Virus record (IMG/VR): IMGVR_UViG_3300028024_000168
Location: 1 to 38,048 of that record
Length of the DNA: 38,048 nt
Direction: 5' to 3' (one strand)
From: a virus
Below the pieces are notes generated by a model. That model worked only from the letters and a program-made list of their open reading frames with translations, was not told where the DNA came from and searched no databases. A program made the translations under genes and the position numbers. Positions 1-38,048 of this stretch are shown here, piece by piece. How positions within the stretch are numbered: the stretch's first letter is position 1; each line of letters begins with the position of its first letter.

Positions 1-351
1 ATGTTCATTCCCACGAGCATTCTCCCCCACGGTATGCCACCCCTGATGAGTCCTCTCCCGACCTTCACCGACGCACGTGAGCGCAGCATTTGGGTGCAAG
101 CCCAGCTGCGCCTGGTCGGCAGCTCCTTCGCCGCCATCGCCCGTCTCCACGGCTGGAGCCGACGGGCGGTGGCGAACGCGATGCTGAACGCTTCGAACCC
201 GCAGGAGCAGGCCATTGCCGACATGCTCGGCCTGTCCCAGCGCGAGCTGTTCCCGGAGCGGTACGACCGTGCCGGAAAGCGCCTGCATCACGTCCGCCAG
301 AATACGGCGCCCCGCGTTACCGGCAATGTCAAACATGACGAGGCGGCTTGA
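1..351 (+). CDS. ner: Ner/Nlp-family transcriptional regulator
   Basis: This 116-residue protein has a compact helix-turn-helix around residues 28-75, with a segment like SFAAIARLHGWSRRAVANAM followed by a P-x-E-x-x-IAD stretch and the LFPERY motif typical of Ner and Nlp/SfsB proteins. In Mu, Ner binds between the early and repressor promoters and turns both down during lytic growth. Its place as the first gene before transposase A fits that role. Mu Ner is about 75 residues; the extra N-terminal 20 or so residues here are Pro-rich, and the Met at residue 13 or 17 could be the true start. The divergent repressor that would normally sit to its left is outside the window. Confidence 0.88.
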   Translation: MFIPTSILPHGMPPLMSPLPTFTDARERSIWVQAQLRLVGSSFAAIARLHGWSRRAVANAMLNASNPQEQAIADMLGLSQRELFPERYDRAGKRLHHVRQNTAPRVTGNVKHDEAA

Positions 352-353
352 CC

Positions 354-500
354 ATGGCCCGGACAGCCGAACCGATGCCTGAACACGGCCCATTCTGGCG
401 CGAGACGCTCGGCATGATCGAGCTGATCCTTGTGGCGGCCCTGGCGATCGGCGCTGCGCTCTTCTGGGCGCTCCTCGACTCGATGCGGGGAGAGGCGTGA
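354..500 (+). CDS. Small single-pass membrane protein
   Basis: This 48-residue reading frame starts two bases after the ner stop and ends in a TGATG overlap with the next gene, so it is likely translated as part of the early operon. Residues 21-42 are strongly hydrophobic (rich in Leu, Ala, Ile, with Phe-Trp), preceded by an acidic/amphipathic segment and followed by Asp-Ser-Met-Arg, suggesting one transmembrane helix. No family is recognised. Its early position would suit a membrane-acting early function such as superinfection exclusion, but that is only a guess. Confidence 0.55.
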   Translation: MARTAEPMPEHGPFWRETLGMIELILVAALAIGAALFWALLDSMRGEA

Positions 501-979
501 TGCGCAACCGGCACGATGAGCGCACGCTCGATCTCCTCGACTGGACCCCGCCGCAAGTTTCCCCGCAGGTCGATGCCGAGCTGGTCCGCGCCGGCAGCCT
601 GCGCGGCCGGATCTCGCGAGCGGTCGCCCTCGTGCTGCGCGATTGCGATCTGCCGCGGGAGCTGGTTGCGGAACGCATGGGCGAGTTTCTCGGCGAGGAA
701 GTCGCCAGATCCAGCCTCGACGGCTATGCCAGCCAGGCGCGCGAAGAACATACGATCTCGGCGATCCGGCTGGTGGCGCTCGCCCATGTCACCGGCGATA
801 TGCGGGCGCTTCAGGTGTTGATCGAGCCGCTCGATCAAGCCGTCATTCCGGCCCGTTACCTGCCGGCGATCGAAGCCGAGATCAAGGCCGAACAGGCCGA
901 GGCGCTGGCGGCCCGCGCCGATGAACTGCGGTCCCAGGCGCAGCTCGCGCGGCGGCAATGGAAGGCGCCGCGCAAATGA
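500..979 (+). CDS. Early phage protein, probable DNA-binding, function unknown
   Basis: This 159-residue protein starts at the ATG overlapping the previous stop and ends inside the start of transposase A (ATGA overlap). The middle part (residues 38-100) is helical and resembles helix-turn-helix proteins found just before A in alphaproteobacterial Mu-like phages, with segments LPRELVAERM and ARSSLDGYASQ that could form two recognition units. The C-terminal 40 residues are Ala/Glu/Arg-rich and probably a helix or coiled coil. Translational coupling to A suggests a role in transposition or early regulation. No catalytic residues are visible, and I cannot name the family. Confidence 0.7.
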   Translation: MRNRHDERTLDLLDWTPPQVSPQVDAELVRAGSLRGRISRAVALVLRDCDLPRELVAERMGEFLGEEVARSSLDGYASQAREEHTISAIRLVALAHVTGDMRALQVLIEPLDQAVIPARYLPAIEAEIKAEQAEALAARADELRSQAQLARRQWKAPRK

Positions 980-3171
980 GCGCGCAGGTGACGGCCGAGA
1001 CGGTCGCGACCGCGATGGGTGTCCATCGCACGAGTATCGTTCGCCGGGCCGAACGCGAGAGCTGGCCGCACGTTACCGGCGCCGTCCGCGGCGGCCGGCA
1101 GCATCTCTACACGGTGCAGAGCCTGCCAGCCGAGATCCGCACCGCGGTCATGGCCATGCTGGCGAAAGAGGAAGCATCGAGCGCCGCAGCGCTCGCGGCC
1201 GGCACCGCGTCCGCCGCCCGGCTCAAGCTCGCCGCGACCCTCGACGACCGGGCGGCCACGGCGGCCCGCCAGCTGGGCCTTGCGCAGTTCATGCGCCTGC
1301 CCGAGCCGCGCCAGCGCAAGGCCGAGGCGCGCGCGGTCCTGGTCGAGCTGGCGCGGCGCTACGTCTCGACCTCGGGCCTGCCGAAGAAGCGCGGCCAGGA
1401 GCTGTTCGCGCACCAATACAATGACGGCGGCATCGAGGTGCCGGCCTGGGTGCGCGAGGCGCGTCAGTCGCTCTGCGCCAACAGCATCGACAATTGGACC
1501 AAGGCGCTGCAGGAACAGGGTCTTGCCCGGCTCGCCGGCCGCCAGGGCGAGCACCGCCGCGGCCAGGGCATCATCGACCGCACACCGGAGCTGCGCGAGT
1601 TCGTGCTCGGCATGCTGGTCGAGCATCCGCACGCCTCGGCCGAGCATGTGATGAAGGGCATCCGCGCCCGCTTCGTCGAAGCGCTGCAGCCGAGCTACCG
1701 GACGCTGCAGCGCTGGCTCGCCGACTGGAAGGCTGATAACCAGCAGCTCTTCACCGCGATGAACAGCCCCGACGCCTGGCGCTCGCGCTACCAGGCCGCC
1801 GGCGGCGACGCCGCGGCCAAGATCCTGCGGCTTAACCAGCGCTGGGAGGCGGACAGCACCAAGGCCGATCTGCTGCTCGCGGACGGCACCCGCCATGTCG
1901 TGGTCGGGCTCATCGACGTCTATTCAAGGCGCTTGAAGCTGCAGGTGTCGCGCAGCAGCAGCTCGGCCGCGGTCGCCTCGGTGTTGCGCCGGGCGCTGGT
2001 CGATTGGGGCGTGCCCGAGCAGCTCGGCACCGACAATGGCTCGGACTATGTCTCGAACCATGTCGTGCGCATCGTCGCCGGCCTCGGCATCGACCACAAC
2101 ATCGCGCCGCCCTTCACGCCCGAACATAAGCCCTTCATCGAGCGCGCCTTCGGCACCTTCTGCCGCGACCTGGTCGAGCTGCTGCCCGGCTTCGTCGGCC
2201 ACGACGTGGCCCAGCGCAAGGAGATCGAGGCGCGGCGCAGCTTCGCCCAGCGCCTCATGAAATCCGGCGGCAGCCCGGTCGAGCTGCGCATGACGCCGGA
2301 GGAGCTGCAGCTCTTCTGCGATCAATGGACCGACCGGGTCTACGGCATCGAGCCGCATGGCGGCCTCAGCGGCAGCTCGCCGTTCGAGACTGCGGCGGCC
2401 TGGGCGCAGCCGATCCAGCGCATTACCGACGAGCGCGCGCTCGACGTGCTGCTGGCACCGGCGCCGGGCGGCGACGGGCTGCGCACCATCGGCAAGAAGG
2501 GCATCAAGCTCGACCGCGCCTGGTTCGAGGCGCCCGAGCTGGGCGGGCTCGAAGGCCAGGATGTCCGCGTGCTGCTCGACGAGGCCGATATCGGCGAGAT
2601 CTATGTGTTCGATCTCGACGGCAAGTTCATCGCCAAGGCGATCTGCCCCGAGCGCACCGGCGTCAGCCGGCAGGAGCTGGCCGCCCAGCGCAAGGCGCAC
2701 CAGAAACGCTCGATCGCCGAGCAGAAGAAGGCGCTCAAGGACGCGGCCAAGCGCGCCAACACCGGCGCCATCGTCGACGAGATCCTGCAGGCGCGCGCCA
2801 CGACCGCGGGCAAGCTCGTCGCCTTCCCGGCCCGGAGCGAGAGCTACACCACGCCGGATCTGGCGGCGGCGGCCTCGGCCGCCCGCGCGAACGACCGGCA
2901 GGAAGTGGCGGCTGCGGCCGACATCGTCTCGCGCCGCGCCGCCAAGCAGGCCGAGATCGAGGCCGATCTCATGGCGCCCGCGCCCGTCATTCCGATCCCC
3001 TCGGCCGAGACCCACTTCGCCCGCGCCATCGATATCGAACGCCGGATCGCCGCCGGCGAGGCCGTTACCGAGCCCGACCGGCTGTGGCTCGACCGTTACC
3101 GCAACACCCCGCCATACCGCGCTCGCAAGGCCATGCTGGCCGATTACGGCGACGCGATCCTGACCGCATGA
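976..3171 (+). CDS. A: Mu A-type DDE transposase
   Basis: This 731-residue protein would bind the prophage ends and carry out strand transfer in integration and replicative transposition. The N-terminus has the Mu-type winged helix (TAETVATAMGVHRTSIVRRA, near residues 5-24). The RNase H-like core shows the acidic triad: Asp293 in WEADST, Asp353 in GTDNG and Glu389 in PFIERAFGT, giving a D-x59-D-x35-E spacing. A mu-transposase C-terminal beta-barrel (about 440-560) and a Lys/Glu-rich helical tail follow; in Mu the tail region contacts B. Mu A is 663 residues, so this version is slightly long. The ATG at 976 overlaps the upstream stop (ATGA); an in-frame ATG at 958 is possible but less likely. 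B follows after a 61-base gap. Confidence 0.96.
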   Translation: MSAQVTAETVATAMGVHRTSIVRRAERESWPHVTGAVRGGRQHLYTVQSLPAEIRTAVMAMLAKEEASSAAALAAGTASAARLKLAATLDDRAATAARQLGLAQFMRLPEPRQRKAEARAVLVELARRYVSTSGLPKKRGQELFAHQYNDGGIEVPAWVREARQSLCANSIDNWTKALQEQGLARLAGRQGEHRRGQGIIDRTPELREFVLGMLVEHPHASAEHVMKGIRARFVEALQPSYRTLQRWLADWKADNQQLFTAMNSPDAWRSRYQAAGGDAAAKILRLNQRWEADSTKADLLLADGTRHVVVGLIDVYSRRLKLQVSRSSSSAAVASVLRRALVDWGVPEQLGTDNGSDYVSNHVVRIVAGLGIDHNIAPPFTPEHKPFIERAFGTFCRDLVELLPGFVGHDVAQRKEIEARRSFAQRLMKSGGSPVELRMTPEELQLFCDQWTDRVYGIEPHGGLSGSSPFETAAAWAQPIQRITDERALDVLLAPAPGGDGLRTIGKKGIKLDRAWFEAPELGGLEGQDVRVLLDEADIGEIYVFDLDGKFIAKAICPERTGVSRQELAAQRKAHQKRSIAEQKKALKDAAKRANTGAIVDEILQARATTAGKLVAFPARSESYTTPDLAAAASAARANDRQEVAAAADIVSRRAAKQAEIEADLMAPAPVIPIPSAETHFARAIDIERRIAAGEAVTEPDRLWLDRYRNTPPYRARKAMLADYGDAILTA

Positions 3172-3232
3172 GAAAGGCGCCGCCGCCCTTGCGGGCCGCG
3201 GCGTCAGGTTCCGTTTAGGGAGTACGCACACC

Positions 3233-3970
3233 ATGGCCAACGAGCTTCGGCCCGTCAACACCATCGCCCCCTTGCGCAATGTCGCCGCCTTCGCCGAGCT
3301 GGTCGACCGCGTCGTCAACCGCACGCCAGGATTGCCCGGCATGGCGACGTTCCACGGGTTTTCCGGCTACGGCAAGACCTTCGCCGCGATCTACGCCGCC
3401 AACAAGCACCGCGCCTATCACGTCCAGGTCAAATCGGTCTGGACGCGCAAGAAGCTGTGCCAGTCGATCCTGGCCGAGATGGGCGTGCAGCCGGCCGCGA
3501 CCATCCCCGACATGATGGACCAGATCGGCCAGCAGCTCTCGCTCTCGCGCCGGCCGCTGATCATCGACGAGGCCGACTTCCTCGTTGCCAAGGGCATGAT
3601 CGAGGTGGTCCGCGACATCTATGAGTCGAGCCAGGCCGCGATCATCCTGGTCGGCGAGGAAGGCTTGCCGTCCATGCTGAAGCGCTGGGAGCGTGTCCAT
3701 GGCCGCATGCTCGATTGGGTGCCGGCGCAGCCGGCCTCGCTCGGCGATGCCCGCCACCTGGCGCAGCTCTATTGCCGCGGCATCGAGGTGGCGGACGATC
3801 TGCTGGCGCCGCTGCATGACGCCTCGGGCGGCTCGGTACGCCGGATCTGCGTCAACCTCGACCGGGTGCGCGAGCATGCCGAGACCGGCGGCCTCGCCCG
3901 CATCGGCCGGGCCGAATTCCAAATCGAGTTCTTCACCGGCAACGCGCCGGCCTCGCGGCGGGCCGCGTGA
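3233..3970 (+). CDS. B: Mu B-type AAA+ ATPase, transposition target selector
   Basis: The 245-residue protein has a Walker A motif at residues 42-49 (GFSGYGKT) and a Walker B at about 108-113 (LIIDEAD, Asp112-Glu113), with a sensor-like region near 140 (AIILVGEE). This is the AAA_22/MuB arrangement: an ATP-dependent filament on target DNA that activates transposase A and gives target immunity. Mu B is 312 residues; this one lacks most of the N-terminal HTH arm, as in shorter homologues of other transposable phages. The ATG is preceded by AGGGAG at 3217-3222, an adequate ribosome site. Its stop overlaps the next start (TGATG). Confidence 0.93.
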   Translation: MANELRPVNTIAPLRNVAAFAELVDRVVNRTPGLPGMATFHGFSGYGKTFAAIYAANKHRAYHVQVKSVWTRKKLCQSILAEMGVQPAATIPDMMDQIGQQLSLSRRPLIIDEADFLVAKGMIEVVRDIYESSQAAIILVGEEGLPSMLKRWERVHGRMLDWVPAQPASLGDARHLAQLYCRGIEVADDLLAPLHDASGGSVRRICVNLDRVREHAETGGLARIGRAEFQIEFFTGNAPASRRAA

Positions 3971-4608
3971 TGGTCAAGCATCCCGGCCGCAAGCCCGTGC
4001 ATCTGGTCGCCGCCGCCCGGCATCCGGGCTCGCGCCAGGCGATGTGGGAGGCGATGCGCAGGCTGCGCCGCTTCACGGTCACCTCGATCACGAACGAGAC
4101 CAACGCGGTTCGCGATACGGCCCGGACCTTCGTCGAGAGCCTGGCTCGTGGCGGCTTCCTCGCCGCGGTCGGAACGACCGAGCCGGTCGATCGCATGTTC
4201 TTCAAGCCTGGCTCGGGCCAGAAGGTGCCGACCGTCTATGAGCTGGTCCAGGATATCGGCGTCGAGGCGCCGCGCGTCCGCCGCGACGGCTCGCTCTGCA
4301 CCCAGGGCCTGCCCCGCGAGCAAATGTGGCGGACCATGAAGCTGCTCGCGGAGTTCACGCCGCGCGAGCTGGCGGTCGCCGCCTCGACCGAGGCGCATCC
4401 GGTCGCCGACGAGGATGCGCGGGACTACGTCAAGCATCTGCTGCGCGCGGACTATCTGCGCATCATCGTGCCGGCGACCAAGCGCCGGCAGGCGCGTTAC
4501 CGGCTGGTGCGCAACACCGGCCCCAAACCGCCGATGGTGCAGCGCCTCAAATCGGTGTTCGACCCGAACCTGCGCCAGATCGTCTGGCACGATGAGCCGG
4601 CGGAATGA
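3970..4608 (+). CDS. Early protein with two tandem winged-helix-like repeats
   Basis: This 212-residue protein has an internal duplication that can be read by eye. Residues about 25-100 and about 119-205 both begin x-M-W-x-x-M-x-x-L-x-x-F-T, continue with D-x-A-R-x-(F/Y)-V-x-x-L-x-R-x-x-(F/Y)-L, and end with a basic, Pro-containing hairpin. Each unit has the length and pattern of a winged helix, so it may bind DNA as an internal dimer. It overlaps B upstream and the next gene downstream, placing it in the early operon. Similar proteins occur after B in alphaproteobacterial Mu-like phages, but I know no assigned function. A regulatory or replication-accessory role is an inference. Confidence 0.75.
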   Translation: MVKHPGRKPVHLVAAARHPGSRQAMWEAMRRLRRFTVTSITNETNAVRDTARTFVESLARGGFLAAVGTTEPVDRMFFKPGSGQKVPTVYELVQDIGVEAPRVRRDGSLCTQGLPREQMWRTMKLLAEFTPRELAVAASTEAHPVADEDARDYVKHLLRADYLRIIVPATKRRQARYRLVRNTGPKPPMVQRLKSVFDPNLRQIVWHDEPAE

Positions 4609-4946
4609 GTGCCGTGAGCGAACCGGCCTGGCTTGCCCTGCTGCGCGGCGCCGTGGCGCGCCTCGGCACGATCAAGGCCGTAGCCGACCAGCTCGGCTAC
4701 AGCCGCACCGCGATCTCCTTGGTGCTCGCGGGCAAGTATGGCGACCGCTCGACCACAGCGCTCGAACGCGCGGTCATGACCCGGCTCGATCAGGTCGCCT
4801 GCCCGGTGCTGGGCGAGATCGCCGGCGAGGATTGCGCTGCTCATCAGGCGGCGCCCTTCAGCGCCAGCAACCCGCAGCGCATCGCGCTCTACCGGGCCTG
4901 CCGCGCCGGCTGCCCGCATTCCCGCCGCGCCGAGAGGGCATCATGA
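4605..4946 (+). CDS. Small helix-turn-helix protein (LacI/XRE-like)
   Basis: In this 113-residue protein residues about 20-48 form a clear helix-turn-helix (IKAVADQLGYSRTAISLVLA followed by GKYG), closest in pattern to the LacI-type headpiece. There is no sugar-binding domain. The C-terminal half has four cysteines (ACPV, EDCA, RACRAGCP), which might bind a metal. It overlaps both neighbours by ATGA and so belongs to the early operon. Comparable small regulators are common in this place in Mu-like phages. The target is unknown. Confidence 0.75.
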   Translation: MSAVSEPAWLALLRGAVARLGTIKAVADQLGYSRTAISLVLAGKYGDRSTTALERAVMTRLDQVACPVLGEIAGEDCAAHQAAPFSASNPQRIALYRACRAGCPHSRRAERAS

Positions 4947-5221
4947 GCTTCCTCCGCTATCCGCCCGGCATGCTGCCGTCGCAGGCATTGACCGAGATGG
5001 CCGAGCACGCCCGCGACTGCCTGCGCGACGACCAGGGCATCTATATGGACATCCTCGACGGCGAAGGCTTCGTCCGGCTGCTGCGCGAGCTGGCGGCGCG
5101 GATGCGCATCGTCGAGCAGCGCGCCTCGCTGCGCCCGCTGCCGCGGATCGAGGGCAACGTCACGCTGCTGCGCCCGCGCGGCCGGCAGCACAAATCCCGG
5201 CCCGATGGGGACGCGGCGTGA
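4943..5221 (+). CDS. Early phage protein of unknown function
   Basis: This 92-residue protein starts at the ATG that overlaps the stop of the preceding regulator. It is mostly helical, with an acidic middle (DDQGIYMDILDGEGFVRLL, about residues 30-50) and a strongly basic C-terminus (RPRGRQHKSRPDGD). I do not recognise the family. The basic tail would be compatible with nucleic-acid contact. Translation is probably coupled on both sides: the next gene begins at a GTG overlapping this stop. Confidence 0.65.
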   Translation: MSFLRYPPGMLPSQALTEMAEHARDCLRDDQGIYMDILDGEGFVRLLRELAARMRIVEQRASLRPLPRIEGNVTLLRPRGRQHKSRPDGDAA

Positions 5222-5424
5222 GACCGGTCGCGCCGACCGGCGCCGACATCGCGATCGAGCATGTGCTGTGGTCCGCGGCCCAGCAGCTGACCCCGCGCGA
5301 GACCATGGCCGCCTTCGGCGTGTTCTGGCCGGCGGCCAAGGAGCCGAGCTGGCACGACGCCACCCTCGCCCTGTCCTGCACCTGGCGCCGGCTCGGCTGC
5401 TCTCATGACCGGCGCGCGGCATGA
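5218..5424 (+). CDS. Small early phage protein, unknown
   Basis: The 68-residue frame opens with GTG overlapping the previous TGA and ends overlapping an ATG at 5421, the same coupling used by its neighbours. The sequence contains WSAAQQLTPRETMAAFGVFW and two Trp-rich segments, suggesting a small folded helical protein rather than a chance frame. No motif points to a function. Confidence 0.6.
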   Translation: MRPVAPTGADIAIEHVLWSAAQQLTPRETMAAFGVFWPAAKEPSWHDATLALSCTWRRLGCSHDRRAA

Positions 5425-5519
5425 GCCTCGCCCGTCTCGCCACCACCGGCGCCGTCACCGGCCCCCGGTCCCGGCGTCCGAACCTGTGGCGCCGTTTCCT
5501 GCATCTGTTGAGGAGGTAA
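5421..5519 (+). CDS. Possible 32-residue leader-like peptide before gam
   Basis: ATG at 5421 overlaps the previous stop (ATGA) and the frame runs to TAA at 5517-5519. It encodes a very basic peptide ending in LLRR. The last codons (AGG AGG TAA) are themselves the Shine-Dalgarno sequence of gam, so ribosomes ending here would stop on the gam ribosome site. It may simply bridge translation to gam. No peptide function is suggested. Confidence 0.4.
   Translation: MSLARLATTGAVTGPRSRRPNLWRRFLHLLRR
5511..5516 (+). promoter_or_regulatory. Strong ribosome binding site of gam
   Basis: AGGAGG lies five bases before the GTG at 5522. This near-perfect Shine-Dalgarno fixes the gam start, although the frame is open further upstream to an ATG at 5405. 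Confidence 0.8.
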
Positions 5520-5521
5520 GA

Positions 5522-6061
5522 GTGTCCCGCATCAAGCGACCGGCGGTGCCGGTGCCGCAAAGCCGCGACGAGTTCGAGGCGCTGGCCGTCAGGCTGGCCG
5601 AGACCAAGCGGAAGATCGAGCGGATCGCCGACGAGGCCGCCGATGCCATCGCCCAAACCAAGCTCAAGGCCAAGCAGGCGGCGGCCGAGTCGATGAAGGA
5701 AGCCGAGGCGCTGTGGTCGGCGGTCGCCGCCTTCGCCGAGGCGCATCGGGCCGAGCTGCTGCCCAAGGATCGCAAGAGCGTCGCCATCGCCGCCGGTGTC
5801 ATCGGCTGGCGCCTGAGCAATCCCGCGATCGAGATCTCGGCCGACGAGCAGGATCTGATCCAGCGCCTCGACCGTGACGGGCTCGGCCGCTTCCTGCGCG
5901 AGACCGTCGAGATCGACAAGGCGGCGCTGCTGGCCGAGCCCACCGTCGCCGAGACGATCGACGGCATCGCCATCCGCCAGGTCGAGAGCCTGTTCTTCCA
6001 GCCGCTCGATCTCGACAAGGAGCTGACCTTCAAGCCGACCAAGGCCAGGGAGGCGGCGTGA
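5522..6061 (+). CDS. gam: Gam-like host-nuclease inhibitor
   Basis: The 179-residue product matches Mu Gam in size (174 residues) and layout. It has a long helical N-terminal half (SRDEFEALAVRLAETKRKIE, then an Ala/Lys/Glu-rich stretch) that forms the dimer coiled coil, followed by the Gam core with RKSVAIAAGVIGWRLSNPAI and an LIQRLDRDGLGRFLRETVEID segment. Gam is a bacterial Ku relative that coats double-stranded ends and protects phage DNA from host exonucleases. The GTG start is chosen from the AGGAGG site and from homologue length. The gene lies in the early operon between small unknown genes, as in Mu. Confidence 0.92.
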   Translation: MSRIKRPAVPVPQSRDEFEALAVRLAETKRKIERIADEAADAIAQTKLKAKQAAAESMKEAEALWSAVAAFAEAHRAELLPKDRKSVAIAAGVIGWRLSNPAIEISADEQDLIQRLDRDGLGRFLRETVEIDKAALLAEPTVAETIDGIAIRQVESLFFQPLDLDKELTFKPTKAREAA

Positions 6062-6336
6062 TGCCCGAGATCCGCGACGCCTCGAACCCGATGTCGCCCG
6101 CTCATACCGCCTCGGTCCAGGCGGTCTGGGATCTGGCCGAGCAGCTTCGGCCGGTCCATGGCGACAATGCCGTCTTGAGCGCGCTCATCACCGTCTACCT
6201 CAACGGCTCGCTCGCCCTCGGCCGAGGCACGGCCGTGCGGCGCATGCTGGAGCTGGTGTTGCGCGAGCTGCCCGAGCTGGAGGCAGGCTTCGCCGCCAAG
6301 GGGCTCATGACCCAGCCGGCGGCCGGACGGGCGTGA
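6061..6336 (+). CDS. Small early phage protein, unknown
   Basis: This 91-residue protein starts in a TGATG overlap with gam. It is helical and Leu/Ala-rich, with an acidic C-terminal half (LELVLRELPELEAG) and no cysteines or charged clusters typical of DNA-binding proteins. It is sandwiched between overlapping genes, so it is very probably expressed, but the family is not recognised. Confidence 0.6.
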   Translation: MPEIRDASNPMSPAHTASVQAVWDLAEQLRPVHGDNAVLSALITVYLNGSLALGRGTAVRRMLELVLRELPELEAGFAAKGLMTQPAAGRA

Positions 6337-6617
6337 TGAGCCGCCGCCAGGCCACCGATGCCGCCGTGCTGGAGCTGACCCTGGCGGCCAGCATCGTCAT
6401 GCGCGCACTGCCGGGCCGGGCACGGCAAGCGCGCTGCCGGCTGGAGCTGGCGGTCGGCCGCGTCGTCGTGCTCGCCGGCGCCGGCCATCTCGATATCCCG
6501 CCACCGTCCCGCGAGACCGCCTTCGAGCGGCTCGCCGCCGCGATCGGCGCCGCGCGTTCCGCCGGCGTCGATTGGCGCGACGTGGTGTGCCTGGTCAATG
6601 GCGATGACGAGCGTTGA
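6336..6617 (+). CDS. Small early phage protein, unknown
   Basis: The 93-residue protein begins in a TGATG overlap with its upstream neighbour. It is rich in Ala, Arg and Leu with alternating hydrophobic segments (ELAVGRVVVLAGAGHLDIPP). No motif is recognised. The tight overlap on its left and codon use like the backbone support it as a real gene. Confidence 0.55.
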   Translation: MSRRQATDAAVLELTLAASIVMRALPGRARQARCRLELAVGRVVVLAGAGHLDIPPPSRETAFERLAAAIGAARSAGVDWRDVVCLVNGDDER

Positions 6618-6627
6618 GAGGAAACCC

Positions 6628-6807
6628 ATGAAGCCCTTGCATTCCGAGTTCATTCCGACCGCCGACCTGATCCACCTGGTCGCCGCCCGCATCCTGTCGC
6701 AGCGGCCCGAGCTGGGTGGCGGCCAGGCTTGGGTGATCGAGATCGTGGTCCTGCCCGGCCGGGGCATCCGGCTCGACGTGCTCGGTGCTCCCGAGGCACC
6801 GCGATGA
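6628..6807 (+). CDS. Small early phage protein, unknown
   Basis: This 59-residue protein starts at the ATG preceded by GAGAGGAA (6615-6622). An earlier in-frame ATG at 6598 would overlap the previous gene and has no ribosome site. The product has a segment ADLIHLVAARILSQRPEL and a beta-rich end (AWVIEIVVLPGRGIRLDVLG). Its stop overlaps the gemA start (ATGA). Function unknown. Confidence 0.55.
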   Translation: MKPLHSEFIPTADLIHLVAARILSQRPELGGGQAWVIEIVVLPGRGIRLDVLGAPEAPR

Positions 6808-7502
6808 CCGCGCCCGCGACCGACCTGCTGCGCAACCGGCAGCTCGCCGCCATCCATGCCGGCCGCAAGCAGCTCGGCCTCGCCGAGGATGACTATCGCG
6901 CGCTCGTGCGCCGACACTCGGGCGAGCGGACGCGAAGCGCCGGCGAGCTGACGCCGAAGGAACGCGGCGAGCTGCTCGACCATCTGCGCCGCTGCGGTGC
7001 CGGCACCAAGAACGCGCCGAGCGCGCGCGGCACCGACGCGCGGCGCCAGGCGGCGAAGCTCCGGGCGCTGTGGCTGTCGCTCTGGCAGCTCGGGCAGGTC
7101 GAGCGGCCGGACGATGCCGCGCTCGCTGCCTTCGTCATGCGCCAGACCGGCATCGAGGCGCTGCGGTGGAATTCTGCTGCGGATCTGAACCGGGCGACCG
7201 AGGCGCTCAAGGGCTGGTGCGAGCGCGTCGGCTACCATCCCGAACCGTCGCGCATGGAAGGGCCGTGCAAGGGGCGGTACGAGCCGGTCCTGATCCGGGC
7301 GCAATGGGAAAGGCTGATCCAGCTCGGCGTGTTCAAGCATGGGATATTCGCCGCGCTTCATACCTGGCTGCATAAGCAGGGCTGGCCGGTCAGTGATCCG
7401 GGCTGGCTGGAGGTCGAGGCGGCCCAGGAGGCGGTGAAGCGACTCGGCAAATGGGTGCGCCGAGTCGCGCGCGGGCAGCCTGAGAGGGACGCCGATGGCT
7501 AA
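6804..7502 (+). CDS. gemA: GemA-like regulatory protein (DUF1018)
   Basis: The 232-residue protein has the DUF1018 signature in the N-terminal half: RNRQLAAIHAGRKQLGLAED then YRALVRRHSG, a helical linker, and a long second half with LRALWLSLWQLG. In Mu, GemA is an early protein that alters host DNA relaxation and gene expression and lies just before mor. The same order is seen here: the next gene is Mor-like and overlaps by eight bases. GemA homologues are usually 150-210 residues, so this one is slightly long. The product is probably cytoplasmic and DNA- or topoisomerase-associated. Confidence 0.85.
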   Translation: MTAPATDLLRNRQLAAIHAGRKQLGLAEDDYRALVRRHSGERTRSAGELTPKERGELLDHLRRCGAGTKNAPSARGTDARRQAAKLRALWLSLWQLGQVERPDDAALAAFVMRQTGIEALRWNSAADLNRATEALKGWCERVGYHPEPSRMEGPCKGRYEPVLIRAQWERLIQLGVFKHGIFAALHTWLHKQGWPVSDPGWLEVEAAQEAVKRLGKWVRRVARGQPERDADG

Positions 7503-8007
7503 GCTGGAGCTGCGCGCCGGCATGCTGCCCGAGCTGCTGCAGGAGATCGCCCGGCTCACCACCGTGTCGATCGCCGTTTCGATCGCGCGGGAATGGGGTG
7601 GCGGGAGGCTCTACTTCCCGCGGAAGATGGCGGCCGATCACAGATTGGCGCGCCGAATTGGGCTCAAGGCGGCCACCCGACTCTGCCGGGAGCTAGGCGG
7701 CGAGAAGTTCGAGATCCCGGCGGCACGGCATTATTTGCGCTGGCTCGACGCACGGGCACTCCGAGTGCTCAGGCTCAGCCATCAGGAGATCGCCGAATTG
7801 CTTAAGGTGAATAGAAAGCGCGTTGCAGAGCTGTTGGAAGGGTTTGATCCCCAGGGAATCGAGCTGGACGAACTGGTACTGGTGATTGGTCTGCATTACC
7901 GAGTCAAAGGGCGGGCCCGCTCGGCCGGCCGGATGAAAACGGAAGCAGTACAGAGGGATTTCGGGTTTCCGCCAGCGCCGGGCGGGATGCGGTACACCTA
8001 CGCCTAG
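7495..8007 (+). CDS. mor: Mor/C-family transcription activator
   Basis: The 170-residue protein has the Mor layout: an N-terminal dimerisation helix pair (MLPELLQEIARLTTVSIAVS), a beta segment (GGGRLYFPRKM) and a C-terminal helix-turn-helix (LSHQEIAELLKVNRKRVAEL, about residues 98-117). Mor and C bind upstream of weak -10 promoters and recruit RNA polymerase for middle or late transcription. Mu Mor is 129 residues; here about 45 extra residues follow the helix-turn-helix, ending in a Gly/Pro/Tyr-rich tail. It is the only Mor/C homologue in the window, so it may serve both the middle and late steps. Codon use becomes less GC-biased toward its 3' end, next to the cargo boundary. Confidence 0.85.
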   Translation: MAKLELRAGMLPELLQEIARLTTVSIAVSIAREWGGGRLYFPRKMAADHRLARRIGLKAATRLCRELGGEKFEIPAARHYLRWLDARALRVLRLSHQEIAELLKVNRKRVAELLEGFDPQGIELDELVLVIGLHYRVKGRARSAGRMKTEAVQRDFGFPPAPGGMRYTYA

Positions 8008-8123
8008 CCAGCTGATCGGCGATAAATGGGTCGCCTAAACTGCGTCAGTTGAATAGCTTCCGGGGGCCTCCCAACCCCAGATAGTTGATCCTCATTGCAG
8101 TAAGCTCCGACCTATCATACGTT

Positions 8124-8148
8124 CGGCGGGTGTGCCCGCCGGGGGGAG
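8124..8148 (+). promoter_or_regulatory. Hairpin abutting the ribosome site of the first cargo gene
   Basis: A perfect 7-bp stem (8124-8130 with 8135-8141) closes a TGTG loop and runs straight into the Shine-Dalgarno GGGGGAG (8142-8148), eight bases before the ATG at 8157. It could limit ribosome access, or be the relic of a terminator for the early operon, though no U-tract follows. The rest of 8008-8123 is non-coding; a weak TTGCAG/TACGTT pair (8095-8100 and 8118-8123, 17-bp spacing) could be a promoter. Confidence 0.45.
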
Positions 8149-8156
8149 CATATTAA

Positions 8157-9512
8157 ATGCCGTCATCGCCAAGTGTGCCTTCTGCGCTATCTGCGCCCTC
8201 AGCTATTTCGCTTCCATCGGTGGCTACGACTACCGGCCCAATGCTAACGGCTCTCACAGCAGCTCTGGGCGTCGAACGCTCGATCCTGGCTGGTGACGAT
8301 CAAATCGAGCACGCTTGGTCCAATCTACCACGCTTGCTTTCGCGAGTTCCAATAGAGCAACGGAGCGAGACACTTGTCCGGATGTGTGTGGCGGTGGCAA
8401 CTGGATTATTCGACAGTGCGGTCAACTACGCTTGGAATGCCGCAATTATTGAGCTACGGGATAAAGTTCGACGCTTTGGATTAACGGTTGTACCTCAGAT
8501 AACTGGAAGATCGTTCGATGAAAACGTTCTCATTGACCTTAAAGACGCTGAGCTGCTGCAGCTTTGCTTAAAGCTTAATTTGATATCTGAGGACGGTTAC
8601 TTTCTGCTCGATCAGTGTCGCGACATTCGGAATAACTTTTCGGCGGCACATCCCTCCGTTGGCGTGCTCGACGAGGACGAGTTCGTAAATTTTCTGAACC
8701 GAATTGGTCGGCACGCTCTTGCTAACGAACGCAACCCACGCGGCGTTGATATCCAGGCTTTTATTTCCGCGATAAAAAGCGGCAGATTTAATGATGTACA
8801 ATTTGAAACTTGGCGAAGCCGGGTGGCCGACACTTTTGATGCGCAGCGGGAGCTTTTGTTCGGGACATTACATGGTATATATTGCGATCCCAGTTCTGGT
8901 GAGGAGGCGCGGGTCAATGCTCTGAGGATCTGTGAAGCATTTAGTTCAATAATGACCCCAAAGGCCCAATCAGATTTGGTCAGCCGCCACCAGGACTATC
9001 GCGCAGCCGGGGATGAACCACGACATAGAGCTTCCCAGCAGTTTTTTGAACGGCTTGGTTTCCTGGCACAGCTCGGCGATACGGAGTTGCATAGCGTTAT
9101 CGTGTCAGCGACTAAGAACCTTCTCTCGATCCATGCCGGCTTCAACAATTTCTATAACGAACCCCCATTTGCTGAACGTCTTGCTGGATTGGTGGCACAA
9201 AATCGTGTGCCTGATTCAGCACAACACGAATTTGTAGATGCAGTCGTTACCTGCGCGGCCGGCAATCAATATGGTGTGTCTCATGCGGCGATGCCGACCT
9301 ATGAGAAATTGATCCGATCGTTTTCACCCGCGGAAATCCTGATTATGCTCGGGCTTCCCGCCCAACAAAATGTGGTAGCAAAGCGAGTCCACGCTTATGG
9401 AGGCTGCCGAACCCGTTTCATTAATCTGATCAGATTGCTCGATACAAAGAGCATACCCACACCAGCGCGAGCTGCCTATGATATATGGATGGCAGAAGGT
9501 GCGGCAAGTTAA
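8157..9512 (+). CDS. Cargo protein with HEPN-like Rx6H motif, unknown family
   Basis: This 451-residue protein is not part of the Mu backbone, and its codon use is visibly more AT-rich than its neighbours. It starts with a low-complexity Ser/Pro/Ala stretch (residues 1-28), followed by an all-helical region. Around residues 150-170 it reads LDQCRDIRNNFSAAHPS, with Arg158-Asn and His165 forming an R-x6-H motif of the HEPN RNase type, preceded by an acidic and helical segment. The remaining 270 residues are helical, with no motif I recognise. The ATG is supported by GGGGGAG. HEPN proteins are usually RNases in abortive-infection or toxin systems. HEPN membership here rests on a short motif and context, so it is tentative. 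The next gene carries a second HEPN motif. Confidence 0.75.
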   Translation: MPSSPSVPSALSAPSAISLPSVATTTGPMLTALTAALGVERSILAGDDQIEHAWSNLPRLLSRVPIEQRSETLVRMCVAVATGLFDSAVNYAWNAAIIELRDKVRRFGLTVVPQITGRSFDENVLIDLKDAELLQLCLKLNLISEDGYFLLDQCRDIRNNFSAAHPSVGVLDEDEFVNFLNRIGRHALANERNPRGVDIQAFISAIKSGRFNDVQFETWRSRVADTFDAQRELLFGTLHGIYCDPSSGEEARVNALRICEAFSSIMTPKAQSDLVSRHQDYRAAGDEPRHRASQQFFERLGFLAQLGDTELHSVIVSATKNLLSIHAGFNNFYNEPPFAERLAGLVAQNRVPDSAQHEFVDAVVTCAAGNQYGVSHAAMPTYEKLIRSFSPAEILIMLGLPAQQNVVAKRVHAYGGCRTRFINLIRLLDTKSIPTPARAAYDIWMAEGAAS

Positions 9513-9579
9513 AGTAATTTACCAACGAGAATGATGGCCCAATCCAGGCTTGACGACGAAGGACTATATGGTCCGAGTA

Positions 9580-9620
9580 TGAAATATACTGAAAGCGGTT
9601 CTTATATTTCAGGCATTTTT
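9580..9620 (+). terminator. Terminator-like hairpin between the two cargo genes
   Basis: A 9-bp A/T-rich stem (9580-9588 with 9603-9611) encloses a short inner GAA/TTC stem and is followed by five T residues at 9616-9620. It begins 67 bases after the stop of the upstream cargo gene. The form is that of an intrinsic terminator, though the stem is AT-rich. If it works, the two cargo genes have separate transcripts or an attenuated second gene. Confidence 0.5.
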
Positions 9621-9692
9621 GTTGAATCATGACACGGCGCTTCATATCCGAATGTAACCCCATTTGACACCCTGCTTTCAGGATAACTAGGC

Positions 9693-10721
9693 ATGATAGT
9701 CGAGATTCCAGGGTCCGCAGACTTCAAGAAAACAAGTTTAAATTTATTGAATCTGGCATGGTATATTGCCATCGCTTCTCTTGAAGCATATAGTTTTTCC
9801 GACATCATTCATCCTGTTGATACGCCCGTCCAACATATACCCGGGATTGATGGAACCCTCCGCACTATCGGTGGCCCAGATACCACATGGAGCCCGCAGG
9901 AAAGGGAGGTTGCCGAACAACAATACTGGCGCCGATCCCAGCCAGCGCTTGCGAACGCACTTTCTCTTATCCAACAAGCAATTGAGATGGCGCTTAAGGG
10001 ACAGATTGCCGAAATCTCACCATTTCTTCTGATCGCTCGTGACGCTCGTGATTATCCGACCAAAAGTGCTCAGCAGGATGTGTCATTTTCAGCCTTCCGC
10101 AGCCTTGATGCTGCAGACTTGCTGAAAGTCCACAACACCGTCTGCTCTGAACGTCTCGACGACAAATTTGAAGGATTTTGGAACTCGATTCGGCGGCAGA
10201 GAAACGTCTTCATTCATTCGGTAGTCCCAATCTCAGAAGTATTAAAGCCAACAGATCTCATTGAGAAAATTCTCCTCACAGTTCGCACAATGCATCGCGA
10301 GCAAGAGTGGTTTGGGCACCGGGTAGAGTATTGTCAAAAGGATGAAATCGAAGCGGCTTTCAGTACCGACTCGGGCAGTCGGTTTGGCAGGGTTCTTCAA
10401 GAATTTGAGATTGTATTTCATTACCTTTCGAGCAAAGCCCTTCGAGAATATTTTGGGCTGGACCGCCGTCGGCGTACCTATATGTGCACCCACTGTATGA
10501 AGGAGTGTGATTCAGATATTTGGAACGATCTGCATCAGCATTTTGCTCAGTTCGACGGCAAAGATCCTTCTTCGTCAGCTGTTAAATGTGCTTTGTGCGC
10601 AAGAAGTATTAAGATATTCCGTGGCCAATGCATGGACAAGGAATGTAAATCGTCCGTGTTGTGCGATGACGTAGAGTATGGTCGTATTTGTTTGATCTGC
10701 GGAATAGGTCAGTCCGATTAA
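9693..10721 (+). CDS. Cargo protein with HEPN RNxxxH motif and zinc-ribbon-like tail
   Basis: This 342-residue protein is in the same low-GC block. Residues about 165-180 read SIRRQRNVFIHSVVP, giving Arg170-Asn171-x3-His175, the canonical HEPN RNase motif, in a helical context after a long predicted-helical N-terminus. The C-terminal 80 residues are Cys-rich: a pair in CTHCMKEC, then KCALCARS, GQCMDKEC, VLCDD and ICLICG, consistent with one or two zinc ribbons that could bind nucleic acid or protein. The start is supported by AGGA nine bases upstream. It resembles no Mu morphogenesis protein. A plausible role is a phage-encoded defence or toxin RNase, possibly acting with its neighbour. Confidence 0.75.
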   Translation: MIVEIPGSADFKKTSLNLLNLAWYIAIASLEAYSFSDIIHPVDTPVQHIPGIDGTLRTIGGPDTTWSPQEREVAEQQYWRRSQPALANALSLIQQAIEMALKGQIAEISPFLLIARDARDYPTKSAQQDVSFSAFRSLDAADLLKVHNTVCSERLDDKFEGFWNSIRRQRNVFIHSVVPISEVLKPTDLIEKILLTVRTMHREQEWFGHRVEYCQKDEIEAAFSTDSGSRFGRVLQEFEIVFHYLSSKALREYFGLDRRRRTYMCTHCMKECDSDIWNDLHQHFAQFDGKDPSSSAVKCALCARSIKIFRGQCMDKECKSSVLCDDVEYGRICLICGIGQSD

Positions 10722-11080
10722 AAATTATTATTATTAGTCTTTGTGAGGCGCCCCGTGTAGAGGGTAGCCTGCTTTAATAGATCTTTCCGGCACGCTCGGC
10801 CGAGTGGTGAACCTTCTTTCCCTCGACCTCACCTATTCCTTGCCGGGGCCGTTGGCATTGGCGTTAGTGCCCGCTTGTTGCTCGAAACCGCCTATACGGC
10901 GGGTGCGTGACTTCCGCTGCCTTTCCTGCTCTTCTCGGCGCAGATCTGACTGTTCGTATCGCTATGGGCCGGAGAACCCCGCTTCAAGGTGGGTCCGTCT
11001 TGCATTCGGCCGCCGGCGTGGCCTGAAGCTGTCTTTGGGGCCCTGATCCCGTCCCCTTATTTCCCCATCCCGCCGCAGCG
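10722..11080 (+). other. Non-coding boundary between cargo and lysis genes
   Basis: No convincing gene lies here. The first 60 bases are AT-rich and belong to the cargo block; base composition rises to backbone level toward 10950. A perfect 10-bp palindrome lies at 10795-10804 and a 5-bp hairpin at 10888-10902. The last 85 bases contain the block shared with the region upstream of protease I, listed separately. Confidence 0.6.
10995..11063 (+). promoter_or_regulatory. Candidate late promoter/activator site upstream of lysis genes
   Basis: Bases 11037-11063 match 20944-20970 upstream of protease I at 21 of 27 positions (shared core GATCCCG then CCCTTAT). An upstream CCGT...CTTG...CGGCC element occurs in both copies at nearly the same distance (30 versus 29 bases between CGGCC and the core block). 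Mu has activator-dependent late promoters at exactly these two places (Plys and PI). The shared TTAT(T/C)TC may include a weak -10. The Mor/C-like protein is the obvious candidate activator. This is inferred; no start site is known. Confidence 0.5.
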
Positions 11081-11596
11081 ATGCTTGCGGCCATGGACAC
11101 CGCACCCCCATCCCGGATCTTCTTCGCCCAGCTGCGCGAGCAGGTCATCCGCCCCGCCCTCGGCCTGCTCGAACTCGGCGACGGGCCGACCGTCATCAAC
11201 CTGCTGCTCGGCACGGCCGCACAGGAGAGCGGCGGCCGGTTCCTGCGGCAATACCCGAGCGGCCCCGCGCTCGGCTTCTGGCAGATCGAACCCACGACGC
11301 ACCGTGACGTGCTCACCAACTTCGTGGCCTTCCGCCCGGATCTGCGCGCCCGACTCGCAGCGCTCGCGGTGCCCGGCACCGACCGCGACGATCAGCTCGC
11401 CTGGAACCTGCGCTACGCCTGCGCCATCGCCCGGCTGATCTATCTGCGCGCCCCGGCGCCGCTGCCGGGCACGTCCGATCCCGCGCTCTTGGGCGCCTTT
11501 TGGAAGGCGCACTACAACACCGCCGGCGGTGCCGGCGCCGCGGACGAGTTCGTCCGCTCCTTCTCGACCTACATCGGAGACCCGGTCAATGTCTAA
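11081..11596 (+). CDS. Endolysin, lytic-transglycosylase-like
   Basis: The 171-residue protein carries the lysozyme/transglycosylase pattern NLLLGTAAQESGGRF with likely catalytic Glu49, followed by GPALGFWQIEPTTHRDVL and a C-terminal WKAHYNTAGG motif close to the KxHYNTxxG ending of phage endolysins. It would cleave the glycan strands of peptidoglycan at the end of the lytic cycle. There is no signal peptide, so export would need the neighbouring holin. The start is uncertain: ATG at 11081 or Met5 at 11093, neither with a good ribosome site. It is the first gene after the candidate late promoter. Confidence 0.85.
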   Translation: MLAAMDTAPPSRIFFAQLREQVIRPALGLLELGDGPTVINLLLGTAAQESGGRFLRQYPSGPALGFWQIEPTTHRDVLTNFVAFRPDLRARLAALAVPGTDRDDQLAWNLRYACAIARLIYLRAPAPLPGTSDPALLGAFWKAHYNTAGGAGAADEFVRSFSTYIGDPVNV

Positions 11597-12434
11597 CCGC
11601 CTGTGGCAGGCGGCGCTCGCGCCTGCCTGCCTTGTTGCCTCTGTCGCCCCCGCCTGCGCCGCCACCGTCGATGTGAGCGGCGTGGTCACCTCCGTTTCCG
11701 GCGTGGCGCTCGCCGCCTTCGGCGTCGTCGTCTCCTGGGCCGCCCATCGCGCCGTGTCGGTGCTGGAGCGCTGGAGCGGCTCGCAGCTCCAGGATCTGCA
11801 CGGCACCGCCATCGACGATGCCGTCCAGCTCGCCACCAGCTATGTCCAGGCCAAGCTCGCCGCCGTCGCCGATCCCGCCGCCAAGCTGCAGATCCGCGAC
11901 CAGGTCATCGCCGAGGCGGCGCAGATGGTGGCGCTCCAGGTGCCGAACGCGCTCGATGCGTTGGGCCTGACGCCGGACGGCGTCGCCGCCAAGCTCAAGA
12001 TGATGCTGGGCCTGGCCGAACCGCCGGCGCCAGTCGCCCCGGCCTCGGCGCCGACCGGCTCGATCGCCGGAACCGTCGCGGCCGGCCTGGCGCTGGCGCT
12101 CGCCACCCTGCCGCTGGTCGGCTGCCTCGGCTCGACGCCGAGCGCCACCGACACGGCCTCGGGCACGGCGGCCGGCTCGACCACCGCCGCGGCGCCGTCC
12201 GCGGATCAGCAGGCGTTCGACAATGCCTGCTGGACGGCCGACGCGCTCGACGCCGCCTTCAAGATCGCGGAGGCGACGGGCAAGATCCCGGACGGCCTCG
12301 TCACCACGGAGCAGGATGCCAAGGCCGGCGTCGACGCGCTGTGCGCCGGCCCGGCCCCGACCGATCTCAAGGATGCCGTCAGCAAGATCGAGGCGGCCGG
12401 CGTCCAGATCGCGGCTCAGATCGCCAGCCAGTAA
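11589..12434 (+). CDS. Lysis protein: holin-like N-terminus fused to a lipobox segment
   Basis: The 281-residue protein overlaps the endolysin gene. Residues 5-25 form a signal-like hydrophobic segment and 33-50 a second hydrophobic helix, the arrangement of a holin. A helical domain (55-145) follows, with alternating Ala/Gln/Leu residues resembling LLH-type phage holins. Then residues about 160-179 form another hydrophobic stretch ending L-V-G-Cys179, a good lipobox, followed by a Ser/Thr/Ala linker and a Cys-containing C-terminal domain like small phage lipoproteins. The layout looks like a holin and an outer-spanin or other lipoprotein joined in one frame. No clear internal start explains it as two genes, though Met138 or Met139 could open a shorter product. 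Confidence 0.6.
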   Translation: MSNRLWQAALAPACLVASVAPACAATVDVSGVVTSVSGVALAAFGVVVSWAAHRAVSVLERWSGSQLQDLHGTAIDDAVQLATSYVQAKLAAVADPAAKLQIRDQVIAEAAQMVALQVPNALDALGLTPDGVAAKLKMMLGLAEPPAPVAPASAPTGSIAGTVAAGLALALATLPLVGCLGSTPSATDTASGTAAGSTTAAAPSADQQAFDNACWTADALDAAFKIAEATGKIPDGLVTTEQDAKAGVDALCAGPAPTDLKDAVSKIEAAGVQIAAQIASQ

Positions 12435-12677
12435 GTGGCCGACGAGATCGATAAGGCGCAGGCGCGGGACGAGGAGTTCCGCGCCGACGCGCTCGCCAGC
12501 TGGGCACGCCGGGCGCACGGCGCTGTCGTCCCTGCGCCCGAGCTGCCGCGCGATTGCCTCGCCTGCGGCGACGAGATCCCGATCGAGCGGCTGAAGGCGC
12601 TGCCGGCGGCGATCTTCTGCCGCGACTGCCAAGACCGCCAGGAAAGACGGCCTCATGAACCTCGCCAATATCCATGA
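12435..12677 (+). CDS. DksA/TraR-type C4 zinc-finger protein
   Basis: This 80-residue protein starts at GTG immediately after the previous TAA. Residues about 41-66 give C-x2-C-G-D-x-I-P-x-x-R...C-x2-C, the TraR/DksA zinc finger, preceded by a short acidic helix (residues 1-30) with DEIDKAQ. Short phage TraR-like proteins bind the RNA polymerase secondary channel and mimic ppGpp/DksA. Members of this family are common next to lysis genes in Mu-like phages. Its end overlaps the next gene by 23 bases. Confidence 0.87.
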   Translation: MADEIDKAQARDEEFRADALASWARRAHGAVVPAPELPRDCLACGDEIPIERLKALPAAIFCRDCQDRQERRPHEPRQYP

Positions 12678-13011
12678 TTGGGCGGCGATCGTGCCGATCC
12701 TGGCCGGGCTGATCGGCATCGGCAGCTTCGTCGGCCGGCTCTATCTCAGGAACGGCTATGCCACCAAGGCCGATCTCAGTGACACCAAACGCTCGCTGCT
12801 GGCGCTCGGCAAGCGCACCGAGGCGCTCGAAGCCCAGCTCGCCGGCGTCGCCACGCGCGAGGATGTCAACCGCGTGCTGATGGCGGTCGAGCGGGCCGAC
12901 GGCGACCGGCGGGCGCTCGCGGCCGAGGTCGGCGGCATCCGCGACCTGGTCGCCCGCATCGAGAAGCCGCTCGACCTCATCCAGGAACATTTGCTGCGGG
13001 ACCGCTCATGA
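12655..13011 (+). CDS. DUF2730 family phage protein (Mu gp25-like position)
   Basis: The 118-residue protein has an N-terminal transmembrane helix (about residues 8-30, AAIVPILAGLIGIGSFVGRL) followed by a long coiled-coil-like helix with heptad leucines and a short basic end. This is the DUF2730 layout found between the lysis and terminase genes in Mu-like phages. It may assist lysis or anchor another protein in the membrane; the role is not established. Its end overlaps the next start (ATGA). Confidence 0.8.
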   Translation: MNLANIHDWAAIVPILAGLIGIGSFVGRLYLRNGYATKADLSDTKRSLLALGKRTEALEAQLAGVATREDVNRVLMAVERADGDRRALAAEVGGIRDLVARIEKPLDLIQEHLLRDRS

Positions 13012-13310
13012 GCTTCGCCGATCTGCTCCAGGCCGATCGCCGCCTGGTCATCCTCCGCCTGCTGGCGCAATCGCCGGGCTCGGCCGCCAACAGCAGCATC
13101 ATCGCCACCGGCCTGGCCGAGCTGGGCCACCGGATCTCGCGCGACCTGGTTGCGACCGAGCTGGCCTGGCTGGCCGAGCAGCGCTTGGTCACGACCGAGA
13201 CGGTCGAGGCCGGAATGAAGAGCATCGTCGTGGCGACGCTGACCGAGCGCGGTCTCGACGTGCAAGACGGGCGCGTCACGGTGCCCGGCGTCAAGCGGCC
13301 GACGCCCTGA
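13008..13310 (+). CDS. Mu gp26-like winged-helix protein
   Basis: This 100-residue protein begins with LLQADRRLVILRLLAQSPG and continues with a helix-turn-helix (ISRDLVATELAWLAEQRLV) and a beta wing ending in LTERGLDV. The pattern is the ArsR-like fold of the small phage protein always found before the gp27-like gene in Mu relatives. It may take part in packaging or regulation; no experiment-based role is known to me. The ATG overlaps the DUF2730 stop. Confidence 0.8.
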   Translation: MSFADLLQADRRLVILRLLAQSPGSAANSSIIATGLAELGHRISRDLVATELAWLAEQRLVTTETVEAGMKSIVVATLTERGLDVQDGRVTVPGVKRPTP

Positions 13311-13313
13311 GCC

Positions 13314-13865
13314 ATGCCGCGTGCCTCCACCATCGACAAGCTCGCGCCCGAGCTGCGCCAGGCCATCGCCGATCTGCGCGACCAGGGCGTCACCATCGAC
13401 GAGATCCTGGCCAAGCTGCGCGAGCTGGGCGCCGACGTGTCGCGCTCGGCCTTGGGCCGCCACGTCAAGGATCTCGACCAGATCGCCGACAAGCTGCGCC
13501 GATCGCGCGAGGTCGCCGACGTGCTGGTCCGGCGTCTCGGCGATGCGCCCGAGAGCAAGCAGGCGCGCGTCAATATCGAGCTGATGCATGCGGTGATCAT
13601 GGATCTCTTCGTCGGCGATGACGGCACGCCGGTGCAGCTCGATCCCGAGAGCGTCATGCTGCTGTCGCGCTCGATCGCGTCGCTGGCGAGCGCGTCGAAG
13701 ACCGATGCCGACCTGGTCATCAAGGTCCGGCGCGAGATCGCGGCCGAGCAGAAGGCCAAGCTCGACGCCATGGACCGCGAGGCGAGCAAGGGCGGCAGCA
13801 AGCGCGGCTTCGATCCCGAGACGCTGAAGCGCGTGCGCACGGAGATCTACGGGCTGCCGGGATGA
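13314..13865 (+). CDS. Small terminase-like protein (DUF3486, Mu gp27)
   Basis: The 183-residue protein contains the DUF3486 pattern: basic start, KLAPELRQAIADLRDQGVTI, then an HTH-like segment (DEILAKLRELGADVSRSALG) and a central helical part with RINIELMHAVI-type residues. In Mu, gp27 sits directly before the large terminase and is thought to act as the small terminase that recognises pac. The stop overlaps the start of the large subunit by ATGA, supporting a shared packaging role. Confidence 0.85.
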   Translation: MPRASTIDKLAPELRQAIADLRDQGVTIDEILAKLRELGADVSRSALGRHVKDLDQIADKLRRSREVADVLVRRLGDAPESKQARVNIELMHAVIMDLFVGDDGTPVQLDPESVMLLSRSIASLASASKTDADLVIKVRREIAAEQKAKLDAMDREASKGGSKRGFDPETLKRVRTEIYGLPG

Positions 13866-15238
13866 CACGCGCACCCAGCCGACAGGTTCGGCGTAAGCAG
13901 GAACGGCAGGCCGCCAAGGCCGCTGTGCCGCTCTGCCGCTATCAGATCGATTGGATGCTCGACAAGTCCCGGTTCAAGATCGGGATGTTCGCGCGCCAGA
14001 CCGGCAAGACCTTCACCACCACGCTGGAGATCGCCGACGATTGCTATGCGGCCGAGGCCGAAGGCCGCCGCGCGCGCTGGGTCATCCTCTCGCGCGGCGA
14101 GCGCCAGGCCAAGGAGGCGATCGAAGGGCTGAAGCTCCACGCCCAGGCATACGGTCTCGCGGTCGAGGAGCTGGAGTATGATTGGAAGGCGAACGACGTC
14201 GCCTACAAGGCGCTGGAGATCGTCTTCCCCGGCGGCTCGCGCGTTACCGCGCTGCCGGCCAATCCCGACACGGCGCGCGGCTTCAGCGCCAATGTCTTCC
14301 TCGACGAGTTCGCCTTCCACCGCGACAGCCGCGAGATCTGGAAGGCGCTGTTCCCGGTCATCTCGGCCGGCTTCCGGATCATCGTCACCTCGACGCCGAA
14401 CGGCAAAGGCAACAAGTTCTACGAGCTGATGACCGCGGCCGACGGCATCTGGTCGCGCCATACCGTCGATATCTATCGCGCCGTCGCCGAGGGCCTGCCG
14501 CGCGATATCGACGAGCTGCGCGCCGGCCTCGCCGACGAGGATGGCTGGGCGCAGGAGTTCGAGCTGCACTGGCTCGACGAGGCGAGCGCCTGGCTGCCCT
14601 ATGACCTGATCTCCTCGGTCGAGCATGACGAGGCCGGCCGGCCGGATCTCTATCGCGGCGGCCCGTGCTTCCTCGGCAATGATATCGGCCGCAAGAAGGA
14701 TCTCTGGGTCGGGGCCGTGATCGAGCCGGTCGGCGATGTCCATTGGCTGCGCGAGCTCGCCATCCTCAAGGGCGCCTCGTTCGCCCGCCAGGACGAGGAG
14801 CTGGACCGGCTCATGGCAACCTACAATGTCGCCCGCGCCTGCATGGACGAGACCGGCATGGGCATGAAGCCGGTCGAGGATGCCAAGGCCCGGCACGGCC
14901 AGCGCCGGATCGAGGGCATTACCTTCACCCAGGCCAGCAAGCTCACCATGGCGACCTTGGGCAAGGAGGCGTTCGAGGACCGCACGATCCGCATCCCGAT
15001 GGGCGACGTGAAGCTCCGCAAGGATCTGCACCTCTTGAAGAAGGTCTCCGGCCCGACCGGGCTGCCGCGCTTCGTCGCCGAGGATGATGACGGCACCGCC
15101 GACAGCCATGCCGACCGCGCCTGGTCGATCTTCCTGGCGCTCACCGCCGCCGGCCGGCCGATCCATCGCATGCAGGTCAAGACGTCCGGCGTGCGAAGGG
15201 CGACCACCAACCTCGACGATTACCTGATGCGGAGATAG
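13862..15238 (+). CDS. Terminase large subunit (Mu gp28-like)
   Basis: This 458-residue protein is the packaging motor. The N-terminal ATPase has a Walker A-like motif at residues 44-50 (ARQTGKT), and a Walker B at about 145-149 (VFLDE, Asp148-Glu149), followed by the coupling motif TSTPNGKGNKFYEL. The C-terminal RNase H-like nuclease begins with NDIGRKKDLW (Asp274) and has a second acidic site in ARACMDETGMG. This is the gp28 family that cuts headful lengths, including flanking host DNA in Mu. It is followed after two bases by the portal gene. Confidence 0.94.
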   Translation: MTRAPSRQVRRKQERQAAKAAVPLCRYQIDWMLDKSRFKIGMFARQTGKTFTTTLEIADDCYAAEAEGRRARWVILSRGERQAKEAIEGLKLHAQAYGLAVEELEYDWKANDVAYKALEIVFPGGSRVTALPANPDTARGFSANVFLDEFAFHRDSREIWKALFPVISAGFRIIVTSTPNGKGNKFYELMTAADGIWSRHTVDIYRAVAEGLPRDIDELRAGLADEDGWAQEFELHWLDEASAWLPYDLISSVEHDEAGRPDLYRGGPCFLGNDIGRKKDLWVGAVIEPVGDVHWLRELAILKGASFARQDEELDRLMATYNVARACMDETGMGMKPVEDAKARHGQRRIEGITFTQASKLTMATLGKEAFEDRTIRIPMGDVKLRKDLHLLKKVSGPTGLPRFVAEDDDGTADSHADRAWSIFLALTAAGRPIHRMQVKTSGVRRATTNLDDYLMRR

Positions 15239-15240
15239 CG

Positions 15241-16746
15241 ATGGCCGACGAAGCCCCGAAGCCCGAATCATCGGCGCGGACGGCGCCCGGCGTGCTCGGC
15301 GCCGAAGTCGCGAATGTGCTGCGCAACGTTTATGTGCGGCCGTTCGCCGGCATCCTCTATCCGTTCGACCCGACCCTGCGCACGCGCGGCGGCGGCTGGG
15401 ACTACCAGATCTATGAGCGGGCCGAGGAAGATCCGCGCGTCTACGCCATGCTGCAGAAGCGCAAAGGGGCGCTCGCGGCCTATCCCATCCAGCTCGATGC
15501 CGCCTCGGAAGATCCGGTCGACGTCGCGGCGAAGGAGCTGGTCGAGCGGGCCTTGAAGCTCTTTCCGTTCCAGCGCGTGGTGAAGGATCTGCTCGACGCG
15601 GTCATGAAGGGCTTCGCCGTCGACGAGATCATGTGGAGCGTGGTCGATGGCGAGATCATGCCAACCGGCGCCTATCGCCGCGATCAGCGCCGCTTCCGCT
15701 TCGGCGAGGATTACTCGCTGCGCCTGATCGACTGGCAGAACCTGCTGCTTGGTCTGCCGGTGCCCGACCGCAAGTTCATCGTGCACAGCTTCGACCGCCA
15801 TGACGGCGACCCCTATGGCCGCGGTCTCGGCCGCATGCTGTTCTGGAAATGGCTGTTCAAGCGCCAGAACGAGGCGAGCTGGCTGATCCATAACGAGAAG
15901 TTCGCGAGCCCGACCGTCCATGGCAAGCATGACCCGGAAGCCAGCGAGCAGACCAAGGAAGCGCTGCTCGCCTCCTGCTCGGCGGTGGCGCTCGAGACGG
16001 CGATCATCACCGACAGTAACACCGAAATCGAGTTGCTCGAGGCGGAAGGGCGCGGTGCCGGCGACACCTATGCCGCCTTCAAGGACAGCCAGAACGACGA
16101 CATCACCGAGATCGTGCTCGGCGCCACCTTCACCGCCGCCTCGGGCGGGCTCGACGGCGCCAGCGGCGCCGATGCCGACACCGACGACCGGCTTGAACTG
16201 GCGAAGTCCGACGCCGGCGACTTGGCTGAGACACTCAACGGCACGCTGGTCAAATGGATCGTCGAGCTGAATTTGCCGGCCGCTCGGCCGCCGACGCTCC
16301 GATGGCTGATCGATGCCGAGGAGGATCTGACGGCACGGGCGGCGATCGACGACAAGATCCGTACCTGGGGCTACAAGCCGACCTTGGCCTATGTGCAGGA
16401 GAAGTATGGCGGCGAATGGGTCGAGGCGGCAGCGCCGCCGGCACCCGATCCGTTCGCGCAGGATAGTCCTGCGCCGGCATCCTTCGCCGAAGGCAGCACC
16501 CCACCGGGCGTGCTCGCCGTCTCGGCCTTCGCCCAGCGCGGCACCGACCAGGTGCGCTCGACCATCGACGGCTGGGTCGGCCAGGTCCGCCAGCTCATGG
16601 GCCAGGCCGGCTCGATCGAGGAGCTGCGCGACCGGCTGATCGAGCTGTACCCGTCGATGTCCGGCGCGATGTTCGCCGAGGTCATGAGCGAGGCGCTGCA
16701 GGTCGGCGATCTCGCCGGCCGTTACGAGGCCGGCCGTGGCCGATGA
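15241..16746 (+). CDS. Portal protein (DUF935, Mu gp29-like)
   Basis: The 501-residue protein matches the DUF935 portal family, with ERAEEDPRVYAMLQKRKGAL near the N-terminus, a conserved QRRFRFGEDYSLRLID segment, and YGRGLGRMLFWKWLFKR in the clip/wing region. Portals form the 12-subunit ring that terminase docks on and that DNA passes through. The C-terminal 100 residues are Pro/Ala-rich then helical. Position between terminase and MuF is as in Mu. It starts two bases after the terminase stop. Confidence 0.93.
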   Translation: MADEAPKPESSARTAPGVLGAEVANVLRNVYVRPFAGILYPFDPTLRTRGGGWDYQIYERAEEDPRVYAMLQKRKGALAAYPIQLDAASEDPVDVAAKELVERALKLFPFQRVVKDLLDAVMKGFAVDEIMWSVVDGEIMPTGAYRRDQRRFRFGEDYSLRLIDWQNLLLGLPVPDRKFIVHSFDRHDGDPYGRGLGRMLFWKWLFKRQNEASWLIHNEKFASPTVHGKHDPEASEQTKEALLASCSAVALETAIITDSNTEIELLEAEGRGAGDTYAAFKDSQNDDITEIVLGATFTAASGGLDGASGADADTDDRLELAKSDAGDLAETLNGTLVKWIVELNLPAARPPTLRWLIDAEEDLTARAAIDDKIRTWGYKPTLAYVQEKYGGEWVEAAAPPAPDPFAQDSPAPASFAEGSTPPGVLAVSAFAQRGTDQVRSTIDGWVGQVRQLMGQAGSIEELRDRLIELYPSMSGAMFAEVMSEALQVGDLAGRYEAGRGR

Positions 16747-17962
16747 GCCGGTAACGCCGGAATACGCCGCCCTGCCGTTCCAGGAGGCGGTCGAGTTCTT
16801 CCGGCAGAAGGTCAACGTCCCGTCCGCCAAATGGGCCGACGTCCTCGGCGGTGCCCATGCCCGCGCCTTCACCGTCGCCGGCGCCACCAAGGAAGGCATG
16901 CTCGCCGACTTCCGCACGGCGATCGACAGCGCCATCGCCGACGGCACCACGCTCGACACCTTCCGCAAGGGCTTCGACGACATCGTCCAGCGCTATGGCT
17001 GGGACTACAAGGGCGGCCGGGCCTGGCGGACGCGCACCATCTTCGAGACCAACCTCTCGACCGCCTATGCCGCCGGCCGTTATGCGCAGATGACCGACCC
17101 GGACGTGGTCCGGCTCAATCCCTATTGGCGCTACCGGCATTCCGACAACGTCAAGCATCCCCGGCCGGAGCATCTGGCCTGGGACGGGCTCGTGCTGCGC
17201 CATGACGATCCGTGGTGGTCAACGCACATGCCGCCCAATGGCTGGGGCTGCCAATGCTCGGCCGAGCCGCTGTCGGAACGAGAGCTGAAGGCGTTGGGCA
17301 AGAACGGTCCCGATCGGGCGCCGGCGTCGGACATGCGGCCGGCCACCCTCAACACCTCGGCCGGGCCGGTCACCATTCAGGTGCCCAAGGGCGTCGATCC
17401 CGGCTGGGGCTACAGCGTCGGCGAGGCGGCCTCGGGCAAGAAGCTCGCCGAGCTGCAGATGGATGCCTGGCGCGCAGAGGGCGAGGCCGCCTGGGAGAGC
17501 TTGACGCCGGGGGATTGGGCAAGCGCTGGCAGGCCGAAGGCGCTGCCGGTGGATGAGGCCGCAGCGTCGCCGGCGTCGGCCCCGGTCGGGCTGCAGGCGG
17601 CGATCGAGCGCGCGATCGGCGGCTCAACCGCAGCACTGCCATTGCCGACCGGCGATACCGTGCAGATCGATGCCGCGGCACTAGCCGCGCACCTGCCGGC
17701 CGGCCAGGCGCGATTCGTGCCGCTGCTGCCCGAGCTGCTGCGCGACCCGGCCGAGATCTGGCTGCGGTTCGAGCGGCACAAGGGCACGGGCAAGGTTGTG
17801 TTGCGGCAGCGGCTGATCAAGCTGCTGCGGTTTGCCGATCGGCAAACGGTCGCGATGGTGCTGCAGGCGAGCGGCGGCAGTCTCGATACCTGGACGGTGC
17901 TGCACGATCTCGACCAGCTGCAGGCTCAGCGGGCCGGGCATTTGCTGTGGGCGCGACCGTGA
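16736..17962 (+). CDS. Head morphogenesis protein (MuF, gp30-like)
   Basis: This 408-residue protein carries the phage Mu protein F domain: RAWRTRTIFETNLSTAYAAG, the WRYRHSDNVKHPRPEH segment and the signature HMPPNGWGCQCSAEPLS with paired cysteines. MuF proteins are minor head proteins needed for assembly and often enter the host with the DNA. A C-terminal part (about 270-408), after a Pro/Ala linker, contains a beta-rich unit with FERHKGTGKVVLRQRLIK, which resembles the barnase/EndoU-colicin/phage-Mu-F-like C-terminal nuclease-fold extensions and may be a separate domain. The GTG start overlaps the portal end by 11 bases. Confidence 0.92.
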   Translation: MADEPVTPEYAALPFQEAVEFFRQKVNVPSAKWADVLGGAHARAFTVAGATKEGMLADFRTAIDSAIADGTTLDTFRKGFDDIVQRYGWDYKGGRAWRTRTIFETNLSTAYAAGRYAQMTDPDVVRLNPYWRYRHSDNVKHPRPEHLAWDGLVLRHDDPWWSTHMPPNGWGCQCSAEPLSERELKALGKNGPDRAPASDMRPATLNTSAGPVTIQVPKGVDPGWGYSVGEAASGKKLAELQMDAWRAEGEAAWESLTPGDWASAGRPKALPVDEAAASPASAPVGLQAAIERAIGGSTAALPLPTGDTVQIDAAALAAHLPAGQARFVPLLPELLRDPAEIWLRFERHKGTGKVVLRQRLIKLLRFADRQTVAMVLQASGGSLDTWTVLHDLDQLQAQRAGHLLWARP

Positions 17963-18468
17963 ACAGTAGCGTCGGCGTCAGGATCACCGTCACCGACAAG
18001 GAGATCCGCGAGGCGCTCACCCGCCTGGCCGAGAAGGATGGTGGGCTCGTTCGAGTCGCCCTCAAGAATATCGGCCAGGCGCTGCTGAAATCGACGCGCG
18101 CCCGATTCGATAGCGAGACGGCGCCGGACGGATCGCATTGGAAGCCGCTGAACCCGGAATACAAGCAGGGCAAGCGGGGCTTGAAGATCCTGCAGGGCGC
18201 CGGAGTCGCCGGCGGGCTGCTGGGCTCGATCAATGCGCGCGTGACCGGCAACCGGCTGGAGATCGGGACCAACAAGGTCTATGCGGCGATCCATCAGTTC
18301 GGCGGGGTGATCGTGCCGAAGCGCTATCCGGCTTTGGTGTTCAGGATCGGCGGCAAGCTCGCGTTTGCCAGAAAGGTGACGATACCGGCGCGGCCGTTCT
18401 TGGGGGTTTCGGCGGGAGATCGGAAGATGGCACTGGAAGTGGCGGGCCGTATCGCCACCCTTAAATAA
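17959..18468 (+). CDS. Virion morphogenesis protein (gpG-like, Mu gp31)
   Basis: The 169-residue protein shows the phage virion morphogenesis family pattern: a helical start, LKNIGQALLKSTRARFDSET then PDGSHWKPLNPEY, GLLGSINARVTGN, and IPARPFLGVSAGD near the end. In Mu the G gene product is a tail-completion/virion assembly protein. GTG at 17959 overlaps the previous stop (GTGA), as elsewhere here; an in-frame GTG at 17947 is the alternative. In Mu the next genes are the protease and capsid, but here a cargo gene intervenes. Confidence 0.9.
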   Translation: MNSSVGVRITVTDKEIREALTRLAEKDGGLVRVALKNIGQALLKSTRARFDSETAPDGSHWKPLNPEYKQGKRGLKILQGAGVAGGLLGSINARVTGNRLEIGTNKVYAAIHQFGGVIVPKRYPALVFRIGGKLAFARKVTIPARPFLGVSAGDRKMALEVAGRIATLK

Positions 18469-18612
18469 CAAGGAGACTGATAGCGAAGCAGCAACAAGCG
18501 ATGCTGACTTGTCCATGGCTGCCTTACTAAACGACCGAGCCCGGATGGCTGATGCACACCCCATGACAACCCAAGCTACCGCATTCGACGACATTGCAGT
18601 TATCAGTGGTAT

Positions 18613-18618
18613 TATAAT
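18613..18618 (+). promoter_or_regulatory. Consensus -10 box for the ATPase-nuclease cargo gene
   Basis: A perfect TATAAT sits 39 bases before the ATG at 18657, in an AT-rich stretch that breaks from the backbone. A -35 is less clear: GACATT at 18590-18595 gives a 17-bp spacing. With GGGAGG at 18645-18650, six bases before the start, the cargo gene appears to have its own expression signals. The rest of 18469-18612 is non-coding. Confidence 0.55.
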
Positions 18619-18656
18619 CCGGAATGCGCCTGAATGGGAGAATCGGGAGGATTATC

Positions 18657-20717
18657 ATGCATCTTGCTCACCTAGTGATTCGGAATCTTCGGGCGCTGAC
18701 AGACATAGATTTCCCCCTCAGCTCCCGAGTTAACGTTATCGTCGGGCCGAACGCGGTGGGTAAGACAACCATACTGCAAGCTGTACGTCTGGCGAAAGCC
18801 ATACTAGCCCCACGGACACAAAATGAAACGCAGCAAGTCCTTATCTCGCTGGGCGCTGCTTCCCCACATTTTCCACAAAGGTTATTCCTTAATAGCCTCG
18901 CGAGAGAAATCACGCAGCCGGTTGAGATCCGTTGTACCTATGCCCTGCTCGATGAAGAGATTGCTATCTTGCGATCCTCCATGCCATCACTGGTACAAAG
19001 TGTTGTTGCTTCAAGGATCGGACAAGCTTTTGCGAATCCAGCGATCTTGCTTCAGTTTATGCAATCTTCTGAGGGCCAAACGGCAATCACAGCAACTACG
19101 ATCGAAGTTAGCGGGGTCCTATCTCGGCTGGAGTCTGATAAGTCTCTAGTACTTGGTGTGTCAATGAATGGTGCTACAGGACAGATTATTGCATCTGACC
19201 CGCTCGCCGGCGCAATGATTGCCTTCCTTGATCAAAGACTCCCACCCTCTATCTCGCTTTTCTCGTTCTTCCCTGCTGATAGAGCGCTTCCAATGGGCGA
19301 GGTAAATCTTCAACTTGGAGGCCCCGATATGCAGCAACAAATGGAGGCCCATAACTCGCAGCCACAACTAAAATATCTTCGCCTAAAAAACCTTATTATT
19401 AATTCACTTGTCGTGACTGGAACTGAGCGTGATGATCTTCAGGGTGAATTCGAAACAATATTCTCCGGATTACTGGCCGGCCGCAAGATAAAGCTCATAA
19501 ACGTAAACGAACTCGGGTTGCTTTCGGTCATTACGGAAGAAATATCTACAGGCCGCTTGATTGAACTGGACAGCTTGAGCAGTGGCGAAAAAAATATCGC
19601 ACTAACGTTTTTGATTGTGGCGCGCTCCATCGCAAAGGGGGGTGTAGCCTTATTTGATGAGCCAGAGCTACATCTCAATCCCGCAGTGGCAAAGGATGTT
19701 CTACCATTTATCATAAATCAGTATGCCATACCAAAAGACATTCAGTTTATCATGTGCACTCATTCTCCGGAAATACTTTCGGGAGCGTTTGGAAATGAGG
19801 ACTGCGCGCTTTTACACTTAAAGTCAGCCTCGGTCATCTCGCGAGTAGGAAGGAGAGCTCTTGATGAATACGCAGACGCGCTCCAACGTCTCGGAACGTC
19901 AGTTAGCGAAAGCCTTCTCTACGAAGGAACTGTGTTAGTGGAAGGCGATGACGATGTAGCCTTTCTGGAAGGTGGTTTCCCTGAGATCTTCAGAAAATAC
20001 AAAGTTAAAGATCGAGGCGGCCGACGAGAAATAGAGAAAACGATCGCTGATCTCCAAGCTATGGAAGGTAGGGGGGAAAAGGTCGCGCCCATATTCCTTA
20101 TCTTTGACCGTGATGAAGAGCCAACTGGTCTAAAATCTTCGGCTGCAGTTCGAGTTATGCAGTGGACCCGGCGATGTGTCGAGAACTACATGATCGATCT
20201 AGATGTAATTGCGGACCTGCTGAAGGATTCGTCCGTTACTAGAAGGCCGATCAGCAGTGAGGGCGAAGCTCATAAATTAACGCGAGAACTCGCCCAGAAG
20301 CAGTTGCTACTAGTGGCTGCGAGGGACACTTTTAACAGCTATGGTTATCTTAATCCTTGCCTTACGAAAGAGGATTTACAGATGGGAGATTTAGAATCGC
20401 TTGGAAGCGCCTTCTACGATCGAATTTCTACAGCTCGTGCGTCTATCCCAGACAGCCCCAAGGATGCGTGGATTGCTCAATTTGAGAAGAACGTTAACGA
20501 GCGCAAGCAGGCTCTGCATTTGGTTTGGGATAGTAAGTGGAGAGATCTCTGCGATGGGAAGAAATTGATATCGGACTTGCATAAAGCTGCGGATTTGAGA
20601 ATGTCGGAGTCCGCCTTCAAAGCCCGAATTACGCAAAGAATGCGTGATACATCTTCAGACTTGTGGAGAGTGGTTAAGGGTATCTTGGAGGACTTTATGA
20701 AGCGGCCGGCAGGGTAG
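18657..20717 (+). CDS. ABC-type ATPase fused to TOPRIM/DUF4435-like nuclease (OLD/PARIS-like)
   Basis: This 686-residue cargo protein begins MHLAHLVIRNLRALTDID, typical of SMC/RecF-like ATPases. It has Walker A at residues 30-38 (GPNAVGKTT), an ABC signature at 307-311 (LSSGE), Walker B at about 330-335 (LFDEPE, Asp334-Glu335) and a switch histidine in MCTHSPE. The C-terminal third has Glu429 with Asp431-433 (VEGDDDVAF) and Asp484-x-Asp486 (IFDRDEE), the acidic pattern of TOPRIM nucleases, then WTRRCVENYMIDLDVI as in DUF4435. OLD nucleases and the AriA+AriB pair of PARIS share this build; a fused AriA-AriB would have about this length. Both are anti-phage systems. The start is set by GGGAGG six bases upstream; an ATG at 18624 lacks support. 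Codon use is far less GC-rich than the backbone. Confidence 0.85.
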   Translation: MHLAHLVIRNLRALTDIDFPLSSRVNVIVGPNAVGKTTILQAVRLAKAILAPRTQNETQQVLISLGAASPHFPQRLFLNSLAREITQPVEIRCTYALLDEEIAILRSSMPSLVQSVVASRIGQAFANPAILLQFMQSSEGQTAITATTIEVSGVLSRLESDKSLVLGVSMNGATGQIIASDPLAGAMIAFLDQRLPPSISLFSFFPADRALPMGEVNLQLGGPDMQQQMEAHNSQPQLKYLRLKNLIINSLVVTGTERDDLQGEFETIFSGLLAGRKIKLINVNELGLLSVITEEISTGRLIELDSLSSGEKNIALTFLIVARSIAKGGVALFDEPELHLNPAVAKDVLPFIINQYAIPKDIQFIMCTHSPEILSGAFGNEDCALLHLKSASVISRVGRRALDEYADALQRLGTSVSESLLYEGTVLVEGDDDVAFLEGGFPEIFRKYKVKDRGGRREIEKTIADLQAMEGRGEKVAPIFLIFDRDEEPTGLKSSAAVRVMQWTRRCVENYMIDLDVIADLLKDSSVTRRPISSEGEAHKLTRELAQKQLLLVAARDTFNSYGYLNPCLTKEDLQMGDLESLGSAFYDRISTARASIPDSPKDAWIAQFEKNVNERKQALHLVWDSKWRDLCDGKKLISDLHKAADLRMSESAFKARITQRMRDTSSDLWRVVKGILEDFMKRPAG

Positions 20718-21036
20718 CTTTCGAAGTCATCGCAGCGCCCAAAATTTCTTACGGACCGAGGGTGGGTAACGTCGGCGACGCGCACGATGATCGGGCATTC
20801 TGTTAAGGGATGGGGGCTCGTAGATACCCGATATTGGGCTATGGCACGCCAAGGCCCCGTTACACCCTCGTTACTGACGATGTTTCAGGCAAAGATGATC
20901 ATCCGTTCTTGGTGCGGCCATAGGTCCCTGATTTCTTGGCGCTAGGGTCCCGATCCCGCACCCTTATCTCTTGCCTCCATTCGCCTGAGAATCCGCCTCG
21001 ATCAGCCCGACCATCGGGCAGCGTCGAGCGGACCTC
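20718..21036 (+). other. Non-coding boundary between cargo gene and protease I
   Basis: No gene is supported here. The first part continues the moderate GC of the cargo and holds a near-perfect 12-base palindrome at 20827-20838 (CCCGATATTGGG). The second part has the block shared with the upstream region of the endolysin gene. The last 60 bases before the ATG are GC-rich, with no strong Shine-Dalgarno (GAGCGGAC at 21026-21033 is the best). Confidence 0.55.
20903..20970 (+). promoter_or_regulatory. Candidate late promoter/activator site upstream of protease I
   Basis: This is the second copy of the block described at 10995-11063. It has CCGTTCTTG then CGGCC at 20915-20919, and the core at 20944-20970. 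It also contains an internal near-repeat (GGTCCCTGAT at 20923-20932 and GGGTCCCGAT at 20945-20954) spaced 22 bases, about two helical turns, which would suit two half-sites of a dimeric activator. The place corresponds to Mu promoter PI. Confidence 0.5.
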
Positions 21037-22155
21037 ATGCAGCAATTCGAGATCTTCAAGGCCGGCACCCACACCGCGGTAAGCGGCGCCACCATCGCCT
21101 TCAGCACCACCGACCTGGCCGATGCCGTCGCCGCCTATGATCCGGCGCTGCATGAGGCGCCGCTGGTGGTCGGTCATCCGGCGATGGACGCGCCGGCCTA
21201 TGGCTGGGTCCAGTCGCTGAAGCTCGCTGGCGACCGTCTGGTGGCGGTGCCGCAGCAGGTCGATACGGCCTTTGGCGAACTGGTGCAGGCCGGCCGCTTC
21301 AAGCAGCGCAGCGCCAGCTTCTATCCGCCCGATCACCCGGCCAACCCCAAGCCCGGCCATTGGTATCTGAAGCATGTCGGCTTCCTCGGCGCCGCCGCTC
21401 CGGCGGTGAAGGGCTTGAAGCCGGTGGCGTTCGGCGAGATCGAGGGCACGCTCGACTTCGCCGACTGGCAGGGCCTGGCCGTCGCCGGCCTGTTCGGCAA
21501 GCTTCGGGATTTCTTCATCGCGCAGTTCGGCCAGGACAAGGCCGATGCGGTGCTGCCGAGCGACGCCATCGACAGCCTCAAATTCGACGCCGCCCAGCCC
21601 GATTGCGATCCGGCGCCGGCAGACCCCACCCCTTCCTATGCGGAGAACCCCAGGATGACCGTGACCAACCCGGCCGGCGCCGTGCCGACCGAGGCCGAGC
21701 TGCGGGCGCGTGCCGACAAGCTCGCCGCCGACGAAAAGAAGCACGCAGCCAACGAGGCCGCCTTCGCCGAGCTGCAGCGTACCGTGCGCTCCGCCCAGAT
21801 CGTGACCCTGGTCGACGGTCTCGTTGCCGGCCGCAAGCTGCCCTCGGGTGAGAAGGCCGGCCTGATCGCCTTCATGGAAGCGCTGCCGGCCGGCGACCAC
21901 GTGATCGAGTTCGCCGAAGCCGGCGGCAAGACCGCCAAGCTGGCGCCGTTGGACTACCTTAGCGGCCTCTTCGCCCGCCTGCCGAACCTGGTGCATTTCG
22001 GTGAGGTGGCGCCGGCGCTCGATCCCGTGAACTTCGCCGAGGATGCCAACAGCATCACGACGCTGTCGCAGCGCTACATCGCCGAGCAGAAGGCGATCGG
22101 CCGGACGGTCTCGCCGGCCGAGGCGGTCTCGCATGTGACGAGGGCTCGGCGATGA
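21037..22155 (+). CDS. I: Prohead protease with C-terminal scaffold (Mu gpI-like)
   Basis: The 372-residue protein matches the Mu I-type protease: N-terminal FEIFKAGTHTAVSGATIAFS, then LVVGHPAMDAPAYGWVQSLK, FKQRSASFYPPDHPANPKPG and YLKHVGFLGAAAPAVKGLKP. The conserved His in GHP and Ser in RSAS are likely active-site residues by analogy with Mu I and related serine proteases. After residue 200 an Ala/Glu/Lys-rich helical scaffold segment begins (ELRARADKLAADEKKHA). The enzyme processes the scaffold and matures the prohead. It is the first gene after the candidate late promoter. Confidence 0.92.
   Translation: MQQFEIFKAGTHTAVSGATIAFSTTDLADAVAAYDPALHEAPLVVGHPAMDAPAYGWVQSLKLAGDRLVAVPQQVDTAFGELVQAGRFKQRSASFYPPDHPANPKPGHWYLKHVGFLGAAAPAVKGLKPVAFGEIEGTLDFADWQGLAVAGLFGKLRDFFIAQFGQDKADAVLPSDAIDSLKFDAAQPDCDPAPADPTPSYAENPRMTVTNPAGAVPTEAELRARADKLAADEKKHAANEAAFAELQRTVRSAQIVTLVDGLVAGRKLPSGEKAGLIAFMEALPAGDHVIEFAEAGGKTAKLAPLDYLSGLFARLPNLVHFGEVAPALDPVNFAEDANSITTLSQRYIAEQKAIGRTVSPAEAVSHVTRARR
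21655..22155 (+). CDS. Internal in-frame scaffold product (Mu Z-like)
   Basis: In Mu the scaffold Z is made from an internal start in gene I and shares its C-terminus. Here an ATG at codon 207 (21655), opening with MTVTNPAGAV, lies right after the protease domain, and GGAG at 21642-21645 is nine bases upstream. It would give a 166-residue protein made of the coiled-coil-like scaffold region. The junction between a Pro/Asp-rich linker and this Met supports the internal start, but expression is inferred. Confidence 0.6.
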   Translation: MTVTNPAGAVPTEAELRARADKLAADEKKHAANEAAFAELQRTVRSAQIVTLVDGLVAGRKLPSGEKAGLIAFMEALPAGDHVIEFAEAGGKTAKLAPLDYLSGLFARLPNLVHFGEVAPALDPVNFAEDANSITTLSQRYIAEQKAIGRTVSPAEAVSHVTRARR

Positions 22156-22520
22156 GCATCGGCCATAGCCGCGCCCGCACCGCGCAGGCGGCGATCGTCC
22201 AGTGCCGCTTCGTCAAGCCCGGCACCCAATCGGGCACCGCCATCCAGGCCGCCGCCGCCACCGACAGCCTCACGGGCGTCTCCCAGCTCTTCAACAACCC
22301 GCAGGCCGGCCAGCGCGTCGACGTCATCGTCGCCGGGCCGGCCAAGCTGGAGCTGGGCGCCACCGTCAAGGACGGCGACTTGCTCACCGCCGATGCCGAG
22401 GGGCGCGGCGTCGGCATCGGTGCGGCGCCGGCCGCCGGCACCCGCGTCGGCGCCCAGGCGCTCTTCCCCGGCAATGTCGGTGACGTGATCGACGTCATCG
22501 TCGTCAACAGCCTCGCGTAA
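22152..22520 (+). CDS. Capsid decoration/cement-like protein
   Basis: The 122-residue protein overlaps gene I by ATGA and precedes the capsid gene. It is beta-rich and Ala/Gly/Val-rich, with a segment (ATVKDGDLLTADAEGRGVGI) and an end (GDVIDVIVVNSLA) that follow the pattern of DUF2190-type capsid cement proteins. Its place between the scaffold and the major capsid protein is typical for head decoration proteins. The assignment is by pattern and position only. Confidence 0.65.
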   Translation: MSIGHSRARTAQAAIVQCRFVKPGTQSGTAIQAAAATDSLTGVSQLFNNPQAGQRVDVIVAGPAKLELGATVKDGDLLTADAEGRGVGIGAAPAAGTRVGAQALFPGNVGDVIDVIVVNSLA

Positions 22521-22532
22521 CGGAGACCCCGC

Positions 22533-23573
22533 ATGTCGCTCATTTCCGCCGTCTCGGGCGCCGTCATCCCGGCCTCCAACGGGTCGAGCTTCCCGATCAC
22601 GCCCGAGCTGACCTCGGTCGCGATCCAGTACCGCAACCCGGCCCAGACCCTCATCGCCGACGACGTCATGCCGATGACGCCGCCCATGGGCACCAAGAAG
22701 TTCAAGTACACCAAGTTCGATCTCGGCAATAACTTCACCATCCCCGATCTGCAGGTGGGGTCGCGCTCGAAGCCGGGCGAGTACGAGGTGCCCGGCGTGG
22801 AGGTGCCCGACGAGTGCGTCGATTACGGGCTCGAAGGCTTCATCCCGCAGGATGACATCGACCAGGCCGCCTCGCTCCGGGCCATGGATCAGTCGATCAT
22901 CGATCCGCAGCTCCTCCAGACCGAGGTCTTGACCGATGTCGTCATCCTCGGCCGCGAGCGCCGCGTCTCGAACATCGTCTTCAATCCGGCCAACTATCTG
23001 CCGCAGCTGACCGAGGATCTCTCGGCCAATAGCGGCGCGCAGCAGTTCGACAATTTTGCGTCGAGCGACCCGATCGCCGTGCTGACCGCATTCCTCGACA
23101 GCTGCGTGGTGCGCCCGAACATGCTCGTCTTCGGCCAGGTCGCCTGGTCCGCGATCCGCCGCCATCCGCGCATCATGAAGGCGATCAACCGCGACGCCGG
23201 CGACACCGGCACCGCCAGCCGGCAACAGGTCGCGGACATCTTCGAGGTGGCGCAGATCAAGGTCGGCTCGTCCTGGGTGAACCTCACCCTCAACGGCACC
23301 AACCCGACGCTCGCCCGCACCTGGGGGCCGCATTGCGCCGGCCTGTTCGTCGATCCCCAGGCCGCGCGCACCAAGGGGCTGACCTGGGGCTTCACCGCCA
23401 ACTATCGCGGCCGGTATGCCGGCGCGCTGCCCGATCAGCGCATGGGCGCCCGTGGCGGCGTCTGGGTCCGCGTGATCGAGACCGTCAAGGAAGAGGTTGC
23501 GGCCCAGGAGGCCGGCTTCCTGCTCACCAACGTCGCCGGCCAGATCCCGGCGGCCGAGCCCGAGCAGAACTGA
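22533..23573 (+). CDS. Major capsid protein
   Basis: The 346-residue protein follows GGAG at 22522-22525 and lies directly after protease/scaffold and decoration genes. It starts with a flexible arm, then SFPITPELTSVAIQYRNPAQ and TLIADDVMPMTPPMGTKKFK, and has a mid-domain with MLVFGQVAWSAIRRHPRIMK, a stretch seen in HK97-fold capsids of Mu-like and related phages. It does not look like Mu gpT to my eye, so the capsid may have been exchanged with another lineage. It forms the icosahedral shell. Confidence 0.85.
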   Translation: MSLISAVSGAVIPASNGSSFPITPELTSVAIQYRNPAQTLIADDVMPMTPPMGTKKFKYTKFDLGNNFTIPDLQVGSRSKPGEYEVPGVEVPDECVDYGLEGFIPQDDIDQAASLRAMDQSIIDPQLLQTEVLTDVVILGRERRVSNIVFNPANYLPQLTEDLSANSGAQQFDNFASSDPIAVLTAFLDSCVVRPNMLVFGQVAWSAIRRHPRIMKAINRDAGDTGTASRQQVADIFEVAQIKVGSSWVNLTLNGTNPTLARTWGPHCAGLFVDPQAARTKGLTWGFTANYRGRYAGALPDQRMGARGGVWVRVIETVKEEVAAQEAGFLLTNVAGQIPAAEPEQN

Positions 23574-23578
23574 TCCTC

Positions 23579-23953
23579 ATGACCGCCGGCACCTTCCTCG
23601 CGCGTGACGATCTCGGCTACGTGATCCAGCTGCTGCCTTATCGGCCGAATGGCGGCTGGGGCGTGGCGACCGGCACCAAGGTGGTGACGGTCGGCCCGTT
23701 CCAAGCCGGCACGCGGATCGTCACGCTGCGGGCAGTGGTGGCACCGGTCTTCTGGCAGGACGGCGCGGTCGGCGTCACGGTCGCAGCCCCGACCGGGAAC
23801 TTCGCCGGCAGCGGGCCGCATTATCTCGCCGCCGGCGAGACGGTCGATGTCGCGCTCGGCGGCGCCCAGGGCGACGAGCCGCTCGCCGTCGAGATCGCCG
23901 TGGTCTCGGCCACGGGTGTGGCCGGCAATCTCTATGTCTCGGAGCGCGGCTGA
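23579..23953 (+). CDS. Small structural protein after capsid, unknown
   Basis: The 124-residue protein starts five bases after the capsid stop and ends overlapping the next gene by one base. It is beta-rich (IVTLRAVVAPVFWQDGAVGV) with a Gly-rich core and no cysteine. Its place, equivalent to Mu gp35 between capsid and gp36, suggests a head or head-tail joining role, but no sequence family is recognised. Confidence 0.65.
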   Translation: MTAGTFLARDDLGYVIQLLPYRPNGGWGVATGTKVVTVGPFQAGTRIVTLRAVVAPVFWQDGAVGVTVAAPTGNFAGSGPHYLAAGETVDVALGGAQGDEPLAVEIAVVSATGVAGNLYVSERG

Positions 23954-24402
23954 TGGCCTATGCCGCGCTCACGGACCTGGTCGCGCGCTTCGGCGAGAAG
24001 GAGATGATCCTTCTTTCCGACGACGACAATACCGGTACCATCGACGAGGCGGTGGTCGACCAGGTGCTGGCCGATGTCACGGCCAGGATCGACGGCTACC
24101 TGACCGACCGCTACAGCCTGCCCTTGGCGCAGGTGCCGCCGGCGCTGGTGCCGCTCGCCTGCGACCTCGCCCGTTACCTGCTCTCGACCCGTAACGGCCG
24201 CACCCGGCCGACCGAGGCGATCAAGGAACGCTACGACGACGCGCTTACCTGGCTCGGCAAGGTCGCCGAGGGCAAGTACGGGCTCGGCCTGACCGCGACC
24301 GAGCAGGAGATCCCCGAGACCGGCGGCCCGCAATTCGTGGCCGAGCGGCGGATCTTCACCCGGCGGACCCTCCATGACTATGTGAGGCCGCCCAGATGGT
24401 AG
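23953..24402 (+). CDS. Head-tail connector (DUF1320, Mu gp36)
   Basis: The 149-residue protein fits DUF1320: start AYAALTDLVARFGEKEMILL, ARIDGYLTDRYSLPLAQVPP and ACDLARYLLS, then AIKERYDDALTWLGKVAEGK. These helical proteins are adaptor-type connectors at the neck. The gene is followed by gp37 with a seven-base overlap, as in Mu. Confidence 0.92.
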   Translation: MAYAALTDLVARFGEKEMILLSDDDNTGTIDEAVVDQVLADVTARIDGYLTDRYSLPLAQVPPALVPLACDLARYLLSTRNGRTRPTEAIKERYDDALTWLGKVAEGKYGLGLTATEQEIPETGGPQFVAERRIFTRRTLHDYVRPPRW

Positions 24403-24998
24403 CGCTCGCGCCCAGCGTCATTGCCGCGGTCGAGGACGAGATCGCCTCGGCGCTCAAGACGGTGCTCGGTCCCTATGTCCGCGCTTGCGAGAGTGTCCCG
24501 GCCGGGATCACCCCCGAGGAATGGGGCGACCGGCTGCGCGCGACCCCGGCGCTCTATGTGAGCTTCGGCGGCGGCGAGGCGCGGCCCACCCGCAACCCGA
24601 CCTTGGACGGCCGCTTCTCGGTCTATGCCGCCACCGGCGCCGATGGCCGCGAGGAGCAGCGCCGGCGCGGCAGCAAGGTCGCGATCGGCGCCTACCAGCT
24701 GGTCGAGTATGTGGTCTCCATCATCCATTCCAAGCAGATCGGCGCCTATGGCGTGCCGCAGCTCCAGGATGTCAGCAACCTCTGGTCCGAAGTGTTCGAC
24801 AGCCTCGGCCTCACCGTCTACGCGGCGACCTTCAAGATCCCGTTCGATTTTCCGGGCGTGGTCGATCCGGACACGCTCGGCAGCTTCCAGACCTTCGACG
24901 GGCAGATCCCGTTCGCGCCGCCGGCGCCGGACGCATCCATCCCGCTCGATCCCAGCCTCGTCGCCATCGATGGCGACGTCACCCTCACCGGAGCCTGA
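24396..24998 (+). CDS. Mu gp37-like protein (DUF1834)
   Basis: This 200-residue protein shows the DUF1834/gp37 pattern: an N-terminal helix (VIAAVEDEIASALKTVLGPY), TPALYVSFGGGEARPTRNPT, and EEQRRRGSKVAIGAYQLVEY. It is thought to act in tail completion or the neck between gp36 and the sheath. The C-terminus has a Pro/Ala linker and a short beta segment. Order and overlap agree with Mu. Confidence 0.88.
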   Translation: MVALAPSVIAAVEDEIASALKTVLGPYVRACESVPAGITPEEWGDRLRATPALYVSFGGGEARPTRNPTLDGRFSVYAATGADGREEQRRRGSKVAIGAYQLVEYVVSIIHSKQIGAYGVPQLQDVSNLWSEVFDSLGLTVYAATFKIPFDFPGVVDPDTLGSFQTFDGQIPFAPPAPDASIPLDPSLVAIDGDVTLTGA

Positions 24999-25001
24999 TC
25001 C

Positions 25002-25262
25002 ATGACCGATCTCAAGGCCGTGCAGGCGGCGCCCGGCCGCCTGGTGCGCGACCCGCAAAGCAAGAACCGGCCGATCAAGCCCGGCAGGAAGGTCGATCTC
25101 GACGATCCCTTCTGGTACCGGCGCTGGCAGAGCGGCGACATCGTCGCCTTCGTGCCGCCGGAACCGGCCCCGTCATCGCCGCCCGCATCGCCGCCGCCGG
25201 CGGCACCGGCGCCGAAGCCCGCAACCACCAAGCCGGCCGACAGCGCCGCGCCGCAGGAATAG
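25002..25262 (+). CDS. DUF2635 protein (Mu gp38)
   Basis: The 86-residue protein has the DUF2635 core in its first half: GRLVRDPQSKNRPIKPGRKV followed by DPFWYRRWQSGDI. A Pro/Ala/Lys-rich tail follows. The family is always located just before the tail sheath gene in Mu-like phages and may cap or join the tail. It ends four bases before the sheath ATG. Confidence 0.9.
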   Translation: MTDLKAVQAAPGRLVRDPQSKNRPIKPGRKVDLDDPFWYRRWQSGDIVAFVPPEPAPSSPPASPPPAAPAPKPATTKPADSAAPQE

Positions 25263-25266
25263 GCCC

Positions 25267-26745
25267 ATGTCGGTCATCAGCTTCAACTCGATCCCGCTCG
25301 ATATCCGTAAGCCCGGCTCGCATATCGAGTTCGACAACAGCAAGGCCAACAGCCCGCTGCCGATCCAGGTGCATCGCATCCTGTATCTCGGCCAGCGCCT
25401 GCCGACCGGCACGGTCAAGGCCAACATCCCGACCCAGATCACCGCACCCGGCCAGGGCGCGCAGTATTTTGGCCGGGGCTCGATGCTGGCCCAGATGATC
25501 ACCGCCGGCAAGAACGCCAACGCCACCACCGAGATGTGGGCCGTGGCGCTCGACGACAATCCCGAAGGCACGCCGGCCACTGGCTCGGTGCTGATCGCCG
25601 GCTCGCCGAGTGCCAACGCCACGGCGCAGCTCTATGCCAACGGCACCGTCGTGCAGGTGGCCGTCACCACCGGCATGGCAGCCGCCGACATCGCCGCCGC
25701 CTTCGTCGAGGAGATCGAGGCCAATCCCGATCTCGCCGTGACCGCCGCGATCGACCCGACCACGCCGGCGCAGATCGACGTTACCGCCAAGCATAAGGGC
25801 GCGGCCGGTAACGACATCGATCTGCGGCTGACCTACTTCACCGGCGATACGGTGCCGGCCGGCCTCACCATCACGATCACGCCGATGGCCGGCGGCGAGG
25901 GCAACCCGTCGCTGACGCCGGCGATCGCTGCCCTCGGCAGCACCTGGTATCATAGCTGGGGCAACCCTTACACCGATCCCAGCAACGTCCAGATCCTGAC
26001 TGCCGAGCTGATCCGGCGCGGCGGCCCGATGGTGCAGCAGCAGGCGCGGTCCTACTCGGTCGTCAATGGCAGCGTCGGCACGCTTGCCGCTTACGGCCAG
26101 GCGCAGAACAGCCAATGGACCACCTTCATGGGTGCGCAGCGCCTGCCGATCCCGACTTGGGTGGCGGCATCCATCATCACCGCGATCGTCGCCTTCAACG
26201 CGCCGCTCGACCCGGCCCGGCCGCTCTCGTCGCTGGCGCTGCCCGGCTTCATGGCGCCGGCCAAGCCCGACCTGTTCGTCGACGAGGATCAGGAGCTGCT
26301 GCTGCATGACGGCATCAGCACCTTCGATGTCGGCGACGACGGCACGGTCACCATCGACCGGCTCATCACCACCTTCCAGCTCGATCCGCAGGGCTTGCCC
26401 GACACCTCGTACCTGTCGGTCGAGACGGTGCTGACGCTTAATTTCTTGAGCTTCTGGCTGCGGTCGCGCATCGCCACCAGCTGGCCGCGCTTCAAGCTCG
26501 CCGATGACGGCAACAGCTTCCCGGTCGGCGTCAACGTCACCACGCCCAAGCTCATTGCCGCCGATCTCGTCGCCGGCAGCCAGCTGCTCTTCAATGCCGG
26601 CATCATCCAGAACCTGGCCGATTTCCAGAAGAACCTGATCGTCCAACGCAACGCGTCCGACCCCGACCGGGTCGATGCCGTGCTGCCCTGGTCGATCGTC
26701 GGTCAGTTCCTGGTCTTCGCCGGCCAGATCCAGTTCAGTTTCTGA
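25267..26745 (+). CDS. L: Tail sheath protein (Mu gpL)
   Basis: The 492-residue protein matches Mu gpL in length (495) and sequence: start ISFNSIPLDIRKPGSHIEFD, ILYLGQRLPTGTVKAN, the AGNDIDLRL segment, and the C-terminal part with LNFLSFWLRSRIATSWPRFK and NASDPDRVDAVLPW. It polymerises around the tube and contracts to drive DNA entry. A contractile sheath makes this a myovirus-type phage. The tube gene follows at once. Confidence 0.95.
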   Translation: MSVISFNSIPLDIRKPGSHIEFDNSKANSPLPIQVHRILYLGQRLPTGTVKANIPTQITAPGQGAQYFGRGSMLAQMITAGKNANATTEMWAVALDDNPEGTPATGSVLIAGSPSANATAQLYANGTVVQVAVTTGMAAADIAAAFVEEIEANPDLAVTAAIDPTTPAQIDVTAKHKGAAGNDIDLRLTYFTGDTVPAGLTITITPMAGGEGNPSLTPAIAALGSTWYHSWGNPYTDPSNVQILTAELIRRGGPMVQQQARSYSVVNGSVGTLAAYGQAQNSQWTTFMGAQRLPIPTWVAASIITAIVAFNAPLDPARPLSSLALPGFMAPAKPDLFVDEDQELLLHDGISTFDVGDDGTVTIDRLITTFQLDPQGLPDTSYLSVETVLTLNFLSFWLRSRIATSWPRFKLADDGNSFPVGVNVTTPKLIAADLVAGSQLLFNAGIIQNLADFQKNLIVQRNASDPDRVDAVLPWSIVGQFLVFAGQIQFSF

Positions 26746-26753
26746 GGTAAAAC

Positions 26754-27128
26754 ATGGCCCAGCAACGCACCGGCCGCGCCTTCGTCCGCGCCAACGGCAC
26801 CCTCTACGAGACGCTCGACGGCGCCAAGCTGTCGAACATCGCCGGTATCGAACGCAGCGCGGTCACCGGCGCGGCGGTCTTCGGCTTCACCGAGAAGACC
26901 GCGATCCCGACGATCGATTGCGACTTCGCCCATGGCCCCGGCGTCTCGGTCGCGACGCTGATCGCGATGACCGACGTCACCATCACCTTCGAGTGCGACA
27001 GCGGCGTCACCTTCGTCCTCGGCGATGCCTGGTGCTCGAAGGGCGGCGATCTCGCGGCGGACGGCAGCGCCAAGCTCACCGTCCAGTTCATGGCGCTCAC
27101 CTGCCAGGAGCAGGGCACCACCGGATAA
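26754..27128 (+). CDS. M: Tail tube protein (Mu gpM)
   Basis: The 124-residue protein belongs to the phage tail tube family: GRAFVRANGTLYETLDGAKL, then a TEKTAIPTIDCDFAHGPGV segment and SKGGDLAADGSAKLTVQFMA. Mu gpM has 118 residues. It forms the inner tube within the sheath. GAGG at 26744-26747 overlaps the sheath stop and serves as the ribosome site. A 137-base gap with no gene follows before the chaperone. Confidence 0.93.
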   Translation: MAQQRTGRAFVRANGTLYETLDGAKLSNIAGIERSAVTGAAVFGFTEKTAIPTIDCDFAHGPGVSVATLIAMTDVTITFECDSGVTFVLGDAWCSKGGDLAADGSAKLTVQFMALTCQEQGTTG

Positions 27129-27265
27129 CGCCATACCGGGGGGCCGCCGGGGCCAGAAGGCCAGCGGGTCTCGCCGAAGGCAAACGTCAGCCAGCGATGC
27201 CTCGATCGGCAGGACGAAGGCGTGACAGCCGGAGAGACGGCACCCACTCATTGGAGCGCATATCC

Positions 27266-27598
27266 GTGACCAACATTACCAATCCCGACGGTTCCGTCAC
27301 CGTCACTCTCGGTTTCCCGATCCTGGTCGAGAACAAGTCCGTGACCAGCCTGACCCTGACGCGGCCGAAGTTCGCGGACCTGAAGGTGATGGACGAGGCC
27401 AAGGGCAATACCGCCAGGAATGGGCGCCTCATCGCCAAGCTGTCGAAGATCCCGCCTTCGAGCCTGGAGCAGCTCGACGGCGCCGACTTCATGGCGCTCA
27501 ACGAAGTCGTGAGCGCTTTTTTGGAGCCGTCCCCGGCAACTGGCGACGACTTTGCCTCGAACTCCAGCACCTCGGAAACTTCCACCACGGCCACCTGA
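27266..27598 (+). CDS. Tail assembly chaperone, short form (Mu gp41)
   Basis: The 110-residue protein begins at GTG (GGAG nine bases upstream, 27253-27256) and reads NITNPDGSVTVTLGFPILVE, then SLTLTRPKFADLKVMD and a helical C-terminal part with LEQLDGADFMALNEVVSAFL. This is the Mu gp41/gpE-type tail tube chaperone that binds the tape measure during tube assembly. A slippery site near its 3' end allows an extended form. The frame is open upstream, so the exact start (GTG 27266 versus TTG 27251) is a choice based on spacing. Confidence 0.85.
   Translation: MTNITNPDGSVTVTLGFPILVENKSVTSLTLTRPKFADLKVMDEAKGNTARNGRLIAKLSKIPPSSLEQLDGADFMALNEVVSAFLEPSPATGDDFASNSSTSETSTTAT
27517..27523 (+). promoter_or_regulatory. 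-1 ribosomal frameshift site (T TTT TTG)
   Basis: In the gp41-like frame the codons read GCT TTT TTG, so the heptamer T TTT TTG is an exact X XXY YYZ slippery site. The frame at -1 is then open without stops from here to 27675, and this open stretch reads as a protein-like sequence. The location inside a tail chaperone gene just before the tape measure is where such sites occur in many tailed phages, including Mu. Confidence 0.85.
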
Positions 27599-27675
27599 TG
27601 GCGATGGCGCCCGACGAGTTGCTGGTCTGGCACCAGGAGCTGGTCGGGCTCATGAAGGATATGCAGCGTGGCTGA
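27523..27675 (+). CDS. -1 frameshift extension of tail assembly chaperone (Mu gp42-like)
   Basis: After slipping at 27517-27523 the ribosome would add 50 residues in the -1 frame, giving a 136-residue long form. The added part contains NWRRLCLELQHLGNFHHG and ends MAPDELLVWHQELVGLMKDM, with the helical D-E-L-x-x-W-H pattern of the second half of gpE+E'/gp42 proteins. An ATG at 27598 in this frame overlaps the gp41 stop and could give a 25-residue piece, but the frameshift is the better explanation. The stop overlaps the tape measure start. Confidence 0.78.
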   Translation, partial: GAVPGNWRRLCLELQHLGNFHHGHLMAMAPDELLVWHQELVGLMKDMQRG

Positions 27676-29746
27676 TCTGAAGCTCTCCCTGGTCGTCGAG
27701 GCGATCGATCGCGCCACCGCCGTGTTCCGGCAGGTCTCCCAAGCGGTGGGCCTGCCGGCTGCGGCGGCCGAGAAGGGGCTTGCCCGCATCCAGAGCGGCG
27801 CCGAGGGCGTCACCAATGCCGTCGCCGGCATCGGCCTCGGCGTCGGCGCCGCGATCGAGCTGAAGGAGATCGTCGGGACCGCCGAGTATTTTGACCGGCT
27901 GCGCATCAATAGCGGCGCCTCGGCCGAGACGGTCGATCATCTGCGCGAGGTGCTGCTCGAGACGGCGAAGGCGGCGCGCATTCCGAGCGACGAGCTGACC
28001 GCGAGCCTCAAGGGCGTGCTGGCATCGGGCCAGGGGCTCGGCTTCTTCCAGGACAACATCAAGAGCCTCGCCACCGGCATCCAGCTCCTCAATGGCGACG
28101 GCGAGGAGCTGGGGCAGAGCTTCGCCCAGCTCTCGAACAAGCTGCAGATCAAGTCGCCGGAAGAGCTGGCCCAAGCTTTCGCCACCGTGCGCCAGCAGCT
28201 GCGCGGCGTCGCCGGCGGCTTCGACGAGTTCGCGCCGCAGCTCGGCCGCCTCTCGGCCGACTACGCACTGCTCGGCCAATCGGGCCTGCAGGCGTCGAAG
28301 GATCTGGGTGCGCTTTATGCGCTCGTCCGGCTCGGCACCACCACCAACCGCCAGGCGACCGGCGGCGTCGAGAATTTGATCCATTTCGTGCAGGACAAGA
28401 GCGGGCGGGACGCGATCAAGAGCCTCAACATCTCGGTCGCGGACACGCCCGAGGATGAGCGCAACAACCGGCTGCGCCCGCTGCCCGACATCATCTCCGA
28501 TATCGCCAAGACCTATGTGCAGAACCCGGCCCTGGTCGAGGCGCGGCTCGGGCCGGGCATCGTCTCGCCGCTCAAGGTCGGCTTCGGCGAGATCGCCCAG
28601 ACCGGCCGGCTCGATACGCTCGATCGCAAGCGCGCCATCACAGGCGATCCGGCCAAGGACGCTGCCGATGCAGCGCAGATCGGGACCAACGTCAGCGGCA
28701 GCATCAATGCCGTCAATGACGCGGTGAAGGGGGCGGCTGAGAGCTTTGAGGGGCTGTTCTCGTGGATCGCTAAACTGGTGGCGCCAGTCGCTGGTCTGAT
28801 TGGCAACTTTGTGGCGTTCGCCGGATCGCTGATCTTTCTTGGTAACGCCATCAAACTAACCCGGACGTGGGGTGGCGCTGCGCTCGACGAATTTGTGGGT
28901 ATCGGACGGGCGTTGTTCTCGATTGGGCCGACCGCCGCCGGCATAGCGTTGCGCCTTGCCGCCGTGACGGAAAGCATTGGGGGCCTTGTTTCCGGCATCC
29001 CCTTGCTCGGGCCGCTCTTCTCGGGCTTGAGTGCGGGTTTCCTCTCGGTCGGCCTCGCGATCGAGGCGACGCCGATCGGCTGGATCTTGACCGGCATCGC
29101 CGCCATCGCCGGCGCGGCCTACCTGATCTACGAGAATTGGGGCGGCATTAGCAGCTATTTCGAGGAGAAGTGGTCGGCGGTCAAAACCGCGTTCGACCAG
29201 AGCTGGACAAATGGCATCGTCGTCGCACTCCAGGAATTCAATCCTGTCGCCATCGTCGGCGACGCCATGGATGCCTTGGTGCTGAAGCTCACCGGCGTCG
29301 ATCTCTACGATGTCGGCAAAAAGATCGTCGGCACGCTGAAGTCCGGCCTCACCGATGCCTTCGGCGACTACGGTTCCCAAGTCGCGAGTGTCGCCGCTGA
29401 CGGGGCCAAGTCGGCCTTGGCCGCGGTCTCGCCGACGCTCGCCGCGCTCTTGGCGCTCACATCCACGTCGGGCGCGGCGGCACCGATCGCCGATTTGCCG
29501 TCGTCATTGGACGCGCCTCGTCAGTCATTCGCGGCGCCGACGCTCGGGGCACCGGCGCCGACTGCGGTCGGGTCGGATCGGGCCAATCCGCAGGCTCTGG
29601 CCCGTCTGCCGATCGATCTCAATTTGAGCTTGGCGTTCGATGGCGCGCCGCAGGGGTTGCGGCTGGTTCAAACCCGGAGCGGCGATCCGAACACGAGGGT
29701 CAATGCCAATGTCGACACCGGCCTCGGCATGGTGGCGCAGCCGTGA
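27668..29746 (+). CDS. Tail tape measure protein
   Basis: The 692-residue protein starts at a GTG that overlaps the chaperone extension. Its first 330 residues are the phage tape-measure (TP901/Mu gp42-type) core: LKLSLVVEAIDRATAVFRQV, LRINSGASAETVDHLREVLL and LIHFVQDKSGRDAIKSLNI. The middle has long hydrophobic helices (about 360-392, 415-440, 465-490) that would insert into the host membrane. The end is Ala/Pro-rich. It sets tail length and is expelled at infection. Length is typical for Mu-like tails. A stretch at 28730-29000 uses less biased codons than the rest. Confidence 0.92.
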   Translation: MADLKLSLVVEAIDRATAVFRQVSQAVGLPAAAAEKGLARIQSGAEGVTNAVAGIGLGVGAAIELKEIVGTAEYFDRLRINSGASAETVDHLREVLLETAKAARIPSDELTASLKGVLASGQGLGFFQDNIKSLATGIQLLNGDGEELGQSFAQLSNKLQIKSPEELAQAFATVRQQLRGVAGGFDEFAPQLGRLSADYALLGQSGLQASKDLGALYALVRLGTTTNRQATGGVENLIHFVQDKSGRDAIKSLNISVADTPEDERNNRLRPLPDIISDIAKTYVQNPALVEARLGPGIVSPLKVGFGEIAQTGRLDTLDRKRAITGDPAKDAADAAQIGTNVSGSINAVNDAVKGAAESFEGLFSWIAKLVAPVAGLIGNFVAFAGSLIFLGNAIKLTRTWGGAALDEFVGIGRALFSIGPTAAGIALRLAAVTESIGGLVSGIPLLGPLFSGLSAGFLSVGLAIEATPIGWILTGIAAIAGAAYLIYENWGGISSYFEEKWSAVKTAFDQSWTNGIVVALQEFNPVAIVGDAMDALVLKLTGVDLYDVGKKIVGTLKSGLTDAFGDYGSQVASVAADGAKSALAAVSPTLAALLALTSTSGAAAPIADLPSSLDAPRQSFAAPTLGAPAPTAVGSDRANPQALARLPIDLNLSLAFDGAPQGLRLVQTRSGDPNTRVNANVDTGLGMVAQP

Positions 29747-29753
29747 GGACCGC

Positions 29754-30020
29754 TTACGCCCGGCTGGATGCTTTGGCCCGCATCACGGCTGTTTCCTTGA
29801 GCTTGCGTTCTTCGTCCTTCAGAAGACCGCTTCGCGAGGCCGAATATGCGAAGCAGTACACAACGAGAGAGATCGGCAAATATCCCCAGCTCCAATGCCA
29901 GCCTGTAGTGGCCGAAGTTCCTACCGCGATGAAGATCGTGATAAGCAGAGCTTGGAAGCGCGCTCTTTGCTCCAGCTTCTTCATCTCGGCCTTCGCCGCT
30001 CTATCCCGCTCGCTCGCCAT
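29754..30020 (-). CDS. Reverse-strand two-helix membrane protein, unknown
   Basis: This frame fills the gap between the tape measure and gpN and is the only likely gene on the reverse strand. The 88-residue product starts MASERDRAAKAEMKKLEQRA, then has two hydrophobic segments (about 24-38 with LLITIFIAVG and 45-62 with YLPISLVVYCFAYSA) and a charged C-terminus (LLKDEERKLKE). GGAG lies eight bases before the ATG. Its TAA is eight bases from the tape-measure stop, so the two are convergent. Upstream in-frame starts would run antisense into gpN. It looks like a moron, possibly altering the host envelope, but has no recognised family. Confidence 0.6.
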   Translation of the reverse strand: MASERDRAAKAEMKKLEQRARFQALLITIFIAVGTSATTGWHWSWGYLPISLVVYCFAYSASRSGLLKDEERKLKETAVMRAKASSRA

Positions 30021-30062
30021 CTCGGCCGCTCCGTCGTCGCTTAGCACTCGCGAGGCGCGATA

Positions 30063-31595
30063 ATGGCATTCAGAGACTCCATCCGCCAGGGCTCTTTCCG
30101 CGGCGTTTCGTTCAAATACGAGGATGCCGGCGGCGACAACGGCAGGCGCGGTCAGAAGCACGAATATCCCAAGCGCGACGTGCCGCTATGGGAGGATCTC
30201 GGCCGCAAGGGACGGCAATACCGGCTAGACGTCTTCGTCGTCGGCGCGGACTGGAACAAGCAGCGCGACGCGCTCATCGCCGCTTGCGACCAGCCCGGCC
30301 TCGGCACGCTCGTCCATCCGCTGCTGGGCAACCTCACCGTCGCCTGCTCTGACTGCGCGTGGCAGGAGAGCGTCACCACGCTCGGCCGGACGGATTTCTC
30401 GCTCACCTTCGAGGAGGGGGCGCCGCACGACTTCACCTCGTCGGCGAGCCCCGACACTGGCAGCGCCGTCGACAATGCCGGCACGGCCGCGAGCCAGGCC
30501 AGCCAAACCTCGTTCGCCAGCTCGTTCAACACCAGCGGCTTGGCTTCGAAGGTGCCGGCCGGCGCCGCCACCTCGCTCCTCGGCGCCACCTCGGCCGTGC
30601 AGGGCGCGATCGGCTTCGTCAAGGATCAGGTTGCGGGCGGCGCGGGCGGCTGGTTCTCCTACGTCACGGACGGCGTCAAGTTCGTGCAGGCGCAATACAA
30701 TGACGTGGCCGGCGCGGTGCGGCTCGCGACCGGCGCGGTCAATGGCGTGATCGCCAGCGCCAACCAGGCCGTGACCTGGGTCGCCAACCTCACCAACCTG
30801 CAGGGTGCCGGCGGCATCCTCGGCTCGATCGACGGGCTCGGCCAGAACCTGGCCGGCCTGGTCAACCGGGTCAGCGGTCTCTTCACGACGGGCTCGGGCG
30901 ACGCCTTTACCAGCTGGGCGCAGCAGCGCACGGCCGGGCCGGCCGCGACCGTCACCGTCAACGCCTTCGCCGCCTCGGTCACCGCCGCAGCACCCGGCGC
31001 CGCCATCAACGCCTTTCTGTCGGGAACGCCGCCCGCGCCGCAGGGCAGCGCCCCGCCGGCGACGAAGAGCACGGGCGGCTACAATGCCGCGACGATCCAG
31101 AACGTCTTCACGCTGCAGCTTCAGATCGCCTCGGCGCTGGCACGGCCGGCGATGCCGCCGGCGCAGCCGGGCACCGCCGATGCCCAGGTCACGACCAACG
31201 CCTTCGCCCTCTATGACGTGATGCGTCAACAGGCGATCGTCGAGGCCGCCGGCGCGCTCTCGGCCTTCCCGTTCTCGACCGGCGACCAGGCGCAGACCAT
31301 GAGCGGTCAGCTCACCAGCGCCATCGACAATGAGCTGGCCACCGTCACCGACGACAATGTGTTCGACGCGATGCGGGCGCTGCGCATCGCAATCATCCAG
31401 GACGTGGCCGCGCGCTCGGCCGGCCTGCCCGACACCGTGTCGATGACGCTGCAGGCGAGCCTGCCGGCGGTGGTGCTGGCCTTCCGGCTCTACGGCGATC
31501 CGAGCCAGGCCGCCGACATCATCGCCCGCAACGATATCCGCAATCCGATGTTCCTGCCGTCCGGCACGGCGATCGAGGTGCTGAGCAATGGCTGA
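30063..31595 (+). CDS. N: DNA circularisation / tail protein (Mu gpN)
   Basis: The 510-residue protein has the DNA_circ_N domain at its start: FRDSIRQGSFRGVSFKYEDA, HEYPKRDVPLWEDLGRK and DQPGLGTLVHPLLGNLTVAC. Mu gpN is a tail protein of 491 residues needed for circularising infecting DNA and for baseplate assembly. The middle of the protein is Ala/Gly/Thr-rich (residues 140-340). The end (GDPSQAADIIARNDIRNPMF) is conserved in the family. It overlaps gpP by eight bases. Confidence 0.92.
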   Translation: MAFRDSIRQGSFRGVSFKYEDAGGDNGRRGQKHEYPKRDVPLWEDLGRKGRQYRLDVFVVGADWNKQRDALIAACDQPGLGTLVHPLLGNLTVACSDCAWQESVTTLGRTDFSLTFEEGAPHDFTSSASPDTGSAVDNAGTAASQASQTSFASSFNTSGLASKVPAGAATSLLGATSAVQGAIGFVKDQVAGGAGGWFSYVTDGVKFVQAQYNDVAGAVRLATGAVNGVIASANQAVTWVANLTNLQGAGGILGSIDGLGQNLAGLVNRVSGLFTTGSGDAFTSWAQQRTAGPAATVTVNAFAASVTAAAPGAAINAFLSGTPPAPQGSAPPATKSTGGYNAATIQNVFTLQLQIASALARPAMPPAQPGTADAQVTTNAFALYDVMRQQAIVEAAGALSAFPFSTGDQAQTMSGQLTSAIDNELATVTDDNVFDAMRALRIAIIQDVAARSAGLPDTVSMTLQASLPAVVLAFRLYGDPSQAADIIARNDIRNPMFLPSGTAIEVLSNG

Positions 31596-32727
31596 CGGGC
31601 TCAATCCCGATGTCGCCCTCAAGGTCGGCGGCCAGCTCAATCGTGGCTGGGTCGGGATCGAGGTGACGCGCTCGATCGAGGCCATCGCCGGCAGCTTCCG
31701 CCTGACCGTGACCGATCGCTGGCCGGGGCTCCAGGCGCAGCGCCAGGTGCAGCCGGGCGATGCCTGCGCGCTCCTGGTCGATGGCGAGACGGTCATCACC
31801 GGCTGGCTCGACGACACCGCCCCGCAATACGATGCCGAGAAGCACGAGGTTGCCTTCACCGGCCGGGACGCGACCGGCGACCTGGTCGATTGCTCGGCCG
31901 TGCATCCGACCGGCACCTGGGGTGCCAGCGTGCCGGGCGAGCAGATCATCGCCGAGCTGACCAAGCCCTTCGGCATCGCGGTCAAGGCCGAGGTCGATGC
32001 CGGCATAGCGCATAACTTCGCGCTGCAGGCCGGCGAGACCGTGTTCGAGGCGATCGAGCGCATCTGCCGCATGGCCGGCGTGCTGCCTGTCTCTGACGGG
32101 ATGGGCGGTCTCTTGCTGACCCGTGGCGGCGCCGGCGGCAGCTACGCGCCGCTGGTGCTCGGCCGGAATATCCTCAAAGGCGCCGGCACCTTCAGCAACA
32201 AGCAGCGCTACAGCGAGTACATCGTCCATAGCCAGATGAATGATTTCTTCATCGGCTCGGACAATCAGGTGGTCGCGCAGGGCACGGCGACAGACCCCGG
32301 CGTCAAGCGTTACCGGCCGCTCGTGATCATCGCCGAATACCCGAACAGTAACGGCGATCTGAATGAGGTCTTCCAGCGCCGCGCCACCTGGGAAAGCACG
32401 GTCAGGGCCGGCCGCGCCCGGCGGGCGGTGCTGACCGTCGCCGGCTGGCGCGATGACAACGGCAAGCTCTGGCATCCCAACGGCACCGTGCCGGTGACTG
32501 ATCCGTTCCTGGGCTTCGACAACGAGACGCTGGTCATCGCGGCCGTGAAGCTGAAGCTCGACGAGACCGGCACCACGGCCGAGCTGACCGTCAATCCGCC
32601 GGCGGCCTTCCAACTGACGCCTCTGCCCGAGAGCTTCGATTACGCGCCCGTCGCCCGCCAGAGCGAGAAGCTGCAGTTCCCGCCGAGCCGGCAGGACAGC
32701 ACCGGCCGGATCGCGCCGCCATCATGA
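31588..32727 (+). CDS. P: Baseplate hub protein (Mu gpP)
   Basis: The 379-residue protein matches Mu gpP (379 residues) with RGWVGIEVTRSIEAIAGSFR, GDACALLVDGETVITGWLDD and VFEAIERICRMAGVLPVSDG, followed by GNILKGAGTF-type residues and SEYIVHSQ. It is a T4 gp27-like hub at the centre of the baseplate, supporting the spike. The gene overlaps both gpN and gp45. Confidence 0.93.
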   Translation: MADGLNPDVALKVGGQLNRGWVGIEVTRSIEAIAGSFRLTVTDRWPGLQAQRQVQPGDACALLVDGETVITGWLDDTAPQYDAEKHEVAFTGRDATGDLVDCSAVHPTGTWGASVPGEQIIAELTKPFGIAVKAEVDAGIAHNFALQAGETVFEAIERICRMAGVLPVSDGMGGLLLTRGGAGGSYAPLVLGRNILKGAGTFSNKQRYSEYIVHSQMNDFFIGSDNQVVAQGTATDPGVKRYRPLVIIAEYPNSNGDLNEVFQRRATWESTVRAGRARRAVLTVAGWRDDNGKLWHPNGTVPVTDPFLGFDNETLVIAAVKLKLDETGTTAELTVNPPAAFQLTPLPESFDYAPVARQSEKLQFPPSRQDSTGRIAPPS

Positions 32728-33296
32728 TCAACACCATCGCCAAGCTCACGGCCCCGCTGGTCCGCCGGGTCATGCTGATGATCGGCCGGGGCGGCGTCTC
32801 GGCGATCGACGACACGACGGCGCTGCAGACGGTGCAGATCAACGGCCTGCCGGGCGAGGTCGCCTCGCTGCCGCGTTACCAGGAATATGGCCGGACCGCC
32901 GTGCCGCAGCCGGGCGCCCAGAGCGTCCAAGCCTATATCGGCGGGTTGCGCGGCAACGGCATGGTCATCGTCATCGACGATCCGCGCGTCCGGCCGACCG
33001 GGCTCAAGCCAGGCGAGCTGATGGACTACACCGACGAGGGGCCGATCCTGCACCACCAGCGCGGCCGGTTGACCTTGATGACCGTCGATACGCTGGTGAT
33101 CCAAGCGACCACCAAGATCCGCTTCGAGACACCGCTGCTCGAAGTGACCGGCGACATCACCGACCATGCGGACGATGGCAGCGGCGAGACCATGGCCGCG
33201 CAGCGCTCGGTCTTCAACGGCCACGCGCACCTGGTCGTCGACGTCCAGGGCGGCGAAGCAACCATCAACACCAACAAGCCGAGCCAGCAGGAATAG
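32724..33296 (+). CDS. Baseplate spike protein (Mu gp45)
   Basis: The 190-residue protein has the gp45 layout: an N-terminal basic helix (TAPLVRRVMLMIGRGGV), an OB-fold with LQTVQINGLPGEV, a central hinge and a beta-helix C-terminus. Near the end the motif FNGHAHLV has the H-x-H pair that binds iron in the tip of Mu and P2 spikes. It pierces the outer membrane at contraction. Mu gp45 is 197 residues. It follows gpP with an ATGA overlap. Confidence 0.93.
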   Translation: MINTIAKLTAPLVRRVMLMIGRGGVSAIDDTTALQTVQINGLPGEVASLPRYQEYGRTAVPQPGAQSVQAYIGGLRGNGMVIVIDDPRVRPTGLKPGELMDYTDEGPILHHQRGRLTLMTVDTLVIQATTKIRFETPLLEVTGDITDHADDGSGETMAAQRSVFNGHAHLVVDVQGGEATINTNKPSQQE

Positions 33297-33298
33297 CG

Positions 33299-33820
33299 AT
33301 GGATATCGGCACCTTCTTCGATCCCGCCACCGGCAAGTTCTTCTGGAAGATCGCCAATGGTGATCTCGTCGGCGACGACAGCCTGCAGACCGCGATCATC
33401 ATCAGCCTGTTCTCGGACCGCCAGGCCGATCCCAACGACGTGCTGCCGGACGATGCCGTCGATCTCAACGGCAACATCGTCCAGGCCGGCAGCGGCGATC
33501 GGCGCGGCTGGTATGGCGACTGGCTGACGCCGGCCGCCCGCAATGTCCCCGTTGGTCAGCCCTTGCCGACGCCGACCTTCCTGACCGGCTCGCGCCTGTG
33601 GCTGCTGCGCCGAGAGAAGCAGCTGCCGGCCGTGCTGCGGAAGGCCGAGCTTTACGGCACCGAGGCGCTGCAATGGCTGGTCAACCAGAAGATCGTGCAG
33701 TCCTTCACCGTTACCGCCGAGATCGTGCGGCAGGGCGTGCTCGGCCTGGTCGTCGATCTGGTCCGGCCCAACGGCCAGCCGAGTTCCTTCCGCTTCCAGT
33801 TCGCCGTGGGAGCGACCTGA
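33299..33820 (+). CDS. Baseplate wedge protein (Mu gp46)
   Basis: The 173-residue protein matches the gp46 family: DGDDSLQTAIIISLF-type segment near residue 26, DRRGWYGDWL, GSRLWLLRREKQLPAVLRKA and a beta end. The family is related to T4 gp25, the inner-baseplate wedge protein that initiates sheath assembly. It starts two bases after the gp45 stop and overlaps gp47 by one base. Confidence 0.93.
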   Translation: MDIGTFFDPATGKFFWKIANGDLVGDDSLQTAIIISLFSDRQADPNDVLPDDAVDLNGNIVQAGSGDRRGWYGDWLTPAARNVPVGQPLPTPTFLTGSRLWLLRREKQLPAVLRKAELYGTEALQWLVNQKIVQSFTVTAEIVRQGVLGLVVDLVRPNGQPSSFRFQFAVGAT

Positions 33821-34872
33821 TGCCTACGACCACTCCCAATCTTGCGACGCTGGTCGATGATTTCCGCACCGATCTGCAGACCCGCATAGCGGGCGCCGAT
33901 CCGCAATTGCCGGCCTCCAACGTCAACGCGCTGGCGGTCGTCGTCGGCACGGGGATGCGCGGCCTCTATGCCAAGATCGACTTCCTGTCCCGGCAGATCC
34001 TACCGACCACCTCAGAAGCCGAGTTCCTGCAGCAGCAGGGATCGCTGTTCACGCTGTTCCCGAAGCTGCCCTCGGTCGCCTCGGGGCAGGGCACGGCCAC
34101 CGGCACCAACGGCGTGATCGTCCCGGCCGGCAGCTCGCTCGGCCGCGCCGACCAGACGATCTACGTGACCACGGCCGATGCGACCATCGCCAACGGCACG
34201 GCCGTGCTGCCGATCGCCGCCGTCACCGCCGGCAGTGCCGCGAACTATCCGGCCGGCACGCTCCGCTTCGTCAATCCGATCAACGGCGTGAACCTGACCG
34301 TGACGATCGCGGCCCCCGGCCTCGCCGGCGGCCTCGATGCCGAGACCGAGGACGAGTTCCGCGCCCGTGTCATCGAGCGTTACCAGAACCCGCCGCAAGG
34401 GGGTGCCGCCAACGACTATATCGCCTGGGCCAGCACCGTCGCCGGCGTCACCCGCGTGTTCCCGTTCCCCGGATGGATGGGCGCCGGCACGGTCGGCGTC
34501 ACCTTCGTGCTCGACGATCAGGTCGGCAGCATCATCCCGTCGCCGCAGACGGTGGCGGCCGTCCAGGCCGCGATCAATGCGCGCGCCCCGGTCACGGCCG
34601 TGCCGATCGTGTTCGCCCCGACGCCGCTGCCGCTCGATCTCACCATCCATCTGATACCGGACAGTGCCGCCACGCGCTCGCTCGTGACCGGCAATCTGCA
34701 GGCGCTCATCGCCCGCGAGGCCATTCCCGGCAGCACCCTGATCTTCAGCCATATCGAGAATGCCGTGTTCAGCGCGGTCGGCGCTGGCGATGCCCAGATC
34801 CAATCGCCGATCGCGAGCCCGGTCGTCGGGCCGGGGCAGCTGCTCGTGCTCGGCACCATGAGCTTCGTCTGA
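33820..34872 (+). CDS. Baseplate J-like protein (Mu gp47)
   Basis: This 350-residue protein belongs to the baseplate J family (T4 gp6-like): NLATLVDDFRTDLQTRIAGA, AEFLQQQGSLFTL, then a beta domain (GVIVPAGSSLGRADQTIYVT) and EDEFRARVIERYQNPPQGG. It forms the wedge ring around the hub. The ATG overlaps the previous stop (TGATG); a longer upstream frame is a shadow of gp46. Mu gp47 has 360 residues. Confidence 0.94.
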   Translation: MPTTTPNLATLVDDFRTDLQTRIAGADPQLPASNVNALAVVVGTGMRGLYAKIDFLSRQILPTTSEAEFLQQQGSLFTLFPKLPSVASGQGTATGTNGVIVPAGSSLGRADQTIYVTTADATIANGTAVLPIAAVTAGSAANYPAGTLRFVNPINGVNLTVTIAAPGLAGGLDAETEDEFRARVIERYQNPPQGGAANDYIAWASTVAGVTRVFPFPGWMGAGTVGVTFVLDDQVGSIIPSPQTVAAVQAAINARAPVTAVPIVFAPTPLPLDLTIHLIPDSAATRSLVTGNLQALIAREAIPGSTLIFSHIENAVFSAVGAGDAQIQSPIASPVVGPGQLLVLGTMSFV

Positions 34873-35456
34873 TGCCGACCGCTGACCAATGGCAGGACGC
34901 GCTGCTGAAGCTGCTGCCGCCCGGCGCGGCCTTCCCGCGCGATCCGACCGGCCCCATGGGCCGCGTGCTCGGCGCCGTCGCCGACAGCCTGGCGCGGTGC
35001 GAGGCGCGGGCGCTCGATCTGGTCCAGGTCGAGGCCGATCCGCGCTCGACCGTCGAGATGCTGCCCGATTGGGAAGCGGCGCTCGGACTGCCCGATCCCT
35101 GCGCCGGGCCGTCGCCGACCATCGAGCTGCGCCGGGCGCAGGTGGTGGCGCGCTATATCGGCCAGGGCGGCCAGACCGCGGCGTACTTCATCTCGGTCGC
35201 GGCGGCGCTCGGTTATCCGATCACCATCACGCCGCGCCGGCCATCGCAGTTCGGCAAGAAGTTCGGCACGCCCTTCGGCGGCACGGCCTGGGCCTTCACC
35301 TGGCAGATCAATGCGCCGACCCTGACGATCCGGCGCTTCAAGTTCGGCGCCGGCGCGTTCGGCGAGCCCTTCACCAGCGTCGGCAACACCGTGCTCATCT
35401 GCGAGCTGCAGCGCCTGGCGCCGGCCCACACAATTCCCCTGTTCAAGTTCGGATGA
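34872..35456 (+). CDS. DUF2313 baseplate protein (Mu gp48)
   Basis: The 194-residue protein has DUF2313 features: WQDALLKLLPPGAAFPRDPT, VLGAVADSLARCEARALDLV, then TVEMLPDWEAALGLPDPC and ELRRAQVVARYIGQGGQT. This tail protein (YmfQ family, T4 gp7 C-terminal-like) completes the wedge and anchors the fibre. The C-terminus reads LQRLAPAHTIPLFKFG, also typical. Its ATG overlaps the gp47 stop. Confidence 0.93.
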   Translation: MPTADQWQDALLKLLPPGAAFPRDPTGPMGRVLGAVADSLARCEARALDLVQVEADPRSTVEMLPDWEAALGLPDPCAGPSPTIELRRAQVVARYIGQGGQTAAYFISVAAALGYPITITPRRPSQFGKKFGTPFGGTAWAFTWQINAPTLTIRRFKFGAGAFGEPFTSVGNTVLICELQRLAPAHTIPLFKFG

Positions 35457-35463
35457 GGACCGC

Positions 35464-36558
35464 ATGGATCGCTTGATCGCCACGGGCACCGTAAGCCAAG
35501 CCGCCGCCGACACGGCACCGGCGACCGGCACGCCCGCCTTCGCAACGGACGGCAACCCGCAAACCGGCGTCGAGGCGACGGACTGGCCGGCCTATCAGTA
35601 CAACGCCTTCCAGGAAGAGAATATCAGCGCCATCGTCGATGCCGGACTCGTGCCTGACCGCACGGTCAACAACCAGCTCTCACAGGCCATCGCGATCCGG
35701 GGCGGCGTCTTTGCCGGCGATACGGGTGCGGTCAATGCGCTGGTGGTCCAGGTCACGCCGGCGACCAACATGCCGCCCGGCTATACGCTTCGCCTCAAGG
35801 TCGCCCATACCAATACCGGCCCCGCGACGGTCGCGGTCAATGGCGGCGGCACGATCCCGATCGTCAATCCCGATGGCTCGCCGCTCTCGGCCAATCAGCT
35901 CCTGGCCGGCAGCATCGCCACGCTCATCTTCGACGGGGCGAGCTTCCAGGTTCAATCGCCCGCCGGCTTCCATCCGGGCTTCTCGCGGCTTCAGGCCTTC
36001 GCGGCCTCGGGAACCTTCACGCCGCCGCCCGGATGCTTCTTCTTCTTCGTCGAGGCTTGGTCGGCCGGCGGCGGCGGCTCTGGCAATCCGGCCAATCAGG
36101 CGGGCGCCAACGGCGGCGGCGGCGCTTACGGCGCCGGCTTCTTCCCCTGCACGCCGGGCGTGCCGATCCCGATCACCATCGGTGCCGGCGGCACGGGTGG
36201 CGCCCCCGGCGGTGCCGATGGCGGCCCCGGCGGCACGACCAGCGTCGGCACACTGCTGACCATCCTGGGCGCCTCCGGCGGCATCCACTCGTCCGGCAAT
36301 GTCGGCACCGGCGCACCGGCTCCAACAGCACCCTTCGCCATCGCCGGCGGCACTTCCGGCCCAAACAGCATCGTGTCGAGCGTTCTCCAGCAAAACATCG
36401 GCGGCAGCGCACCACGCGGAGGCCAGGGCGGTGTCTCGACCAACGGCGGCGGTGGAGGGGGCGTGATTCCGGGCGGCGGCGGCTCCGCCGGAACCAACAT
36501 ATCCGTCGCGTTGCCGGGCGGTCCCGGTGCGCGCGGCCAGGTCAACATCTCCTTCTAA
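35464..36558 (+). CDS. Tail fibre with glycine-rich tip
   Basis: The 364-residue protein follows gp48 at the fibre position (Mu gene S). Residues 1-75 resemble the N-terminal attachment part of short fibres (TDWPAYQYNAFQEENISAIV). The centre is beta-rich with TLRLKVAHTNTGPATVAVNG. From about residue 190 comes SGTFTPPPGCFFFFVEAWSA, a shaft-to-tip junction seen before glycine-rich tips. The last 150 residues have many Gly-Gly-Gly runs, consistent with a polyglycine-II-like sandwich forming the receptor-binding tip. There is no invertase or duplicated fibre end in the window. Confidence 0.85.
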   Translation: MDRLIATGTVSQAAADTAPATGTPAFATDGNPQTGVEATDWPAYQYNAFQEENISAIVDAGLVPDRTVNNQLSQAIAIRGGVFAGDTGAVNALVVQVTPATNMPPGYTLRLKVAHTNTGPATVAVNGGGTIPIVNPDGSPLSANQLLAGSIATLIFDGASFQVQSPAGFHPGFSRLQAFAASGTFTPPPGCFFFFVEAWSAGGGGSGNPANQAGANGGGGAYGAGFFPCTPGVPIPITIGAGGTGGAPGGADGGPGGTTSVGTLLTILGASGGIHSSGNVGTGAPAPTAPFAIAGGTSGPNSIVSSVLQQNIGGSAPRGGQGGVSTNGGGGGGVIPGGGGSAGTNISVALPGGPGARGQVNISF

Positions 36559-36567
36559 GGCGGCAAC

Positions 36568-37092
36568 ATGCAGCTCTATGCCCATATCGTCGGCGGCGCA
36601 GTCCGCGAGATCGTCACGCCGATCGACGGCTTCACGCTCGCCCAGTGCTTCGATGCCGACTTCGCCTCGGCCTGCGTCGCCTGCGATGCCACCGTCCAGC
36701 CCGGCTGGGCCTACACCGCGCCGGCGACATTCACGGCGCCGCCGGCACCGCCGCCGCCCAGCCTGGTCGACCAGGCCAACGCCGCGCTCGCGGTCGGTTG
36801 CCAGATCGTCTCGACCGGCACGCCGGCGCTCAGCGGCACCTATCCCTGCGATATGACCGCGCAGCAGCGGCTCGCCGGCAACGCCATCTTCGTCCAGATC
36901 AACGGCAAGTTCCCCGGCAGCGACCCGAGCCAGATCGCCTGGATCGACATGGCGGGCGATGCGCATGTGTTCACCAGCACCGCGACGTTCCTGACGTTCG
37001 CCTCGGCCATCGCCTCCTATGTGGCACAGCTCGACGAGGTGATCTTCGGGCAGGTGCAGACGCTGCCGGCGCAGCCCGTGACGATCGCCTGA
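36568..37092 (+). CDS. Fibre-associated / putative fibre assembly protein
   Basis: The 174-residue protein is next to the fibre, where Mu has its fibre assembly gene U. It starts MQLYAHIVGGAVREIVTPID and has a Pro-rich hinge (TAPPAPPPPSLVDQANAALA). A C-terminal domain follows with LAGNAIFVQINGKFPGSDPS and FASAIASYVAQLDEV, which resembles DUF4376-type fibre domains. The N-terminal motif is like those of small tail proteins describing a substrate for fibre assembly. Role is inferred from place. Confidence 0.6.
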   Translation: MQLYAHIVGGAVREIVTPIDGFTLAQCFDADFASACVACDATVQPGWAYTAPATFTAPPAPPPPSLVDQANAALAVGCQIVSTGTPALSGTYPCDMTAQQRLAGNAIFVQINGKFPGSDPSQIAWIDMAGDAHVFTSTATFLTFASAIASYVAQLDEVIFGQVQTLPAQPVTIA

Positions 37093-37253
37093 GCCTTGCT
37101 CGGCCGGTCGGAATTATTCCCATCAATCCCCTGTCGCTCAAGCGGCGGGGGCCGGGGTGTTACTAGCACCCCAAGCCGCGAGCGTGGGGCTCGCCCGATC
37201 GAGATCGACCCGCCTCCCCTGCAGGGGCGGGCAGCAATAGGTCAGCCCTCACG
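37093..37253 (+). promoter_or_regulatory. Three-hairpin non-coding region before the methylase
   Basis: No gene is seen here. Three hairpins follow one another: 37154-37159 with 37167-37172 (6 bp, 7-base loop); 37178-37183 with 37189-37194 (6 bp, 5-base loop); and a palindrome CCCCTGCAGGGG at 37216-37227 with an outer CCCG/CGGG arm (37209-37212, 37228-37231). None has a U-tract. Two GATC sites (37197 and 37203) lie between them. It could hold a terminator for the tail operon and control elements of the methylase. Confidence 0.45.
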
Positions 37254-38048
37254 ATGGTGTCGAGTCAAAGAGTTCAACCCGTTGCCGCCTATATCGGCGG
37301 CAAGAGCAAGCTTGCCGCCCGGATCATCCAGCGAATCGAGGCGATCCCGCACGATCTCTATGCCGAGCCCTTCGTCGGCATGGGCGGGGTGTTCCTGCGC
37401 CGCGAGCGCCCGGCCAAGGTCGAGATCATCAACGACCGCTCGCGCGACGTGGCGACTCTGTTCCGCATCCTGCAGCGCCACTTCCCGCAGTTCCTCGACG
37501 TGCTCAAATGGCAGCTCACCAGCCGGGCCGAGTTCGAGCGGCTCGCCACCGTCGATCCCATGACGCTGACCGATCTGGAGCGCGCAGCGCGGTTCCTCTA
37601 TCTGCAGCGCACCGGCTTCGGCGGCAAGGTCGCGGGCCGGAACTTCGGGATCAGCCGGACGGGGCCGGCACGGTTCGATCTGACCAAGCTGGTGCCGCTG
37701 CTCGAAGCCGTGCATGAGCGGCTGTCGGCGGTGACGATCGAGTGCCTGCCCTATGAGGAGTTCATCCGGCGCTACGATCGGCCGGGGGCGTTGTTCTATC
37801 TGGACCCACCATATTACGGGTCCGAGGATGACTATAGCGACACAGGCGACCTGTTCTCGCGGCTCGACTTCGGCCGGCTCGCCATGCTGCTCCAGACCGT
37901 CAAGGGCAAGGCGATCGTCTCGATCAACGATCATCCGGCCATACGTGCGGCATTCGCTGGGTTCGAGATCGAGGAGGTGGAGACGAGCTATACGATAAGG
38001 GGCAACGGCCGCGCGAAGCGGGTCGGCGAATTGATCTTTTCGCGATGA
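37254..38048 (+). CDS. D12-class adenine-specific DNA methyltransferase (Dam-like)
   Basis: The 264-residue protein has the D12-class motifs: AAYIGGKSKL at residues 11-20 (motif X), AEPFVGMGGVF at 37-47 (motif I, S-adenosylmethionine binding), and DPPYY at 184-188 (motif IV, catalytic). A target-recognition part lies between, including QRTGFGGKVAGRNFG. It would methylate adenine N6, perhaps in GATC, protecting phage DNA from restriction or affecting regulation. In Mu the right end carries mom, another DNA modification gene, so the place is functionally matched. No good ribosome site precedes the ATG. The gene is complete and ends the window. Confidence 0.92.
   Translation: MVSSQRVQPVAAYIGGKSKLAARIIQRIEAIPHDLYAEPFVGMGGVFLRRERPAKVEIINDRSRDVATLFRILQRHFPQFLDVLKWQLTSRAEFERLATVDPMTLTDLERAARFLYLQRTGFGGKVAGRNFGISRTGPARFDLTKLVPLLEAVHERLSAVTIECLPYEEFIRRYDRPGALFYLDPPYYGSEDDYSDTGDLFSRLDFGRLAMLLQTVKGKAIVSINDHPAIRAAFAGFEIEEVETSYTIRGNGRAKRVGELIFSR

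What the first reader, a model, noticed from the sequence alone, without database searches (positions are those of the whole stretch)
18657..20717. Single-gene ATPase-TOPRIM cargo, possibly a fused PARIS (AriA-AriB) or OLD-like system
One protein joins an ABC-type ATPase (GPNAVGKTT, LSSGE, LFDEPE, THSPE) with a TOPRIM/DUF4435-like nuclease (VEGDDD, DRD, RRCVENY). It is inserted in the middle of the head genes between the gpG-like gene and protease I. PARIS is known to be triggered by phage anti-restriction proteins, and fused forms exist; OLD proteins share the general build. The same prophage ends with a DNA methylase, so it carries both a likely anti-restriction tool and a system of a class that senses such tools.
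Basis: partly seen in the sequence, partly recalled or inferred. Interest (0 to 1): 0.7.

Follow-up and report, generated by a model that had tools for sequence, protein, structure and literature searches.

The report
Single-gene PARIS defence in Mu-like prophage
A Mu-like bacterial virus carries, between two of its head-building genes, a one-gene version of the known PARIS antiviral system, in the slot where related Pseudomonas viruses keep their anti-CRISPR genes; the gene type is already known, while its place and how the fused protein is switched on are the interesting parts.

Summary
[quoted passage not shown] It matches PADLOC's fused AriAB (PARIS) model over its whole length (E 1.4e-130); GajA (Gabija's OLD nuclease) scores only 1e-14. 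The nuclease half alone matches AriB/DUF4435 in 4 of 4 relatives, and profile-profile with two-gene AriB gives E 3.7e-8. OLD-TOPRIM appears weakly in only 1 of 4. The catalytic residues are invariant in five homologues. So it is fused PARIS, not OLD or RecF/SMC. Single-gene PARIS was already described (PMC9122126), so this is a new member of a known kind.

The gpG-protease junction is where Pseudomonas Mu-like phages carry anti-CRISPR operons (PMC4704812). In 135 distinct Mu-like loci its median size is 208 bp; only 15 exceed 320 bp, and the window is the largest (2568 bp). Two near-identical phages differ by a ~1 kb insert exactly there. A P2-like prophage carries two-gene PARIS next to its gpS gene, the same family as gpG.

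The proposed link to the prophage's own methylase is unsupported. tRNA cleavage and the trigger are inferred from PARIS. The structure model was unusable.

The parts
18657..20717 (+). fused AriAB (single-gene PARIS), 686 aa
   Evidence: PADLOC AriAB PDLC02981 E 1.4e-130, residues 1-679 on profile 1-693/694; start supported by homologues and the GGGAGGA sequence
18657..19841 (+). AriA-like ABC ATPase half (about residues 1-395)
   Evidence: Pfam AAA_21 E 1e-20 and AAA_15 E 2e-17, both above curated cut-off
18744..18770 (+). Walker A GPNAVGKTT (residues 30-38)
   Evidence: G30 P31 N32 A33 G35 K36 T38 invariant in 5 homologues
19575..19589 (+). ABC signature LSSGE (residues 307-311)
   Evidence: S308 S309 G310 E311 invariant
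19650..19667 (+). Walker B LFDEPE (residues 332-337)
   Evidence: L332 D334 E335 P336 E337 invariant
19758..19772 (+). H-loop THSPE (residues 368-372)
   Evidence: H369 S370 E372 invariant
19860..20714 (+). AriB-like TOPRIM nuclease half (residues 402-686)
   Evidence: alone: PADLOC AriB E 3e-6, DUF4435 E 4e-4 (below Pfam cut-off for this sequence; best relative 1.5e-6), 4 of 4 members for each; profile-profile against two-gene AriB E 3.7e-8
19938..19955 (+). TOPRIM acidic motif VEGDDD (E429, D433)
   Evidence: V428 E429 G430 D433 invariant; aligns with the EGxD motif of two-gene AriB
20106..20114 (+). TOPRIM DxD motif DRD (D484, D486)
   Evidence: invariant; aligns with D-x-D of AriB
20169..20189 (+). 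RRCVENY, the (C/Y)x(I/L)EN motif
   Evidence: C507 E509 N510 Y511 invariant; aligns with YSIEN of AriB
18613..18618 (+). TATAAT, possible -10 of an own promoter, 38 bp before the ATG
   Evidence: read in sequence; promoter-like hits in the region are not above chance, 3 against 2.5 expected, so only a hint
17947..18468 (+). gpG-like tail completion/neck gene, left flank of the cargo
   Evidence: PF05069 E 1e-31; phrog_26
21037..22155 (+). protease I / scaffold gene, right flank of the cargo
   Evidence: phrog_976 E 1.7e-104; relatives in 65 phage records

Best explanation
The gene is a standalone fused PARIS (AriAB) carried as cargo by a Mu-like temperate phage, acquired from a source of lower GC and placed at the junction between gpG and protease I. 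The likely action: in the lysogen the ATPase half (AriA-like) holds the nuclease half (AriB-like TOPRIM) inactive. When a competing phage makes an anti-restriction or DNA-mimic protein, the ATPase half binds it, the TOPRIM half becomes active and cuts host tRNAs, and the infected cell stops growing before the intruder can replicate. Because the two halves are one chain, activation cannot be the physical release of AriB reported for two-gene PARIS; it must be a rearrangement within the molecule or between subunits. Shown here: the fused architecture, family identity, conserved catalytic residues, location and foreign composition. Inferred from known PARIS: anti-restriction trigger, tRNA target, abortive infection. 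Inferred from topology alone: activation without release.
For: Whole-length AriAB match E 1.4e-130, next best families 1e-24 or weaker. C-terminal half alone: AriB and DUF4435 in 4 of 4 members, OLD-like TOPRIM in 1 of 4 at 0.005. Profile-profile against two-gene AriB E 3.7e-8, with the EGxD, GGR/K, DxD and EN motifs aligned. Catalytic residues invariant in five homologues from another phage and from bacteria. Single-gene PARIS fusions are described (PMC9122126). The closest homologue found (54%) sits beside a tyrosine integrase in an unrelated viral contig, as expected of lysogen-expressed cargo. The site is the anti-CRISPR site of Mu-like Pseudomonas phages (PMC4704812; JBD30). In relatives it is normally about 200 bp and sometimes filled, including a pair of near-identical phages that differ by an insert there.
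Against: No activity was tested. The ATPase half is no closer by sequence to solved E. coli AriA (E 5e-5) than to PtuA (5e-8). DUF4435 in the window's own sequence is below Pfam's curated cut-off (20.5 against 27 bits). The structure model was unusable (mean pLDDT 46), so oligomeric state and trigger surface are unknown. The trigger and tRNA target may differ from those of E. coli PARIS.
Confidence: 0.72

Rival explanations
1. It works as a class 1 OLD nuclease: a single-chain ATPase-TOPRIM enzyme that degrades invading DNA, or kills cells whose RecBCD is inhibited, rather than cutting tRNA.
For: Same domain order and single-gene layout; PMC10568477 says it is unclear whether fused AriAB is a separate OLD class or works differently. 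GajA/OLD models match the ATPase half.
Against: The nuclease half matches AriB/DUF4435, not OLD TOPRIM, and GajA models score about 51 bits against 435 for AriAB.
Confidence: 0.13
2. A RecF/SMC-type DNA repair or maintenance ATPase with no defence role.
For: Shared ABC head motifs; weak RecF and SMC_N matches.
Against: SMC_N below its curated cut-off, RecF 37 bits against a cut-off of 172; a complete TOPRIM nuclease is attached and conserved.
Confidence: 0.02
3. The gene mainly serves the phage's own lytic cycle (counter-defence or late-gene function), as anti-CRISPR genes do at this site.
For: It lies at the position of anti-CRISPR operons and between late genes, so read-through in the lytic cycle is possible.
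Against: The family is a growth-arrest system; no anti-CRISPR or Aca-like HTH gene is apparent beside it. A tRNase made late would harm the phage unless held inactive.
Confidence: 0.06

Closest known systems
Single-gene PARIS (AriAB fusion, AAA_21 + DUF4435), Rousset et al. 2022, PMC9122126
   Same: Domain order, full-length profile match, catalytic motifs, single gene
   Different: Carried by a Mu-like phage between gpG and protease; the 2022 paper's E. [quoted passage not shown]
Two-gene PARIS (AriA + AriB) of E. coli
   Same: ABC ATPase plus DUF4435 TOPRIM with the same motif order
   Different: One chain instead of two, so AriB release from AriA (PMC11455837) is not possible as described; trigger untested
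OLD nucleases (P2 Old, T. scotoductus OLD, GajA)
   Same: N-terminal ABC ATPase and C-terminal TOPRIM in one chain
   Different: TOPRIM belongs to the AriB/DUF4435 family; no GajB helicase or retron partner
Anti-CRISPR locus of P. aeruginosa Mu-like phages (e.g. JBD30)
   Same: The same genomic slot, gpG to protease
   Different: Cargo is a large immune gene, not small inhibitors with an Aca regulator

Membership tests
PARIS (AriAB) | ABC-type ATPase (AAA_15/AAA_21) with intact Walker A, signature, Walker B and H-loop | tested here: met
   Pfam AAA_21 and AAA_15 above cut-off; motifs invariant
PARIS (AriAB) | DUF4435/AriB-type TOPRIM nuclease fused or adjacent | tested here: met
   PADLOC AriB 3e-6 and DUF4435 in 4 of 4 members (the window alone is below Pfam's cut-off); hhalign E 3.7e-8
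PARIS (AriAB) | TOPRIM catalytic acids retained (E429; D484, D486) | tested here: met
   Invariant in five homologues; AriB E26 is the residue mutated in PMC12409363, taken as equivalent to E429 by motif, not by direct alignment
PARIS (AriAB) | Activated by an anti-restriction protein such as Ocr | not testable with these tools
   Needs expression tests
PARIS (AriAB) | Cleaves host tRNA (Lys, Thr, Asn) and arrests growth | not testable with these tools
   Needs biochemistry; the equivalents of AriB K60/K64 could not be mapped
PARIS (AriAB) | AriA hexamer holding AriB inactive | not testable with these tools
   Only an unusable model (mean pLDDT 46) was obtained
OLD nuclease family (classes 1-3) | OLD-type TOPRIM domain | tested here: not met
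   OLD-like_TOPRIM in 1 of 4 members at 0.005 and not in the window protein; AriB/DUF4435 in all 4
OLD class 2 (Gabija) | Adjacent GajB helicase | tested here: not met
   Neighbours are gpG and head protease
OLD class 3 (retron effector) | Adjacent reverse transcriptase and ncRNA | tested here: not met
   No Rfam match in the window; neighbours are phage structural genes
Anti-CRISPR operon of Mu-like phages | Small inhibitor genes plus Aca HTH regulator at the gpG-protease junction | tested here: not met
   Same slot, but AriAB is the only sizeable ORF between gpG and the protease and no HTH gene is apparent

The most novel reading that the evidence does not exclude
The fused AriAB is an immune tRNase switched on without release of its nuclease half, a gating mode different from two-gene PARIS; and the gpG-protease junction of Mu-like phages is a general exchange site for immune as well as counter-immune cargo, beyond the known Pseudomonas anti-CRISPR operons.
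Probability: 0.45. Interest if true: 0.55.

Novelty: new member of a known kind. Interest (0 to 1): 0.4.

Why it matters
It places a PARIS-type immune gene in the slot known from anti-CRISPR operons, which suggests that Mu-like phages trade defence and counter-defence genes at one junction. It also gives a compact one-gene system for an open question raised in the literature: how fused PARIS is controlled when its toxin half cannot be released.

Tried and rejected
Single-protein scan of viral contigs found no relatives; alignments later found one. PADLOC-model searches of about 750 genomes in two classes scored only 2-3 candidates per genome, so their few hits and non-hits say little about frequency. 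AlphaFold with a two-sequence alignment gave mean pLDDT 46, so no fold search was run. phmmer and profile searches of the nuclease half against PDB found no real match. The methylase-as-trigger idea was rejected for lack of support. No Rfam RNA or tRNA in the window. The promoter scan was not above chance. The two Nature papers on PARIS structure were not held. My profile for the protease did not reach JBD30's protease, so that locus rests on its gpG match plus the literature.

Full report
What is there. The window is a 38,048-bp IMG/VR virus record with a Mu-like layout: transposase (phrog_310), transposition protein (phrog_296), Gam-like end protection (phrog_491), late activator (Mor/phrog_836), terminase, portal, gpF, gpG, protease, head protein, tail sheath and a D12 methylase at the far end. 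ORF 18657-20717 is open, with a GGGAGGA sequence 5 nt before the ATG, and homologues start at the same residue. Its GC is 48%; the flanking genes are 64-70%.

What family. PADLOC's AriAB model covers it end to end at E 1.4e-130; the next models (AriA 4e-24, PtuA 7e-21, GajA 1e-14) reflect the common ATPase. RecF and SMC matches are weak and below curated cut-offs. The nuclease half by itself matches AriB and DUF4435 in four of four homologues, OLD-like TOPRIM in only one at 0.005. Profile-profile comparison with AriB from five enterobacterial genomes gives E 3.7e-8 over 132 columns, aligning EGxD, GGR/K, DxD and the (C/Y)x(I/L)EN motif. Four of those five have an ATPase gene directly adjacent to AriB; in L187 the corresponding ORFs are broken up. 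The homologues used were L179 (54%, viral contig, beside a tyrosine integrase), Burkholderia stagnalis L176 (44%), L182 (44%) and L178 (38%). L182 lies alone among chromosomal genes with no partner ORF of the PARIS type evident, which fits a single-gene system. Walker A, signature, Walker B, H-loop, E429, D433, D484, D486 and E509-N-Y are invariant. The refuter 'loss of acidic residues in close homologues' is therefore not met.

Where it sits. The gpG-protease junction is where Mu-like Pseudomonas phages keep anti-CRISPR operons (PMC4704812); in JBD30 two small genes lie between gene 34, which matches my gpG profile, and gene 37. I measured this junction in the retrieved Mu-like loci. In the first set it was 47-315 bp in most of 116 loci. 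After adding a second scan and removing duplicates, 120 of 135 loci have 320 bp or less (median 208) and 15 have more; the window is the largest at 2568 bp. Other inserts encode a D12 methylase (L006), a ClpP-like SDH protease (L018), a ferritin-like protein (L084) and unknown proteins, one of which recurs in L163 and L246. L153 and L172 are 97.6-98.5% identical over the genes right of the junction and 91% on its left, yet L153 has about 1 kb more exactly at the junction. The site is thus an exchange point beyond Pseudomonas, although most phages there are empty.

A parallel. In an enterobacterial genome (L189) a two-gene PARIS lies between a tail completion gene of the same phrog_26 family as gpG and genes that read as P2 V, W, J, I and H. 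The P2 gene names are my reading of order and sequence, not a search result. From general knowledge of Mu and P2 (not tested here), both junctions are boundaries between late transcription units, where an insert would do least harm.

How it likely works. In two-gene PARIS, AriA binds Ocr-like proteins, releases AriB, and AriB dimers cut tRNAs (PMC11455837; PMC12409363). Trigger and target are inherited here by inference. Release cannot occur in a fused chain, so activation must be by rearrangement; that step is deduced from topology only. PMC10568477 states that it is unclear whether fused AriAB works like other OLD proteins; the present data show that its nuclease half belongs with AriB, which favours tRNA over DNA as the target without proving it.

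The methylase link. The triggers named in the papers read are Ocr and a structurally different T4 anti-restriction protein with negatively charged surfaces. The methylase at 37254-38048 has pI 9.3 and no small Ocr-like acidic gene is visible.

Limits. The window's host is unknown. Nothing functional was tested. The structure model was unusable. Genome-wide frequency of close relatives could not be measured. The survey of junctions used loci ranked by similarity to a few proteases, so its percentages describe that sample only.

Noticed in passing
window 8157-10721: A second low-GC cargo (43-51%) between the late activator and the following late genes: a 451-aa protein (phrog_27609) and a 342-aa protein with relatives on plasmids of Sphingomonas, E. 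coli and Klebsiella. Both carry an RN-x(4-6)-H-like motif (RNNFSAAH, RNVFIH) of the HEPN RNase kind by eye, so this may be another two-gene defence system.
   Followed up: partly
L189 6252-9028: P2-like prophage in an enterobacterial genome with two-gene PARIS inserted after the gpS tail completion gene, the same family as the gpG that flanks the window's AriAB.
   Followed up: partly
L153 621-1828 versus L172 2794-2989: Two phages 97.6-98.5% identical over the genes right of the gpG-protease junction (91% on the left) differ there by about 1 kb; the insert encodes a 174-aa protein without a Pfam match.
   Followed up: partly
L163 9094-9906 and L246 5118-5930: Similar 270-aa proteins of unknown function (no Pfam match for L163) inserted at the gpG-protease junction of two different Mu-like phages.
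   Followed up: no
window 16736-17962: gpF-like head protein ends in a PBECR2 nuclease-like domain (PF18810, E 7e-16), possibly a virion-borne toxin or effector.
   Followed up: no
L006 7044-7877: A D12 DNA methylase sits at the gpG-protease junction of this phage, whereas in the window the methylase is at the far end.
   Followed up: no
L018 8886-9848: ClpP-like SDH-type serine protease as cargo at the same junction, in a low-GC insert.
   Followed up: no
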